From the NCBI GenBank assembly GCA_027858745.1, contig JAQICB010000134.1:1-55629 (forward strand): 55,629 nt of DNA, read 5' to 3'. Below the pieces are notes generated by a model. The model was given only the letters and a program-made list of their open reading frames with translations, made no database searches and was not told the origin of the DNA. Positions 1-55,629 of the stretch are shown one piece after another. This stretch comes from Bacteroidales bacterium. Its GTDB lineage: Bacteria > Bacteroidota > Bacteroidia > Bacteroidales > UBA1715. The position numbers were made by a program, and so were the translations under genes. Position 1 is the first letter of the stretch; every line of letters begins with the position of its first letter.

Positions 1-114
1 GCTCGCTATTATTCAATAATTTGCCTTGATAAACAGCTTTTTATATCAACCGAGGACAAAGGACGAGCTCAGCGGAGCTAATCTGAACTCGAAAAATTAC
101 GTCGAACTCAGGTT
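1..114 (+). repeat. Dispersed MITE-like repeat, copy R1 (cut by window edge)
   Basis: The first 114 bases match, as reverse complement, the left part of the repeat at 52984-53207. The shared part runs from GCTCGCTATTATTCAATAAT to a terminal arm at 85-114 that ends in CGAACTCAGGTT. Read in reverse complement, that arm is an imperfect copy of the opposite terminus seen in R2 and R3 (AACCTGAGTTCGA..TAATTTTT..GTTC), so the element has terminal inverted repeats. No ORF lies in it. An internal AGCTC-AGCG-GAGCT hairpin sits near 66-79. The missing left part lies before the window. Confidence 0.8.
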
Positions 115-144
115 TACAGAAACAAACGCGACCTAAAGGAAGAT

Positions 145-915
145 TTACACATATCCATTAATGGCATATGCGAGATATCCGGCAATTTCACGAAATAGCA
201 CCCGCCAGTTTTCAAGGGCATCCATTGAGGGAATAAAACAATAATCAAAAATGAATTTTGTAGGTCCGGCTATTCTATCGGCACTAAACGTATCGCAAGA
301 CAATCCCACTTTAGAAAAACAAGCATGTGCACGTCGCATATGAATAGCTGAGCTTATAAGCAGGCAGGATAAAGAATCAGAATCGTTTTGGGATTCCAAA
401 ATTTGTTTTGTATACAATGCATTTTCATATGTGTTTCTCGATTTCTCCTCAATAACAATATCGGATTTTGGCACCCCGATTTTAACCAAAAAATCTCGAG
501 TAATAATACTTTCACGATATCCTTCCTGAACAATACGCCCCTCGCCTCCCGAAATTAAAATTTTCTTAATTTTCCCCGTATTATATAACAACAAAGCCTG
601 CCACAATCTATCAGAAGCCTTATTGAAATTCACTCGGTCAAATTGAGAATCATAGGTATTGAACCCACCAAGGACAATTCCATAGTCGTATTGTTTGGTA
701 AGCGAATCGACATGTACCGTCTGAATTTCCCATGCACGCACAAACTCATTTACCACAAAAGAATTCGACATTACATATGCAACAATAATGGTAATAATCA
801 GTACCCGTTTTCGTCTTTTTTGTTTTTTCAAAAACAAGACATAAAAACAAACTCCTATAAACCAAACAATTGGCGTAAGCAAAAAATAAAACAACTTAGA
901 AAGCAGAAAAAACAT
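145..915 (-). CDS. DUF218 / ElyC-SanA-YdcF-like membrane-anchored protein
   Basis: The 256-residue product has two hydrophobic segments near the N-terminus (about 5-29 and 38-56), separated by a basic KKQKRRKR stretch, and then a soluble domain. The domain carries YGIVLGG, the ISGGEG motif, and RNTYENA, which are typical of the DUF218 family (ElyC, SanA, YdcF). Members of this family affect envelope integrity and peptidoglycan or lipid-carrier metabolism in Proteobacteria, but the biochemical activity is unsettled. The soluble part should face the periplasm. The gene stands alone between repeat R1 and the tRNA-Arg gene, and no promoter with a full TAnnTTTG box was found; TAAATTTC just upstream is one mismatch away. 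The family assignment is fairly sure, the role is not. Confidence 0.75.
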   Translation of the reverse strand: MFFLLSKLFYFLLTPIVWFIGVCFYVLFLKKQKRRKRVLIITIIVAYVMSNSFVVNEFVRAWEIQTVHVDSLTKQYDYGIVLGGFNTYDSQFDRVNFNKASDRLWQALLLYNTGKIKKILISGGEGRIVQEGYRESIITRDFLVKIGVPKSDIVIEEKSRNTYENALYTKQILESQNDSDSLSCLLISSAIHMRRAHACFSKVGLSCDTFSADRIAGPTKFIFDYCFIPSMDALENWRVLFREIAGYLAYAINGYV

Positions 916-1025
916 ATTTGAAATTTATTTTTTATAAGCCTTAAAAATAATCAACTTATCGCATTCCTATAGCCAATTTATGAGAAAAAAAATTCATAAA
1001 ATTATGAAGATGCATAAAAAAAAAG

Positions 1026-1033
1026 TATATTTG
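1026..1033 (+). promoter_or_regulatory. Promoter -7 box of tRNA-Arg
   Basis: TATATTTG followed by C matches the Bacteroidota -7 consensus TAnnTTTG. It lies 15 nt before the mature tRNA 5' end, so transcription would start only a few bases upstream of the tRNA. No clear -33 TTG is visible. Confidence 0.6.
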
Positions 1034-1048
1034 CACCGCAATTAGCAA

Positions 1049-1122
1049 GGCTCCGTAGCATAACTGGATAGTGCACTTGACTACGGATCAGGAGGTTAGG
1101 GGTTCGAATCCCTTCGGAGTCA
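1049..1122 (+). tRNA. tRNA-Arg (anticodon ACG)
   Basis: The cloverleaf can be drawn by hand. Acceptor GGCTCCG pairs with CGGAGTC (one G-U). The anticodon stem CTTGA/TCAGG encloses loop CTACGGA with anticodon ACG. The T arm is AGGGG-TTCGAAT-CCCTT. The discriminator is A at 1122, and CCA is not encoded (CCT follows), so the CCA-adding enzyme encoded at 6576 is needed for maturation. An ACG anticodon is normally deaminated to ICG by TadA to read CGU, CGC and CGA. It is transcribed alone, between its own promoter and terminator. Confidence 0.95.
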
Positions 1123-1132
1123 CCTACAAGTC

Positions 1133-1171
1133 AAAGGATTACAAAATTATTTTTTGTAATCCTTTTTTTTT
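1133..1171 (+). terminator. Intrinsic terminator of tRNA-Arg
   Basis: A 14-bp perfect stem, AAAGGATTACAAAA (1133-1146) with TTTTGTAATCCTTT (1152-1165), encloses a 5-nt loop and is followed by an uninterrupted T run to 1171. Confidence 0.9.
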
Positions 1172-1431
1172 AACATATTATCATCCAACAAAAAACTTTA
1201 GAATGCAACTGATTTTATAATTCTGCATGTTTACAAGCTGCACACTTGATACAGAATTGTAGTATAAAATTTGGTTAAAAAAATGCAGGAGTAGATTAGT
1301 TACCCAATGAGCTACGGCAAAAAAAGTCACCATCTAAAATTTCGAATATGCAATATTTGTTAAAAAATGAATGACTTTTATGTATATCTAAAAAAAATAT
1401 TGTAATTTTAAAAAAAATATACATACTTATT
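1172..1431. other. Non-coding spacer, no supported gene
   Basis: About 260 AT-rich bases separate the tRNA-Arg terminator from the lipoprotein gene. I see no ORF with coding character and no good -7 box. The only marks are a weak inverted pair AATTCTG/CAGAATT (1219-1258) and, on the minus strand at 1291-1318, a stretch resembling a tRNA D-arm that cannot be completed to a tRNA. Confidence 0.5.
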
Positions 1432-2325
1432 ATGAAGTGTCGAAATTTTTGTATCATATTATTCTGCATTTTTTTACTGTCGTGTGTCAACACACAAAAC
1501 AAAAAAGAGACTGAAGATAAAGTTGCTACACAAGCATACATTAAAAAAGAAAAAGGAATTGTAGGACTTATTAATGGCGAAATTTTTTGCATCCCTTCCC
1601 CGTACAATTTCTCGAAGCACATTCGTGTTGTTACCGATCAATATAACACCACATTGCTTAACTCACCTGCACACAAAAACAAGTATGTGACGCCACTAAA
1701 AAAAGCGATTAATTTAGGTATTTACGGAATTGACCTTGCATACATCAACACCTTTGCACAATCTGCAGATGCTCTCCAATATTTTTCAACAATAAAAACC
1801 CTTTCAGACGAATTAGGCTTATTTGATGTTTTTGATATAGGCACAATAGAACGTATTGAAAACAACATTAATTCTCAAGATTCCGTATTAAACATTATTA
1901 CCAATAAATACAGAGAAGCTGACATGTTGCTAAAAAATGACAATCAAAAAAAACAAGCAGCACTTATTTTAACCGGTAGTTGGATTGAAAGTTTGTATTT
2001 ATTAACACAAATAGAAAAAGAAATACCACACCCTCAAACCCGTAAACATATTGCAGAGCATATGTTTTCAGCCAAAAGTATCCTCGGATTATTGAAACCA
2101 TACTACAAAACAAGTGAAGACTTTACTCAACTAATTGATACTATTGTAAATATTTGTTATTGGTTTGATGGCATTAGTTATGAATACACGTACATAAAAC
2201 CCATTACATATCCTAATTTGAAACGAACTGTATTTACCAGTAAATCAGAGGTTAAAATATACCCGGAACATCTGAAAAACATTACTGAAGAAATAAAAAA
2301 ATTACGAACATCAATGGTACAATAA
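1432..2325 (+). CDS. Uncharacterised lipoprotein
   Basis: The 297-residue product starts with a lipoprotein signal peptide: a short basic n-region, a hydrophobic core, and the lipobox LLSC with the acylated cysteine at about residue 18. The mature protein is mostly charged and probably helical, with no motif I recognise. It lies 10 nt upstream of a small secreted-protein gene and then an ABC transporter, all on the same strand, so the three may be co-transcribed. An outer-membrane or periplasmic-face location is inferred from the signal. I do not recognise the family and assign no function. Confidence 0.75.
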   Translation: MKCRNFCIILFCIFLLSCVNTQNKKETEDKVATQAYIKKEKGIVGLINGEIFCIPSPYNFSKHIRVVTDQYNTTLLNSPAHKNKYVTPLKKAINLGIYGIDLAYINTFAQSADALQYFSTIKTLSDELGLFDVFDIGTIERIENNINSQDSVLNIITNKYREADMLLKNDNQKKQAALILTGSWIESLYLLTQIEKEIPHPQTRKHIAEHMFSAKSILGLLKPYYKTSEDFTQLIDTIVNICYWFDGISYEYTYIKPITYPNLKRTVFTSKSEVKIYPEHLKNITEEIKKLRTSMVQ

Positions 2326-2335
2326 AATACGTTAT

Positions 2336-2740
2336 ATGAAAAAAATTATTTTACTATTTCTGGCAGCAACATTCTCCACAATTTCCTTTGCACAAGGCAG
2401 TTCGTGTACAAAACACATTACTTCCGAATATATTACTGACCCACAATACTATGCAACTGCAATTACATTTGGAGAAACAGAAAGTTTTAAGATCACCTTT
2501 ATAGGTGGCAACACATACAGAATAGCCGTTGATTCATCAACACCAAATAACTTATTGTTTTACATTTACGATCAGGAAAACAACTTATTATTCAGCAACA
2601 GTAATTTTGACAATTCTGCCTTTTGGGATTTTGAAGTTCCAAACACTATGGAATGCACAATAAAAGTTAGTTTAGCCAGTGAAGAAATAATTGACGATTT
2701 TGCAAGCATTTGTATTGGGTATAAAAAACAAAATCCATAA
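2336..2740 (+). CDS. Small secreted protein of unknown function
   Basis: The 134-residue product has a clear Sec signal peptide (MKK, a hydrophobic stretch, then SFA-QG at about residues 18-21). The remainder is rich in beta-prone and polar residues, and has three cysteines in the mature part. The pattern (YRIAVDSSTPNNLLFYIYDQENNLLFSNSN) suggests a beta-sandwich, but no named family is recognised. It sits 10 nt after the lipoprotein gene and 34 nt before the ABC transporter gene. The spacing suggests one operon, and the product is probably exported to the periplasm. What it binds cannot be told from the sequence. Confidence 0.7.
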   Translation: MKKIILLFLAATFSTISFAQGSSCTKHITSEYITDPQYYATAITFGETESFKITFIGGNTYRIAVDSSTPNNLLFYIYDQENNLLFSNSNFDNSAFWDFEVPNTMECTIKVSLASEEIIDDFASICIGYKKQNP

Positions 2741-2774
2741 GTTTGCAACATTTTTATAATAGACACTTAAACTC

Positions 2775-5700
2775 ATGAGCGAACGGATAATTCAGGCTAT
2801 TTTAAAACTGTTTGCGGTTTTTGCAAAACCGGAAAGCAACATTGAAGATCAAAATAATATAATTGAATTATTTCTGTCTGCTCAATTGAACAAAGAGCTT
2901 GCGAGAAAATACCTCCCCACTTTCGAGAATGAATATCAAGAAGTTGTTTCTGATATAAATAGAATTACCGCAAAAGCTGGCTCCAAAGGTGGCGATGCAT
3001 TAAAATACAAAATTGAAGCAAAACTTGCAGCACGTATTCACCGCATATGCAACAGTATAAATAAAGAACTTACACACAAACAAAAATTATTTGTAATTAT
3101 TAGTGTGCTGGAATTTATCAGTTCAAACACACGATCTGAAATTACACAAACCGAAAAAGACTTTTTTGAAATAATTAACGAAGATTTAAATATTTCACCC
3201 GAAGAATACAATGAGTTAAGCAACTTTATTTTAAATGATTTTGATGACATACCGGCATCTCCGAATTTGTTAATTATAGATAATAATGAACAATTTGAGA
3301 ATCCGAATATTAAGCATATTTTATCGAAACAATTGTCGGGTATAATAAAAGTTTTCTATGTTCCTTCATCGAATCTTCTAATATTCAGATCAAAAGGTGT
3401 TGGTGAAATTACTCTTAACAGTCAGCCGGTACTTGAAAACAAAATCAATTTTATTAACATTGGTTCGGCGATTAGAAGTCAGCAAATAAAACCAATATAC
3501 TACAGTGAAATTTTAAATATATTTAATGTTGACAACTCACAAGAAGGGGTTGTGTTTAAGGCAAAAAATATTAAATACGTATTTAAAACGGGGACAATTG
3601 GGCTCGAGAGTGTTGAATTAGAAGAAAAATCGGGCAGTCTCGTTGGTATTATGGGGGCATCGGGAGCAGGAAAATCAACACTTCTCAATGTTTTAAACGG
3701 ATTATATAAACCAACCAAAGGAAAAGTTACCATAAATGACATTGATTTACACAATGATATTGAAAGAAAACTAGAAGGACTTATTGGTTTTGTTCCGCAA
3801 GACGATTTGCTTATAAAGGAATTAACCGTATATCAAAACCTCTATTACAATGCAAAACTTTGTTTCGATAATCTTACAGAAGAAGAAATTATAGAAAAGG
3901 TTGACCGCATTTTACAAAGTCTCGGACTGTATGAGCGAAAAGACAATATTGTAGGTGATGAATTACGCAAAGAAATTAGCGGTGGGCAACGAAAACGCTT
4001 AAATATAGCACTCGAATTAATTAGAGAGCCCGCAATACTTTTCTTAGATGAACCGACCTCGGGCTTATCGTCAAAAGATTCTGAAAACATAATGGACCTT
4101 TTAAAGGAATTGGCCCTCAAAGGAAAATTGGTTTTCGTGGTTATTCACCAACCATCGTCCGATATTTTCAAAACCTTCGATAAACTTATTATTCTCGATA
4201 CGGGAGGATACCAAATTTACTACGGTGCACCGGTTGACTCAATTATGTATTTTAAAGAACAAATACATCAAGCCGATTGGTATATCAGCGAATGTCCGAC
4301 CTGTGGTAATGTAAATCCCGAACAAATTTTTAATATTACCGAGGCAAAGATTCTAAACGAAGATGGTACGCCTCTTTTAAACGAACGAAAACAAGAAATT
4401 AGAAAACTCTCACCAATAGACTGGTTCAATTTTTATATAAAACGAAGAAAAAAAGAGCATGTTCAGAATAAAGAACAGCAACCGAAATTTTTACCGAAAA
4501 TTACATTCAAAATTCCAAATTGGATACGGCAACTTCGGGTATTTATTATTCGCGATGTATTGTCGAAAATATCGAACAAGCAATACATGCTTATCAATGG
4601 TTTAGAGTCTCCAATAATTGCCACATTCCTTGCATTTATTATTAAATATTGGAATGTTGACGAAGGAACAAATATGAATTATACACTTATGAATAACGAA
4701 AATATTCCGGTGTATATATTTATGCTCGTCATCTGTGCTTTCTTTATTGGTTTAACGGTGAGTGCCGAAGAAATTTTTCGCGATCAAAAAATAAGAAAAC
4801 GAGAATCTTTTCTTAATTTAAGTTGGTCAAGCTATTTAATTTCTAAAATCAGCATTCTTTTAGTTATCTCGGCACTCCAATCTTTTGTATTTGTGCTTAT
4901 TGGGAATGCAATATTAGAAATACCCGGAATGCTTTTCAGGTATTGGTTTATAGCTTTTAGCACCTGGAGTTTTGCCAATATGATTGGGCTCATCATTTCC
5001 GATAGTTTTGATGATGTGAAAACAATTTATATTCTCATTCCTTTTATGGTAATTCCTCAAATTATTTTAAGTGGTATTATTGTAAAATTCGACAAATTAA
5101 ATCCTCTTATTTCTAATCCGGAAAACATTCCCATTTATGGCGAGGTTATTACCTCTCGCTGGGCCTATGAAGCATTAGCAACATACCAATTTGCAAACAA
5201 TGCCTACCAAAAACCTTTTTTCGATTATGACTTAATTATTAGTGAATGCAGCTATAAACGAGGCGAGTGGTACAATCAAATTTCCAACAAACTCAATACA
5301 ATTAATCGAAACATCAAAAAACCCGACCGGAAGGAAGACATCATACAGGACCTGAGGGTTATCCGAAACGAATTTGAAAAAGAATTACAAGAACCTCATC
5401 AATTTAAATATACGTTTTTCGACCAATTGACCTACGACTCAATTGTGGTAAACAATGGAATTAACAAAGAGATTCTAGACACTACACGGTACTATACCGA
5501 CTTACTCAGACAATATTATATTCAAAAGAATAACTTTTTCCGTGCAAAAAAAGATTCGCTCACGTATGCTATCATTGCTCAATTAGGACTTGCCTACGCA
5601 GAAAGGAACAATATTCCTATGGAAGAGCGCACACCTGAATTTATTGATAAAGCGGGAAATGCAGCATTTTTAGAAATTAAGAAGAGTCATTATAATGAAA

Positions 5701-5990
5701 CTCTGGAAGAATTTTGTACAAATCAAAATGATTTCACCGTACTTATCGAATACGACGGTAATTTAATTCAGAAAATAGATCCGATTTTTCAAAAACCTAA
5801 CGGGAATTTTTTACGTGCTCATTTCTATGCACCATATAAACCTTTTTTCGGGTCATATATCACAACATATTGGGCTAATGCTTTGGTAATTTGGTTTATG
5901 TGTATTGTGCTTTACATAGTGCTATACTTTAGATTAGCACGAAAAGCTATAGAATATATTGGCAATATAAAACTAAAAAAAGAACGATAA
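2775..5990 (+). CDS. Large ABC transporter: TerB-like, FHA-like, ABCG-type ATPase and permease in one chain
   Basis: The 1071-residue product has several parts in order. Residues 1-150 are helical and resemble TerB/tellurite-resistance domains (an acidic E..F..I.ED.NISPEEY stretch). A short beta region at about 185-245 resembles a degenerate FHA fold. An ABC ATPase follows, with Walker A GASGAGKST (about 292-300), signature SGGQRKR (about 400), Walker B LFLDEP (about 420) and H-loop IHQPSSD (about 456). A CPTCG pair follows, then an ABC-2/ABCG-type membrane domain with five or six helices from about 610, a long soluble insert at about 800-1030, and a final helix near 1045. ATPase and permease in one chain resembles half-size ABCG exporters. 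The substrate is unknown. The gene follows a lipoprotein and a secreted-protein gene and ends in its own terminator. Confidence 0.85.
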   Translation: MSERIIQAILKLFAVFAKPESNIEDQNNIIELFLSAQLNKELARKYLPTFENEYQEVVSDINRITAKAGSKGGDALKYKIEAKLAARIHRICNSINKELTHKQKLFVIISVLEFISSNTRSEITQTEKDFFEIINEDLNISPEEYNELSNFILNDFDDIPASPNLLIIDNNEQFENPNIKHILSKQLSGIIKVFYVPSSNLLIFRSKGVGEITLNSQPVLENKINFINIGSAIRSQQIKPIYYSEILNIFNVDNSQEGVVFKAKNIKYVFKTGTIGLESVELEEKSGSLVGIMGASGAGKSTLLNVLNGLYKPTKGKVTINDIDLHNDIERKLEGLIGFVPQDDLLIKELTVYQNLYYNAKLCFDNLTEEEIIEKVDRILQSLGLYERKDNIVGDELRKEISGGQRKRLNIALELIREPAILFLDEPTSGLSSKDSENIMDLLKELALKGKLVFVVIHQPSSDIFKTFDKLIILDTGGYQIYYGAPVDSIMYFKEQIHQADWYISECPTCGNVNPEQIFNITEAKILNEDGTPLLNERKQEIRKLSPIDWFNFYIKRRKKEHVQNKEQQPKFLPKITFKIPNWIRQLRVFIIRDVLSKISNKQYMLINGLESPIIATFLAFIIKYWNVDEGTNMNYTLMNNENIPVYIFMLVICAFFIGLTVSAEEIFRDQKIRKRESFLNLSWSSYLISKISILLVISALQSFVFVLIGNAILEIPGMLFRYWFIAFSTWSFANMIGLIISDSFDDVKTIYILIPFMVIPQIILSGIIVKFDKLNPLISNPENIPIYGEVITSRWAYEALATYQFANNAYQKPFFDYDLIISECSYKRGEWYNQISNKLNTINRNIKKPDRKEDIIQDLRVIRNEFEKELQEPHQFKYTFFDQLTYDSIVVNNGINKEILDTTRYYTDLLRQYYIQKNNFFRAKKDSLTYAIIAQLGLAYAERNNIPMEERTPEFIDKAGNAAFLEIKKSHYNETLEEFCTNQNDFTVLIEYDGNLIQKIDPIFQKPNGNFLRAHFYAPYKPFFGSYITTYWANALVIWFMCIVLYIVLYFRLARKAIEYIGNIKLKKER

Positions 5991-6011
5991 ATTTATTACC
6001 GTTCTTTTTTT
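5975..6011 (+). terminator. Intrinsic terminator of the ABC transporter gene
   Basis: AAAAAAAGAACG (5975-5986) pairs perfectly with CGTTCTTTTTTT (6000-6011). The stop codon lies in the loop, so the stem starts inside the last codons of the gene. The T run forms the tail. Confidence 0.85.
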
Positions 6012-6093
6012 AATGTTGTTTATACAATCTGATTGAGTAAAAAAATTCGTTAAATTCAGTATTGTTATAAACAAACAACAAAGTTTTTTCACC

Positions 6094-6450
6094 TTATTTT
6101 ACACCAAACACATCTGAAATTGCATTTTTAAATGCATCTTTTGGTAAGGCACCTTGAGCCATTTGAGGTTGAGATTCTACCGGAATAAACAGAATAGAAG
6201 GTATACTTTTAATACCAAATACTGCTGCCAATTCTTGCTCAGATTCAGTATCTATTTTATAAAAAGTAACTTTTCCTTTGTACTCTTCTGATAATTCTTC
6301 AATAATTGGAGCTACCATTTTACAGGGACCACACCAATCAGCATAAAAATCAATAATAGCCGGTTCTTTTCCATTAAATGACCAATCTTTGTTTTTTTCG
6401 TAATCAAACACTTTTTCTTTGAATGTTTCTGCTGTTAAATGTTCTACCAT
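6094..6450 (-). CDS. trxA: Thioredoxin
   Basis: The 118-residue protein has the thioredoxin active site WCGPCK at residues 39-44, the following MVAPIIEEL helix, and the cis-proline region SIPSILF. It has no signal peptide, so it should be a cytoplasmic dithiol-disulfide reductant recycled by thioredoxin reductase (not in this window). It is slightly longer than E. coli TrxA (108 residues), with an N-terminal extension before the beta-alpha-beta core. It is a single gene, convergent with the ABC transporter and divergent from cca. It might be a specialised thioredoxin rather than the main one, but all core residues are in place. Confidence 0.92.
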   Translation of the reverse strand: MVEHLTAETFKEKVFDYEKNKDWSFNGKEPAIIDFYADWCGPCKMVAPIIEELSEEYKGKVTFYKIDTESEQELAAVFGIKSIPSILFIPVESQPQMAQGALPKDAFKNAISDVFGVK

Positions 6451-6560
6451 AGTTATAGTTTTTAATTAATATCTATCGTTTTGGTCGCACCACTTTACGA
6501 ATCATTACACATTTTATATTTTTTCGAAAAAAATTCCGCCTGTAATTAAAATTCTTCTAT

Positions 6561-6568
6561 TACATTTG
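6561..6568 (+). promoter_or_regulatory. -7 box of cca, almost abutting the start codon
   Basis: TACATTTG matches TAnnTTTG exactly and ends only 7 nt before the ATG at 6576. If used, transcription would start within a few bases of the ATG, giving a leaderless or nearly leaderless mRNA. No -33 TTG is obvious. Confidence 0.55.
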
Positions 6569-6575
6569 TGGCACA

Positions 6576-7991
6576 ATGAATTTGAAAGATACAATAAATA
6601 ACTCGGTTTTTTCAAAAATTTCCGACATAATCTCAGGGCAAAATATCGATACGTACGTTATAGGTGGATTTGTGCGAGATGTTTTTTTACAAAGAGCAAA
6701 CAAAGATATTGACATTGTTACTACAGGTGATGGTATAGAATTAGCAAAACAAACCGCACAATCATTACATCCTTCCCCCAAAGTATCGGTATTCAAAAAT
6801 TTTGGAACTGCTATGTTTAAATACAAAGGTGTTGAATACGAATTTGTAGGCACCCGAAAAGAATCGTACAGCTACGATTCTCGAAAACCAATGGTATCGA
6901 AAGGAACACTAAGCGACGACCAAAACAGAAGAGATTTCACAATTAATGCTCTTGCAATTTCACTCCACAAAAACAATTACGGCGAGCTCATAGATCCGTT
7001 TGGCGGCGTAGAAGATATTTCACGCAAAATCATTCGTACCCCTCTCGACCCCGACATTACATTTTCTGACGATCCGCTCAGAATGATGCGTGCCATTCGA
7101 TTTGCTTCTCAATTAAATTTTACTATTCAAGACGATACATTTACGGCAATACAAAGAAATACAAAGCGATTAGATATTATTTCAATGGAACGAATAATTG
7201 ACGAATGCCACAAAATATTGCTTTCAGATGTTCCATCACGTGGATTTCTTTTATTGGACAAGGCAGAACTATTAGTCCAATTTTTTCCAGAACTCTCTGC
7301 ACTAAAAGGTTTCGAAATAATTAATAATCAAGGACATAAAGATAATTTTCATCACACACTCGAAGTGGTGGACAACATAGCTCAAACGAGTTCGAACCTT
7401 TGGCTTCGTTGGGCAGCACTCCTTCACGACATTGGCAAACCGAAAACAAAAAAATATATTGAAGGACAAGGGTGGACATTTCATGGTCACGAATTTGTTG
7501 GAACCAAAATGATACCACGTATTTTCAAACGCTTACGACTTCCACTTAACGAAAAAATGAAGTACATCGAAAAACTTGTATTACTTCACCTCCGCCCTAT
7601 TATATTAGCAACCGAAGAGGCGACAGATTCGGCGGCACGACGATTGCTATTTGATGCAGGCGATGATATTGACGATTTAATGCTACTTTGCGAAGCAGAC
7701 ATAACATCAAAAAATCATCAAAAAGTGCAAACATACCTTAATAATTTTACCCTTGTTCGCACAAAATTACAAGAAGTAGAAGAAAAAGATGCTCTTAGAA
7801 ATTGGCAGCCTCCCATTAGCGGCGAAGAGATAATGAAAACATTTTCCATAAAACCATCTCCGATAATAGGAGAAATAAAAACTGCCATTCGCGAAGCAAT
7901 ACTCGACGGTATTATACAAAACAACCACGAGTCTGCATATGCATATATGATAAAAATTGGAACAGAAAAAGGCTTGACACCCACACATTAA
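6576..7991 (+). CDS. cca: CCA tRNA nucleotidyltransferase / poly(A) polymerase family with HD domain
   Basis: The 471-residue protein has the class II nucleotidyltransferase head: GGFVRD at 30-35, the metal-binding DID at 44-46, and RRDFTINALA further on. The RNA-binding neck and body follow, and then an HD phosphohydrolase domain with LLHDIGKPK near 282-290. This HD-containing form of about 470 residues is common in Bacteroidota. It adds or repairs the 3' CCA of tRNAs, which matters here because none of the three tRNA genes in the window encodes CCA. The stop overlaps the stop of the convergent DJ-1 gene by 4 bp. A separate poly(A) polymerase role cannot be excluded from sequence alone. Confidence 0.9.
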   Translation: MNLKDTINNSVFSKISDIISGQNIDTYVIGGFVRDVFLQRANKDIDIVTTGDGIELAKQTAQSLHPSPKVSVFKNFGTAMFKYKGVEYEFVGTRKESYSYDSRKPMVSKGTLSDDQNRRDFTINALAISLHKNNYGELIDPFGGVEDISRKIIRTPLDPDITFSDDPLRMMRAIRFASQLNFTIQDDTFTAIQRNTKRLDIISMERIIDECHKILLSDVPSRGFLLLDKAELLVQFFPELSALKGFEIINNQGHKDNFHHTLEVVDNIAQTSSNLWLRWAALLHDIGKPKTKKYIEGQGWTFHGHEFVGTKMIPRIFKRLRLPLNEKMKYIEKLVLLHLRPIILATEEATDSAARRLLFDAGDDIDDLMLLCEADITSKNHQKVQTYLNNFTLVRTKLQEVEEKDALRNWQPPISGEEIMKTFSIKPSPIIGEIKTAIREAILDGIIQNNHESAYAYMIKIGTEKGLTPTH

Positions 7992-8539
7992 GCGAACATC
8001 ATACCTTTTTCAAGCTGCTCAGCAATTGTTTTCCCAACAACTTTTGCAACAAGAACATATCCTAACTTTGCAGCAGCACCGGGTCCATTACCGGTAATAA
8101 TATTATCGGCAACCACACACTGCTCACCCGTGACATCGGCACCTATTAATCTGTCTTCAAAGCCGGGATAACAGGTTGCTTTTTTGTTTTTCAACAAACC
8201 AAGACCTCCCAGCACAAGTGGAGCCGCACAAATTGCTGCCATTAATTTTCCTGAATCAACATGTTGTTTTACAAGCTGCTTAAGTCCTTTATGTTTATTA
8301 AGATTTGTTGCACCCGGCAATCCTCCCGGTAAATATAAAACATCTGCGTCAGCAAAATTGCAATCTTCAAATAACATATCTGCAATAATTGGAATAGATT
8401 GTGCTCCTGAAACCGTTTTTTTACCGGTAACAGAAACTGTTACAACATCGCATTCAGCACGACGGAGAATATCAATTGGAGTAATTGCTTCGATTTCTTC
8501 AAAACCTTCAGCTAAAAAAATATAGATTTTTGTTGCCAT
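7988..8539 (-). CDS. DJ-1/PfpI family protein (YajL-like)
   Basis: The 183-residue protein matches the DJ-1/ThiJ/PfpI superfamily over its whole length. It has the N-terminal LAEGFEEIEAITPIDILRRA stretch with the glutamate (E17) equivalent to DJ-1 E18, LYLPGGLPG, and the nucleophile elbow AAICAAP with cysteine C104. Family members act as redox-sensitive chaperones or deglycases, but the exact activity is debated. The size fits YajL/DJ-1 rather than larger proteases. It is convergent with cca and shares four terminal base pairs with it. No -7 box was found upstream. Confidence 0.88.
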   Translation of the reverse strand: MATKIYIFLAEGFEEIEAITPIDILRRAECDVVTVSVTGKKTVSGAQSIPIIADMLFEDCNFADADVLYLPGGLPGATNLNKHKGLKQLVKQHVDSGKLMAAICAAPLVLGGLGLLKNKKATCYPGFEDRLIGADVTGEQCVVADNIITGNGPGAAAKLGYVLVAKVVGKTIAEQLEKGMMFA

Positions 8540-8588
8540 AATTATACAGTTTAATTGTTTAACATTTTTTCTGTTCGATACTGATACC

Positions 8589-8596
8589 TATATTTG
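8589..8596 (+). promoter_or_regulatory. -7 box of the 8613-13215 operon
   Basis: TATATTTG followed by C matches TAnnTTTG and lies 16 nt before the ATG at 8613. It is the only good box upstream of five closely spaced genes, so it is the likely operon promoter. Confidence 0.6.
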
Positions 8597-8612
8597 CAAG
8601 AAATTAAAAAAA

Positions 8613-9431
8613 ATGGAAGAATCAAAATCAAACATAGATATTTCAAAATTACGAAATTTTGATGAAATATTTTCAGACACACGAACTTTCTTCAAAGAAC
8701 ACTGGAAGCTCTACTTTTGGTTGCTCCTACTCTACGCCGGACCTTTTATTGCTATAGCACAATATATGAATGCAGAAGTAATAGAAAATTTGATAAAAAC
8801 AATTGAAACAGAATCGATAGATATTCCGGAAGTTTCTATGACTACAGCTCTCATACAGCAACTATTTGCCTTTGCAGCAAACATAGTTGTAAATGGTATA
8901 ACACTTAGTTTTATCACAGTATATGCGCTCAAAAAAGAAATAACACATGCATCGGTTATGGAAGTCTTTAATAAAAATTTGGTTTTATTCATTTCAGCAT
9001 CACTTATTTCAGATGTAATACTCAACTTAGCATTCCAGTTCTATATTATTCCGGGTATAATTCTCTTTATTCCCCTTTCATTTTATGTGTACGACAAATT
9101 GTTACACAAAGGAATCTTTGTCGAAACTTTTTCTCGAATATTCGCACTCACTCGTTCTAATCTACAATTAAGCATTGGTACTGTTGTAACTACCTATGCG
9201 ATATTTTCAATCATCGCATTTATTTGTGTGCTTATTCCATTAATCAGCACAACACCATTTATTATTTCGGGTACAATTTTTCTCACATTAGCAACAATAA
9301 TAGGCGGCTTTGTTATGGTACCAATAGTATTATTATATCATACATTATATATTACAACATTCGACACGCCAATAGAAGTAGAAAGTATTGATAGTATTGA
9401 TAACGAAAACAGTAATCCTCCTGAGGTATGA
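8613..9431 (+). CDS. Multi-pass membrane protein, function unknown
   Basis: The 272-residue product has a soluble acidic N-terminus (about 30 residues), about six hydrophobic helices (near 35-55, 82-108, 126-148, 148-166, 190-215, 218-245), and an acidic polar C-terminal tail. The layout resembles membrane proteins related to the glycerophosphodiester-phosphodiesterase membrane domain and other DUF families, but no diagnostic motif is visible. It is the first gene of a coupled operon. Its stop overlaps the start of the next gene in an ATGA junction. An inner-membrane location is inferred; I assign no transport substrate. Confidence 0.7.
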   Translation: MEESKSNIDISKLRNFDEIFSDTRTFFKEHWKLYFWLLLLYAGPFIAIAQYMNAEVIENLIKTIETESIDIPEVSMTTALIQQLFAFAANIVVNGITLSFITVYALKKEITHASVMEVFNKNLVLFISASLISDVILNLAFQFYIIPGIILFIPLSFYVYDKLLHKGIFVETFSRIFALTRSNLQLSIGTVVTTYAIFSIIAFICVLIPLISTTPFIISGTIFLTLATIIGGFVMVPIVLLYHTLYITTFDTPIEVESIDSIDNENSNPPEV

Positions 9432-9727
9432 TACTCGCAAACCACACATTATCCTTTGCTCCCGAAATAGAAAAAGAAGCTATTACGTGGATACACGATG
9501 AATTTAAACCACTTGTAGCATCTTGTCCGCACACTTCGGAAGTGCTTTTTTGCCGTCTCACATCCGATAGTGAAGTAACAGACACCTACGTTATACAAAT
9601 TCGATTTCCTGATTCGAAAGAATACGATTTATACAATACCTATTTTCACACTATATATATAGAAAAATTATTTCAAAAATTTTCAAATAAATTTGGTATC
9701 TTTTCCAGCACTTTAGAAGACGTATAA
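9428..9727 (+). CDS. DUF4286-like small protein
   Basis: The 99-residue product has no signal peptide or membrane segment. Its pattern fits the DUF4286 family common in Bacteroidota: an N-terminal beta strand, a W-containing helix (AITWIHDEFKPLVA), a central strand with TYVIQIRF, and a C-terminal F..KFGIFSSTLEDV stretch. The function of that family is unknown. The start overlaps the upstream stop by four bases (ATGA), which indicates translational coupling, and the next gene starts 5 nt downstream. The family call comes from remembered patterns and should be treated as moderate. Confidence 0.6.
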   Translation: MILANHTLSFAPEIEKEAITWIHDEFKPLVASCPHTSEVLFCRLTSDSEVTDTYVIQIRFPDSKEYDLYNTYFHTIYIEKLFQKFSNKFGIFSSTLEDV

Positions 9728-9732
9728 AAAAC

Positions 9733-10569
9733 ATGAAACTGATAGCAGAAAGCGGTTCAACAAAAACAGATTGGGTTATAATAAACACCCCGGATACTTA
9801 CACATTTCAAACCGCTGGAATTAACCCACTTTTTTTTTCGGAATCAGATACAATTCAAGAAATACGCAATTCATTTTCCAATACATACAAAACAGAACAT
9901 ATAAAAGAAATACACTTTTATGGTGCCGGATGCGGATTAGACACTGCCAAACAAAAAATCGTAGATTTACTAAAACCTCTTTTTCCACACGCAAACATAC
10001 AGATTTACACAGATTTAGTGGCTTCTGCACATGCACTATTACAAGACAAAAAGGGAATTATTGCGATATTAGGAACCGGCATGAATATAGGCTTTTGGAA
10101 CGGGACATGCATAGAATATTCGACCCCATCATTAGGATACATTTTAGGCGATGAAGGAAGTGGCACATATCTTGGTAAAAAACTGCTACAGGCATATTTT
10201 TACAAAACCTTACCTCAACACCTTCTCAATGAATTTGCAAATACCTATACTATAACACGAGAATCGTGCATACACGCCATTTATTCCGGTAAAAAACCCA
10301 ACACATATATTGCATCATTTACGCCTTTTTTGTACACACATAAACATGAGGCATCCATTCAAACAATTATCCACGAAGGATTTCAAGATTTTATAGAAAA
10401 ACACATACTCAAGATATCTCAAAAATATAATTTTTTTAGTATATTCGTAACAGGATCTATTGGATTTCATTTTAATGAAATATTACAAACGGAATGTGCA
10501 AAGTATTCAATAACAGTAGAGCAAACAATTAAATCACCTATTTCTGAATTAATTAAATTATATTCGTAA
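9733..10569 (+). CDS. BadF/BadG/BcrA/BcrD-type ATPase, N-acetylglucosamine kinase-like
   Basis: The 278-residue protein has the ASKHA kinase layout: phosphate-1 loop AESGSTKTDW at 5-14, IAILGTGMNIG as the phosphate-2 region, and LGDEGSGTYLGK typical of NagK/BadF proteins. Family members phosphorylate N-acetylglucosamine or related amino sugars; the Bacteroidota orthologues are usually annotated as N-acetylglucosamine kinase or BadF ATPase. This role is inferred and the substrate is unproven. It overlaps the histidine kinase gene by one base (TAATG), so sugar kinase and sensor are translated from one message. At 278 residues it is typical of the short bacterial members. Confidence 0.78.
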   Translation: MKLIAESGSTKTDWVIINTPDTYTFQTAGINPLFFSESDTIQEIRNSFSNTYKTEHIKEIHFYGAGCGLDTAKQKIVDLLKPLFPHANIQIYTDLVASAHALLQDKKGIIAILGTGMNIGFWNGTCIEYSTPSLGYILGDEGSGTYLGKKLLQAYFYKTLPQHLLNEFANTYTITRESCIHAIYSGKKPNTYIASFTPFLYTHKHEASIQTIIHEGFQDFIEKHILKISQKYNFFSIFVTGSIGFHFNEILQTECAKYSITVEQTIKSPISELIKLYS

Positions 10570-12596
10570 TGAAAGAGCAGCAAGATTTATTGGCACACAT
10601 AAAAAAAATAGAACAAGAAAATATCTTGCTGAAAAAAAAATTAGCAACAAACCAACAAAAATCTCAAGATTATAAAAAAAGTGTTGCCGGCTTAGTTCTC
10701 AAACGAACACAAGAACTCGAAGAAATGAATGTTGATTTACAATCGGCAAAACATGAATTAGAAAAATACAAAAATCACCTTGAAGATGTTATCCGCGAAC
10801 GCACAATCGACTTAAAATTTAGTGAACAACGATTTATTTCGGTGAGTGACAGTTTAACAGGTGGGGCAATTTTTGAAATTAAACTTGACAAATATGACAC
10901 ACCACAAATAGGTTATTTAAGTAAATCATTTAGCGACATTGTTAATGTAAATTTAAAAAACAGCACAAACGAACTTGAGTCTTTTACAAGAAAAATTCAC
11001 CCCGAAGATTTACAGACATTTCAAGAGAAATTTTCGATAAGTAAAAAAACAAAATCACTATTTGATATAGAAATTCGCTTATTAACACCTCACAAATCCA
11101 ACAAATACATTCACATTAGAGCAAATGCCATAGACATATCTGCAACATCTGCAACTTGGGTTGGTATTTTATTCGACACAACCGAAAAAAACAAATTCCA
11201 AAAAGAAATACAAGAACGAGAGGCTATTCTTAATGCAATAATTGAGACCATTCCATACGATTTTTGGGCTATAGATAAAAATGGCACCTGTTTCTTACAA
11301 AATCAGGCATCAAAAAAATTATGGGGAAACATACGCGAACAAACATTACAGAAAAGTAATATCCCTAAAAAATCTAAGAACCTGTTTGTTAAAAAAATAC
11401 AGAATGTAAAAAAGAATAAAATTATCAACCAAGAAACCATATTGGAAGACATCTACGGCAATATTCGTGATTATCAAACCCTTATTGCTCCCATCTTACT
11501 TGAAAATGATATTCGCGGTTACTTGTGTTTCAACATCGACATTACCGACCGCAAACAGGAAGAAAAAGCACGTATTCAGAATGAGCAAAAATTTCGAAAC
11601 ATTTTTGACAACAGTACCGATGCAATTATAATACAGTCGCATTATGGAGATGTGATTGAAATGAACGAAGAGTTCAAAAAACTTGTCTCATTATCCGAAA
11701 AATCAGAAACAATTTGCTTGAATCAACTACTTGAGAAAAAAGAAAAATCAGAATTTTTCCAAAAAATTAAACTCATTCAAAATACTCACCAAATATTTAT
11801 TTTCGAAACCAATTTCATTACATATAGTAAAGATACTATTCCGGTTGAAATAAAATCAAAAGAAATTGAATATCTCGATAGCAAAGCTATTCTGTCGCTG
11901 ATTCGAAACACAACCTACCGAAAAAAATTCGAAAGACAGTTAGTTAACACCATTATAGAAACCGAAGAAAAAGAACGAGCACGCCTTGCATCAGATTTGC
12001 ATGATGACATCGGTCCTATTTTATCGAGTATGAAAATGCTTACCGGGCTTCTCAAAGATTCAACAAATACCGAAACTATTCATACAATTTCAAATCAAAT
12101 TTATGATTTAGTAACAGAATCACTACGAAGTCTCCGAGAAACATCAAACTCATTAAGTCCACATGTATTAAAAAATTACGGAATAATTGCGGCAACACGC
12201 AACATTATACAAAGTTACCGACAAGTTATTGAAATATCTATTGATACGAATTGTGAAAACGAACGCTTTGACTCAACCATTGAAATTATTTACTATAGAG
12301 TTCTTAGAGAATTACTTACCAACACCATAAAACATGCAAAAGCAACAAAAATAAATATTTCTTTGCTTTATAGTAATGATATTCTTACTTTTACGTACAA
12401 AGATAACGGCATAGGGTTCAATGTTAATGAAAAAACGCAACAAAATGCTTCCGGTATGGGATTATACAATATCATTAACAGAATAAACTCATTAGAAGCC
12501 AAATACACAATAAATTCCGCTATTTACAACGGTTTTTTATTTATTTTAGAAACAAACATTGCAGAACAAAACATCAAAGCTCATGGAAAAAATTAA
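10569..12596 (+). CDS. Soluble PAS-domain sensor histidine kinase (HisKA_3 / NarX type)
   Basis: The 675-residue protein has no membrane segment. An N-terminal coiled coil (about 1-85) is followed by PAS-like segments at about 95-205, 210-335 and 345-455. HisKA_3 follows, with the phospho-acceptor H478 in ASDLHDDIGP, and then a HATPase domain with the N box ELLTNTIKHAKAT and G boxes DNGIGF and GMGLYNI. HisKA_3 kinases pair with LuxR-type regulators, and the next gene is one, overlapping by 14 nt. The input must be intracellular. The upstream NagK-like kinase suggests a link to sugar or cell-wall status, but this is only inferred from the operon. Confidence 0.9.
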   Translation: MKEQQDLLAHIKKIEQENILLKKKLATNQQKSQDYKKSVAGLVLKRTQELEEMNVDLQSAKHELEKYKNHLEDVIRERTIDLKFSEQRFISVSDSLTGGAIFEIKLDKYDTPQIGYLSKSFSDIVNVNLKNSTNELESFTRKIHPEDLQTFQEKFSISKKTKSLFDIEIRLLTPHKSNKYIHIRANAIDISATSATWVGILFDTTEKNKFQKEIQEREAILNAIIETIPYDFWAIDKNGTCFLQNQASKKLWGNIREQTLQKSNIPKKSKNLFVKKIQNVKKNKIINQETILEDIYGNIRDYQTLIAPILLENDIRGYLCFNIDITDRKQEEKARIQNEQKFRNIFDNSTDAIIIQSHYGDVIEMNEEFKKLVSLSEKSETICLNQLLEKKEKSEFFQKIKLIQNTHQIFIFETNFITYSKDTIPVEIKSKEIEYLDSKAILSLIRNTTYRKKFERQLVNTIIETEEKERARLASDLHDDIGPILSSMKMLTGLLKDSTNTETIHTISNQIYDLVTESLRSLRETSNSLSPHVLKNYGIIAATRNIIQSYRQVIEISIDTNCENERFDSTIEIIYYRVLRELLTNTIKHAKATKINISLLYSNDILTFTYKDNGIGFNVNEKTQQNASGMGLYNIINRINSLEAKYTINSAIYNGFLFILETNIAEQNIKAHGKN

Positions 12597-13215
12597 AGTT
12601 TTTATTGCCGACGACCATCAACTTTTTAGAGATGGGATTAAATACATACTATCTGAGTCAGAACGATTTATTACAATTGGTGAGGCGTCAAATGGCAAAG
12701 AACTGCTTGAAAAATTGGAACGAATAGAGCCCGATATTATTCTTCTTGATATCAACATGCCTGTAATGAATGGAATAGAAGCTGCTAAAGAAATTTTAGC
12801 AAAAAATCCGAACCAGGCAATTCTTGTTTTATCGATGTACGATAGTGAAGAATATTACAATGCATTTATCGATTTAGGGGTAAAAGGTTTTTTATTGAAA
12901 GATTCATCTAATCATGAACTGATGTCCGCTATGGATAAAATTCTTAAAGGTGACTCATATTTTTCGCAGGAACTGTTAATGAAAATTATCAAGAACAAAG
13001 ACGAGGCAAAAGACCTTCATCTTACCCCACGCGAATTGGATGTTTTAGAACTCATTTGTAAAGGATTTTCAAATTTTGAAATATCAGAAAAGCTTTTTAT
13101 CAGTCAACGGACTGTAGAGCGTCATAGAGCAAACCTGTTGGAGAAAACCGAATCTTCCAACTCTATTAAGCTAGTTCTATTTGCAATTAAAAATAATATT
13201 GTTCATTTAGATTAA
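12583..13215 (+). CDS. NarL/FixJ-type response regulator with LuxR HTH
   Basis: I chose the ATG at 12583 (MEKIKVFIADDH), because an upstream in-frame ATG would add a few residues that do not belong to the receiver fold. The 210-residue protein has a receiver domain with acidic pocket D10/D11, phospho-acceptor D56 in LLDINMP, and KGFLLKD with the conserved lysine. A LuxR-type HTH follows (LTPRELDVLELICKG, FISQRTVERHRANL). It overlaps the histidine kinase gene by 14 nt, so the two are a cognate pair. DNA targets are unknown; the structured non-coding region directly downstream is one candidate. Confidence 0.93.
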   Translation: MEKIKVFIADDHQLFRDGIKYILSESERFITIGEASNGKELLEKLERIEPDIILLDINMPVMNGIEAAKEILAKNPNQAILVLSMYDSEEYYNAFIDLGVKGFLLKDSSNHELMSAMDKILKGDSYFSQELLMKIIKNKDEAKDLHLTPRELDVLELICKGFSNFEISEKLFISQRTVERHRANLLEKTESSNSIKLVLFAIKNNIVHLD

Positions 13216-13311
13216 TCGAATTTTTTTATAACTAATTCTAAATTAAAAAATTGGTTATAAATACCCATACATTTTTAGTATAAAAAATGTGACACAGCTA
13301 CTTTTATATAG

Positions 13312-13319
13312 TATATTTG
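13312..13319 (+). promoter_or_regulatory. Possible promoter of the candidate RNA (-7 box TATATTTG)
   Basis: TATATTTG followed by T fits TAnnTTTG and sits about 100 nt after the response-regulator stop. An alternative start further down is suggested by TTGACA at 13364-13369 followed by TATTAC 17 nt later, a sigma70-like layout unusual for this phylum. Which is used cannot be decided by eye. Confidence 0.45.
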
Positions 13320-13334
13320 TTCTATAAATAATTC

Positions 13335-13361
13335 ATATTGTTGAGAGCAACAATATTTTTT
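13335..13361 (+). terminator. Hairpin with T6 tail (terminator or attenuator)
   Basis: ATATTGTTG (13335-13343) pairs perfectly with CAACAATAT (13348-13356) around loop AGAG, followed by a T run to 13361. It could terminate the two-component operon. If transcription starts at the 13312 box, it would instead act as an attenuator in the first 40 nt of the new RNA. Confidence 0.65.
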
Positions 13362-13397
13362 GATTGACATACTATCATTTTAATGATATTACAATAC

Positions 13398-13543
13398 ACA
13401 GGCAGCCTGGTCTTCTCTTTTTTTCATGGTGTTGCGGCTTTTTCATGATTGGTTATGTGGTGTTTGAGGTTTAAGGTAAGGTAGGTTGTTTTAGTTTCTT
13501 CTTCTCAGGTTGCCTGTAACCTACTTCCTTACCTCTTTTTTTT
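13398..13543 (+). ncRNA. Candidate structured small RNA with possible pseudoknotted terminator
   Basis: No ORF fits this stretch, yet it has dense complementarity. Arm A ACAGGCAGCCTG (13398-13409) pairs with A' CAGGTTGCCTGT (13506-13517) over 12 positions with one G-U. Arm B AGGTAAGGTAGGTT (13474-13487) pairs with B' (13518-13523 plus 13527-13534, three bases bulged), and B' is followed by T8. The order A-B-A'-B' is pseudoknotted, with A' and B' directly adjacent. Each of A and A' is also nearly self-palindromic (CAGG-nnn-CCTG), so two small hairpins are an alternative. The 5' end could be near 13325 or 13398. I recognise no known RNA family. Confidence 0.55.
13474..13543 (+). terminator. Intrinsic terminator of the candidate RNA
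   Basis: Stem AGGTAAGG+TAGGTT with AACCTA..CCTTACCT (14 pairs, CTT bulge at 13524-13526) encloses a 30-nt loop and is followed by eight T at 13536-13543. It is GC-richer than its surroundings. Confidence 0.7.
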
Positions 13544-13563
13544 ACATATATCAATTATATTTT

Positions 13564-13571
13564 TATCTTTG
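13564..13571 (+). promoter_or_regulatory. -7 box of the PASTA - T9SS cargo - RSH operon
   Basis: TATCTTTG followed by C matches TAnnTTTG and lies 20 nt after the terminator of the candidate RNA and 32 nt before the ATG at 13604. It marks the start of a new transcription unit. Confidence 0.65.
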
Positions 13572-13603
13572 CAACATAATAATTTTACAGTTACAGATTT
13601 TAT

Positions 13604-14392
13604 ATGAAAAAAGAAACCAATTTTTGGTCTAAGAGATTATTTATTCATCTTGGACTTATGTGTATAATAAGCATATTACTTTTTTTTCTGCTTAAATCAG
13701 GCTTATCAAACTTTACCCTTCACGGCGAAAATATTGTTGTTCCCGATTTTGTTGGCATTTCACTGGAAGAAGCTCAAGTGGTTGCTGCTGAACATTCATT
13801 AGAACTCGAAATTCACGATACTATTTTTTCAGATTTTGTTGATCCCGGCTACATTGCGGCACACATTCCTCATGCCGGAAAAGAAGTTAAAGAAAACCGG
13901 ACAATTTATCTTTCCATAAACGCAACAGGCCCGGTCATGGTGCCAATGCCCAAAGCATTTGACGTATCACTTCGTCAAGCCAAATACATTCTCGAACGAA
14001 ACGGGCTCCAAGTTGGAAGAATTGACTACAAACCAGATATAGCTAACAACTACGTGTTTGAACAAAAATTTAAAAACACACAAATTGAAACTGGAACACG
14101 CATTCCGAAAGGTTCTAAAATATCATTAGTTGTTGGGAAAAACTCTAACACTAAAGTTCTTGTTCCTAGCCTTATAGGGAAATCCTATACCGATGCAATT
14201 TCTATTCTTGACAGTTTAATGATCAATTACAATGCTGTTTTTTCACCGGCAGAATACACCTCTGCTGAAGATTCTACACAGGCAATTGTTTGGAAGCAAC
14301 GACCTTTTAGTGGAGAAAATGAAGTTATGTCATTGAGTGAACCTCTGGACTTTTGGGTACAACCGAAAAGTATTGCAGTAGAACAAGAATAA
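13604..14392 (+). CDS. PASTA-domain protein, single membrane anchor
   Basis: The 262-residue product has a short cytoplasmic N-terminus, one transmembrane helix at about 12-30, and three PASTA domains at about 43-110, 112-182 and 185-255, each starting with a V-P-[DMS] type motif (VVPDFVGISLEEA, VPMPKAF, VLVPSLIGKSYTDA). PASTA domains bind peptidoglycan fragments or beta-lactams in Ser/Thr kinases and PBPs. Here there is no kinase domain, as in the short PASTA proteins typical of Bacteroidota. It should be periplasmic and anchored to the inner membrane. The following T9SS cargo gene begins 44 nt after its stop. The partner and exact role are not known. Confidence 0.88.
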   Translation: MKKETNFWSKRLFIHLGLMCIISILLFFLLKSGLSNFTLHGENIVVPDFVGISLEEAQVVAAEHSLELEIHDTIFSDFVDPGYIAAHIPHAGKEVKENRTIYLSINATGPVMVPMPKAFDVSLRQAKYILERNGLQVGRIDYKPDIANNYVFEQKFKNTQIETGTRIPKGSKISLVVGKNSNTKVLVPSLIGKSYTDAISILDSLMINYNAVFSPAEYTSAEDSTQAIVWKQRPFSGENEVMSLSEPLDFWVQPKSIAVEQE

Positions 14393-14436
14393 ATATTTGT
14401 GCAGTACGTTACAATCGTAAAATTATCATTAAATCT

Positions 14437-16932
14437 ATGAAGCAATTTTTAGGATGCATTATTTTTTTTCTCCTACTTTCCACATGTGGATATAGTCAAG
14501 AATCTATTATATATTTCCAAACTCAACACAATCAATTAAAATCAGGAGAAACAGAAGTTCTGAGAGAGTCATTAAATTCACTCCCTTTTTTCGATGATTT
14601 TGCATATCCATACACATATCCCAATTCGAATAATTGGATTGATGCCGATGCTTATATTAATACTGCTTTCGGGGAAAATACTCCAACTATAGGAGTCGCA
14701 ACTTTAGATGCACTTCAATCCGACGGCACACTTCATAAAAATGCTTCAACTTCGCAATTTATAGCCGATTACCTAAGCTCACAACCAATCGATTTAGAAT
14801 CATATCAAATTATGTATCGTTCAGATCAATTATATAACTCTGAATTTGAACTTTTAGAAAATGATTATTACCAGTATACAAATAATTCTTTCATCCCCCT
14901 AACAAATGTACGTGCTTATTATGCCGGAGACACTCTCTATACATTTAATGGTTCATCATATGTTCCGTTTATAGATTCGCTCTATCACAAAGAAGACAAT
15001 GACTATATATATATACAGGGTTCGTATGACTTTTCGCCACAATTTCTCGAGTATTCAATTGACGACAACATAGCTTTATCATTTCAATATCAGGCAGGAG
15101 GATACGGAAACAAACCCAATGAACGAGACAGTTTAGTTGTTGAATTCTATATTCCTGCACAAAGAGAGGGTGTTTTTATCAATGAAATTACAACACAGGC
15201 AATTGAATTATATAATGCCAGTGACACTCTCGTACATTTCGACACACTTTATATAATTCCCAATCATCTCGATTCAATTCTTATAGATGGTATGTTAGAA
15301 AATTACCGAATAACGAATATTTCAATTGCTCCATATTCTCATAAAAAAATTACAGCACAAACATTCTCTATAGAATCTATTTCGCAGGCATATTTTTATC
15401 TACTACAAGCTGATTCTACCATTATTGATAGCATTACGCAAAACCAAAAAATTACGAACAATCTTCTGTTAGCTCGTATTCCCGATGGAGCAGAAACATG
15501 GTCTGTTACGACAACGCAAACGCTTGGAGCATGTAATCCGGCATGGCAAAGAGTATGGGCTGCGAGCACCAATAGTCTTGAAACATTTTCTCAAAAATTT
15601 ATACCTATTCCCGAATCATTTTTACACAAAGGGTTTCGTTTTCGCTTTAAAAATTATGCAAGTTTAAGCACAGATATTAGTCACTCTCGAAATCAAGATT
15701 TTTGGAATATTGACATGGTTTGGTTGGCAGCAAACAGAACAAATCCTAATCATAAAATTGCGGACGTTGCTTTTGTTAAACCACTTTCTCAACTCTACAG
15801 TTCATACTCTTCTATTCCCCTCTCACATTTTTCAGAAATATCGCAAAGTGATTTTCGTATGACATTAGAAATAGCATTTGAAAATTTTGATTCAGTAAAT
15901 CATCAAATTTCATTTAACTTTTCGGTGCTCAAAAAACACAGTAACGAAAAACTAACATTTTCCACAAACACATGGCTTGTACCAGGTTACACATTTGCAG
16001 AAGAAGTTGATATATTAAGTGCCTTTGACATATCCTTTTACGATTTTATAGCTTCTGACATTGGTTCATACGACGGAGGCACATACGAGTTTCAACACTA
16101 TTTCAGTGATAATTTAACTCAGCTACAAACAGAACAACAATGGAATGATACAAATCGAGTTGATTTTATTTTAGAAAATTATTATGCTTACGATGATGGC
16201 ATTCCCGAAGCCGGTTACGGTCTTCGTAATGCACCATTAGGAAGAGTTGCGTATAAATTCAGCCCGCTCAAGGCTGACACCCTCAAAGCAATTGACATTT
16301 ACTTTAATCCAACACTCTATGAAAATGCAACGTTCACTCTCTGCGTGTGGAAAGCAAACGAATTAGGAATGCCAGGTGAATTATTGTATGAAATGCCAAG
16401 TGAAAAGGTTTCCCATGATAATGGTCTCTATAATTTTAAAACATTTATTTTAAAAAATGAAGGAATTACAGGAGACGACGAAGGTGGATTATATATAGAT
16501 TCCGATATTTTTATCGGCTGGCAACAACCATACGATATATTATTGAATGTAGGTTTAGATTTACAAAGCACAATTCGTCGTAAAATATACTACAACACGG
16601 GTTACGAGTGGTTAGAATCTTCACAAAAAGGGGCATTATTAATGCGACCGGTATTTGGAGAATTACGCGATGAGCAGACAGATTTACCAAAAATTTCAGA
16701 TATAGTGCCCGGAGCATATATATATCCGAGCATTGCTTCGCATCACATTTATGTAAAGGGCATTGAAAGCCAAACACCTTATGCTCTGTACGCAATCAAT
16801 GGAACAAAAATTTCACAAGGAACAATTCAGAACCAGAGTCTTTCAGTTTCGCACTTACAAAGCGGACTTTATTATATAAAAATTAAACGTCCCGCCGGTA
16901 ATTGTCAGACACTATCGTTCGTCAAAAAATAA
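14437..16932 (+). CDS. Large secreted protein with T9SS C-terminal sorting domain
   Basis: I chose the ATG at 14437 because it directly precedes a signal peptide (MKQFLGCIIFFLLL..CGYSQ); an upstream in-frame ATG overlaps the PASTA gene. The 831-residue product has beta-rich, acidic extracellular segments. Its last 75 or so residues (YIYPSIASHHIYVKG.., YALYAINGTKISQG, LSVSHLQSGLYYIKI) form a type A T9SS sorting domain. It should be carried across the outer membrane by the type IX system and released or attached to the surface. No catalytic motif was recognised in the body. The RSH gene starts 13 nt downstream, so the two are probably co-transcribed, an unusual pairing of a surface protein with an alarmone enzyme. 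Confidence 0.85.
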   Translation: MKQFLGCIIFFLLLSTCGYSQESIIYFQTQHNQLKSGETEVLRESLNSLPFFDDFAYPYTYPNSNNWIDADAYINTAFGENTPTIGVATLDALQSDGTLHKNASTSQFIADYLSSQPIDLESYQIMYRSDQLYNSEFELLENDYYQYTNNSFIPLTNVRAYYAGDTLYTFNGSSYVPFIDSLYHKEDNDYIYIQGSYDFSPQFLEYSIDDNIALSFQYQAGGYGNKPNERDSLVVEFYIPAQREGVFINEITTQAIELYNASDTLVHFDTLYIIPNHLDSILIDGMLENYRITNISIAPYSHKKITAQTFSIESISQAYFYLLQADSTIIDSITQNQKITNNLLLARIPDGAETWSVTTTQTLGACNPAWQRVWAASTNSLETFSQKFIPIPESFLHKGFRFRFKNYASLSTDISHSRNQDFWNIDMVWLAANRTNPNHKIADVAFVKPLSQLYSSYSSIPLSHFSEISQSDFRMTLEIAFENFDSVNHQISFNFSVLKKHSNEKLTFSTNTWLVPGYTFAEEVDILSAFDISFYDFIASDIGSYDGGTYEFQHYFSDNLTQLQTEQQWNDTNRVDFILENYYAYDDGIPEAGYGLRNAPLGRVAYKFSPLKADTLKAIDIYFNPTLYENATFTLCVWKANELGMPGELLYEMPSEKVSHDNGLYNFKTFILKNEGITGDDEGGLYIDSDIFIGWQQPYDILLNVGLDLQSTIRRKIYYNTGYEWLESSQKGALLMRPVFGELRDEQTDLPKISDIVPGAYIYPSIASHHIYVKGIESQTPYALYAINGTKISQGTIQNQSLSVSHLQSGLYYIKIKRPAGNCQTLSFVKK

Positions 16933-16945
16933 GACAATACTTGAT

Positions 16946-19114
16946 ATGAACAGCATAGAAAAAAAAATTACTCATATTATAGATCTCGCCAAGCATGTTA
17001 TAAAAGAGCGAGATATTCCGTTTATAAAAAAAGCTTTTTATTCCCTACACGAAGCACTACCATCCTATACTAATACACAAACAGACACTGCTCATTTAGC
17101 GGTCAATGAAATTGGTCTTGCAGGCAAGGCTCTTACGAGCATTTTTTTGCTCCCCTTATACAAAAAAAAAATACTCACGAAAGAACACATTATTGCCGAT
17201 TATGGAGAAAAAGTTTTTGGTATTGTAAATGGTGTAAGCAGAGTTGAAACAATAGACACAACAAAATCAAAATTTCATTCGGAGAATTTTATAAAATTAA
17301 TTCTTACGCAAGCTGATGATGTTCGAGTAATTCTCATCTTATTAACGAAAAAGCTGTATGCACTCAAAAATATTGAACACCTTTCTTCTTCCGAACAAAT
17401 TCGATTGTGCGAGGAGCTCTCATCACTCTACGCTCCTATTTCGCACAGACTTGGACTCTACCAAATAAAAACGGAGATGGAGGAAATGTCGATGAAATAT
17501 TTACACTACGATATTTACAAAACCATTGCAAAAAAATTAGCAGATAAAAAGAAACAACGAGAAGAGTTTGTAGAAAGCTTTATTGAGCCTATTAAAAAAA
17601 ATCTGGAAAAAGAAAATATCTCATTTAAAATATTTGGTCGTCCAAAATCTATTTCATCAATATGGAATAAAATAAAAAAAAGCGACACCGAATTTGAAAA
17701 TATTTATGATTTATTTGCAATACGTATAATAATTGACTCGCCGAGAGAATATGAAAAAAATTTGTGTTGGCATGTCTACTCAATAGTTTCAGACATTTAC
17801 ACACCCAATCCGAAACGATTACGCGATTGGATTTCCACACCCAAACGAAGTGGGTATGAGTCACTGCACACTACCGTTCTTGGTCCTGAAAACAAATGGG
17901 TAGAAGTACAAATCCGAACCCAACGAATGGATGATATCGCAGAAAAAGGACATGCAGCACATTGGAAATATAAAGAAGGGGAACAAGCAACAGGCTCTAT
18001 CAGTTGGCTTGCGAGTATCAGAAATATATTGGAGAGCGCCTCAGGGAAAGGGCTCGAAGAGGACTCATTATCGCGTATGGAACTCTACTCTGATGAAATT
18101 TTTGTATTTACCCCGAAAGATGATTTATATAGACTTCGTAAACAAGCAACAGTACTAGATTTTGCCTACGAAATTCATTCCGAAATTGGTAACACCTGTA
18201 CAGCCGGAAAAGTTAATGGAAAAATAGTACCGCTCAAACATACACTGCACAATGGCGATAAAATTGAAATAATAACATCAAAACAACAAAATCCTAAACA
18301 AGACTGGCTCACTTTTGTAAAAACCTCAAAGGCACAGCAACGCATAAAAAAATATCTTTATGATATACAATATAAAAATGCAGAAGTTGGTAAAGAAATA
18401 TTAGCTCGGAAATTGCAAAATATAAAAGTAAAATTTGGCGACAACACCATTCACAGCATTTGCAAAAAATTTGGATACAAACACGCAAATGACTTGTATA
18501 TTGCCATCTACAATAATAAAATTGATTTTACGGAAATCAAACAATTATTTTCTGAACCAGAAAAAATTAAATTAGAAAAAAAATCGGTTTCAATAAATTC
18601 GAGTGAAATTGAAAAAAGATTACAACAAACCAATGATACAAGAAACAAAGAAGATAATTTATTAATTATTGAAGATTCGCTTCACAACATTGATTACAAA
18701 TTTGCAAAATGCTGTAATCCGATAAAGGGCGATGAGATATTTGGTTTTATAAGTGCGGGAGGAGGCATCAAAATTCATAGATTAACGTGTCCGAATGCCG
18801 CTCACATGTTAAATAACTATCCATACCGGATTATCAAAACAGAATGGACAAATAAATCGAGTTCGCACGAATTTAATGTAGGTATACGAATTATTGGAAG
18901 CGATGAAATTGCAATTGTAAACAGAATAACACAAATTATTAATCATGATTTCAAAATTCCCATTAGAAATTTCAATATATCTTCGCGGGATGGAAATTTT
19001 GAAGGACTTCTTTCATTTTACATTTCAAACAACACTGTATTAGAAAAATTATTAGAAAAACTTCGATCTATTAAGGGGGTTCACTCTGCTGAACGGTATG
19101 ACTCTTACGCATAA
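16946..19114 (+). CDS. rel: RelA/SpoT-type (p)ppGpp synthetase with degenerate hydrolase domain
   Basis: The 722-residue protein has the long RSH layout: an HD-like domain (about 30-190), a synthetase domain (about 230-350) with GYESLHTTV and VEVQIRTQRMDDIAEKGHAAHWKYK, TGS (about 390-450), a KCCNPIKGD region (about 590), and a C-terminal ACT domain. The synthetase residues look intact. In the HD domain the usual HD..ED motif (LLHDVVEDT in B. subtilis Rel) is replaced by IFLLPLYKKK, and the LADRLHNMRT motif reads LTKKLYALKN. The hydrolase is therefore predicted dead, and this would be a RelA-like synthetase. A second, hydrolysing RSH is expected elsewhere in the genome. Confidence 0.9.
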   Translation: MNSIEKKITHIIDLAKHVIKERDIPFIKKAFYSLHEALPSYTNTQTDTAHLAVNEIGLAGKALTSIFLLPLYKKKILTKEHIIADYGEKVFGIVNGVSRVETIDTTKSKFHSENFIKLILTQADDVRVILILLTKKLYALKNIEHLSSSEQIRLCEELSSLYAPISHRLGLYQIKTEMEEMSMKYLHYDIYKTIAKKLADKKKQREEFVESFIEPIKKNLEKENISFKIFGRPKSISSIWNKIKKSDTEFENIYDLFAIRIIIDSPREYEKNLCWHVYSIVSDIYTPNPKRLRDWISTPKRSGYESLHTTVLGPENKWVEVQIRTQRMDDIAEKGHAAHWKYKEGEQATGSISWLASIRNILESASGKGLEEDSLSRMELYSDEIFVFTPKDDLYRLRKQATVLDFAYEIHSEIGNTCTAGKVNGKIVPLKHTLHNGDKIEIITSKQQNPKQDWLTFVKTSKAQQRIKKYLYDIQYKNAEVGKEILARKLQNIKVKFGDNTIHSICKKFGYKHANDLYIAIYNNKIDFTEIKQLFSEPEKIKLEKKSVSINSSEIEKRLQQTNDTRNKEDNLLIIEDSLHNIDYKFAKCCNPIKGDEIFGFISAGGGIKIHRLTCPNAAHMLNNYPYRIIKTEWTNKSSSHEFNVGIRIIGSDEIAIVNRITQIINHDFKIPIRNFNISSRDGNFEGLLSFYISNNTVLEKLLEKLRSIKGVHSAERYDSYA

Positions 19115-19162
19115 TTAAAATACATTCGTAATAAGATTACAGTAAATAATAGTACGATTCTA

Positions 19163-19334
19163 TTAACCTGAGTTCGATATAATTTTTTAGGTTCAGAACG
19201 CTTATAAATAGTGAGGTTCAATCAAAAATAATGAAATAACAAGGGCTTATTTTAAATTATTTTTGAGCTAAAGATTGCTATTTATAAGCGAAAAAAGTAT
19301 GCTTTGCAAAATTAAATTATTTCACAACAGCTCG
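19163..19334 (+). repeat. Dispersed MITE-like repeat, copy R2 (3' half missing, with enlarged hairpin)
   Basis: The start, from TTAACCTGAGTTCGATATAA to GTTCAGAACGCTTAT, is nearly identical to the reverse complement of the right end of R3 (53171-53207). GAAAAAAGTATGCTTTG and AAATTATTTCACAACAGCTCG also match R3. After 19334 homology stops, right at the stop codon of the LptF/G gene, so the second half and the other terminal arm are gone. Between the two matched parts lies a 92-bp nested inverted repeat (19199-19290) that is only 18 bp in R3. It sits between the convergent RSH and lptF/G genes. Confidence 0.8.
19199..19290. repeat. Nested perfect inverted repeats inside R2
   Basis: Outer arms CGCTTATAAATAG (19199-19211) and CTATTTATAAGCG (19278-19290) are perfectly complementary over 13 bp. 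Inner arms TCAAAAATAAT (19222-19232) and ATTATTTTTGA (19256-19266) are perfect over 11 bp. In R3 the same position has only CGTTTAT-CAAC-ATAAGCG. It could fold as a cruciform or as an RNA hairpin, and could terminate both convergent transcripts. Confidence 0.8.
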
Positions 19335-19343
19335 TATTGAATA

Positions 19344-20417
19344 CTATATTTTTGCTTTCATATATAATGCAAAGGCAATAACAGCATATACAATATTGGG
19401 TATCCACACGGCAAGTAAGGGGTCAAAATTAGACTTAATAGTAAAGGTTGTGGAAATTTGCATAAATAAAATATACGTAAACATCAACATTAAGCCAAGT
19501 ACGACATTAACGACCGTACTTCCTCGCTTCTTTCTATTGGCAAGACTCACGCCCAAAATAGTTAGAATAAACGTTGAAAACGGATATGCCCACCTTTGAT
19601 ATTTCTGCACGAGCAGCCTATTCATGTTACCGGTACCCTGTAGTTTTTGAGTTGCAATATGTTCATTTAACTCATCAATAGTTAATCGTTCAACATATAC
19701 AGTTCGTTGCTTAAAATCATCAGGAACCAGATAAAACACGGTATCAATCACATGTCCGGTTCTAATACTATGACTGTCCTTATAAAAATCTCGAATACTG
19801 TAGTCATACACATTCCACCGTTCAGTTTCATCATTCCATTTAGCATATGCACTGTTTAATTTAGAAACAAGTTTCCCATTTTCAATTTTTTCCATCGAAA
19901 AACGAAACGCATTTTCTGTATCAACATTATAACTTTCAATATACACAAAAATACCGGGACGTACCTGTCTGTGAATATCACGATCCCAATTCTGAAAACG
20001 ACTAAACACATATTTGTCTTCAAAAGCAAGCCGAATTTTATTTGCATCAGGAATAATATACATAATCATAAACCAAGAAAGAATCGCTAAAATAGTGGCA
20101 GAAATCATATATGGTCGCAAAAAACGATTGAGACTAATACCGCTTGCGTGAATTGCAATAATTTCTGAATTATTAGCTATTCGTGAGGTGAAGTAAACAA
20201 CGGAAATAAAAACAAATAAGGAAGAAAAAAGATTTACATAAAAAGGAATAAAATTTAAATAATAATCGAAAATTATTTCTTTAATAGGAGCATTTATAAA
20301 ATCATCAAACTTCTCTTGAATATCAAAAACTATTGCTATACTCATAATAATAACAATAGAGAAGAAAAATGTTCCCAAAAACCCTTTTATGATATATAAA
20401 TCTATTTTTTTTAACAT
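19344..20417 (-). CDS. LptF/LptG family permease (YjgP/YjgQ)
   Basis: The 357-residue protein has the YjgP/YjgQ layout: an N-terminal helix after MLKKIDLYIIKGFLGTFF, two further helices near 55-80 and 100-120, a periplasmic beta-jellyroll domain of about 150 residues, and three C-terminal helices. LptF and LptG form the inner-membrane part of the Lpt machine that moves lipopolysaccharide to the outer membrane; whether this is F or G cannot be told. The ATG at 20417 is preferred over an adjacent GTG at 20420. It follows tgt by 7 nt on the same strand, a frequent pairing in Bacteroidota. Repeat R2 abuts its stop. Confidence 0.85.
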   Translation of the reverse strand: MLKKIDLYIIKGFLGTFFFSIVIIMSIAIVFDIQEKFDDFINAPIKEIIFDYYLNFIPFYVNLFSSLFVFISVVYFTSRIANNSEIIAIHASGISLNRFLRPYMISATILAILSWFMIMYIIPDANKIRLAFEDKYVFSRFQNWDRDIHRQVRPGIFVYIESYNVDTENAFRFSMEKIENGKLVSKLNSAYAKWNDETERWNVYDYSIRDFYKDSHSIRTGHVIDTVFYLVPDDFKQRTVYVERLTIDELNEHIATQKLQGTGNMNRLLVQKYQRWAYPFSTFILTILGVSLANRKKRGSTVVNVVLGLMLMFTYILFMQISTTFTIKSNFDPLLAVWIPNIVYAVIAFALYMKAKI

Positions 20418-20424
20418 CACTTAT

Positions 20425-21555
20425 TTAGATACGTTGAGCCAATTGAACAACCATTTTTTGTTTCCACGAAGCAAATTCACCCTGTATAATTTTTTCTCGT
20501 GCAGTTTTCACTAATGCCAAATAAAAGGCTAAATTATGGATACTCAAAATTTGAGCACCTAATCTTTCACCGACATGAAATAAGTGTCGCACATATGCTT
20601 TCGAATATGCCGTATCGACATACGAAAGAGCATCTTCATCTAAACACGAAAAATCTTGTTCCCATTTTTTGTTTTTCATATTCATAATACCATTCCAGGT
20701 AAACATCATTCCATTGCGACCGTTACGAGTAGGCATAACACAATCGAACATATCGGTACCAAGAGCTATTGCTTCTAAAATATTAACAGGCGTTCCAACC
20801 CCCATTAAATATCGTGGTTTTTCATGAGGTAAAATACCATTAACCACCTCAAGCATTTCATACATATCATCGATTGGTTCGCCAACACTCAAGCCACCAA
20901 TAGCATTTCCTTCCATATTTTGATCGGCAATAAACTCCGCAGACTGTACACGTAAATCTTTGTATACACTCCCTTGCACAATAGGAAAAAAAGTTTGCGA
21001 AGCACCATAGAGAGCTTCGGTATTTTTAAAATGCTCCACACCTCGTTTGAGCCAACGATGAGTAAGATTCATGGAGTTTTTAGCATATTCATAATCACAG
21101 GGATATGGCGTACATTCATCTAAAGCCATACAAATATCAGAACCAATATTTCGTTGAAAATCAACAACATTTTCGGGAGTAAACACATGACGAGAACCAT
21201 CGATATGCGATTTAAACACCGCACCTTCTTCGGTTAACTTTCTATTGTGGGTTAAAGAAAAAACTTGATACCCGCCACTATCAGTTAAAATTGGTTTCTT
21301 CCAATTCATAAAAGAATGTAATCCACCGGCATTTTTAATAACCTCCATACCCGGTCTCAAGTAAAGATGATAGGTGTTTCCCAGAATAATTTGTGCCTGA
21401 ATATCCTGTTCCAACTCGCGACTATGCACCCCCTTAACAGCACCCAAGGTTCCAACCGGCATAAAAATTGGGGTTTCAATATGCCCATGATCTGTTTCAA
21501 CAACACCGGCTCGAGCCTGCGATTGAGAATCCTTGTGTAAAATAGAAAACTTCAT
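20425..21555 (-). CDS. tgt: tRNA-guanine transglycosylase (Tgt)
   Basis: The 376-residue enzyme exchanges the G34 base of tRNAs with GUN anticodons for a queuosine precursor. It has DSGGYQVFSL with the general acid/base aspartate, the GNTYHLYLRPG and ALDECTPYP stretches, and the nucleophile region FDCVMPTRNGRNG. In most bacteria a CxCxxC..H site binds zinc just before YSRAYLRHL. Here the same place reads SCLDEDALSYVDTAYSKAY, so only one cysteine remains. I recall that other Bacteroidota Tgt proteins also lack the site. The ATG at 21555 is chosen because a -7 box lies at 21571-21578, inside the longer possible N-terminus. Confidence 0.93.
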   Translation of the reverse strand: MKFSILHKDSQSQARAGVVETDHGHIETPIFMPVGTLGAVKGVHSRELEQDIQAQIILGNTYHLYLRPGMEVIKNAGGLHSFMNWKKPILTDSGGYQVFSLTHNRKLTEEGAVFKSHIDGSRHVFTPENVVDFQRNIGSDICMALDECTPYPCDYEYAKNSMNLTHRWLKRGVEHFKNTEALYGASQTFFPIVQGSVYKDLRVQSAEFIADQNMEGNAIGGLSVGEPIDDMYEMLEVVNGILPHEKPRYLMGVGTPVNILEAIALGTDMFDCVMPTRNGRNGMMFTWNGIMNMKNKKWEQDFSCLDEDALSYVDTAYSKAYVRHLFHVGERLGAQILSIHNLAFYLALVKTAREKIIQGEFASWKQKMVVQLAQRI

Positions 21556-21570
21556 TGTTCGAATTTTCCA

Positions 21571-21578
21571 CAAAGATA
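21571..21578 (-). promoter_or_regulatory. -7 box of tgt - lptF/G
   Basis: CAAAGATA on the plus strand is TATCTTTG on the minus strand, an exact TAnnTTTG. It lies 15 nt before the ATG at 21555 and excludes the upstream alternative start at 21573. Confidence 0.65.
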
Positions 21579-21660
21579 GAATAAACCCGAAATTTTACTT
21601 AATAAAGAAGTATCAAAAATGAGATTGGCTTTTTTATCATTACTTTTTCATAAGAAACAG

Positions 21661-21668
21661 TATCTTTG
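21661..21668 (+). promoter_or_regulatory. -7 box of the ubiE operon
   Basis: TATCTTTG followed by CA matches TAnnTTTG and lies 21 nt before the ATG at 21690. It is back to back with the tgt promoter within about 100 bp. Confidence 0.65.
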
Positions 21669-21689
21669 CAATCATAAATTAAAAAGAGA

Positions 21690-22412
21690 ATGATAAACCC
21701 GTATAAAAACTCAAATCTCAGTCACAAAAAACAAATGGCACTAATGTTTAACAACATTGCTCACAGCTATGATTTTCTTAATCATATACTCTCTTTAAAT
21801 ATTGATAAAATATGGCGAAAAAAGGCAATAAAGCTGATAAAAAAATATAATCCACATATAATATTAGACATTGCAACGGGCACCGGAGATTTTGCAATTC
21901 TCGCTGCAAAAAAATTATCTCCTCACACAATTATTGGCATTGACATCTCTGAAAAAATGCTCGAAAAAGGCATAGAAAAAGTACAAAAAAAGAAACTTTC
22001 TTCAGTTATAAGCCTTCAAAAAGGAGACTCCGAAAATCTCGATTTTTCCGACAACTATTTTGATGCAAGCCTTACAGGATTTGGCGTTCGAAACTTTGAG
22101 AATTTACAAGCCGGTCTCGAAGAAAACTACCGTGTTCTAAAAAATGATGGTGTAGCTGCAATATTAGAATTCTCAAAACCGGAACGTTTTCCAATAAAAC
22201 AACTATACTATATATACTTTGAATACTTATTACCAAGAATTGGAAAAATTATTTCAAAAAACTTCGATGCATACAAATATTTACCTGAGTCTGTAGAAAA
22301 TTTTCCCTATGGTGATGCTTTTATAGAAAAACTACAAAACATCGGGTTCAAAACAATTATTTACAAAAAACTCTCGTTTGGTATTGCAAGTTTATATATT
22401 TGCATAAAATAA
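21690..22412 (+). CDS. ubiE: Demethylmenaquinone methyltransferase (UbiE/MenG)
   Basis: The 240-residue class I SAM methyltransferase has motif I LDIATGTGDFAILA, the IGIDISEKMLEKG acidic loop, QKGDSENL, and the UbiE signature FDASLTGFGVRNF..LQAGL. It catalyses the last step of menaquinone synthesis, C-methylation of demethylmenaquinone, in the cytoplasm at the membrane. Bacteroidota use menaquinone, so MenG is the better role name. The stop is 46 nt before the PorT-like gene, a neighbour pairing seen in many Bacteroidota genomes. No missing motif was noted. Confidence 0.93.
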   Translation: MINPYKNSNLSHKKQMALMFNNIAHSYDFLNHILSLNIDKIWRKKAIKLIKKYNPHIILDIATGTGDFAILAAKKLSPHTIIGIDISEKMLEKGIEKVQKKKLSSVISLQKGDSENLDFSDNYFDASLTGFGVRNFENLQAGLEENYRVLKNDGVAAILEFSKPERFPIKQLYYIYFEYLLPRIGKIISKNFDAYKYLPESVENFPYGDAFIEKLQNIGFKTIIYKKLSFGIASLYICIK

Positions 22413-22458
22413 ATATAAAAACACACGTTATATTTTTCACACATTTAGTAAACCTATT

Positions 22459-23196
22459 TTGAAACTTTTAAGACCTGCACTTACAATTTGCGTATTTCTT
22501 GTTTGTTTTTCTTTTTCCGGATTTGGACAAAAGAAAAAGATTCAATACAATCCAGGTTATGATAATCGTCCTTTTCATTTAGGTTTTACTTTAGGTTTTA
22601 ACAAATTAGATTACCGAATCACCCCTTCAAAATATCTTCTTTTTGCCGGGAACACAGACTCTGTATACCATATAGATTCACGGAGCACACCGGGAATTCA
22701 TTTAGGAATAGTCAGCGATTTACGTATGGGTAACCATTTTAATCTCCGATTTCTGCCGGGACTTATATTTAGTCAGCGAAATCTTGTATACAAAATGAGA
22801 GATTTCAGTTCAACCGAAGAAGAAATCAGTTTTTACACCTACAATATGAAACTGCCCTCCATTCATATTGATGCTCCCATAAGTGTAAAAATACGTGCAA
22901 CACGAATAAATAATTACAGAATGTACTTACTCGTCGGCATGGCATTAAAATATGATTTAGAAACCAAACGGGTGCAAAAAGAAAACAGCGATTATACCAT
23001 TCGCCAAGAACCACTTGATTATTATTATGAATTTGGCTTTGGTGTCGATTGGTACCTCGTATACTTTAAATTATCAACCGAAATAAAATTTAGTTTTGGT
23101 TTAAAAGACATTCTCATACAAGAATCAATTGAATACTCAAGAGCATTAGAAAAACTCAAATCACGAATGGTAATTTTCTCACTTCACTTTGAATAA
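22459..23196 (+). CDS. porT: PorT-like outer membrane beta-barrel protein
   Basis: The 245-residue protein has a signal peptide (KLLRPALTICVFLVCF.. FGQ) and then alternating beta-strand patterns with aromatic ends, as in small outer membrane barrels. PorT is an outer-membrane component of the type IX secretion system, and its gene frequently follows ubiE in Bacteroidota. The size fits. No ATG precedes the signal peptide in frame: translation seems to begin at the TTG at 22459 (an ATT lies one codon upstream). The stop is one base from the ATG of the next gene. It could be another porin-like barrel, but the context and the T9SS cargo in the window support PorT. Confidence 0.72.
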   Translation: MKLLRPALTICVFLVCFSFSGFGQKKKIQYNPGYDNRPFHLGFTLGFNKLDYRITPSKYLLFAGNTDSVYHIDSRSTPGIHLGIVSDLRMGNHFNLRFLPGLIFSQRNLVYKMRDFSSTEEEISFYTYNMKLPSIHIDAPISVKIRATRINNYRMYLLVGMALKYDLETKRVQKENSDYTIRQEPLDYYYEFGFGVDWYLVYFKLSTEIKFSFGLKDILIQESIEYSRALEKLKSRMVIFSLHFE

Positions 23197-23197
23197 T

Positions 23198-24748
23198 ATG
23201 ATAGCAACTATACAAATACGACTTTCACCAAAAGCATCAAACCACACACAAACAATTAAAAATTCTATTTCAAATAAAATTGGAATACCGGTACAGTCTA
23301 TAAACGATATACGAATAATTCGCCGTTCACTTGATGCACGTTCACGTAATATTCAGTATAATCTCACCATAGAATATGCCTGCAACTCAATACAAACACT
23401 TCCGAAAAAAGAAATTCTCTTCAATCGACAACAAGTTGACTCAGCAGAAGAGGTTCATATAATTGGCTGTGGACCTGCAGGATTATTTGCCGCACTTACT
23501 TTAATTGAACAGGGATATAAACCCATTATTCTTGAACGTGGCAAAACTGTTGAAAAACGAAAAATAGACATCGCAATGTTGCATCAAAATAAAGATGTAC
23601 GCGAACATTCAAATTACAGTTTTGGAGAAGGCGGTGCCGGAACATTTTCTGACGGAAAATTATATACCCGTTCGAAGAAAAAGGGTGACCCACAAAGAAT
23701 TCTTGATTTACTCTGTTTACACGGAGCAAACAAACAAATTAGTATTGATGCTCATCCACATATCGGAACCGACAAGTTACCCGATATAATAAAGAATATT
23801 CGTCAAACGATTCTGGACTGCGGCGGCGAAATACACTTTTCCACTCACGTAAGCGGATTCAAAACCGAAAACAATAGAATATCGGAACTCATATTAGATT
23901 CGAACACTACGATTGCAGTAAAACAGGTAATATTAGCAAGCGGACACTCTGCCCGTGATGTTTATTATGCCTTGCACGAATCAGGCATTCGTATTGAAAG
24001 CAAACCTACCGCAATGGGTGTTCGCGTAGAACATCCCCAAGAATTTATTAATAACAACCAATATCATGGGGTTTCATCACCATATTTGCCACCTGCAGAA
24101 TATTCTCTGGCACACACCTCAGACAAAGGCGTATACTCGTTTTGCATGTGTCCCGGCGGTATTATTGTTCCGGCATCTACACATCCACAGCAATTAGTTG
24201 TAAACGGCATGTCAAATTCATTACGAAACTCAAAATTTGCAAACTCGGGAATTGTTGTCTCTTTAGATGAAAAAGACTACGAACCATTTAAAGAGCATGG
24301 AGTTTTTGCCGGGCTAAAATTCCAAGAACACCTTGAATCATTAGCATTCCAAAACGGTGGAATCAACCTGCAAGCACCGGCACAGAGAATCAGTGATTTT
24401 ATGTCAAAAAAAATATCTCAAAACCTACCGGAATGTTCTTATACTCCGGGAATTATCAGCTCACCTCTTCACTTTTGGCTACCGGAACCAATTGCCGAAA
24501 AACTACAAGAAGCTTTTAAAGTATTTAACAAACGAATTCGCGGATTTGCATCGAACGACGGCATTTTAGTTGGGGTGGAATCACGTACATCGTCACCAAT
24601 TCGTATTCCACGCGAACCGACACGACTACATCATGAAGACATAATAAACTTATATCCCTGTGGAGAAGGAGCAGGTTATGCCGGCGGAATTGTTTCCTCA
24701 GCAACTGATGGTATCAATTGTGCATTGGCAATAACGCAGAACAAATAA
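23198..24748 (+). CDS. FAD-dependent oxidoreductase (COG2509-like)
   Basis: The 516-residue protein begins with a short alpha/beta domain of about 85 residues. The dinucleotide-binding motif HIIGCGPAGLFAAL and ILERG follow at about 88-120. Further on are a GEGGAGTFSDGKLYTR stretch, the FAD-binding SGHSARDVY region, FCMCPGG, and a C-terminal YPCGEGAGYAGGIVSSA motif. This matches the uncharacterised FAD-dependent dehydrogenases of COG2509. The physiological substrate is unknown. The ATG at 23198 is chosen over an overlapping TTG, and lies one base after the PorT-like stop, so the two are translationally linked. It should be cytoplasmic. Confidence 0.85.
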   Translation: MIATIQIRLSPKASNHTQTIKNSISNKIGIPVQSINDIRIIRRSLDARSRNIQYNLTIEYACNSIQTLPKKEILFNRQQVDSAEEVHIIGCGPAGLFAALTLIEQGYKPIILERGKTVEKRKIDIAMLHQNKDVREHSNYSFGEGGAGTFSDGKLYTRSKKKGDPQRILDLLCLHGANKQISIDAHPHIGTDKLPDIIKNIRQTILDCGGEIHFSTHVSGFKTENNRISELILDSNTTIAVKQVILASGHSARDVYYALHESGIRIESKPTAMGVRVEHPQEFINNNQYHGVSSPYLPPAEYSLAHTSDKGVYSFCMCPGGIIVPASTHPQQLVVNGMSNSLRNSKFANSGIVVSLDEKDYEPFKEHGVFAGLKFQEHLESLAFQNGGINLQAPAQRISDFMSKKISQNLPECSYTPGIISSPLHFWLPEPIAEKLQEAFKVFNKRIRGFASNDGILVGVESRTSSPIRIPREPTRLHHEDIINLYPCGEGAGYAGGIVSSATDGINCALAITQNK

Positions 24749-24751
24749 AAA

Positions 24752-25498
24752 CTACTTAAAATTTACTCGAAAAAACTCAGAACAAATAATACCTGCGGCA
24801 ACACCTACATTGAGAGATTCAGCTCCACTCGATTTAACACCCGAGGGGATAGCTATACGGGTAGAAACAAACTGAAGCACCTCATCCGAAATACCATCAC
24901 CCTCATTCCCGAGTACAACATACGCTTGGTTAGGTAAAGATTCTGTATATATATTATTACCCTGCATACATGCAGCAAAAATTGGCACTGTTGCTTCAGA
25001 TAAAACGGAAGGTAGGTCTTGGTACGATACCTGTATTCGTAAGATTGCACCCATTGATGCTTGCACAACCTTCGGATTGAACACATCAACACAATCATGT
25101 GAACACATAATGTGAGAATAGCCAAACCAATCCATTATTCTTAGAATAGTGCCCATATTACCGGGGTTTCGAATCCCATCGAGAACGAGAGTCACTGCAG
25201 ATGATGTGGTGTGTATAGTTTTTTTTCGTTTTACTACAGCCCAAACATCTTGAGGTGTATGCAATAACGATAATTTAGAGAGTTGCTCAGTGGTAGCAGA
25301 CAAACATGCATCAGAAGAAAGCTCGGAAGCATATTTTCCAATCCATTTCTCAAAAGCAACCAAAGTCTCAATCTGCCAGTCACTTTGCAAAACTTCACAA
25401 ACAGATTTTGTACCCTCAACAATAAAAACTTCGTGAGTATCACGATATTTTTTTTGCTGAAAAAACCGTAATTCTTTTAATTTATTCTTCGTTAACAT
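24752..25498 (-). CDS. SpoU/TrmH-type RNA 2'-O-methyltransferase
   Basis: The 248-residue protein has an N-terminal substrate-binding domain (KLRFFQQKKYRD-like region, FIVEGTKSVCEVL) and a SPOUT catalytic domain with motif 1 LDGIRNPGNMGTILR, motif 2 VLGNEGDGIS, and motif 3 IPSGVKSSGAESLNVGVAAG. Such enzymes methylate the 2'-OH of a ribose in rRNA or tRNA, with SAM bound in a trefoil knot. The exact target is not deducible; it differs from the RlmB encoded at 46318. It is convergent with the FAD oxidoreductase (3 nt apart) and divergent from tamL. Confidence 0.88.
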   Translation of the reverse strand: MLTKNKLKELRFFQQKKYRDTHEVFIVEGTKSVCEVLQSDWQIETLVAFEKWIGKYASELSSDACLSATTEQLSKLSLLHTPQDVWAVVKRKKTIHTTSSAVTLVLDGIRNPGNMGTILRIMDWFGYSHIMCSHDCVDVFNPKVVQASMGAILRIQVSYQDLPSVLSEATVPIFAACMQGNNIYTESLPNQAYVVLGNEGDGISDEVLQFVSTRIAIPSGVKSSGAESLNVGVAAGIICSEFFRVNFK

Positions 25499-25532
25499 AG
25501 GTAAAACAAAAAAACATATTCAATAAATCCAG

Positions 25533-27872
25533 ATGAAATCGTATTTTTGTCAAAAATACAATAAATTGACTGATATTTTCACACAAATAACAAAGGCTTT
25601 TTGTCAACTCTGCATGATAACACTCATCATGGGGAGCGTATCGTGTAGTGTGACCAGACACCTTGAAAAAGACGAAACACTTCTTGTAAAAAACAAAATA
25701 AGCATAAAAAAAGCACCTAAAATAAGTGGCTCAGAAATAGAAAATTATCTCCAACAACCCCCCAACAGAAAAACACTTGGTATATTATTTCACTTACGTG
25801 TATACAATACATTTAAAAATAGTGATGGTAGATTTGGAACATGGATACGAGAAACAATTGGAGAAGAGCCGGTTATTTACGATTCCACAGCAAATGCAAA
25901 AACAATACAACAATTTATCATTTACTTAAAAGAACAAGGGTACTATTATCCGAAAATACAGCACGACATAAAACCTAAAGGAATACATAACAAAAAAATA
26001 AAAGTCTCTTACAATATTGACCCGGGCACACCTTACATAATCAATACAATTGAATATGAAATTCCTGACAGCAACATTGCACGACTTGTAGATATTTTCT
26101 CTAAAGAATCCCAAATAAAAAAGGGAAATATTTTCAATATTCAAACAATGTTGGAAGAACGACAGACACTCACACGACATATTCAAAATCATGGATATTA
26201 TTCGTTTACCACAAACGACATATACTTTACCGCCGATACCGCTCAAGATAATTATACCGTAAACATAGCAATAGGCATAAAACCATACACCAAAAATGAA
26301 TCACAATTATACCCTCAATACAAAATTCGAAAAACAATTATTTATCCTGATTTTTCTTTAAAAAAAACAGAATCATACACAGAATCGTACACACAAAACG
26401 ACACAATTATATTCAAATATAAAGATTCACTTTATGTTAGTCCAAATGTTATTTCTCGAAGTTTATACATAAAAAACAATGAACTATATAACATAAACGA
26501 TATAGAAAAAACCCACAAAAGTCTTATTGTAAATAAATTATTTAAAAATATTACGATTTCTTTTAACCCCGTTGAAACCGAAGACACCAGCACATATGTT
26601 TATATAGATTGTATTATAAAAATAAATCCGGTAACCCAACAAGCTTTTACCATAGAAATTGAAGGAACAAACACCGGTGGTGATTGGGGAGCAGAAACGA
26701 ATATTTCATATAACCATAAAAATATATTTAAAGGGGCCGAGTTTTTTCAAATAAAATTATCAGCAGCAGCAGAACGAAATGTATCGTTTGACATAGAAAA
26801 TGAAACAGCATTGTTTAACACCCAAGAGTATGGAATTGAAACTAGACTTGATTTTCCTCTTTTTTTATCGCCGATAAAACCACAAAAATTCGATAAAAAA
26901 TATCGCCCCTCCACAACATTTCTCATACAATATAATTATAATCGTTCAAGCTATTTCACTCGTCCCACCTCCCATTTTTCATACGGATACACATGGTTTG
27001 GCAACAATTATTTAACCCATAATTTCAATCCAGTCGACATCAGTTATATTAATTATTATGACAGGTCTGTCAAATTTAGAGCATTTATTGCAAGCAAAGA
27101 TTACTATAAATATAGTTACGAAGATTATTTAATTTACAGTTCAAACTACTCTTTTGTGTTTTACAACAAAAATCCACAAAGTTTACGAGATTATTATTAT
27201 CTGAAATTTTACGTCGAAAGTTCAGGAAATGCCATGTATGGAATTCACAAACTAATTAATAATGAACTTGATAAATTCGAAACATTTAATGTTACTTTTG
27301 CTCAATATTTTAAAACTGAAGCAGATTTTAGATATTATCACAACATAAACTCCGACATACTTATAGCCTCACGAATTTTCGGTGGAGTTACAGTTCCTTA
27401 CCTTAATTCAGATTGGGTTCCAAGCATTAAACGGTACTATGTTGGTGGAGCAAACAGCATGAGAGGATGGGCGACTCACACCTTAGGCCCCGGATCGCAT
27501 AAAGATAGCACATCCACACTTCAATATAATTTAGGAGACATTAAACTTGAAGCAAACTTAGAAAGTCGCTTCAATTTATTTTGGATATTAGAAGGGGCTG
27601 TTTTTCTTGACATTGGAAATGTGTGGGCATTTAACAACAACGAAATTGAAGGAGCAGAATTTATGCTTACTAATTTCTGGAACGAACTTGCAGTTTCCAC
27701 CGGGTTTGGGATCCGCTTTGATTTGTCATTTTTAATTTTTCGTACTGATTTTGGTGTGAAATTTAGAGAACCCTATGAAATAGACGGCACAAACTCTCAT
27801 ATAATATGGGGAAATAGAGAAATGAAATCTGAAGATTACAACTTTTCAATAGGCATAGGATACCCATTTTAA
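25533..27872 (+). CDS. tamL: TamL-type lipoprotein of the Omp85/BamA family
   Basis: The protein is 779 residues from the first ATG. It has a signal peptide ending in the lipobox GSVSC (cysteine near residue 38), POTRA-like repeats up to about residue 380, and a 16-strand-type barrel with the Omp85 motif VGGANSMRGW, ending in FSIGIGYPF. Lipidated Omp85 proteins are named TamL in Bacteroidota and work with TamB in outer-membrane assembly. A TAnnTTTG box (25542-25549) lies inside the first codons, so the true start may be the TTG at 25566. TamB is not adjacent here. It could also be a BamA paralogue, but the lipobox argues for TamL. Confidence 0.82.
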   Translation: MKSYFCQKYNKLTDIFTQITKAFCQLCMITLIMGSVSCSVTRHLEKDETLLVKNKISIKKAPKISGSEIENYLQQPPNRKTLGILFHLRVYNTFKNSDGRFGTWIRETIGEEPVIYDSTANAKTIQQFIIYLKEQGYYYPKIQHDIKPKGIHNKKIKVSYNIDPGTPYIINTIEYEIPDSNIARLVDIFSKESQIKKGNIFNIQTMLEERQTLTRHIQNHGYYSFTTNDIYFTADTAQDNYTVNIAIGIKPYTKNESQLYPQYKIRKTIIYPDFSLKKTESYTESYTQNDTIIFKYKDSLYVSPNVISRSLYIKNNELYNINDIEKTHKSLIVNKLFKNITISFNPVETEDTSTYVYIDCIIKINPVTQQAFTIEIEGTNTGGDWGAETNISYNHKNIFKGAEFFQIKLSAAAERNVSFDIENETALFNTQEYGIETRLDFPLFLSPIKPQKFDKKYRPSTTFLIQYNYNRSSYFTRPTSHFSYGYTWFGNNYLTHNFNPVDISYINYYDRSVKFRAFIASKDYYKYSYEDYLIYSSNYSFVFYNKNPQSLRDYYYLKFYVESSGNAMYGIHKLINNELDKFETFNVTFAQYFKTEADFRYYHNINSDILIASRIFGGVTVPYLNSDWVPSIKRYYVGGANSMRGWATHTLGPGSHKDSTSTLQYNLGDIKLEANLESRFNLFWILEGAVFLDIGNVWAFNNNEIEGAEFMLTNFWNELAVSTGFGIRFDLSFLIFRTDFGVKFREPYEIDGTNSHIIWGNREMKSEDYNFSIGIGYPF
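25542..25549 (+). promoter_or_regulatory. Possible -7 box of tamL, inside the longest ORF
   Basis: TATTTTTG matches TAnnTTTG but lies downstream of the first ATG (25533). If it is the promoter, translation must begin later, for example at the TTG at 25566, which still leaves a usable lipoprotein signal peptide. A chance match in AT-rich DNA is possible. Confidence 0.35.
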
Positions 27873-27904
27873 AAATAAAATTTCATTACTAATAATATAT
27901 ACCG

Positions 27905-27912
27905 TATTTTTG
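27905..27912 (+). promoter_or_regulatory. -7 box of the AGCS symporter gene
   Basis: TATTTTTG matches TAnnTTTG and ends 13 nt before the ATG at 27926, so the leader would be under 10 nt. Confidence 0.5.
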
Positions 27913-27925
27913 AAAAAAAACACAT

Positions 27926-29797
27926 ATGACAGGATTACAAAAAACAAAAATAACACTCGTTTTTTTATATCTTTTTACAGTATTTCTTTCTGTTGCCAAT
28001 GAGACCGAAACAGATAGCAAAACATTTCAGTTTTCGATTACAACAAAAAATGAAACAATCGAAAATCACGATGGTAAAGCATATATTCAAAATATACAAA
28101 ACGGTCATCCCCCATATGTATACCAATGGACAAAAGAAGAAATTCCACTCACATCCGATTCGGCATACAACCTGCACGAAGGAAAAAAATACAAAATCAC
28201 AATTACGGATCGAAAAAGTAATACGCATACCGAAACTTTTCGCATACGTCCACAAAATGCATCAGAAAAACTCAACCACTTTTTTGGAATTCTTACAGAT
28301 GCCATAGGCACAATTCTGATGATAGATGTATTTGACCTATTAAACCTATACGACCCCATAATATATGACGAAAATGGTGCTCCAATTCTTCACCCTAATG
28401 GAACCGAAAAAAAAACAAGCATTCCGCTTATCGTGGTATGGTTACTTTTCGGTGCTGTTTTTTTTACAATTAAATTCAAAGGAATAAACCTAAAAGGAAT
28501 TCCCCACGCAATACATTTAATTAGAGGGAAATACGATGATCCTCAGGACAAGAAAAAAGGACAAATTTCTCATTTTCAAGCTCTCACTACAGCACTTTCC
28601 GCAACAGTCGGATTAGGAAATATTGCCGGTGTCGCATTTGCCATCAGCATGGGAGGCCCTGGAGCAACATTTTGGATGATTCTTATGGGTTTTCTAGGAA
28701 TGGCATCAAAATTTACCGAAGCAACCCTCGGTGTAAAGTATCGAAGAATAGATTCACGAGGAGAAATTTCAGGTGGCCCCATGTACTATTTAAAATATAC
28801 ATTCGGGCAAAAAGGCATCAGAAAACAAATTGGAAAAGGATTAGCTGTAGTATTTTCAATACTGCTCATACTTACCTCTCTTGGAGGAGGAAATATGTTT
28901 CAGGCTAATCAATCATTTGAAAACATAAAAATGCTTATACCCTCTCTATCCGAATTTGGGATGGAATTTGGGATTATTTTTGCAATTCTTGTAGGAGTAG
29001 TAATAATAGGAGGCATCACAAAAATTGCAAAAGTTACAAGTAAAATAGTTCCGATAATGGCTAGTATCTATTTAATAACAGCTTTTACTATTATAATTTT
29101 AAATATCAGTCACGTAAGCGAAGTTGCACAATTAATTTTCAGAGGAGCTTTTGAATCAAAAGCTATATACGGAGGATTTATAGGTGTGCTGATTATGGGA
29201 ATACAACGAGCAGCATTCAGCAACGAGGCAGGTATAGGATCGGCTGCAATTGCCCACTCCACAGTAAACACAAAAGAACCCGTAAGCGAAGGGATTGTTG
29301 CACTTTTAGAACCATTTATCGACACCGTAATTATATGTTCACTCACTGCATTCATTCTACTTTTTACCGGATTTTATACTCCCGAATACACCTCACAATA
29401 TCAAGGAGCACAGTTAACATCGGCAGCATTTAGCAGCATCTTTCCGTGGTTCAAATGGGTTCTTTTAGCAGCCATCTTACTATTTGCCTTTTCAACACTC
29501 ATTTCATGGTCATACTACGGATTAAAAGGATTTGATTATTTATTTGGAAATTTATTCGAAAGAAAATTAGGAAGTCGTCAGATTTCAGACACCATATACA
29601 AAATTATATTCTTGTTTTTTATCGTAGTTGGCGCATCATCATCTGCAGGAAACGTCATAAACTTTACAGACATGATGCTGCTCTGCATGGCATTTCCAAA
29701 CATTATTGGCTTAATTGTTTTTTCGCCGCGAATAAAAAAAGATTTAGACCAATATTGGCATAAACTCAAAACAGGTAAACTTAAACAATATAAATAA
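27926..29797 (+). CDS. AGCS-family sodium:amino-acid symporter with N-terminal Ig-like extension
   Basis: The 623-residue protein starts with a signal-like segment (about 8-26) and an extracytoplasmic domain of about 100 residues. That domain (GKAYIQNIQNGHPPYVYQW, then YKITITDRKSN) looks like an SprB or PKD-type repeat. A typical AGCS transporter follows from about residue 115, with SATVGLGNIAGVA, GGPGATFWM and NEAGIGSAAIAHS and about ten helices. Family members import alanine or glycine with sodium. The extra domain should face the periplasm. The next gene starts 5 nt after the stop, indicating co-transcription. The substrate is inferred from the family only. Confidence 0.85.
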   Translation: MTGLQKTKITLVFLYLFTVFLSVANETETDSKTFQFSITTKNETIENHDGKAYIQNIQNGHPPYVYQWTKEEIPLTSDSAYNLHEGKKYKITITDRKSNTHTETFRIRPQNASEKLNHFFGILTDAIGTILMIDVFDLLNLYDPIIYDENGAPILHPNGTEKKTSIPLIVVWLLFGAVFFTIKFKGINLKGIPHAIHLIRGKYDDPQDKKKGQISHFQALTTALSATVGLGNIAGVAFAISMGGPGATFWMILMGFLGMASKFTEATLGVKYRRIDSRGEISGGPMYYLKYTFGQKGIRKQIGKGLAVVFSILLILTSLGGGNMFQANQSFENIKMLIPSLSEFGMEFGIIFAILVGVVIIGGITKIAKVTSKIVPIMASIYLITAFTIIILNISHVSEVAQLIFRGAFESKAIYGGFIGVLIMGIQRAAFSNEAGIGSAAIAHSTVNTKEPVSEGIVALLEPFIDTVIICSLTAFILLFTGFYTPEYTSQYQGAQLTSAAFSSIFPWFKWVLLAAILLFAFSTLISWSYYGLKGFDYLFGNLFERKLGSRQISDTIYKIIFLFFIVVGASSSAGNVINFTDMMLLCMAFPNIIGLIVFSPRIKKDLDQYWHKLKTGKLKQYK

Positions 29798-29802
29798 CAG
29801 CA

Positions 29803-30660
29803 TTGTCAAAATATAGTCCGCAACATTTACACCGCATAAGCAAACATATTCAAATAAGTATTATAATTATCAGCATAATACTTATAGCATATATAATTAT
29901 ATCAAAACTCAAGCCCCCGGAATCGTTTCCATTTACGGATATTGAAATTGAGAATACGAAACAAAAAAAAGCTCATAATTATACCACAACACACATTAGA
30001 ACAGATACAATTATCGATATAAACTCTGCAACATATGAAGAATTAACATCGATAGGCATACCAAAAAAACAAGCACATATAATTATAAATTATCGAAATA
30101 AAGGTGGCGTATTTTACACAAAAAAAGATATTCTTACAATCTACGGATTGAACCAATATATTTATGATAAAATAAAAAAACAGATACAAACTACGGCAAG
30201 AAAGAGAAAACAAAGAAAGACAGATTATACCAAAAAAAAATATAAAACACCTCCTCTTTCAAAGAATATAAATTTAAATACCTGCAATGCCTCCGAGCTC
30301 CAAAGCATTTATATGATTGGAGAATACCGATCAGAAAAGATAATAGAATATAGAAAAAAATTAGGCGGATATTATACCTTTGTACAATTAGAAGAAGTAT
30401 TTTCACTTGACAGCACCGCCATTATACAAATCACAAAAAGATGCTATATAGATACTCTTGAAATTCGAAAAATAAACATAAACACCGCAGCATTCCAAGA
30501 AATCCTTGAGCACCCATATAGCGATTATTATATAAGCAAAGATATTTTTTTATATAAAAAAATCACCGGAAAAATTAAAAGTATAGACGAATTAGAAACA
30601 AATAACATCATCAAAAAAGAAGAATACGAAAGATTACATAAATATCTTCGAACATTTTAA
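29803..30660 (+). CDS. Helix-hairpin-helix (ComEA-like) protein with membrane anchor
   Basis: The 285-residue product has one transmembrane helix at about 17-37, then three copies of a ComEA-type HhH unit: DINSATYEELTSIGIPKKQA (about 67), NLNTCNASELQSIYMIGE (about 157), and a weaker NINTAAFQEILEHP (about 225). ComEA binds DNA non-specifically during natural uptake; here the role is only inferred, since many Bacteroidota have multi-HhH proteins of unknown purpose. The start is a TTG at 29803, 5 nt after the symporter stop; no in-frame ATG precedes the helix. Its lysine-rich, AT-rich composition is like its neighbours. Confidence 0.78.
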   Translation: MSKYSPQHLHRISKHIQISIIIISIILIAYIIISKLKPPESFPFTDIEIENTKQKKAHNYTTTHIRTDTIIDINSATYEELTSIGIPKKQAHIIINYRNKGGVFYTKKDILTIYGLNQYIYDKIKKQIQTTARKRKQRKTDYTKKKYKTPPLSKNINLNTCNASELQSIYMIGEYRSEKIIEYRKKLGGYYTFVQLEEVFSLDSTAIIQITKRCYIDTLEIRKININTAAFQEILEHPYSDYYISKDIFLYKKITGKIKSIDELETNNIIKKEEYERLHKYLRTF

Positions 30661-30668
30661 CCAAAATA

Positions 30669-30700
30669 TTTGCTCAAACGAAATGAAGTTCATAAATTTG
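30669..30700 (+). promoter_or_regulatory. Promoter of rpsU (-33 TTG and -7 TAAATTTG)
   Basis: TTG at 30669-30671 and TAAATTTG at 30693-30700, 21 nt apart, form the best -33/-7 pair in the window. It lies 36 nt before the rpsU ATG and probably also drives xer and hpf. Confidence 0.7.
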
Positions 30701-30736
30701 CAGTCAATTTAAAAAAATCATTAAAAGGAAAATAAT

Positions 30737-30931
30737 ATGATTATTGTACCAATAAAAGAGGGTGAAAACATAGATAGAGCACTCAAAAAATTCAAAAGAA
30801 AATTTGAAAAAACAGGTGTGGTAAAAGAGTTGCGTAACCGACAAGCGTACACGAAGCCATCAACTGAAGAGCGAGAACAACGCATTAAAGCTGTATACAA
30901 ACAAAAAATGCAACTTGATGAAGAACAATAA
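30737..30931 (+). CDS. rpsU: Ribosomal protein S21
   Basis: The 64-residue basic protein has the S21 pattern MIIVPIKEGENIDRALKKFKRKFEKTGVVKELRNR followed by a positively charged tail, written here only in part as it is conserved throughout. S21 binds the 30S platform near the anti-Shine-Dalgarno region of 16S rRNA; Bacteroidota ribosomes occlude that region, with S21 among the proteins involved, which fits the weak SD usage seen here. The gene overlaps the recombinase gene by 14 nt, so translation is likely coupled. The length is normal for the phylum. Confidence 0.95.
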   Translation: MIIVPIKEGENIDRALKKFKRKFEKTGVVKELRNRQAYTKPSTEEREQRIKAVYKQKMQLDEEQ

Positions 30932-31814
30932 TTCCGATGAAAATCAGGAATTATTATCTCAATACTTGAACTATCTTACCTATGAAAAAAGAAGTTCAAA
31001 ATATACCGTCACATCATACAAAATAGATCTTCGAGATTTTATTGCGTTCATTGACACAACAATTATTAGTGAATGTACTGACAAAACCATTCGAAATTGG
31101 GTAGTATCGTTATCAGAAAAGGATTTAACGCCACGCTCAATAAATCGAAAAATAACAGCAGTGCGTTCATTTTTTCTGTTTTTACAGAAACAAAGAAAAG
31201 TAAAGGACAATCCGACCAATAAAATCAAGTCGTTAAAAACAAAAAAAAGATTACCTTACTTTATTGAACAAAAATCAATTCTAACACTTTTAGATTCAAT
31301 AGATTTTGGTGAAGGTTTTTCTGCACAACGAAACAAAATAATAATAGAACTACTTTATACTACCGGCATGCGGCGTTCAGAATTGGTTAATTTGCATGTA
31401 CACTCTATTGATTTTCAACAAAAAACCGTAAAGGTGCACGGCAAAAGAAATAAAGAACGAATCATTCCTCTTATAGAAGAAACCACCAAACATATAAAAG
31501 AATATCTATTAGAACGAAATAAAATTACCAAAGACAATACTTATTTAATAGTGACGGATTTAGGAAAAAAATCATACGACAATTTAATTTACAGGATAGT
31601 AAAAAAATACACATCCTATATAACAACAATAGAAAAGAAAAGTCCTCATGTATTGCGACACACATTTGCAACACACTTATTAAACGAAGGGGCAGATTTA
31701 AATGATATAAAAGAATTATTAGGTCATGCTAATTTATCTGCGACACAAATATATACGCACAATTCTTTTGAAAAATTAAAAGATATTTATAAACAAACTC
31801 ATCCGAGAAATTAA
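30918..31814 (+). CDS. XerC/XerD-family tyrosine recombinase
   Basis: The 298-residue protein has an N-terminal SAM-like core-binding domain (about 10-95) and the catalytic domain with R in TTGMRRSEL (about 150), K in HGKRNKERIIPL, HVLRHTFATHL, LGHANLSATQIYTH and the nucleophile Y279. It resolves chromosome dimers at dif during division. Bacteroidota usually have two such proteins, and this one, between rpsU and hpf, is the vertically inherited copy rather than an integron or phage enzyme. The ATG at 30918 is preferred over a TTG one codon earlier; it overlaps rpsU by 14 nt. The sequence does not settle C versus D. Confidence 0.92.
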   Translation: MKNNNSDENQELLSQYLNYLTYEKRSSKYTVTSYKIDLRDFIAFIDTTIISECTDKTIRNWVVSLSEKDLTPRSINRKITAVRSFFLFLQKQRKVKDNPTNKIKSLKTKKRLPYFIEQKSILTLLDSIDFGEGFSAQRNKIIIELLYTTGMRRSELVNLHVHSIDFQQKTVKVHGKRNKERIIPLIEETTKHIKEYLLERNKITKDNTYLIVTDLGKKSYDNLIYRIVKKYTSYITTIEKKSPHVLRHTFATHLLNEGADLNDIKELLGHANLSATQIYTHNSFEKLKDIYKQTHPRN

Positions 31815-31824
31815 TATAGGAATT

Positions 31825-32121
31825 ATGGAAGTGAAAATTCAATCTGTCGGCTTCAAAGCAGACGCTAAACTAAAAGAGTTTACAATAAAAAAGATTAATA
31901 AACTTGAAAATTTTTCTGATACACTTATTTCCGCAGAAGTTTTTTTTAAAGTTGCAAACGCATCAGATGAAGAAAACAAAGAAGCAGAAGTAAGAATAGC
32001 TATACCGGGAAACGATTTGTTTGCAAAAAAACAAGGAAAATCATTCGAAGAAGCAATTGATAATGTAGTCGAAGCACTTCGAAGACAAATTATTAAAATT
32101 AAAGGAAAACAAGAAAAATAA
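31825..32121 (+). CDS. hpf: Ribosome hibernation-promoting factor (short HPF/RaiA)
   Basis: The 98-residue protein has the beta-alpha-beta-beta-beta-alpha pattern of the HPF/YfiA family, with IKKINKLENF, EVRIAIPGNDLFAKKQGKSF and a lysine-rich tail. It binds the 30S decoding site and stabilises inactive 70S or 100S ribosomes in stationary phase. It is the short form without the C-terminal dimerisation domain. It follows the recombinase gene by 10 nt and precedes the tRNA-Thr/tuf promoter. The grouping with S21 and EF-Tu is common in Bacteroidota. Confidence 0.92.
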   Translation: MEVKIQSVGFKADAKLKEFTIKKINKLENFSDTLISAEVFFKVANASDEENKEAEVRIAIPGNDLFAKKQGKSFEEAIDNVVEALRRQIIKIKGKQEK

Positions 32122-32132
32122 CATAATATTTT

Positions 32133-32160
32133 TTGTTTTTGAAAAAATAATATAAATTTG
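32133..32160 (+). promoter_or_regulatory. Promoter of tRNA-Thr - tuf
   Basis: TAAATTTG (32153-32160) followed by CAC fits TAnnTTTG, with a TTG at 32133-32135 seventeen bases upstream. It lies 43 nt before the tRNA-Thr gene. A small CCGA..TCGG hairpin lies between. Confidence 0.6.
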
Positions 32161-32203
32161 CACTCCGATTTTTCGGGGATTGTAATATCCCTGAGTTGAT
32201 TTA

Positions 32204-32275
32204 GCCGATGTAGCTCAGGGGTAGAGCGCTTCCTTGGTAAGGAAGAGGTCACGGGTTCAATTCCCGTCATTGGCT
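32204..32275 (+). tRNA. tRNA-Thr (anticodon GGT)
   Basis: Acceptor GCCGATG pairs with CATTGGC (one G-U). The anticodon stem CTTCC/GGAAG encloses loop TTGGTAA with anticodon GGT. T arm ACGGG-TTCAATT-CCCGT. The discriminator is T and CCA is not encoded. It lies 54 nt before the tuf ATG and is probably processed from the same transcript. Confidence 0.95.
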
Positions 32276-32329
32276 CAAAATATTGATAGGTAAAATTTTA
32301 TATGTTTAAATAAATAATAATTATTGAAA

Positions 32330-33514
32330 ATGGCTAAAGAAAAATTTGATAGGTCAAAAGAACACGTTAACATAGGTACAATTGGCCATGTTGACCACGG
32401 TAAAACAACGTTAACTGCAGCGATTACGACTGTATTAGCAAAAAAAGGATTGTCTGAATTACGAAGTTTTGATTCAATTGACAATGCACCTGAAGAAAAA
32501 GAAAGAGGTATTACAATTAATACTTCACACGTTGAGTATCAAACAGCAAATCGTCACTATGCACATGTTGACTGTCCAGGTCACGCCGATTATGTAAAAA
32601 ATATGGTAACAGGTGCTGCACAAATGGATGGTGCAATACTAGTTGTTGCAGCAACAGACGGACCGATGCCTCAAACACGTGAGCACATCCTTCTTGCTCG
32701 TCAGGTAAACGTACCTAAAATCGCTGTGTTTATGAACAAAGTGGATATGGTTGACGATGAGGAAATGTTAGAATTAGTAGAAATGGAAATAAGAGATTTA
32801 TTATCTTTCTACGAATTTGACGGAGACAACACTCCTATTATTCAAGGTTCTGCATTAGGTGCATTAGACGGAGAAGAAAAATGGGAAGATAAAATAATGG
32901 AATTAATGGAAGCTGTTGATAGCTGGATTCCAATTCCAACTCGTGAAACTGAAAAACCATTCTTAATGCCGGTTGAAGATATCTTTTCAATCACAGGACG
33001 TGGAACAGTTGCTACAGGTAGAATTGAAACAGGTATCATCAAAACAGGTGATGATATGTCAATCATTGGTTTTGGTGCAGACTTAAAAACAACATGTACA
33101 GGTGTTGAGATGTTCCGTAAAATACTTGATGAAGGTCAAGCAGGAGATAATGTAGGTATCCTTTTACGTGGTATTGACAAAAATGATGTAAAAAGAGGTA
33201 TGGTTATTTGCAAACCAGGTTCTATTACTCCACATAAAAAATTCAAAGCAGAAATTTATGTGCTTAAAAAAGAAGAAGGTGGTCGTCATACTCCATTTCA
33301 TAACAAATATCGTCCACAGTTCTATATAAGAACAACAGACGTTACCGGAGAAATCAAATTACCTGATGGTGTAGAAATGGTTATGCCGGGTGATAACGTA
33401 ACAATAACTGTTGAAATGATTGCAAATGTAGCTATTAACCAAGGATTACGTTTTGCAATCCGTGAAGGTGGTAGAACAGTTGGAGCAGGACAAGTTGTTG
33501 AAATCATTGAATAA
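32330..33514 (+). CDS. tuf: Translation elongation factor EF-Tu
   Basis: The 394-residue GTPase has [10 protein letters not shown] (about 18-27), [12 protein letters not shown] (switch I), [12 protein letters not shown] (switch II), NKVDMVDD and [12 protein letters not shown], followed by the two beta-barrel domains with the usual [13 protein letters not shown] and [12 protein letters not shown]. It carries aminoacyl-tRNA to the ribosome. The ATG at 32330 is chosen over a TTG two codons upstream, since it gives the standard MAKEKF start. It is flanked by tRNA-Thr and tRNA-Trp, with a terminator-like hairpin after the stop, as in many Bacteroidota. Confidence 0.98.
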
Positions 33515-33540
33515 TGATAATATATTATAACTAACATTAA

Positions 33541-33576
33541 TTTGAAGGTATATGTGTATACCTTCAAATTATTTTT
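33541..33576 (+). terminator. Hairpin between tuf and tRNA-Trp
   Basis: TTTGAAGGTATA (33541-33552) and TATACCTTCAAA (33557-33568) pair over 12 bp around loop TGTG and are followed by TTATTTTT. It ends directly before the tRNA-Trp acceptor stem, so it can act as terminator, attenuator or processing signal. Confidence 0.75.
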
Positions 33577-33649
33577 AGGGGTGTAGCTCAGTTGGTAGAG
33601 CACTGGTCTCCAAAACCAGGTGTCGGGAGTTCGAGCCTCTCCTCCCCTG
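33577..33649 (+). tRNA. tRNA-Trp (anticodon CCA)
   Basis: Anticodon stem CTGGT/ACCAG with loop CTCCAAA gives anticodon CCA. The T arm is GGGAG-TTCGAGC-CTCTC. Acceptor AGGGGTG faces CTCCCCT, pairing in six positions with a T-T opposition at the sixth. The discriminator is G, as usual for tRNA-Trp, and CCA is not encoded. It lies 17 nt before secE. Confidence 0.93.
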
Positions 33650-33666
33650 CAAACAATAATAATACA

Positions 33667-33861
33667 ATGGGATTAAAAACATACGTAAAAGAATCTTATA
33701 ACGAATTAGCACACAAGGTGACTTGGCCAACATGGCGAGAGTTACAATCGAGTGCAATTGTCGTTTTAACTGCAACTTTTATATTCGCATTAATAGTTTT
33801 ATTAATGGATACAACTTTTTCAGTATTAATGAAAGATTTTTTGTACAAAATTCTTGAATAA
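33667..33861 (+). CDS. secE: Preprotein translocase subunit SecE
   Basis: The 64-residue protein has the conserved amphipathic helix YVKESYNELAHKVTWPTWREL and one transmembrane helix at about 30-52. It stabilises SecY in the SecYEG channel of the inner membrane. I chose the ATG at 33667; a longer frame runs back through the tRNA-Trp gene and is not real. It is the short, single-helix form found in most bacteria. It lies between tRNA-Trp and nusG, the canonical position. Confidence 0.96.
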   Translation: MGLKTYVKESYNELAHKVTWPTWRELQSSAIVVLTATFIFALIVLLMDTTFSVLMKDFLYKILE

Positions 33862-33870
33862 ACATTGATT

Positions 33871-34422
33871 ATGAGCGATATTGAAAAAAAGTGGTACGTA
33901 GTTAGAGCTATAAGTGGTAAAGAAAAGAAAATTCGTGATTTAATTCAAGTGGAGATTTCACGAAACAATCTTACTGATTATGTGTCACAAATATTAATTC
34001 CGACTGAACGAGTAATTCAAATTAGAAACGGAAAAAAAATCAGTAAAGAGCGTAACTTTTTTCCTGGTTATATATTAGTTGAAGCAGCATTAGTTGGGGA
34101 AGTTCCTCACGTTATAAATAACACTAATGGCGTAATAGGTTTTTTAGGTACAGAAAAAAGTGGAAATCCTGTACCATTAAGAATGACAGAAGTAAATCGA
34201 ATTCTAGGTAAAGTTGACGAGTTAGCAGAACAAGACGAGGAAATAACAGTGCCTTTTATTGTTGGCGAAATTGTAAAAGTTACAGATGGACCATTCAATA
34301 GCTTTTCGGGTATTATTGAAGAAATAAACGAAGAAAAGAAAAAATTAAAAGTAATGGTAAAAATCTTTGGCAGAAAAACACCTTTAGAACTCGGTTTCAT
34401 GCAAGTAGAAAAGGAATCATAA
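33871..34422 (+). CDS. nusG: Transcription termination/antitermination factor NusG
   Basis: The 183-residue protein has the NGN domain (KKWYVVRAISGKEKKIRDLI, FFPGYILVEA, GVIGFLG) and a C-terminal KOW domain with VKVTDGPFNSFSGIIEEI and KVMVKIFGRKTPLELGF. It binds the clamp of RNA polymerase and links it to Rho or to ribosomal S10. The ATG at 33871 is taken rather than an overlapping TTG at 33865. It lies 9 nt after secE and 17 nt before rplK, in the usual order. Confidence 0.97.
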   Translation: MSDIEKKWYVVRAISGKEKKIRDLIQVEISRNNLTDYVSQILIPTERVIQIRNGKKISKERNFFPGYILVEAALVGEVPHVINNTNGVIGFLGTEKSGNPVPLRMTEVNRILGKVDELAEQDEEITVPFIVGEIVKVTDGPFNSFSGIIEEINEEKKKLKVMVKIFGRKTPLELGFMQVEKES

Positions 34423-34439
34423 TAATAAAGTAAAGCATT

Positions 34440-34883
34440 ATGGCAAAAGAAGTACAAGGGCTGATTAAATTACAGATTAAAGGTGGAGCAGCTAACCCCT
34501 CTCCTCCGGTTGGACCAGCATTAGGAGCAAAAGGGGTAAACATTATGGAGTTTTGCAAACAATTTAATGCAAAAACCCAAGACCAAGCTGGAAAAGTATT
34601 ACCGGTAATCATTACGGTATTCTCCGACAAATCATTTACATTCATTATAAAAACACCTCCTGTAGCTGTTCAATTAATGGAAGTATCTAAAATCAAAAAA
34701 GGTTCTCCCGAATCGAATAGAAAAAAAGTTGCGTCTATTTCATGGGAACAAGTAAAAAACATTGCTGAGGGTAAAATGCAAGATTTAAATTGCTTTACTG
34801 TGGATTCAGCAATGCAAATGGTAGCAGGTACAGCTCGAAGTATGGGAATAACAATTGAAGGTAAAATGCCAACAACAGTTTAA
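34440..34883 (+). CDS. rplK: Ribosomal protein L11
   Basis: The 147-residue protein has the L11 pattern [23 protein letters not shown] and [12 protein letters not shown] in the N-terminal domain, and [17 protein letters not shown] with [13 protein letters not shown] in the rRNA-binding C-terminal domain. It is part of the GTPase-associated centre of the 50S subunit and is needed for RelA activation on stalled ribosomes. It lies 17 nt after nusG and 11 nt before rplA. The length and motifs are standard. Confidence 0.98.
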
Positions 34884-34894
34884 AACAAAAAAGA

Positions 34895-35584
34895 ATGAAG
34901 CTTACAAAAAATAAAAAAAGTGTTATAGAAAAATTAGATAGCACAAAAGCATATTCAGTAGAAGAAGCTGCTAAATTAGTTAAAGAAATTACAACAACTA
35001 AATTTGATGCTTCTATTGATATTGATATTCGTTTAGGAGTTGATCCTCGAAAAGCCAATCAAATGGTTCGTGGTGTGGTTACTCTTCCAAACGGAACAGG
35101 AAAAGATGCAAAAGTATTGGTTCTTTGTACTCCTGATAAAGAAAAAGAAGCAACCGATGCAGGTGCAGATTATGTTGGTTTAGAAGAATATATCGAAAAA
35201 ATCAAAGGTGGTTGGACAGATATTGACGTAATTATTACCATGCCAACTGTAATGGCAAAAATTGGTGCTTTAGGTCGAGTATTAGGACCACGTGGTCTTA
35301 TGCCAAACCCAAAAAGTGGTACAGTAACTATGGATATCGGTAAAGCTGTGGAAGAGATAAAAGCCGGTAAAATTGACTTTAAAGTTGATAAATATGGTAT
35401 TATTCACTCAACAATTGGTAAAGTGTCGTTTACGTCTGAAAAAATAGCTGAAAACGCTCACATGTTTATTGAAGTTATTAATAAACTGAAACCGGCATCG
35501 GCTAAAGGCACATATATTAGAAGTATCTATATATCGTCAACAATGAGTAAAGGAATACAAATAGACACTAAAGCTTTTGTTTAA
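34895..35584 (+). CDS. rplA: Ribosomal protein L1
   Basis: The 229-residue protein has the L1 signatures [19 protein letters not shown] and [20 protein letters not shown] and [19 protein letters not shown]. It forms the mobile L1 stalk at the ribosomal E site, and in many bacteria binds its own mRNA to repress the L11-L1 operon. No clear L1 mimic site could be identified by eye upstream of rplK. It is 11 nt from rplK and 29 nt from rplJ. Confidence 0.98.
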
Positions 35585-35613
35585 CACAAAAAAACTATAT
35601 TAAGACATACATT

Positions 35614-36138
35614 ATGGATATAGCAGAAAAAAGAAATATAGTTGAGGATATTGTTAAAAAAATACAAGATAATTCTCATTTTTATATAACAGATATCGAA
35701 GCATTAAATGCTGTTGATACAAGTAGTTTACGAAAAAAATGTTTTGAAAAAGACATTGAAATTGTTGTCGTAAAAAACACCTTGCTTAAAAAAGCTCTTG
35801 AACAAGTTGATGGAGAATATGAGGAATTATATGATGTGTTAAAAGGTAATACTTCAGTGTTATTTTGTGAAACAGCTAATGTTCCGGCAAAACTAATTAA
35901 AGAGTTCCGTAAATCTGGTAAAGAAAAACCATTATTAAAAGGAGCTTTTGCAGAAGAGTCAATATACATAGGCGATGATCAACTTGATAGCTTAACAAAC
36001 ATTAAGTCTCGTGAAGAATTATTGGGAGATATTATCACATTGTTACAATCTCCTATTCAAACTCTTGTGGGGTCTTTACAATCCGGCGAAAAAACTATTG
36101 CTGGTCTTGTAAAATCATTATCTGAAAAGGAAAATTAA
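35614..36138 (+). CDS. rplJ: Ribosomal protein L10
   Basis: The 174-residue protein has the L10 pattern: KRNIVEDIVKKI at the start, VDTSSLRKKCFEKDIEIVVVKNTLLKKAL, the G-[NT]-[TS]-hydrophobic-LF stretch, and a C-terminal helix that docks L7/L12 dimers. It anchors the L12 stalk to 23S rRNA. In many bacteria the L10-L12 complex represses its own mRNA. The leader here is short (29 nt), so no long L10 leader structure is possible. It precedes rplL by 42 nt. Confidence 0.97.
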   Translation: MDIAEKRNIVEDIVKKIQDNSHFYITDIEALNAVDTSSLRKKCFEKDIEIVVVKNTLLKKALEQVDGEYEELYDVLKGNTSVLFCETANVPAKLIKEFRKSGKEKPLLKGAFAEESIYIGDDQLDSLTNIKSREELLGDIITLLQSPIQTLVGSLQSGEKTIAGLVKSLSEKEN

Positions 36139-36180
36139 TAATAATAAAGTAAGTACAGTAAATATTAAATCAATCAAAAC

Positions 36181-36564
36181 ATGGCAGATTTAAAAAAATT
36201 AGCAGAAGAATTAGTAAATCTTAGCGTTAAAGACGTTAAAGAATTAGCAGACATCTTAAAAGATGAGTATGGAATCGAGCCGGCAGCAGCAGCTGCAGTG
36301 GCAGTAGCAGGACCAGCAGCCGGTGACGGTGACGATGGAGCTGCTGAAGAAAAAACATCTTTTGATGTAGTTTTAGTTTCTCCGGGTGGAGCAAAACTTC
36401 AAATAGTGAAAATAGTGAAAGATTTAACAGGTTTAGGTCTTAAAGAAGCAAAAGACATCGTTGACAACGTACCAAAAGCATTAAAAGAAGGAGTAACAAA
36501 AGATGAAGCTGAAAAAATCAAATCACAATTAGAAGAAGCTGGAGCGGAAGTTGAACTTAAATAG
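36181..36564 (+). CDS. rplL: Ribosomal protein L7/L12
   Basis: The 127-residue acidic protein has an N-terminal dimerisation helix (about 1-40), an alanine-rich hinge ([20 protein letters not shown], about 40-58), and the C-terminal domain [32 protein letters not shown]. It recruits translational GTPases to the ribosome. A hairpin 24 nt after the stop partly separates it from rpoB, a widely conserved arrangement that lowers rpoBC expression relative to the ribosomal genes. Nothing unusual was found. Confidence 0.98.
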
Positions 36565-36587
36565 AAGCACATCTTCTTACAAATAAT

Positions 36588-36620
36588 AGGTTTAAGTCAT
36601 AAAATGACTTAAACCTTTTC
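36588..36620 (+). terminator. rplL-rpoB attenuator hairpin
   Basis: AGGTTTAAGTCAT (36588-36600) and ATGACTTAAACCT (36604-36616) pair over 13 bp around a three-A loop, followed by TTTC. The T tail is short, so this is likely a partial terminator or processing site rather than a full stop. Confidence 0.7.
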
Positions 36621-36662
36621 ATGTTTTAAATAATATAGTTCAATCATTTCATCCTTTTCGCA

Positions 36663-39600
36663 ATGGAAACCAAGGAAAGAATAAGCTTCGCATCAATACA
36701 AAATAAACTGGATTATCCGGATTTTTTAGAAATTCAACTAAAGTCTTTTAGTGAATTTTTTAAAGTTGATTCCAATCCTGAAGAGAGAAAAAACGAAGGT
36801 CTTAGTGCTGTTTTTAACGAAAACTTCCCTATTTCTGATACACGAAATAATTTTATTTTAGAATTTATCGATTATCAGTTAGACTCACCTCGTTATTCTA
36901 TAGAAGAATGTCTTGACAGAGGACTCACATTTAGTGTTCCTTTGAAGGCTCAGTTAAAATTATATTGTACCGATCCTGAGCACGAGGATTTTGATACGGT
37001 TGTGCAAGAAGTCTATTTGGGTACAATTCCATTTATGACACCGAGAGGAACATTTATTATTAATGGTTCCGAACGTGTTATTGTATCTCAATTACACCGT
37101 TCTCCTGGAGTATTCTTTGGACAGAGTACACACGCAAACGGAACAAAATTATACTCAGCCCGCGTTATTCCATTTAGAGGTGCTTGGATTGAGTTTGCTA
37201 CAGACATTAACAGTGTCATGTATGCATATATTGATAGAAAAAAGAAATTACCGGTTACAACTCTCTTCCGTGCTATCGGTTTTGAAAGTGACCGCGACAT
37301 ATTAGAAATATTTGAACTTGCTGAAGAAGTTAAAGTTTCAAAAACAGGTCTTAAAAAAGTTTTAGGACGAAAATTAGCAGCTCGGGTTCTTAAATCTTGG
37401 GTTGAAGATTTTGTTGACGAAGATACCGGTGAAGTTGTTTCTATTGAAAGAAATGAAATTATTATTGAACGTGAAGTAATCATTGAGAATGAACATATCG
37501 AAATGATTGTTGATTCGGGTCAAAAAACAATTTTGATTCATAAAGAAGACAAAAATTCTTCTGATTACGATATAATATACAACACGCTACAAAAAGACCC
37601 GTGTAACTCTGAAAAAGAAGCAGTTATACATATTTACAAACAATTACGTAACGCTGAACCGCCGGATGAAGCTACAGCTCGTGATGTGATTGATAAATTA
37701 TTCTTTTCTGATAAAAGATATGATTTAGGTGAAGTTGGTAGATTCCGTATTAATAGAAAACTATACGGCAAAAATGCAAATCTTGAAAATGAAGATATCA
37801 GAGTTTTAACGAAACAAGATATTATTCAAATTATTAAATATTTAATTCAACTTATAAATGCAAAAGCTGAATTAGATGATATTGATCACTTAAGTAATCG
37901 ACGTGTTCGTACAGTAGGCGAACAATTACATAATCAATTTGGTGTTGGTCTTGCTCGAATGACACGAACAATTCGTGAAAGAATGAATGTGCGAGACAAT
38001 GAAGTTTTTACTCCAATTGACTTAATTAACTCAAAAACTCTTTCTTCGGTAATCAATTCGTTTTTTGGTACAAACCAACTATCTCAATTTATGGATCAAA
38101 CAAATCCATTAGGGGAAATGACGCACAAACGAAGATTATCTGCATTAGGTCCGGGAGGTCTTTCGCGAGAACGTGCAGGATTTGAGGTTCGTGACGTTCA
38201 CTACACTCACTACGGAAGACTTTGCCCAATTGAAACACCTGAGGGTCCAAACATTGGTCTTATATCCTCTCTTTGTGTGTATGCAAAAATCAATAAATTA
38301 GGTTTTATTGAAACTCCATACAGAAAAGCAAAAAATGGTCTCGTTAATTTATCAAATGACGGTGTCATATATCTTAGTGCAGAAGAAGAAGAGGAACAAA
38401 CAATTGCACAAGCAAACGCTCCTCTTGATGAGACGGGTAAATTTATTAATAACCGAATTAAAGCTCGTTACGAAGCGGATTATCCATTAGCAGGTCCTGA
38501 AGAAATTGATTTAATGGATGTTGCTCCAAACCAGATTACATCTATTGCAGCGTCTCTCATTCCGTTCTTGGAACACGATGATGCTAACCGTGCATTGATG
38601 GGATCAAACATGATGCGCCAATCTGTTCCTCTCTTAAAAGCAGAGGCTCCTATTGTTGGTACCGGTTTGGAACGAGTTGTTATTAATGACTCACGCGTAC
38701 AAATTACTGCTGAAAAAGATGGTGTTATAAAATATGTAGATGCTCAAGAAATACATGTTCTATACGACCAAACAGAAGAAGAAAAATTTGCAAGTTTTGA
38801 TGATAATCTCAAAATTTACTCAATAACGAAGTTCAAAAAAACAAATCAAAACACTTGTATCAACCTTTGTCCAATTGTAAAAAAAGGAGAACGAATTACA
38901 CAGGGACAAAGTTTAACAGAAGGATACTCTACAGAAAATGGTGAATTGGGTATTGGTAAAAACCTAAAAGTAGCCTTTATGCCGTGGAAAGGATATAACT
39001 TTGAGGATGCGATTGTGATTTCTGAACGATTGGTTCGTGAAGATGTATTGACATCAATTCATATTGACGAACATGTATTGGAAGTTCGTGATACAAAACG
39101 AGGTTTAGAAGAATTCACATCTGATATTCCAAACGTAAGTGAAGATGCTATTAAACATCTTGACGAAAATGGATTAATCCGAATTGGTGCAAATGTGAAG
39201 CCGGGCGATATCTTAATTGGGAAAATCACACCAAAAGGTGAATCGGATCCTTCTCCTGAAGAAAAACTATTACGTGCAATCTTCGGTGACAAAGCGGGTG
39301 ATGTGAAAGATGCCTCACTCAAAGCAAGACCTTCTCTGTACGGAACAGTAATCGATAAAAAACTATTTACTCGTTCGATTAAAGATAGAAAAACACGTGC
39401 AAATGAGAAACCAATCTTAGCAAAAATTGATGCGGATTTCAATAAAGAATATCAAAAACTAAAAGATATTTTAATTGAAAAATTATTTACCATTCTTAAT
39501 GGAAAAACATCTCAGGGCGTAAAAGATTTTGCTGACAATGTTGTTATCGCTAAAGGTTCGAAATTCACACAAAAACTTTTAAATGAAGTTAAAGACTTTT

Positions 39601-40481
39601 CATTTGTTGTGCCATACAAATGGACAACCGATACTGAGAAAAATGATTTAATTGTAAAAATACTATCGAATTATACGAAAAAGTATAAAAAGATTGACGG
39701 TGAATTCAAACGAAAAATATTCAACATTACAGTTGGGGATGAATTACCGGCAGGTATCATGCAACTTGCAAAAATATATATTACACAAAAACGTAAGATA
39801 AAAGTTGGTGATAAAATGGCTGGTCGTCATGGTAATAAAGGTATTGTTTCACGTATCGTACGTGATGAGGATATGCCATTCTTAGAAGACGGGACAACTG
39901 TTGATATAGTTCTAAATCCACTGGGTGTTCCTTCACGTATGAACCTTGGACAGATTTATGAAACTGTTCTTGCATGGGCAGGTCAAAAATTAGACGTAAA
40001 CTTTGCAACTCCGGTTTTTGATGGGGCATCGCTTGATGATATTACAGACTATACACGTAAAGCCGGAGTACCAGACTTTGGTAAAACATATCTTTACGAT
40101 GGCGGTACCGGAGAACGTTTCGATCAACCGGCAACTGTAGGAATTATTTATATGCTTAAACTGGGACACCTTATTGATGATAAAATGCATGCTCGTTCTA
40201 TCGGTCCTTATTCTCTTATTACACAACAACCATTGGGTGGTAAAGCTCAATTTGGTGGTCAACGTTTTGGGGAAATGGAAGTGTGGGCAGTCGAAGCATT
40301 TGGTGCATCAAATATTCTTCAGGAAATTTTAACGATAAAATCTGATGATGTTTACGGGCGTGCTAAAGCATATGAAGCTATTGTTAAGGGAGAACCACTA
40401 CCGACACCGGGATTACCGGAATCATTCAATGTATTATTACATGAATTGCGCGGATTGTGTCTTAACATAGATTTTGAATAA
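36663..40481 (+). CDS. rpoB: RNA polymerase subunit beta
   Basis: The 1272-residue subunit has the full set of beta regions: N-terminal protrusion and lobe, the fork loop and rifampicin region ([30 protein letters not shown], about 470-530), GLISSL, and the C-terminal clamp region with [19 protein letters not shown] and a final [20 protein letters not shown]-like stretch. The rifampicin pocket residues [10 protein letters not shown] and HKRRLSALG match the sensitive type by eye. It follows the rplL attenuator and precedes rpoC by 32 nt. Confidence 0.98.
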
Positions 40482-40513
40482 TAAACCAAAATATTAATTT
40501 AATAAGTTACAAC

Positions 40514-43500
40514 ATGGCTTTCAGAAAAGAAAACAGAATAAAAAATAACTTTTCACAAATCACTATAAGCCTTACTTCTCCTGAAGATATTTTGGAGCGT
40601 TCAAGTGGTGAAGTTTTAAAACCGGAGACTATAAATTATCGAACATACAAACCGGAACGAGATGGTTTGTTTTGTGAGCGAATATTTGGTCCGGTAAAAG
40701 ATTATGAATGTCATTGCGGAAAATATAAACGCATTCGATATAAAGGTATTATTTGCGACAGATGTGGTGTTGAAGTAACCGAGAAAAAAGTACGTCGTGA
40801 ACGTATTGGCCATATTAATTTGACGGTACCAGTTGCACATATTTGGTATTTCAGATCATTACCTAACAAAATTGGATACCTTTTAGGTTTACCAACAAAA
40901 AAACTTGATTCTATTATTTACTACGAACGATACATTGTTGTTCAACCGGGAATAAAAGAAGAAGATGGTATTCAAGTAGGTGATTTTTTATCTGAAGAAG
41001 AATATTTAGATATTATTGAAACATTGCCCAAAGAAAATGAATTATTGGAAAATACAGATCCTGAAAAATTCATTGCCAAAATGGGTGCTGAGGCTCTCGA
41101 AGAATTATTACAAAGAATTGATTTAGATGCATTATCTTTTCAATTACGTGATCAAGCAAACAAAGAGACATCTCAACAACGTAAAAACGAAGCTTTAAAA
41201 CGTCTTCAAGTAATCGAAGCATTTAGAGCATCAAAAGGAAAAAACAAATCGGAATGGATGATTATCAAATGTGTTCCTGTTATTCCTCCAGAATTACGTC
41301 CTTTAGTTCCTCTTGATGGAGGACGATTTGCAACTTCTGACTTAAATGACTTATATAGACGCGTTATTATTAGAAATAATCGACTTAAACGACTTATTGA
41401 AATAAAAGCACCGGAAGTAATTCTTCGTAATGAAAAACGTATGCTTCAAGAATCGGTTGACTCGTTACTCGATAATTCACGAAAAGCAAATGCGGTAAAA
41501 ACGGATGCAAATAGAGCCTTAAAATCTTTAAGTGACAGCTTAAAAGGTAAACAAGGTCGTTTCCGTCAAAATTTATTAGGTAAACGTGTTGACTATTCGG
41601 CTCGTTCGGTAATTGTTGTAGGACCAAGCCTTCAAGTTCACGAATGTGGTATTCCGAAAGATATGGCAGCAGAACTTTACAAACCATTTATTATTAGAAA
41701 ATTAATAGAACGTGGTATTGTAAAAACTGTTAAATCTGCTAAAAAGATTGTAGACAAAAAAGATCCTATTGTGTGGGATATTCTTGAAAATGTACTAAAA
41801 GGACATCCGGTATTATTAAACCGTGCTCCAACACTCCACAGGCTAGGTATTCAATCATTCCAACCAAAAATGATTGAGGGTAAAGCCATACAACTTCACC
41901 CATTAGTATGTACCGCATTCAACGCCGATTTTGACGGTGACCAAATGGCGGTTCACTTACCATTAGGAAACGCAGCAATACTTGAAGCTCAATTGCTTAT
42001 GTTGTCTTCTCACAACATTCTAAATCCGGCAAATGGTGCACCAATCATGGTACCATCGCAAGACATGGTCTTGGGGCTATATTATATCACAAAAGAACGA
42101 GAAGGAGCAAAAGGCGAAGGACTCACCTTTTATTCAAGCGAAGAAGCTCTTATTGCATATAATGAACAAAAAGCTGAATTACATGCTATCGTAAACCTAC
42201 TGTATAAAGATATTAATGGTGAAAAATCTATTATTAAAACAACTATAGGGAGAATTATTTTCAACGAAATAGTTCCTAAAGAAGCCGGATATATTAACGA
42301 AATATTAACGAAGAAATCACTTCGTGATATTATTTCTGAAATTCTTAACAATTCCGGTATTGCTCGTACCACTCATTTCTTGGATGATTTGAAAGATTTA
42401 GGATATACAATGGCATTTAAAGGTGGGTTATCTTTCAACCTTGCCGATGTGATTATTCCTGAAGAAAAAGAAGCAATGGTAAAAGCAGGTTATGAACAAG
42501 TTGAAGAGGTGCTTTCTAACTATAATATGGGTTTCATTACCAATAACGAACGATATAATCAAATTATTGACATTTGGACACATACCAATGCAAATTTGAC
42601 CAACATAGTTATGAAACAACTATCTTCGGACAAACAAGGATTCAACTCGGTATATATGATGTTGGATTCTGGAGCTCGTGGTTCGAAAGAACAAATTCGT
42701 CAGTTAAGCGGTATGCGTGGTTTGATGGCAAAACCACAAAAATCCGGTTCTGCTGGTAACGAAATTATTGAAAACCCTATTTTAGCAAATTTTAAAGAAG
42801 GGCTTTCGGTACTTGAGTATTTTATTTCTACTCACGGTGCTCGTAAGGGTCTTGCCGATACCGCACTTAAAACTGCAGATGCTGGATATTTAACACGTAG
42901 ATTAGTTGATGTTTCGCAAGATGTTGTGATATCGCAAGAAGACTGTGGAACACTCCGTGGACTTATTGCTGCAGATATCAAAAACAATGATGATATTGTT
43001 GAATCACTCTACGAGAGAATTCTTGGTAGAACCTGTGTACACGATATTATTCACCCGAATACAGGAGAATTAATTCTCGAATCAGGTAACGAAATTACCG
43101 AAAAAACAGCACGATTAATTGAAGAATCACCGATAGAAGAAGTTGAAATACGTTCAGTATTAACATGTGAATCTAAAAAAGGTGTGTGTGCAAAATGTTA
43201 TGGTCGAAACTTAACGACTGCACGAATGGTTCAAAAAGGTGAAGCTGTAGGTGTTATTGCTGCACAATCTATTGGTGAACCGGGTACTCAGTTAACATTA
43301 AGAACATTCCACGTTGGTGGTACTGCATCTAATATTGCTGCAGAATCTACAATCGTCTCAAAACATAACGGAATTGTTGAAATTGATGATTTACGTATGG
43401 TTACGGGAACTGACGAGGATGGCGAAAAAGTAAATATCGTAATCGGTCGTTTGGGTGAACTTAAAATAATTGATGAGAATACCGGAATTGTGCTTACATC

Positions 43501-44752
43501 ACAAAATATTCCATACGGCTCGAAACTGTATATTTATCCGGGAGACAAAGCAACAAAAGGTCAGTTGCTCTGTAAATGGGATCCATATAATGCTTCTATC
43601 ATTTCTGAATCGGGAGGAGAAATTGCCTTTGAAAATGTGATTGAAGGTATGACGTTTAAGAAAGAAGCTGATGAGCAAACAGGTTTCGAGGAGAAAATTA
43701 TTATTGAATCAAAAAATAAAGCGAAAAACCCGATTATTAAAATTCTTGATAAAGCAGGAAAAACTATTCACACATATAACTTACCTGTAGGTTCACACAT
43801 ATCGGTAAATGATGGTGATGACGTTAAATCCGGTGATACGCTTGTTAAAATACCTCGTGCTGTCGGTAAATCCGGTGACATTACCGGTGGTTTACCACGT
43901 GTAACTGAATTATTCGAAGCTCGAAATCCATCGAATCCTGCGGTTGTATCTGAAATTGACGGTGAAGTTTCGTTTGGAAAAATCAAACGTGGTAATCGTG
44001 AAATTATAGTACAATCAAAAACAGGTGAGACAAAAAAATATCTTGTGCCGCTTTCAAAACAAATTCTTGTTCAAGAAAATGATTACGTAAAAGCGGGAAT
44101 GTCACTTTCTGAAGGTGCAATTACACCATCTGATATACTAGCTATTAAAGGTCCAACAAAAGTACAAGAATATATTGTAAATGAAGTTCAAGAAGTGTAC
44201 AGACTCCAAGGTGTGAAAATAAATGATAAACACTTTGAGGTTATTGTACGACAAATGATGCGTAAAATCGAAATTGTTGATCCGGGAGACAGTAAATTCC
44301 TTGAAAAACAAATAATCGATAAATGGATTTTCATGGAAGAAAACGACTGGATTTATGATAAGAAAATCGTGGTAGATGCAGGAGATTCTGAAACATTTAA
44401 AGCGGGACAAATTACAACATTGCGTAAACTTCGTGACGAAAACTCAGGGTTGAAACGTAAAGATTTGAAACTTGTTCAGGTACGAGATGCTCATCCTGCA
44501 ACTGGTAGTCAAATTTTGCAAGGTATTACTCGTGCTGCTCTACAAACTACCAGCTTTATTTCTGCTGCATCGTTCCAGGAAACAACGAAAGTTCTTAACG
44601 AAGCTGCTATTCATGGTAAAATTGATTTCTTAGAAGGTCTTAAAGAAAACGTTATTGTAGGTCATAAAATACCTGCAGGTACAGGTTTAAAAGAATATGA
44701 GAAAATTATTGTTGGTTCTCAAGAAGAATTTGATCAATTCAAAGATAAATAA
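40514..44752 (+). CDS. rpoC: RNA polymerase subunit beta'
   Basis: The 1412-residue subunit has the N-terminal zinc site ([20 protein letters not shown], about 66-86), the clamp helices, the catalytic [15 protein letters not shown] loop with three aspartates (about 470), the trigger-loop and bridge-helix regions ([13 protein letters not shown] to [19 protein letters not shown]), a second zinc site ([13 protein letters not shown], about 885-898), and the insertion and jaw typical of Bacteroidota beta'. It completes the core enzyme with beta. A strong intrinsic terminator follows 26 nt after the stop. Confidence 0.98.
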
Positions 44753-44777
44753 ACCTTGTTTATAGAGATTTTTATAA

Positions 44778-44815
44778 AATAAGTCATAGGAAATTTTCTT
44801 ATGACTTATTTTTTT
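44778..44815 (+). terminator. Intrinsic terminator after rpoC
   Basis: AATAAGTCATA (44778-44788) and TATGACTTATT (44800-44810) pair over 11 bp around an 11-nt loop and are followed by a T run. It ends the rplK..rpoC transcript. Confidence 0.85.
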
Positions 44816-44822
44816 ATCTTTA
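44815..44822 (+). promoter_or_regulatory. Weak -7 box of the DUF3467 operon
   Basis: TATCTTTA is one mismatch from TAnnTTTG, lies right behind the rpoC terminator and 27 nt before the ATG at 44850. The position supports it more than the match. Confidence 0.35.
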
Positions 44823-44849
44823 CGGTATCAAACTTTTAAATTATCTATT

Positions 44850-45182
44850 ATGGATGAAAAAAATAAAAAGCAACAATTGAACATTGAGTTAACCGAGGAA
44901 ATCGGACAAGGAACTTATTCAAATTTGGCTATAATAACTCATTCAGCCTCTGAATTTGTTGTTGACTTTGTGCGCCTTATGCCGGGAATTCAAAAAGCAA
45001 ATGTTAAATCTCGCATAATTCTAACACCGGAACACGCAAAAAAATTATTGCAAGCACTCCAAGATAATATTACAAAATATGAATCTATGCATGGCAAAAT
45101 TAAAAATATTGAAGGTTTTGGAGGTGGCAACGGTGGTTCTATAAATTCTTCTGGATTCGGGCCAAATAATGCTGAAGCATAA
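44850..45182 (+). CDS. DUF3467 protein
   Basis: The 110-residue protein fits DUF3467: EEIGQGTYSNLAIITHSASEFVVDFVRLMPG in the first half and KSRIILTPEHAKKLLQALQDNI in the second, with a glycine-rich tail. Members are short, soluble and of unknown function, and in Bacteroidota frequently lie right after rpoC, as here. Some family members have a DNA-mimic or phage-derived look, but no such function can be asserted. The stop overlaps the start of the GWxTD gene by 14 nt, so the two are co-translated. Confidence 0.85.
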   Translation: MDEKNKKQQLNIELTEEIGQGTYSNLAIITHSASEFVVDFVRLMPGIQKANVKSRIILTPEHAKKLLQALQDNITKYESMHGKIKNIEGFGGGNGGSINSSGFGPNNAEA

Positions 45183-46314
45183 TAATTTACAGTCATACCT
45201 TTATTTATTTGTCTTTATTTGTATTATCATAACTTATACAAATAAAGATGGGTATGCCCAAAATAGTTCTGAAAAATATCATATATATTATTCGTATTCT
45301 CAAGATACTATTTTCTATATCTTATTTTTAAATACGGCTTCCACACATACTAACCAAGACTATTTCTCGTATAATTTTTCAGTAAACAGTGAAGAATATG
45401 CGGACTCTCGAATGCCATACTCTTCAAGTATATATCATGCTCACATTTCACATGCATTCATCTATAATTCTTTTACAATTCCCGATTATTTAAAACAAAA
45501 CGATAGTCTTACAATAACTTTACGTACTCAGTCAAATACATATGCAACAAAAATACCCACAAACAATACAGGTATAGACAATGATGTATTTCTTGTGATA
45601 AATAACAATACATTTATATGGAATGAGCCTTTTCTATATCAAAATATGACCTATTATTTTCCTCAACAAAAATATATATACATTATAAACAAGGATTCAT
45701 TAGCTCAAAAGCCAACGATTTCAATCCACAATAATAGTGTAATTCCGACAAAAACAGGCCTTTTCTCATTCTACAGCGATTCGCTATTTTCAAAGAAACC
45801 TCATTCATATCAAGTTGTTTCTCAAACATTTCCTCGAGAAAACACCGCATGTGAAATGCTTCGAAATTGCACATATGTTTTCAAGTCATTAAACTATGAT
45901 TCTCTCAGTACCACACCAATAGGTTGCAAATTAGAATTAGACAAAATATGGCTTTCAACGCAACAAGATGCAGAGATTCTTAAAAAAACAATATCTGAAT
46001 ACTACAAACGTATTGAGTACGCAAATACTGTATATACAAATTCATATGCAATGGGACAAGACACCGATTTTGGTAAAGTCTATATATTATGTGGAGCACC
46101 ACTATTTGTAAAAAATAATTCCACAGAAATCATTTGGCATTATTCAAACGACACAACTCAAAGTATGGAGAGCATAACATTTCAAAAAACAAGTAATGAA
46201 TACGAATCTACATATCAAATAATCAAAACACAATCGTTCACAAAAATTGAAGAAACAGCTATACAAAATTGGAAAAAAGGACGTATATTTTCTGCACAAA
46301 ATTTTGAATTTTAA
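45169..46314 (+). CDS. GWxTD-domain secreted protein
   Basis: The 381-residue product has a signal peptide (about 8-30, ending near GYAQ), then a beta-rich region, and a C-terminal GWxTD-type domain of about 90 residues (YYKRIEYAN.., MGQDTDFGKVYILCGAPLFVK, EIIWHYSND). GWxTD proteins are common in Bacteroidota; their function is unknown. The usual GWxTD tetrad reads AMGQDTD here, a diverged form. It overlaps the DUF3467 gene by 14 nt and precedes rlmB by three bases, so the three form an operon. It should be periplasmic. Confidence 0.8.
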   Translation: MLKHNNLQSYLYLFVFICIIITYTNKDGYAQNSSEKYHIYYSYSQDTIFYILFLNTASTHTNQDYFSYNFSVNSEEYADSRMPYSSSIYHAHISHAFIYNSFTIPDYLKQNDSLTITLRTQSNTYATKIPTNNTGIDNDVFLVINNNTFIWNEPFLYQNMTYYFPQQKYIYIINKDSLAQKPTISIHNNSVIPTKTGLFSFYSDSLFSKKPHSYQVVSQTFPRENTACEMLRNCTYVFKSLNYDSLSTTPIGCKLELDKIWLSTQQDAEILKKTISEYYKRIEYANTVYTNSYAMGQDTDFGKVYILCGAPLFVKNNSTEIIWHYSNDTTQSMESITFQKTSNEYESTYQIIKTQSFTKIEETAIQNWKKGRIFSAQNFEF

Positions 46315-46317
46315 ATT

Positions 46318-47052
46318 ATGGATAATTCGATACTAATAGGCACACATGCCGTTCACGAAGCTCTCAAAGATGCTCAAAACATTGATCAAATATTAATAAA
46401 AAAACAATCGGACAATGAACTTATTCGCGAAATAATATATTTAGCCCGCAAACTCAATATTACGGTAAAATCGGTTCCTCTCGAAAAACTGAATAGCATA
46501 TCAAGAAAAAATCATCAGGGTATAATAGCTTTTTCATCCCCTATTGAATTTAGTGATTTACACAATATTATTCCGGAACTGTACGAATCGGGAAAAAATC
46601 CATTTATCCTCATATTAGATCAAGTAAGCGATGTTCGAAATTTTGGAGCAATAATCAGATCATGTGAGTGTTTCGGGGTTGATGCAGTTGTTGTTCCTCA
46701 AAAAGGAGCTGCTCAAATAAACGAAAATGCAGTAAAAACATCAGCCGGTTCTATTTTCAAAATACCTATTTGTAAAGTAAAATCACTTACCTCAAGTATA
46801 GAATTCCTAAAAAACTCAGGACTTTCTATTATAAGCATCACTGAAAAATCATCACAAAAAATTTATGATTCCGGTTTATCAAACCCAATAGCAGTTGTAA
46901 TGGGTTCTGAAGAAACAGGTATATCCAAAAACATTATTGAAATGTCCGACGCCTGCGTTCAAATACCAATGTACGGTACAATATCATCATTGAACGTGTC
47001 GGTTGCTGCGGGAATTACCTTGTATGAAATAAGTAAACAACGACACCCATAA
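46318..47052 (+). CDS. rlmB: 23S rRNA (guanosine-2251-2'-O)-methyltransferase RlmB
   Basis: The 244-residue SPOUT enzyme starts with the RlmB N-terminal domain (IGTHAVHEALKDAQNIDQIL) and has LDQVSDVRNFGAIIRSCECFG (motif 1), VMGSEETGISKNII (motif 2) and IPMYGTISSLNVSVAAGI (motif 3). RlmB methylates G2251 in the P loop of 23S rRNA in E. coli. It begins three bases after the GWxTD gene and is convergent with the surA-like gene, with two bases between stops. It differs from the second SpoU enzyme at 24752. Confidence 0.92.
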   Translation: MDNSILIGTHAVHEALKDAQNIDQILIKKQSDNELIREIIYLARKLNITVKSVPLEKLNSISRKNHQGIIAFSSPIEFSDLHNIIPELYESGKNPFILILDQVSDVRNFGAIIRSCECFGVDAVVVPQKGAAQINENAVKTSAGSIFKIPICKVKSLTSSIEFLKNSGLSIISITEKSSQKIYDSGLSNPIAVVMGSEETGISKNIIEMSDACVQIPMYGTISSLNVSVAAGITLYEISKQRHP

Positions 47053-47054
47053 AA

Positions 47055-48386
47055 TTAGCGCTGCCAGCCCGGATAAGAATATTCACAATCAGAATAAATA
47101 TCTGACATAAATTGAATATATATTTTTTCTTGTTTAGAAAGCACCCATTTTTTAAGGATTTGCTGCTCCTTATACTCAACAGCCATTTGTTTTACAATGT
47201 CATAATCTTGCAAAATAGTCGCAGTATGACTTGGCACATAATCAATTAATCGGATAATTTTAAAAACCCGATTACCTTTTTGATCATAGGTCATAAATGG
47301 TTCAGATATCTGATCTTGAGAAAGATTTTTTAACACGCGTAACACAACCGGATCGATTACCTGTTCAGAAAATTTTGAAGTACCGGTATAAGGATTCATA
47401 AACACCCCACCGTTATTTTTCGTATTCGGATCAGACGAATATAATTTTGCAGCGCGTTCAAATGTAATACTATCCTGTTGTAACATTTGATATACACTAT
47501 CAGCTTTATTTGAAGCATTGGTAAGTGATTCGGGAGATGTTCGAGGACGCATTAAAATATGCTTTAATTTTGCTTTTTGACCTTTTCTTTCAACCATTAA
47601 AATAATATGATAGCCAAAATCTGTTTTCACTATTCGAGACAACTCTCCTTCTTCTAAACGAAATGCAACAGCCGAAAATTCAGGAACTAATTCACCTCGG
47701 GACATGTAATCTCCCAATAATCCTCCCATTTTTGCACTCTCCTGATCATCACTGTATAAAATAGCCAACTTTTCAAACTTCTCTCCGGAAAGAATACGTT
47801 GTCGAATATTTTCCAATTCCTTTTTAATGCGTTCTTCTTCTTTTTTCGAAACCTTTGGTACAATAACTATTTGTGCATATTCATATTGCGTTTCTATTTC
47901 CGGTAAACTATCTTTCGGTAAACTTTCATAATATGTTCGTACCTCATTGGGGGTAATTTTCACCTCGCCCACAAGAGAATTTTTCATTCGTTGTATTAAT
48001 ATTTGTTCACGAACGAGCGGACGCCATTCCGTTTTAATCTCCAACTCCGTTTTTCCATAAAATTCTTCGAGTTTTTGCAACCCTCCCTCCTGACTTGTAT
48101 ATACATTAACTCTTCGTTCTATTTCAGAATCAATTTCTGCATCGGTAAGAGCAATACTATCAATCTTTGCCTGTGTCAATAATAGTTTTTGAAACAATAA
48201 ATCTTCAAATATTTCACACATATCAGCTTCGGAATTTCCGGAACTTTTCATTTGCATATATTGATTTTGAACATCAGATTTTTTTATCATCTCATCGCCC
48301 ACAACCACAACAACCTCGTCGATAACGTGTTGCGAAAACCCATTAAAAGCAAAAAAACAGAACATTAGTAATGAAGAAAGTCTCAT
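47055..48386 (-). CDS. SurA-like periplasmic peptidyl-prolyl isomerase
   Basis: The ATG at 48386 is chosen: it directly precedes a signal peptide (MRLSSLLMFCFFAFNGFSQ), and the longer frame overlaps the upstream gene. The 443-residue protein has a SurA N-terminal chaperone domain (about 20-150) and two parvulin domains (about 165-270 and 275-385), the first with LAILYSDDQESAKMGGLLGDY and FGYHIILMVE, the second with RAAKLYSSDPNTKNNGG. It should chaperone outer-membrane proteins across the periplasm. It is the last gene of the guaB transcription direction, one nt after its neighbour's stop. Confidence 0.88.
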   Translation of the reverse strand: MRLSSLLMFCFFAFNGFSQHVIDEVVVVVGDEMIKKSDVQNQYMQMKSSGNSEADMCEIFEDLLFQKLLLTQAKIDSIALTDAEIDSEIERRVNVYTSQEGGLQKLEEFYGKTELEIKTEWRPLVREQILIQRMKNSLVGEVKITPNEVRTYYESLPKDSLPEIETQYEYAQIVIVPKVSKKEEERIKKELENIRQRILSGEKFEKLAILYSDDQESAKMGGLLGDYMSRGELVPEFSAVAFRLEEGELSRIVKTDFGYHIILMVERKGQKAKLKHILMRPRTSPESLTNASNKADSVYQMLQQDSITFERAAKLYSSDPNTKNNGGVFMNPYTGTSKFSEQVIDPVVLRVLKNLSQDQISEPFMTYDQKGNRVFKIIRLIDYVPSHTATILQDYDIVKQMAVEYKEQQILKKWVLSKQEKIYIQFMSDIYSDCEYSYPGWQR

Positions 48387-48387
48387 A

Positions 48388-49236
48388 TTATTTAGTATAA
48401 ATTTCAAATTGATTTTTTTGAACAGCATCATTATAAATTTGTGTTTTCATTTTTTGTACACATTTCTGCTGTCTTTTATGTAATAAAATAGTTGCAATAT
48501 CATTATATATTAACTCCTTAGGAATAAAATCTCCGGTCTTCAAAGCTGTATCAATTTTAATATAATAATAATACACTGAATCTTGTAAAATTTTGTGTGT
48601 CTGAGAAAAAACGACATTGTCGTGCAATTGCTCTCCGGGCACAAATTTTACAAAATCTGATAGATAAAACCAAGTATCCGAGAAATAAAATTGAGAAGAA
48701 AATTGATAGGTAAAATCTTTCAAGTCATCCAAACTTGTAGGATTCGAAGAATAAAACCACTGTTTTACGCGAGATAAATCCAGCTCCTTAGAAAAAACAA
48801 TAAACAAAGGTTTTACCGCTGGTTCGCGAAGAATAAAATCCTTTTTCTGAGCAGTATAATATTCAGACACTTCACGTGTTGAAATAAGAGTATCTAATTT
48901 TTGATTAACATACAATTCTTCATACCGATGAATATATAATTCTTTGGCATACTCCTCTATTTGCCTTGCTATTATATCTTCATTATCCGGAACATTGAGC
49001 TTTGCTTTTTTATACAACAACTGCTTCTCCACCCAAGTTTTTACTATTTTTTCTGCATAAAAAGCACTATCCTTCTCGGTTACATACAACGGCATACTAT
49101 TACGTAAATCATCACGAGTGAAAATTTCATCATCTACACGTGCAAGAATATCATCCTCATTAATATCGAGAGGTGTATCGCAGGCCATAAATAGAGCAAG
49201 AGAAACGACTAAAATAGAACAAATTTGTTTATTCAT
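48388..49236 (-). CDS. SurA/PpiC-related lipoprotein without a clear parvulin domain
   Basis: The ATG at 49236 precedes a lipoprotein signal (NKQICSILVVSLALFMAC, cysteine near residue 19). The 282-residue product has a SurA-N-like helical segment (ARVDDEIFTRDDL, then VKTWVEKQLLYKKAKLN), but the region where a parvulin domain is expected (about 140-240) lacks the GG..GY and HG-hydrophobic motifs. It looks like a catalytically dead relative, anchored to a membrane by its lipid. It overlaps the upstream gene by 8 nt and is followed by surA after one base, so the three form a chaperone cluster. Confidence 0.75.
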   Translation of the reverse strand: MNKQICSILVVSLALFMACDTPLDINEDDILARVDDEIFTRDDLRNSMPLYVTEKDSAFYAEKIVKTWVEKQLLYKKAKLNVPDNEDIIARQIEEYAKELYIHRYEELYVNQKLDTLISTREVSEYYTAQKKDFILREPAVKPLFIVFSKELDLSRVKQWFYSSNPTSLDDLKDFTYQFSSQFYFSDTWFYLSDFVKFVPGEQLHDNVVFSQTHKILQDSVYYYYIKIDTALKTGDFIPKELIYNDIATILLHKRQQKCVQKMKTQIYNDAVQKNQFEIYTK

Positions 49237-51211
49237 TTGAAGAAGTATATAATGTAATGCGTTCAATAATATCATCTTTAATTGTTACAGGATATATTTC
49301 TTGAAGCCGTGCAAGTAATTGTTGTTCTAACCAAACTTGATAATCTGCAATTAATTGTGTTTTAACAGCAATAAATTCTTTTGGAAATGGTGCAATCACT
49401 TCATTAATATATCCAATTGTCACCGAATCCTTTATAAACATATTTCCTTCTTTCCATTGAAGAGAATCTATCTGAGAATTAGTACCTTTAAAAAAATGCT
49501 CTGTATTATACGAAACCTGAGTCCATCTATTAGAAACCTTTTCAACAAGCACAGAATCATCAGCATACTGTTGTGGTCGTTTATTTAAAAAGCGTACCAA
49601 ACGTTTTGTGTGCGAAGGTTCATCTACTGTAAAAAAAGCAAGGTTAACAGATGGCGGGTTCATATATTTGGTTTTATTCTGTTCGTAAAAAGAGTATAAG
49701 CCGGCAGAATCAGTAAGAGCTTTTTTATACACCTCTTTCTGCATCAATTCATACATTATCATTCCTTCAAAATATTCTTGCGATAGCATTTTCAAAGAAT
49801 CACTTTGTAACATGTTCATAAATTCTTGATATGCAAGCATCTTCTCACTGTATTGCTCAAATCGAAATCTCACTAAAGCATCTTTTTTCGAAAAATTACG
49901 AGACTTTTGATTTTTCTTTAAAAATTCGGCAAAATGAGAATAATAATACTGTGTATCATCAATTTTTAACAATGGTTTATTTTCCTTAAATTGTGGCACT
50001 TTCCATCTATTCATTAAAATAGAATTATCAACTAAAGAAATAAACTCTTCAAAATTTTTATATGAAATATCTATCGAATGATTACCCTTAAAAAGCTGGA
50101 AAGCATATTGCCGTTTCCAATCTTTTCGGGTTTCATCTTTTTTAATAACATCTGCTATTATTGATGAGTATTCAGAAAAGGGAGTTAACGAATCTATTCC
50201 GGTAATCCGAGCAATCACATAGCCATAATCCATTTTTATAGGCTCAGCATAAGCACCGATAGAATCAAGATTTAAAATCGGCTCTTTCATTGTTGGATGA
50301 TAGCGTACCGAATTATCGAACCACCCAATATCTCCTTTTGTTTTTCGCAATTGAGCATTTTTATTAAGTACCATTGACAAAGAATCAAATGATACTCCGT
50401 TTTGAAGTTGTACATACGTTTCCTGAGCTTGTGTTCGCACAGAATCCCAATCTTTTTCATTCTTTTTATCAGAGGGATAAAATACAATAATTGAAGCTCG
50501 CCGTTGCCCTTTGGTAGGTCTTTTATCCAGTACTTTTATTACAAAATAACCATGCTCTGTTTTTATAGGACCAAGAATTTCACCCACTTTCGAAGAATAT
50601 ACCGCATTTTCATACTCAATTGGCATAAGTAATGCTGTAATATATCCATTATAGCCTCCCTCCTTTTTGGTAAAGGTATCATCTGATACAGATTGAGCTA
50701 ATTCCGAAAAATCTTTCCCTGCCCGTACATCAGCAATAATATTTTGTGCTTTTTGATATGCTTTGAGCGTATCCTTTGGATTTGCATAGGCATTACTACG
50801 AACAAAAACATGCTGTACTTCATAGTCAGACTTAAGACGTTCATATTCTAAGGCAATTAATTTTTGCTCATATTCATCTTTAAACAAATGCGAATTTGCA
50901 ATGTGTTGCATATATGCATCAAATTCATCCTTAAAAGCCTGCACAGTATCTAATTGTTGCCGTTTTGCCTCAATTACTTTTCGCTTATAATCAGCAAACA
51001 ATTGAGCATAATCCTTCAGAGATAAGCGAATATCCTTATCAGCATATGCATTATACTTCGTATTAAACCACAAAAACTCTTGCACCCTCACCGCAGTTGT
51101 ATCAACAAGCATAACCGTATCTTGAGCAAGAGAATCGGGAACAGCATTATATTGAGCATATGAAAACGAGAGAGAAAAAAAACAGACAATGAAAACAACA
51201 ATTTTTTTCAT
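49229..51211 (-). CDS. Large PpiC-type peptidyl-prolyl isomerase, two parvulin domains
   Basis: The ATG at 51211 is chosen because it opens a signal peptide (MKKIVVFIVCFFSLSFSYAQ); a longer frame exists. The 660-residue protein has a helical N-terminal chaperone part (about 45-120), parvulin domains at about 125-230 (VQHVFVRSNA, DFSELAQSVSDD, GYFVIKVLDKRP) and 235-340 (IGWFDNSVRYHP, GYVIARITG), and a long C-terminal helical part. It resembles the PpiD/SurA-type PPIases of Bacteroidota. It should act in the periplasm on exported proteins. guaB lies 56 nt upstream; the next two genes are related chaperones. Confidence 0.85.
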   Translation of the reverse strand: MKKIVVFIVCFFSLSFSYAQYNAVPDSLAQDTVMLVDTTAVRVQEFLWFNTKYNAYADKDIRLSLKDYAQLFADYKRKVIEAKRQQLDTVQAFKDEFDAYMQHIANSHLFKDEYEQKLIALEYERLKSDYEVQHVFVRSNAYANPKDTLKAYQKAQNIIADVRAGKDFSELAQSVSDDTFTKKEGGYNGYITALLMPIEYENAVYSSKVGEILGPIKTEHGYFVIKVLDKRPTKGQRRASIIVFYPSDKKNEKDWDSVRTQAQETYVQLQNGVSFDSLSMVLNKNAQLRKTKGDIGWFDNSVRYHPTMKEPILNLDSIGAYAEPIKMDYGYVIARITGIDSLTPFSEYSSIIADVIKKDETRKDWKRQYAFQLFKGNHSIDISYKNFEEFISLVDNSILMNRWKVPQFKENKPLLKIDDTQYYYSHFAEFLKKNQKSRNFSKKDALVRFRFEQYSEKMLAYQEFMNMLQSDSLKMLSQEYFEGMIMYELMQKEVYKKALTDSAGLYSFYEQNKTKYMNPPSVNLAFFTVDEPSHTKRLVRFLNKRPQQYADDSVLVEKVSNRWTQVSYNTEHFFKGTNSQIDSLQWKEGNMFIKDSVTIGYINEVIAPFPKEFIAVKTQLIADYQVWLEQQLLARLQEIYPVTIKDDIIERITLYTSSNE

Positions 51212-51267
51212 AAACAAAGAAATTAGCGATACATTATAAAAAAACAAACAGCGAATATTCTATTAAT

Positions 51268-52740
51268 TTATTCCCTACTATAATTAGGTGCTTCTCGTGT
51301 AATAGTCACATCATGAGGGTGACTTTCCAAATGTCCCGCATTTGTTATTTTCACAAATTTTGCAGAGTGCAATTCCGGAATTGTACGAGCACCACAATAG
51401 CCCATACCGGCACGTAAACCACCAATTAATTGATAAACTGTCTCGGCAAGAGTACCTTTATATGGTACTCGAGCGGCAATACCTTCGGGAACGAGCTTCT
51501 TAATATCGTCTTCCATATCTTGGAAATATCTATCTTTCGAACCATGTTGCATAGCTTCAACAGAACCCATACCTCGATATGTTTTAAATTTCCGTCCTTG
51601 ATATATAATTGTTTCACCAGGAGCTTCTTCAATACCGGCAAGTAATGAACCTGCCATAATACAAGATGCGCCGGCAGCTAAAGCTTTCACAATATCACCC
51701 GAATAACGAATTCCACCATCAGCAATGATTGGAACACCTGTTCCTTTAAGAGCTTCTGCAACCGCAAAAATCGCAGACAATTGAGGAACACCAACACCGG
51801 CAACCACCCGTGTTGTACAAATTGAACCGGGACCAATGCCTACTTTAACGGCATCAGCACCTGCCTTTACAAGAGTTTTTGCAGCTTCGGAAGTAGCTAT
51901 ATTTCCTACAATAAAATCCAAATCAGGATATGATTTTTTAGACTTTTCCAACATGCTAACAACCCCTTTTGAATGACCATGAGCGGTGTCAATTACAACA
52001 ACATCAACATCGGCAGCAACAAGAGCCTCAAGACGAGCAAAAGCATCAAGAGTAACACCTATTGAAGCTCCCACCCGCAATCTGCCTTTGGAATCTTTAC
52101 ACGCAAAAGGATTATCGGCAGCTTTAAAAATATCTTTATATGTCAACAAACCAACAAGCTTGTTATGTTCATCCACAACCGGTAATTTTTCAATTTTATA
52201 TTGTTGCAAAACTCCGGCAGCTTTTGTAACATCATCATTTTGAGAAATTGTAATCAGATTTTCATGAGTCATAATTTCCGTAATCGGACGTTTCATGTTT
52301 TGTTCAAACCGTAAATCTCTATTTGTTACAATGCCCAATAATTTTCGTTCTCCGTCAACAACAGGAATACCACCTATTTTAAATTCTTTCATAATGTCTA
52401 AGGCCTCTTTTGCCGAAGCTTCAGGACCAATGGTGACAGGATCAAAAATCATCCCATTCTCGGAACGTTTTACTCGTTTCACTTCAAGAGCTTGCTGCTC
52501 AATAGTCATGTTTTTATGAATAATTCCAATACCTCCTTCGCGTGCCAACGCTATTGCCAAACGAGAATCGGTAATCGTATCCATAGCCGCTGAAACTATA
52601 GGACAATTTAGTGAAATAGAACGTGTCAACTGTGTGCTGAGAACAACCTCACGGGGAAGCACGTCTGAATATGAGGGAACTAACAAAACATCATCGAATG
52701 TTAAGCCCTCTGATAGTATTCTTTCTGATTCAAATGTCAT
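51268..52740 (-). CDS. guaB: Inosine-5'-monophosphate dehydrogenase
   Basis: The 490-residue enzyme has the IMPDH TIM barrel: [17 protein letters not shown] at the start, a tandem CBS domain insert (about 95-215), the catalytic loop [13 protein letters not shown] with C308, [18 protein letters not shown], and the flap [10 protein letters not shown]. It converts IMP to XMP with NAD+, the committed step of GMP synthesis, and would feed the GTP pool that the RSH enzyme uses for (p)ppGpp. A -7 box lies 28 nt upstream. Adjacency to periplasmic PPIase genes is frequent in Bacteroidota. Confidence 0.97.
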
Positions 52741-52767
52741 ATGATCTAAAATTTTATTATAATTTTA

Positions 52768-52775
52768 CAAAAATA
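52768..52775 (-). promoter_or_regulatory. -7 box of guaB
   Basis: CAAAAATA on the plus strand is TATTTTTG on the minus strand, an exact TAnnTTTG, 27 nt before the ATG. It probably also serves the PPIase genes downstream. Confidence 0.55.
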
Positions 52776-52983
52776 GCATTTTTTACATGATGTAAAAAAG
52801 AGAATTCGTTTTATTTACTATAATTTCATATGTTTATTTAATAGACTTTTATTTGTCAGATGGAAGATTCAAAAGATAATCATCCAAGTTACACCTCAAT
52901 TTTCGGGAAAAATTGTATTAATAAATCCTATCATGTATGTTTCATCTATTTTTTTAAACTATTTACTTTTCATTATCCATAAC
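52776..52983. other. Non-coding spacer between guaB promoter and repeat R3
   Basis: About 200 AT-rich bases without ORF, tRNA or strong hairpin. I see nothing in it. Confidence 0.5.
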
Positions 52984-53207
52984 ATCCTCAGTTCAACGTA
53001 ATTTTTCGAGTTCCGATTAGCTCCGCTGAGCTCGTCCTTTGTCCTCGGTTGATATAAAAAGCTGTTTATCAAGGTGAATTATTGAATAATAGCGAGCTAT
53101 TGTGAAATAATTTAACACAGAAAAACTGTTTTTTATACAAAGCATACTTTTTCCGTTTATCAACATAAGCGTTCTGAACCTAAAAAATTATATCGAACTC
53201 GGGTTAA
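52984..53207 (-). repeat. Dispersed MITE-like repeat, copy R3 (apparently complete)
   Basis: This copy runs from TCCTCAGTTCAACGTAATTT to AACTCGGGTTAA and is inverted relative to R1 and R2. Its two ends (52985-53013 and 53171-53205) are imperfect inverted repeats with the shared core AGTTC-A--TAATTTTT---GTTC. Inside are hairpins: AGCTC-CGCT-GAGCT (53019-53032), TTGATA..TATCAA, AAAAACTGTTTTT, and CGTTTAT-CAAC-ATAAGCG (53154-53171). No ORF is present, so if mobile it depends on a transposase in trans. No obvious target-site duplication could be fixed by eye. Confidence 0.8.
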
Positions 53208-53326
53208 TAGTATGCAACATGAATATTTTGTGTTTTTTTTACTATTATTGCAACCTATTGAGAATTTTTAATGTCTCTATAGTACCTAAATAAACGTAGA
53301 ATAATAAATTTTTAACATTCATACAT
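53208..53326. other. Leader region of the surface-protein gene
   Basis: About 120 bases between R3 and the start codon. A TATTATTG stretch (53243-53250) followed by CAAC resembles the -7 box with one mismatch; nothing else is seen. Confidence 0.35.
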
Positions 53327-55629
53327 ATGAAATCAATTTGTACATTTATCATAAAATTAATCTTTGTAGCATTGTTTTTATCTCACGCTCAGATAATTTC
53401 AGCTCAAGTATTAGTTTCGGGGACGACATTTGAGCCGGTTAATATTACTGCGACAAAAACATATTATGCTGATAACGAAATAATACATTACGGCTTGCAA
53501 CCAAGTGAGCTTACCGCTAATGTAGCACTAACACCTGACGCTGAAGTAAATACATTTACAAATGGTGCTTATTACGGTATTACAGACAATGCCAATTCTC
53601 TTGATGCCGATAGATTTATTGATAATAGTGCAGATAACGAATGGATGTTTGCTGCTTCAGGAAATATACCTTCAGGATCTCATATTTTAGAATATCACGT
53701 TCCCGGCTTAGAACCGGGTTCTAACGTTCAAGTTGTTGTAGAATATTGTAGTGCCATTGATCCTGCGTATACAACATGTGGCCCGGGAGAACGTGCCTCA
53801 TTTCGAGGTGTTGTTAATCCCGATCAATACAACACGTTTAATGGAGCTGAATCATCACAAGTTAGCATGGGTTCCTGCGGTACATTTACCTTCACTCAAG
53901 GGAGTGGTAGTTCTCGCGTAATACAAAGTGACGGCATTGCACATATTTATTTTAATACGATGAATGCGGGAGATTGCAAATCAATTCTTATTAAAAGCAT
54001 TGAAGTCTATGGTATACCAGAACCAACAATTATTTCAGCTGAAGGAACAGAGGTGTGTGCGGGGGAACAAATTACCCTTCAAACAACACTTAATTATAAT
54101 GCTGACTATCAATGGCAGGTTGATGATGGTTCGGGATGGTCAAATGTTGGAACAAACAAAAGTTTATTATACGAAACATCAACAGAAGGTGAATATAAAT
54201 TTCGACTTTCTCTTTCACCTTTTAACGGCGACCCAACAGTTTTAACTGATGTTCTTAGTCTTAATGCTATTACCTGTTGTGAAGTTAATGGAGCCCCGGC
54301 ATCACGCGAAACAATTTATTATGATGATTTCGGACGTTTTGACCTTGCAGATCCATACACTCTATATTATACGGATTATTCAGATATTACAAATCCTGTT
54401 GAAATGGCCAAAACAGTGACTGAGCCTTTTCGATATCCATTAGATAACCCACCATTAAATCACAATTATGCTGCAACAGGGCCTCCTGGAGATGATCCGG
54501 TTGGTGAATACTTTGTTGCCGCAAATTTCACTGAATGGGGCGGTGGTTCAAATATCGAATGGGCATATGACATATTGGGACGAACTGATTCTAGAACCGA
54601 CCATTCTGGAACAGCAGAAGGTGCTATGTTGTTTGTAAATGTTCGGAGTAATGTTGGAGATGTAATATACGAACGTACGATTGACAATCTCTGCCCCGGC
54701 ATTCAATTATTTTTTGAATGTTACATCGGTGTCTTTACAACCAGTACAGCAGAGTCGGTAAACGTATCAATTCGGTTATCTGAGGTTGGTAATCCTTCGA
54801 ATGAAATAATTATACCAGATAATATTGTTAGTGCGGAGGGAGCTTCAACTGCAAATCCTGGTGTATGGCTCCGCGTTCCTGCAGAACTCATGCTAACAAG
54901 TGGAACATCTTTAAAATTAGAGATTTTAAATAACAACGCAAATTATCAATATGGTAATGACTTGGCTTTAGATGATATTAAAATTATGGCGTGTGCACCG
55001 CCGGCTATTGAATTGTTTTTTGATGAAACAACTCTCTCTAAAGAAGAAGAAGTATGTGTGGATCCTTTCGATTTGGTAAGTGTTGCATCAGACATGCTTA
55101 TACAATACTACGGCAACTCACCATATTATTTATTTCAATGGTCGCAAACACCTAATGATTTATCTAGTTGGACAAATATTGGATCTCCCCAAACTATTTC
55201 AGATATAACTATTCCAGATCCTGAATCACATCCTTCATTCTCAGGATTAGTTACGGATGATAAAGTATATTACCGTGTTATTGCAGCAACAAACACAACA
55301 TTTAGTGCTCATGGAAATTTTGTAAGTGTAGACGCTAATCCAAATGACCCGTGTAAAAATTATTCCATTTCTGACCCAATTGAAGCTACGGTAAATTGTC
55401 CAACATGTATTTCACCGGATGCCTTCACCATTGAATCTACGGACACGGATTTATATTTATGTACCGGAGAAACCACCACCTTATCACCATCGGTAAATCA
55501 AGTAAATACAACCGATTTTGATTTCACTTGGTACGAGGGAACGCATACCGGCGGATCTATAGTTGATGGTCCCACAGATGGAATAAATAGCTTGGATTAT
55601 GATGTGAGTTATTTAAATGCCGGAGAATA
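53327..55629 (+). CDS. Large secreted surface protein, Ig-like and lectin-like (3' end outside window)
   Basis: The frame from the ATG at 53327 stays open for 767 codons to the window edge with no stop, so the gene is partial. It begins with a signal peptide (MKSICTFIIKLIFVALFL.. ISAQ). Segments include a beta-rich region up to about residue 228, an Ig-like domain at about 230-310 (VCAGEQITLQT, YQWQVDDGSGWSNV), a module of about 230 residues from DDFGRF (about 333) to LALDDIKIMAC (about 545) resembling concanavalin or MAM-like modules, and two further Ig-like segments (FQWSQTPNDLSSW, VYYRV; LCTGETTTLSPS, FTWYEG). This pattern is typical of T9SS-exported adhesins. A C-terminal sorting domain would be expected beyond the edge. 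Confidence 0.8.
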   Translation, partial: MKSICTFIIKLIFVALFLSHAQIISAQVLVSGTTFEPVNITATKTYYADNEIIHYGLQPSELTANVALTPDAEVNTFTNGAYYGITDNANSLDADRFIDNSADNEWMFAASGNIPSGSHILEYHVPGLEPGSNVQVVVEYCSAIDPAYTTCGPGERASFRGVVNPDQYNTFNGAESSQVSMGSCGTFTFTQGSGSSRVIQSDGIAHIYFNTMNAGDCKSILIKSIEVYGIPEPTIISAEGTEVCAGEQITLQTTLNYNADYQWQVDDGSGWSNVGTNKSLLYETSTEGEYKFRLSLSPFNGDPTVLTDVLSLNAITCCEVNGAPASRETIYYDDFGRFDLADPYTLYYTDYSDITNPVEMAKTVTEPFRYPLDNPPLNHNYAATGPPGDDPVGEYFVAANFTEWGGGSNIEWAYDILGRTDSRTDHSGTAEGAMLFVNVRSNVGDVIYERTIDNLCPGIQLFFECYIGVFTTSTAESVNVSIRLSEVGNPSNEIIIPDNIVSAEGASTANPGVWLRVPAELMLTSGTSLKLEILNNNANYQYGNDLALDDIKIMACAPPAIELFFDETTLSKEEEVCVDPFDLVSVASDMLIQYYGNSPYYLFQWSQTPNDLSSWTNIGSPQTISDITIPDPESHPSFSGLVTDDKVYYRVIAATNTTFSAHGNFVSVDANPNDPCKNYSISDPIEATVNCPTCISPDAFTIESTDTDLYLCTGETTTLSPSVNQVNTTDFDFTWYEGTHTGGSIVDGPTDGINSLDYDVSYLNAGE

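Follow-up and report, generated by a model that had tools for sequence, protein, structure and literature searches.

Evidence for a structured RNA family, with a predicted pseudoknot through its terminator, in one family of uncultured Bacteroidales

Positions 13312-13543 of the window, a 55,629-nucleotide contig of a Bacteroidales bacterium analysed over its full length, hold no open reading frame of at least 80 amino acids, and the question they raise is what such a stretch encodes. A preliminary description, made from the letters alone, reported a promoter-like box, a 12-position complementarity, a terminator stem and a T8 tail, and proposed that the two helices interleave as an A-B-A'-B' pseudoknot in a small RNA. 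All of these elements, and the lack of an ORF, are present at the positions it gave (Table 1). The box TATATTTG matches TAnnTTTG, which we take to be a promoter element of Bacteroidota. Helix A to the end of the U-run spans 146 nt (13398-13543), and U-runs are found at the ends of the orthologues too.

Table 1. Features of the RNA locus in the window
Feature	Position	Strand	Basis and remarks
Bacteroidota -7 box TATATTTG (TAnnTTTG)	13312..13319	+	Read in sequence; putative transcript start near 13326
Helix A, 5' strand, ACAGGCAGCCTG	13398..13409	+	Pairs 13506-13517; covariation
Ultraconserved 64-nt core	13408..13471	+	64/64 identical in G000, G001, G006, G008 (g1, g3); G002 98%
Helix C, 5' strand UCAUG	13424..13428	+	Pairs CAUGA 13444-13448; 14/14 distinct rows paired
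Helix C, 3' strand CAUGA	13444..13448	+	Pairs UCAUG 13424-13428
C-free unpaired element UUGGUUAUGUGGUGUUU	13449..13465	+	Same letters in 12/12 orthologues, L019 and L002
Helix B, 5' strand	13474..13487	+	Pairs 13518-13534/5; other register from 13466; AGGUA invariant in 7 aligned RNAs
Helix A, 3' strand (A'), CAGGTTGCCTGT	13506..13517	+	Pairs 13398-13409; covariation
Helix B, 3' strand (B'), terminator stem	13518..13535	+	Pairs 13474-13487, 3-nt bulge; in 5/12 orthologues (g1, g2, g4) and two paralogues
U8 run (T8 in DNA), intrinsic terminator tail	13536..13543	+	Read in sequence

Folding the single sequence gave z-scores of -0.97 and -1.14 relative to shuffles, which is unremarkable, and the reverse strand of a slightly shorter stretch scored better than the forward strand (z -2.68 against its own shuffles). 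By itself the window sequence is therefore not decisive, and it is the homologues that settle the RNA reading. The preliminary description recognised no known RNA class, in agreement with Rfam 15: a scan of the whole window returned three tRNAs only, the stretch itself matched rli34 (E 7.5) and mir-196 (E 2) far under cut-off, and no family exceeded its gathering cut-off in six loci with homologues. 6S RNA, a long hairpin with a central bubble, was thus not matched in the window or in the stretch.

Homologues within the family

Our sample comprised 14 genomes of the window's family in four genera, g1 to g4, the window's genus being g1 and its own genome G000. Homologues were matched at E<=0.001 in 12 of the 14 and in all four genera. 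No copy was detectable in G005 or G009 by DNA search or with model R1; G005, an assembly of 440 contigs, lacks even a match to the PASTA-type gene that lies downstream of the RNA elsewhere, and in G009 that gene is present, yet the RNA match is absent from the locus. A search of 60 relatives returned the same 12 genomes; the 46 that belong to other families of the order gave no match.

Wider searches yielded no convincing outside member. A pattern allowing at most two mismatches matched seven of 393 genomes of the order, namely six of the family and G279 (two mismatches); the reversed control pattern matched one. Model R2, applied with stricter filters to 295 genomes, recovered four family genomes and G276 (E 0.0115, 54% G+C), which we judged unconvincing; it also matched, weakly, the partial copies described below and L048, a place that is not a copy, as well as four additional places in the window with E values from 0.033 to 2.3. 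A pattern scan of the whole collection returned 12 stretches, all from Bacteroidales or Bacteroidetes metagenome-assembled genomes (MAGs), and several of the matching MAG names refer to the rumen, reticulum, rectum or faeces of herbivores. These stretches come mostly from the same genomes as the family set and so were not taken as additional evidence. Phages and plasmids gave no blastn match, and two patterns run against viral contigs matched zero and one stretch, the latter within an ORF of 443 amino acids. With the DNA query the window's own genome has three matches (E<=0.001), and with model R1 (E<=1) it has two; among the 14 genomes R1 gave at most four matches per genome at that threshold. 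In these searches the RNA is confined to a single family of uncultured Bacteroidales, where genomes that have it carry one to several copies.

Three helices and a conserved core

The core is made of fixed letters, in contrast to the helices, in which it is mainly the pairing that is preserved. The protein of the adjacent PASTA-type gene is only 41-47% identical between the window's genome and six g2 and g3 genomes, one of these sequences being cut short. Near letter-for-letter retention of the core across related genera makes a useful RNA very probable. The unpaired element is replaced by UGGUUUUGUGGUGUUA in two diverged paralogues of G004. A further element, before helix A, is kept in the g2 and g3 orthologues as TTCATTGAG/TACATTGAG, and its G004 version is TTCATTAGAAT.

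Helix A in the window consists of 11 Watson-Crick pairs and one G-U over its 12 positions, with a duplex energy of about -23.8 kcal/mol (RNAduplex). The preliminary description had named covariation among homologues as the check on its model. In a MAFFT alignment of the 12 orthologues the covariation score was 0.317 against 0.175 +/- 0.026 for shuffles, none of 500 being as high, and sliding the partner strand by 1-3 columns gave at most 0.061. In the same alignment 96.5% of cells are paired and four of the 12 pairs have double changes, a count that 37 of 500 shuffles also attain; all 500 attain the observed number of pair types. When L002, L019 and the two diverged G004 copies are added, double changes extend to 10 of the 12 pairs. 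Since MAFFT misplaced A' in the two diverged paralogues, we turned for these rows to alignment A5, a covariance-model alignment that is fitted to helix A and hence favours it. Over its 14 distinct rows, helices A and C together show double changes in 11 of 17 pairs and a covariation score reached by none of 500 shuffles, with a pair-type count equalled by 238 of 500; arm-to-arm pairing of helix A holds in 95.1% of cells. The MAFFT alignment of the 12 orthologues, however, agrees with it in direction.

Helix C lies inside the core and was not part of the preliminary description. It shows one compensatory change, from UCAUG/CAUGA to UUAUG/CAUAA, seen in L168 and L173; the remaining four pairs are invariant. 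The change rests on these two paralogues of the same genome and probably reflects a single event.

For helix B the score was the duplex energy and not a column measure; in alignments A2 and A6 its 3' strands are out of register. Its energy in the window lies between -18.5 and -21.2 kcal/mol depending on the stretch supplied to RNAduplex. Five RNAs that have helix B were tested, and in each the duplex was better than every one of 500 shuffles of the 60-nt downstream stretch, with a margin over the best shuffle of only 0.5 kcal/mol for the window's own helix. A B/B' stem followed by a U-run is present in the orthologues of G000, G001, G002, G007 and G004 and in the two diverged paralogues, and in four of these RNAs (two g4 orthologues and the two paralogues) B is re-paired with letters unlike those of the window. 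The paralogues, both on contig G004:C47, have the complete A-B-A'-B' order; the model that found them described helix A and the intervening letters without B', so B' was not selected for by the search. By eye, B' was not seen in any of the seven g3 orthologues, and in the shuffle test of one of them (G006) 288 of 500 shuffles were as good. In g3 the U-run follows A' directly, and a weak local stem (-8.0, shuffle-test energy) may replace B. Three genera thus support the pseudoknot, and one does without it. The comparison of homologues, through covariation in helix A and re-pairing in helix B, supports the pseudoknotted structure first proposed from the window, for an RNA whose transcription is predicted.

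Genomic setting, promoters and further copies

It had been suggested that the RNA might be a target or partner of the response regulator encoded next to it. In all seven g3 loci the upstream gene is not two-component but of BadF type, an assignment based on PF01869 just over cut-off in L028 and on likeness in the rest; in L032 only the end of the gene lies within the locus, and it was named by likeness to L024. For the window's relative of this gene, Pfam gave nothing at 0.001. In the window's genus a HisKA_3 kinase and a response regulator with a GerE domain form a two-component operon that stands between. This operon borders the RNA in both g1 genomes only and is absent from the seven g3 loci. 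The g2 genome G002 has a contig end that leaves the upstream neighbour unreadable, and beside the RNA in the two g4 loci, which lie in unrelated places, no two-component gene was recognised; in one of them (L026) the ORF behind the RNA has no Pfam match. Downstream, a PASTA-type ORF follows in eight g1-g3 loci, with PF03793 in the window and L025. As the neighbours differ among genera, the link to the response regulator looks like a positional accident, and since the RNA stays constant while they change, the arrangement also argues against a cis-acting leader.

Ten of the 12 orthologues have a TAnnTTTG box at 93-117 nt before the core, and G002 has one at -167; the background of this motif in the window is 0.56-0.88 per kb. 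In G001 no such box occurs within 170 nt upstream of the core, and an additional receiver-domain ORF (PF00072; L035, 7339-7701) is inserted between the two-component operon and the RNA. Because the box was not found and this response-regulator-like ORF stops 56 nt short of the core, the RNA in G001 could be the tail of another transcript.

Nine further copies were found. Two of them, L019 in G003 and L002 in the window's own genome, keep most of the core, set in stems of other sequence; L003, L020, L022, L023 and L101 keep its first half only. In six of the nine (L002, L003, L019, L020, L168 and L173) a closing stem of other sequence leads into a T-rich run; TAnnTTTG stands 20-62 nt before the stem in five of the six, L173 being the one without a box. 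The remaining three (L022, L023 and L101) have neither box nor U-run. Judged by their sequence signals, the copies with boxes and terminators have the look of separate small RNA genes that would be transcribed on their own.

Two observations concern the surroundings of these copies. A 1.5-kb region at L090 (G001:C15, 884-2400) contains several repeated stretches about 100-120 nt in length, two of which (1137-1239 and 1473-1575) carry ATGGTGTTGCGGCTTTTTT; L101, on G001:C58, is a copy related to these repeats, and possibly an L090 repeat took up half of the core. Separately, the third G004 copy (L175, G004:C47, 16565-16891) begins about 10 nt after a short ORF, HTH-like on visual inspection and lacking a Pfam match.

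Candidate functions and known systems

The locus almost certainly specifies a real family of structured RNAs. What the RNA does is less clear, and we give about an even chance to a separate, trans-acting small regulatory RNA working as follows. An RNA of approximately 145-220 nt would be transcribed from its own Bacteroidota-type promoter box and end at an intrinsic terminator. Closing helix A and hairpin C would keep a long, C-poor core open and, in g1, g2 and g4, the terminator stem B would be threaded through helix A as a pseudoknot that would set the RNA's end, its stability or the exposure of the core. The exposed core, that is UUGGUUAUGUGGUGUUU together with the hairpin C loop GUGUUGCGGCUUUUU, would then be offered in trans, the partner being either several mRNAs, through short-seed pairing, which we rank first, or an RNA-binding protein, which we rank second.

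Pairing with gene starts was examined. The core carries UUUUUCAUG twice, the complement of AUGAAAAA. Compared with the 14 genomes, the core gave 77 matches at E<=10, of which 19 are members or copies; 32 places were read, one of them the copy L062, and L056 was left out of the table of these places. Our script flagged seven antisense matches on gene starts (L046, L048, L049, L052, L063, L069 and L072), and an eighth, L021, was seen by eye; there are also seven sense-strand flags at gene starts, mostly on short ORFs within longer genes. No antisense match recurs across genera among the places read. Pairing of the whole core with gene starts was equalled by shuffled cores in 5 of 60 cases in G000 and 26 of 60 in G003, in a sample of 224 and 240 genes from two genomes with starts taken mechanically as first ATGs, from which a few targets could escape. 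Among five segments tested in two genomes, the hairpin C loop stands out in its ten best scores (1/50 and 3/50 shuffles) but not in its mean (14/50 and 34/50), and for the AGGUAAGGUAGG segment 49 of 50 shuffles were at least as good in both genomes. RNAduplex energies at gene starts were set aside, gene interiors having scored lower than starts, probably through composition. We rejected antisense pairing to start codons as the main reading: the best candidate, L021, has a protein match in only two of the 14 genomes, its own included, and the bulk tests gave no clear enrichment. The CAUG motif is better explained by helix C than by start-codon pairing, because the paralogues change it to UUAUG/CAUAA. 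One place merits separate record. In L046 (G009:C83, about 1520-1565) the leader of a gene beginning MKKTLIFTSIF has two tandem ACACATAACCAAAT, nearly complementary to UUGGUUAUGUGGUGUU of the RNA; G009 is a genome with no detectable copy of the RNA.

Protein binding is a possible but clearly more doubtful account, under which an RRM-1 (RbpB-like) protein, or some other one, would bind at the conserved C-poor core, the RNA would serve as decoy, store or scaffold, and B' would matter to the partnership. RRM-1 protein RbpB of Bacteroides thetaiotaomicron is described, in passages of PMC11697453, as binding multicopy sRNAs, preferentially in single-stranded regions, and fixed letters in an unpaired stretch fit a constant protein site. 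Proteins with an RRM_1 domain occur in 7 of the 14 family genomes (2/2 of g1, 2/2 of g2, 3/3 of g4 and 0/7 of g3), a split that parallels B', present in g1, g2 and g4 and not seen in g3. This parallel is one coincidence on one branch and is suggestive only, as a link is not demonstrable from one shared difference. The g3 genomes keep the core unaltered in the absence of RRM proteins, so it cannot depend on them, and G009 and G005 have RRM proteins without detectable RNA. A more elaborate version we consider improbable: the RNA would represent a new class whose functional fold incorporates the intrinsic terminator and which is made and kept along with an RRM-1 protein, B' and RRM having been lost together on the g3 branch and the core continuing in a second, RRM-independent role.

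Readings that dispense with a trans-acting RNA fare worse. That the locus is only a terminator, attenuator or 5' leader for its neighbours would account for the intrinsic terminator signal at its end and for the PASTA gene downstream in the eight g1-g3 loci where one was read as an ORF. In g4 and around the copies the core is kept beside other neighbours, the window's PASTA gene has its own box, TATCTTTG, at 13564-13571 after the terminator, and a terminator has no need of a frozen 64-nt core; we consider this very unlikely. It is highly improbable that the conserved entity is a short peptide, MVLRLFHDWLCGV (ATG at 13426, stop TGA at 13465-13467), alone or in a dual-function RNA. Its ORF is intact in the g1-g3 orthologues, where the sole internal difference, CGG/CGA, is synonymous, and L101 has two synonymous changes in the first six codons (translated by eye). 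Against this, the frame is broken in L002 although the second half of the DNA is kept, p2/p3 diverge, and the peptide ends differently in g4 and in the partial copies. Synonymous sites elsewhere show no change, and the conserved letters reach into the pyrimidine tract before the ATG and beyond the stop. A U-run before an ATG is also a poor start context in Bacteroidota. The suggestion that the locus is a DNA element, either a duplicated protein-binding palindrome or a mobile repeat, draws on the palindromic look of both helix A arms in the window (CAGG-nnn-CCTG) and on the recurrence of partial copies, two of them close together in G001. The preliminary description had raised this palindrome, or local hairpins, as a caveat, which the homologues do not sustain: self-complementarity of both arms is restricted to two of the 16 aligned RNAs, those from the window's genus. 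Given also the strand-specific U-run and promoter box, the covarying helices, and the results for phages, plasmids and viral contigs, a DNA element is extremely unlikely.

A separate, trans-acting RNA with an open core remains our preferred reading. To our knowledge, most of the RNA regulators studied in depth are absent from Bacteroidota, and structures are known for few small RNAs of this phylum. A pseudoknotted RNA that covaries, is conserved nearly letter for letter and has diverged paralogues is a defined object for study, and the g3 genomes offer a natural variant lacking both helix B and RRM proteins. Were the partner an RRM-1 protein, the role of such proteins outside Bacteroides would become directly testable.

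Intrinsic terminators, and small RNAs that end in one, have a stem and a U-run at the 3' end, as does the RNA described here. Unlike in an ordinary terminator, the 5' strand of its stem lies inside a loop closed by a second helix, so that terminator and body interlock; g3 departs in another way, with closing helix A itself preceding the U-run. Among characterised systems the nearest are FopS and GibS, which, as passages of PMC11697453 describe them, are likewise Bacteroidota RNAs, paralogous with one common conserved stretch and canonical promoters, in a phylum with RRM-1 proteins. According to the same passages, the FopS sRNAs of B. thetaiotaomicron are about 65-70 nt long, number 12-15 in a genome and base-pair at translation starts of the susC type. 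The window RNA differs in its length of about 145-220 nt, in the pseudoknot through its terminator and in the smaller number of copies found (at most four per genome). Its start-site pairing shows no clear enrichment above shuffles over 224 and 240 genes, a sample in which a few targets could be missed. The comparison covers length, copy number and pairing as described for FopS (PMC11697453). Candidate structured RNAs of Bacteroidetes (PMC8040213, PMC2864571) are of the same kind, that is, conserved, structured intergenic RNAs without an assigned function; no Rfam 15 model matches the window RNA, and the comparison with these candidates is at the level of Rfam. In the titles and abstract openings of the papers found, and in passages of PMC11697453 and PMC8040213, there was no description of this RNA. 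Within that coverage it is a new, uncatalogued RNA family of a known general kind, in which the interlocking of terminator and body is unusual.
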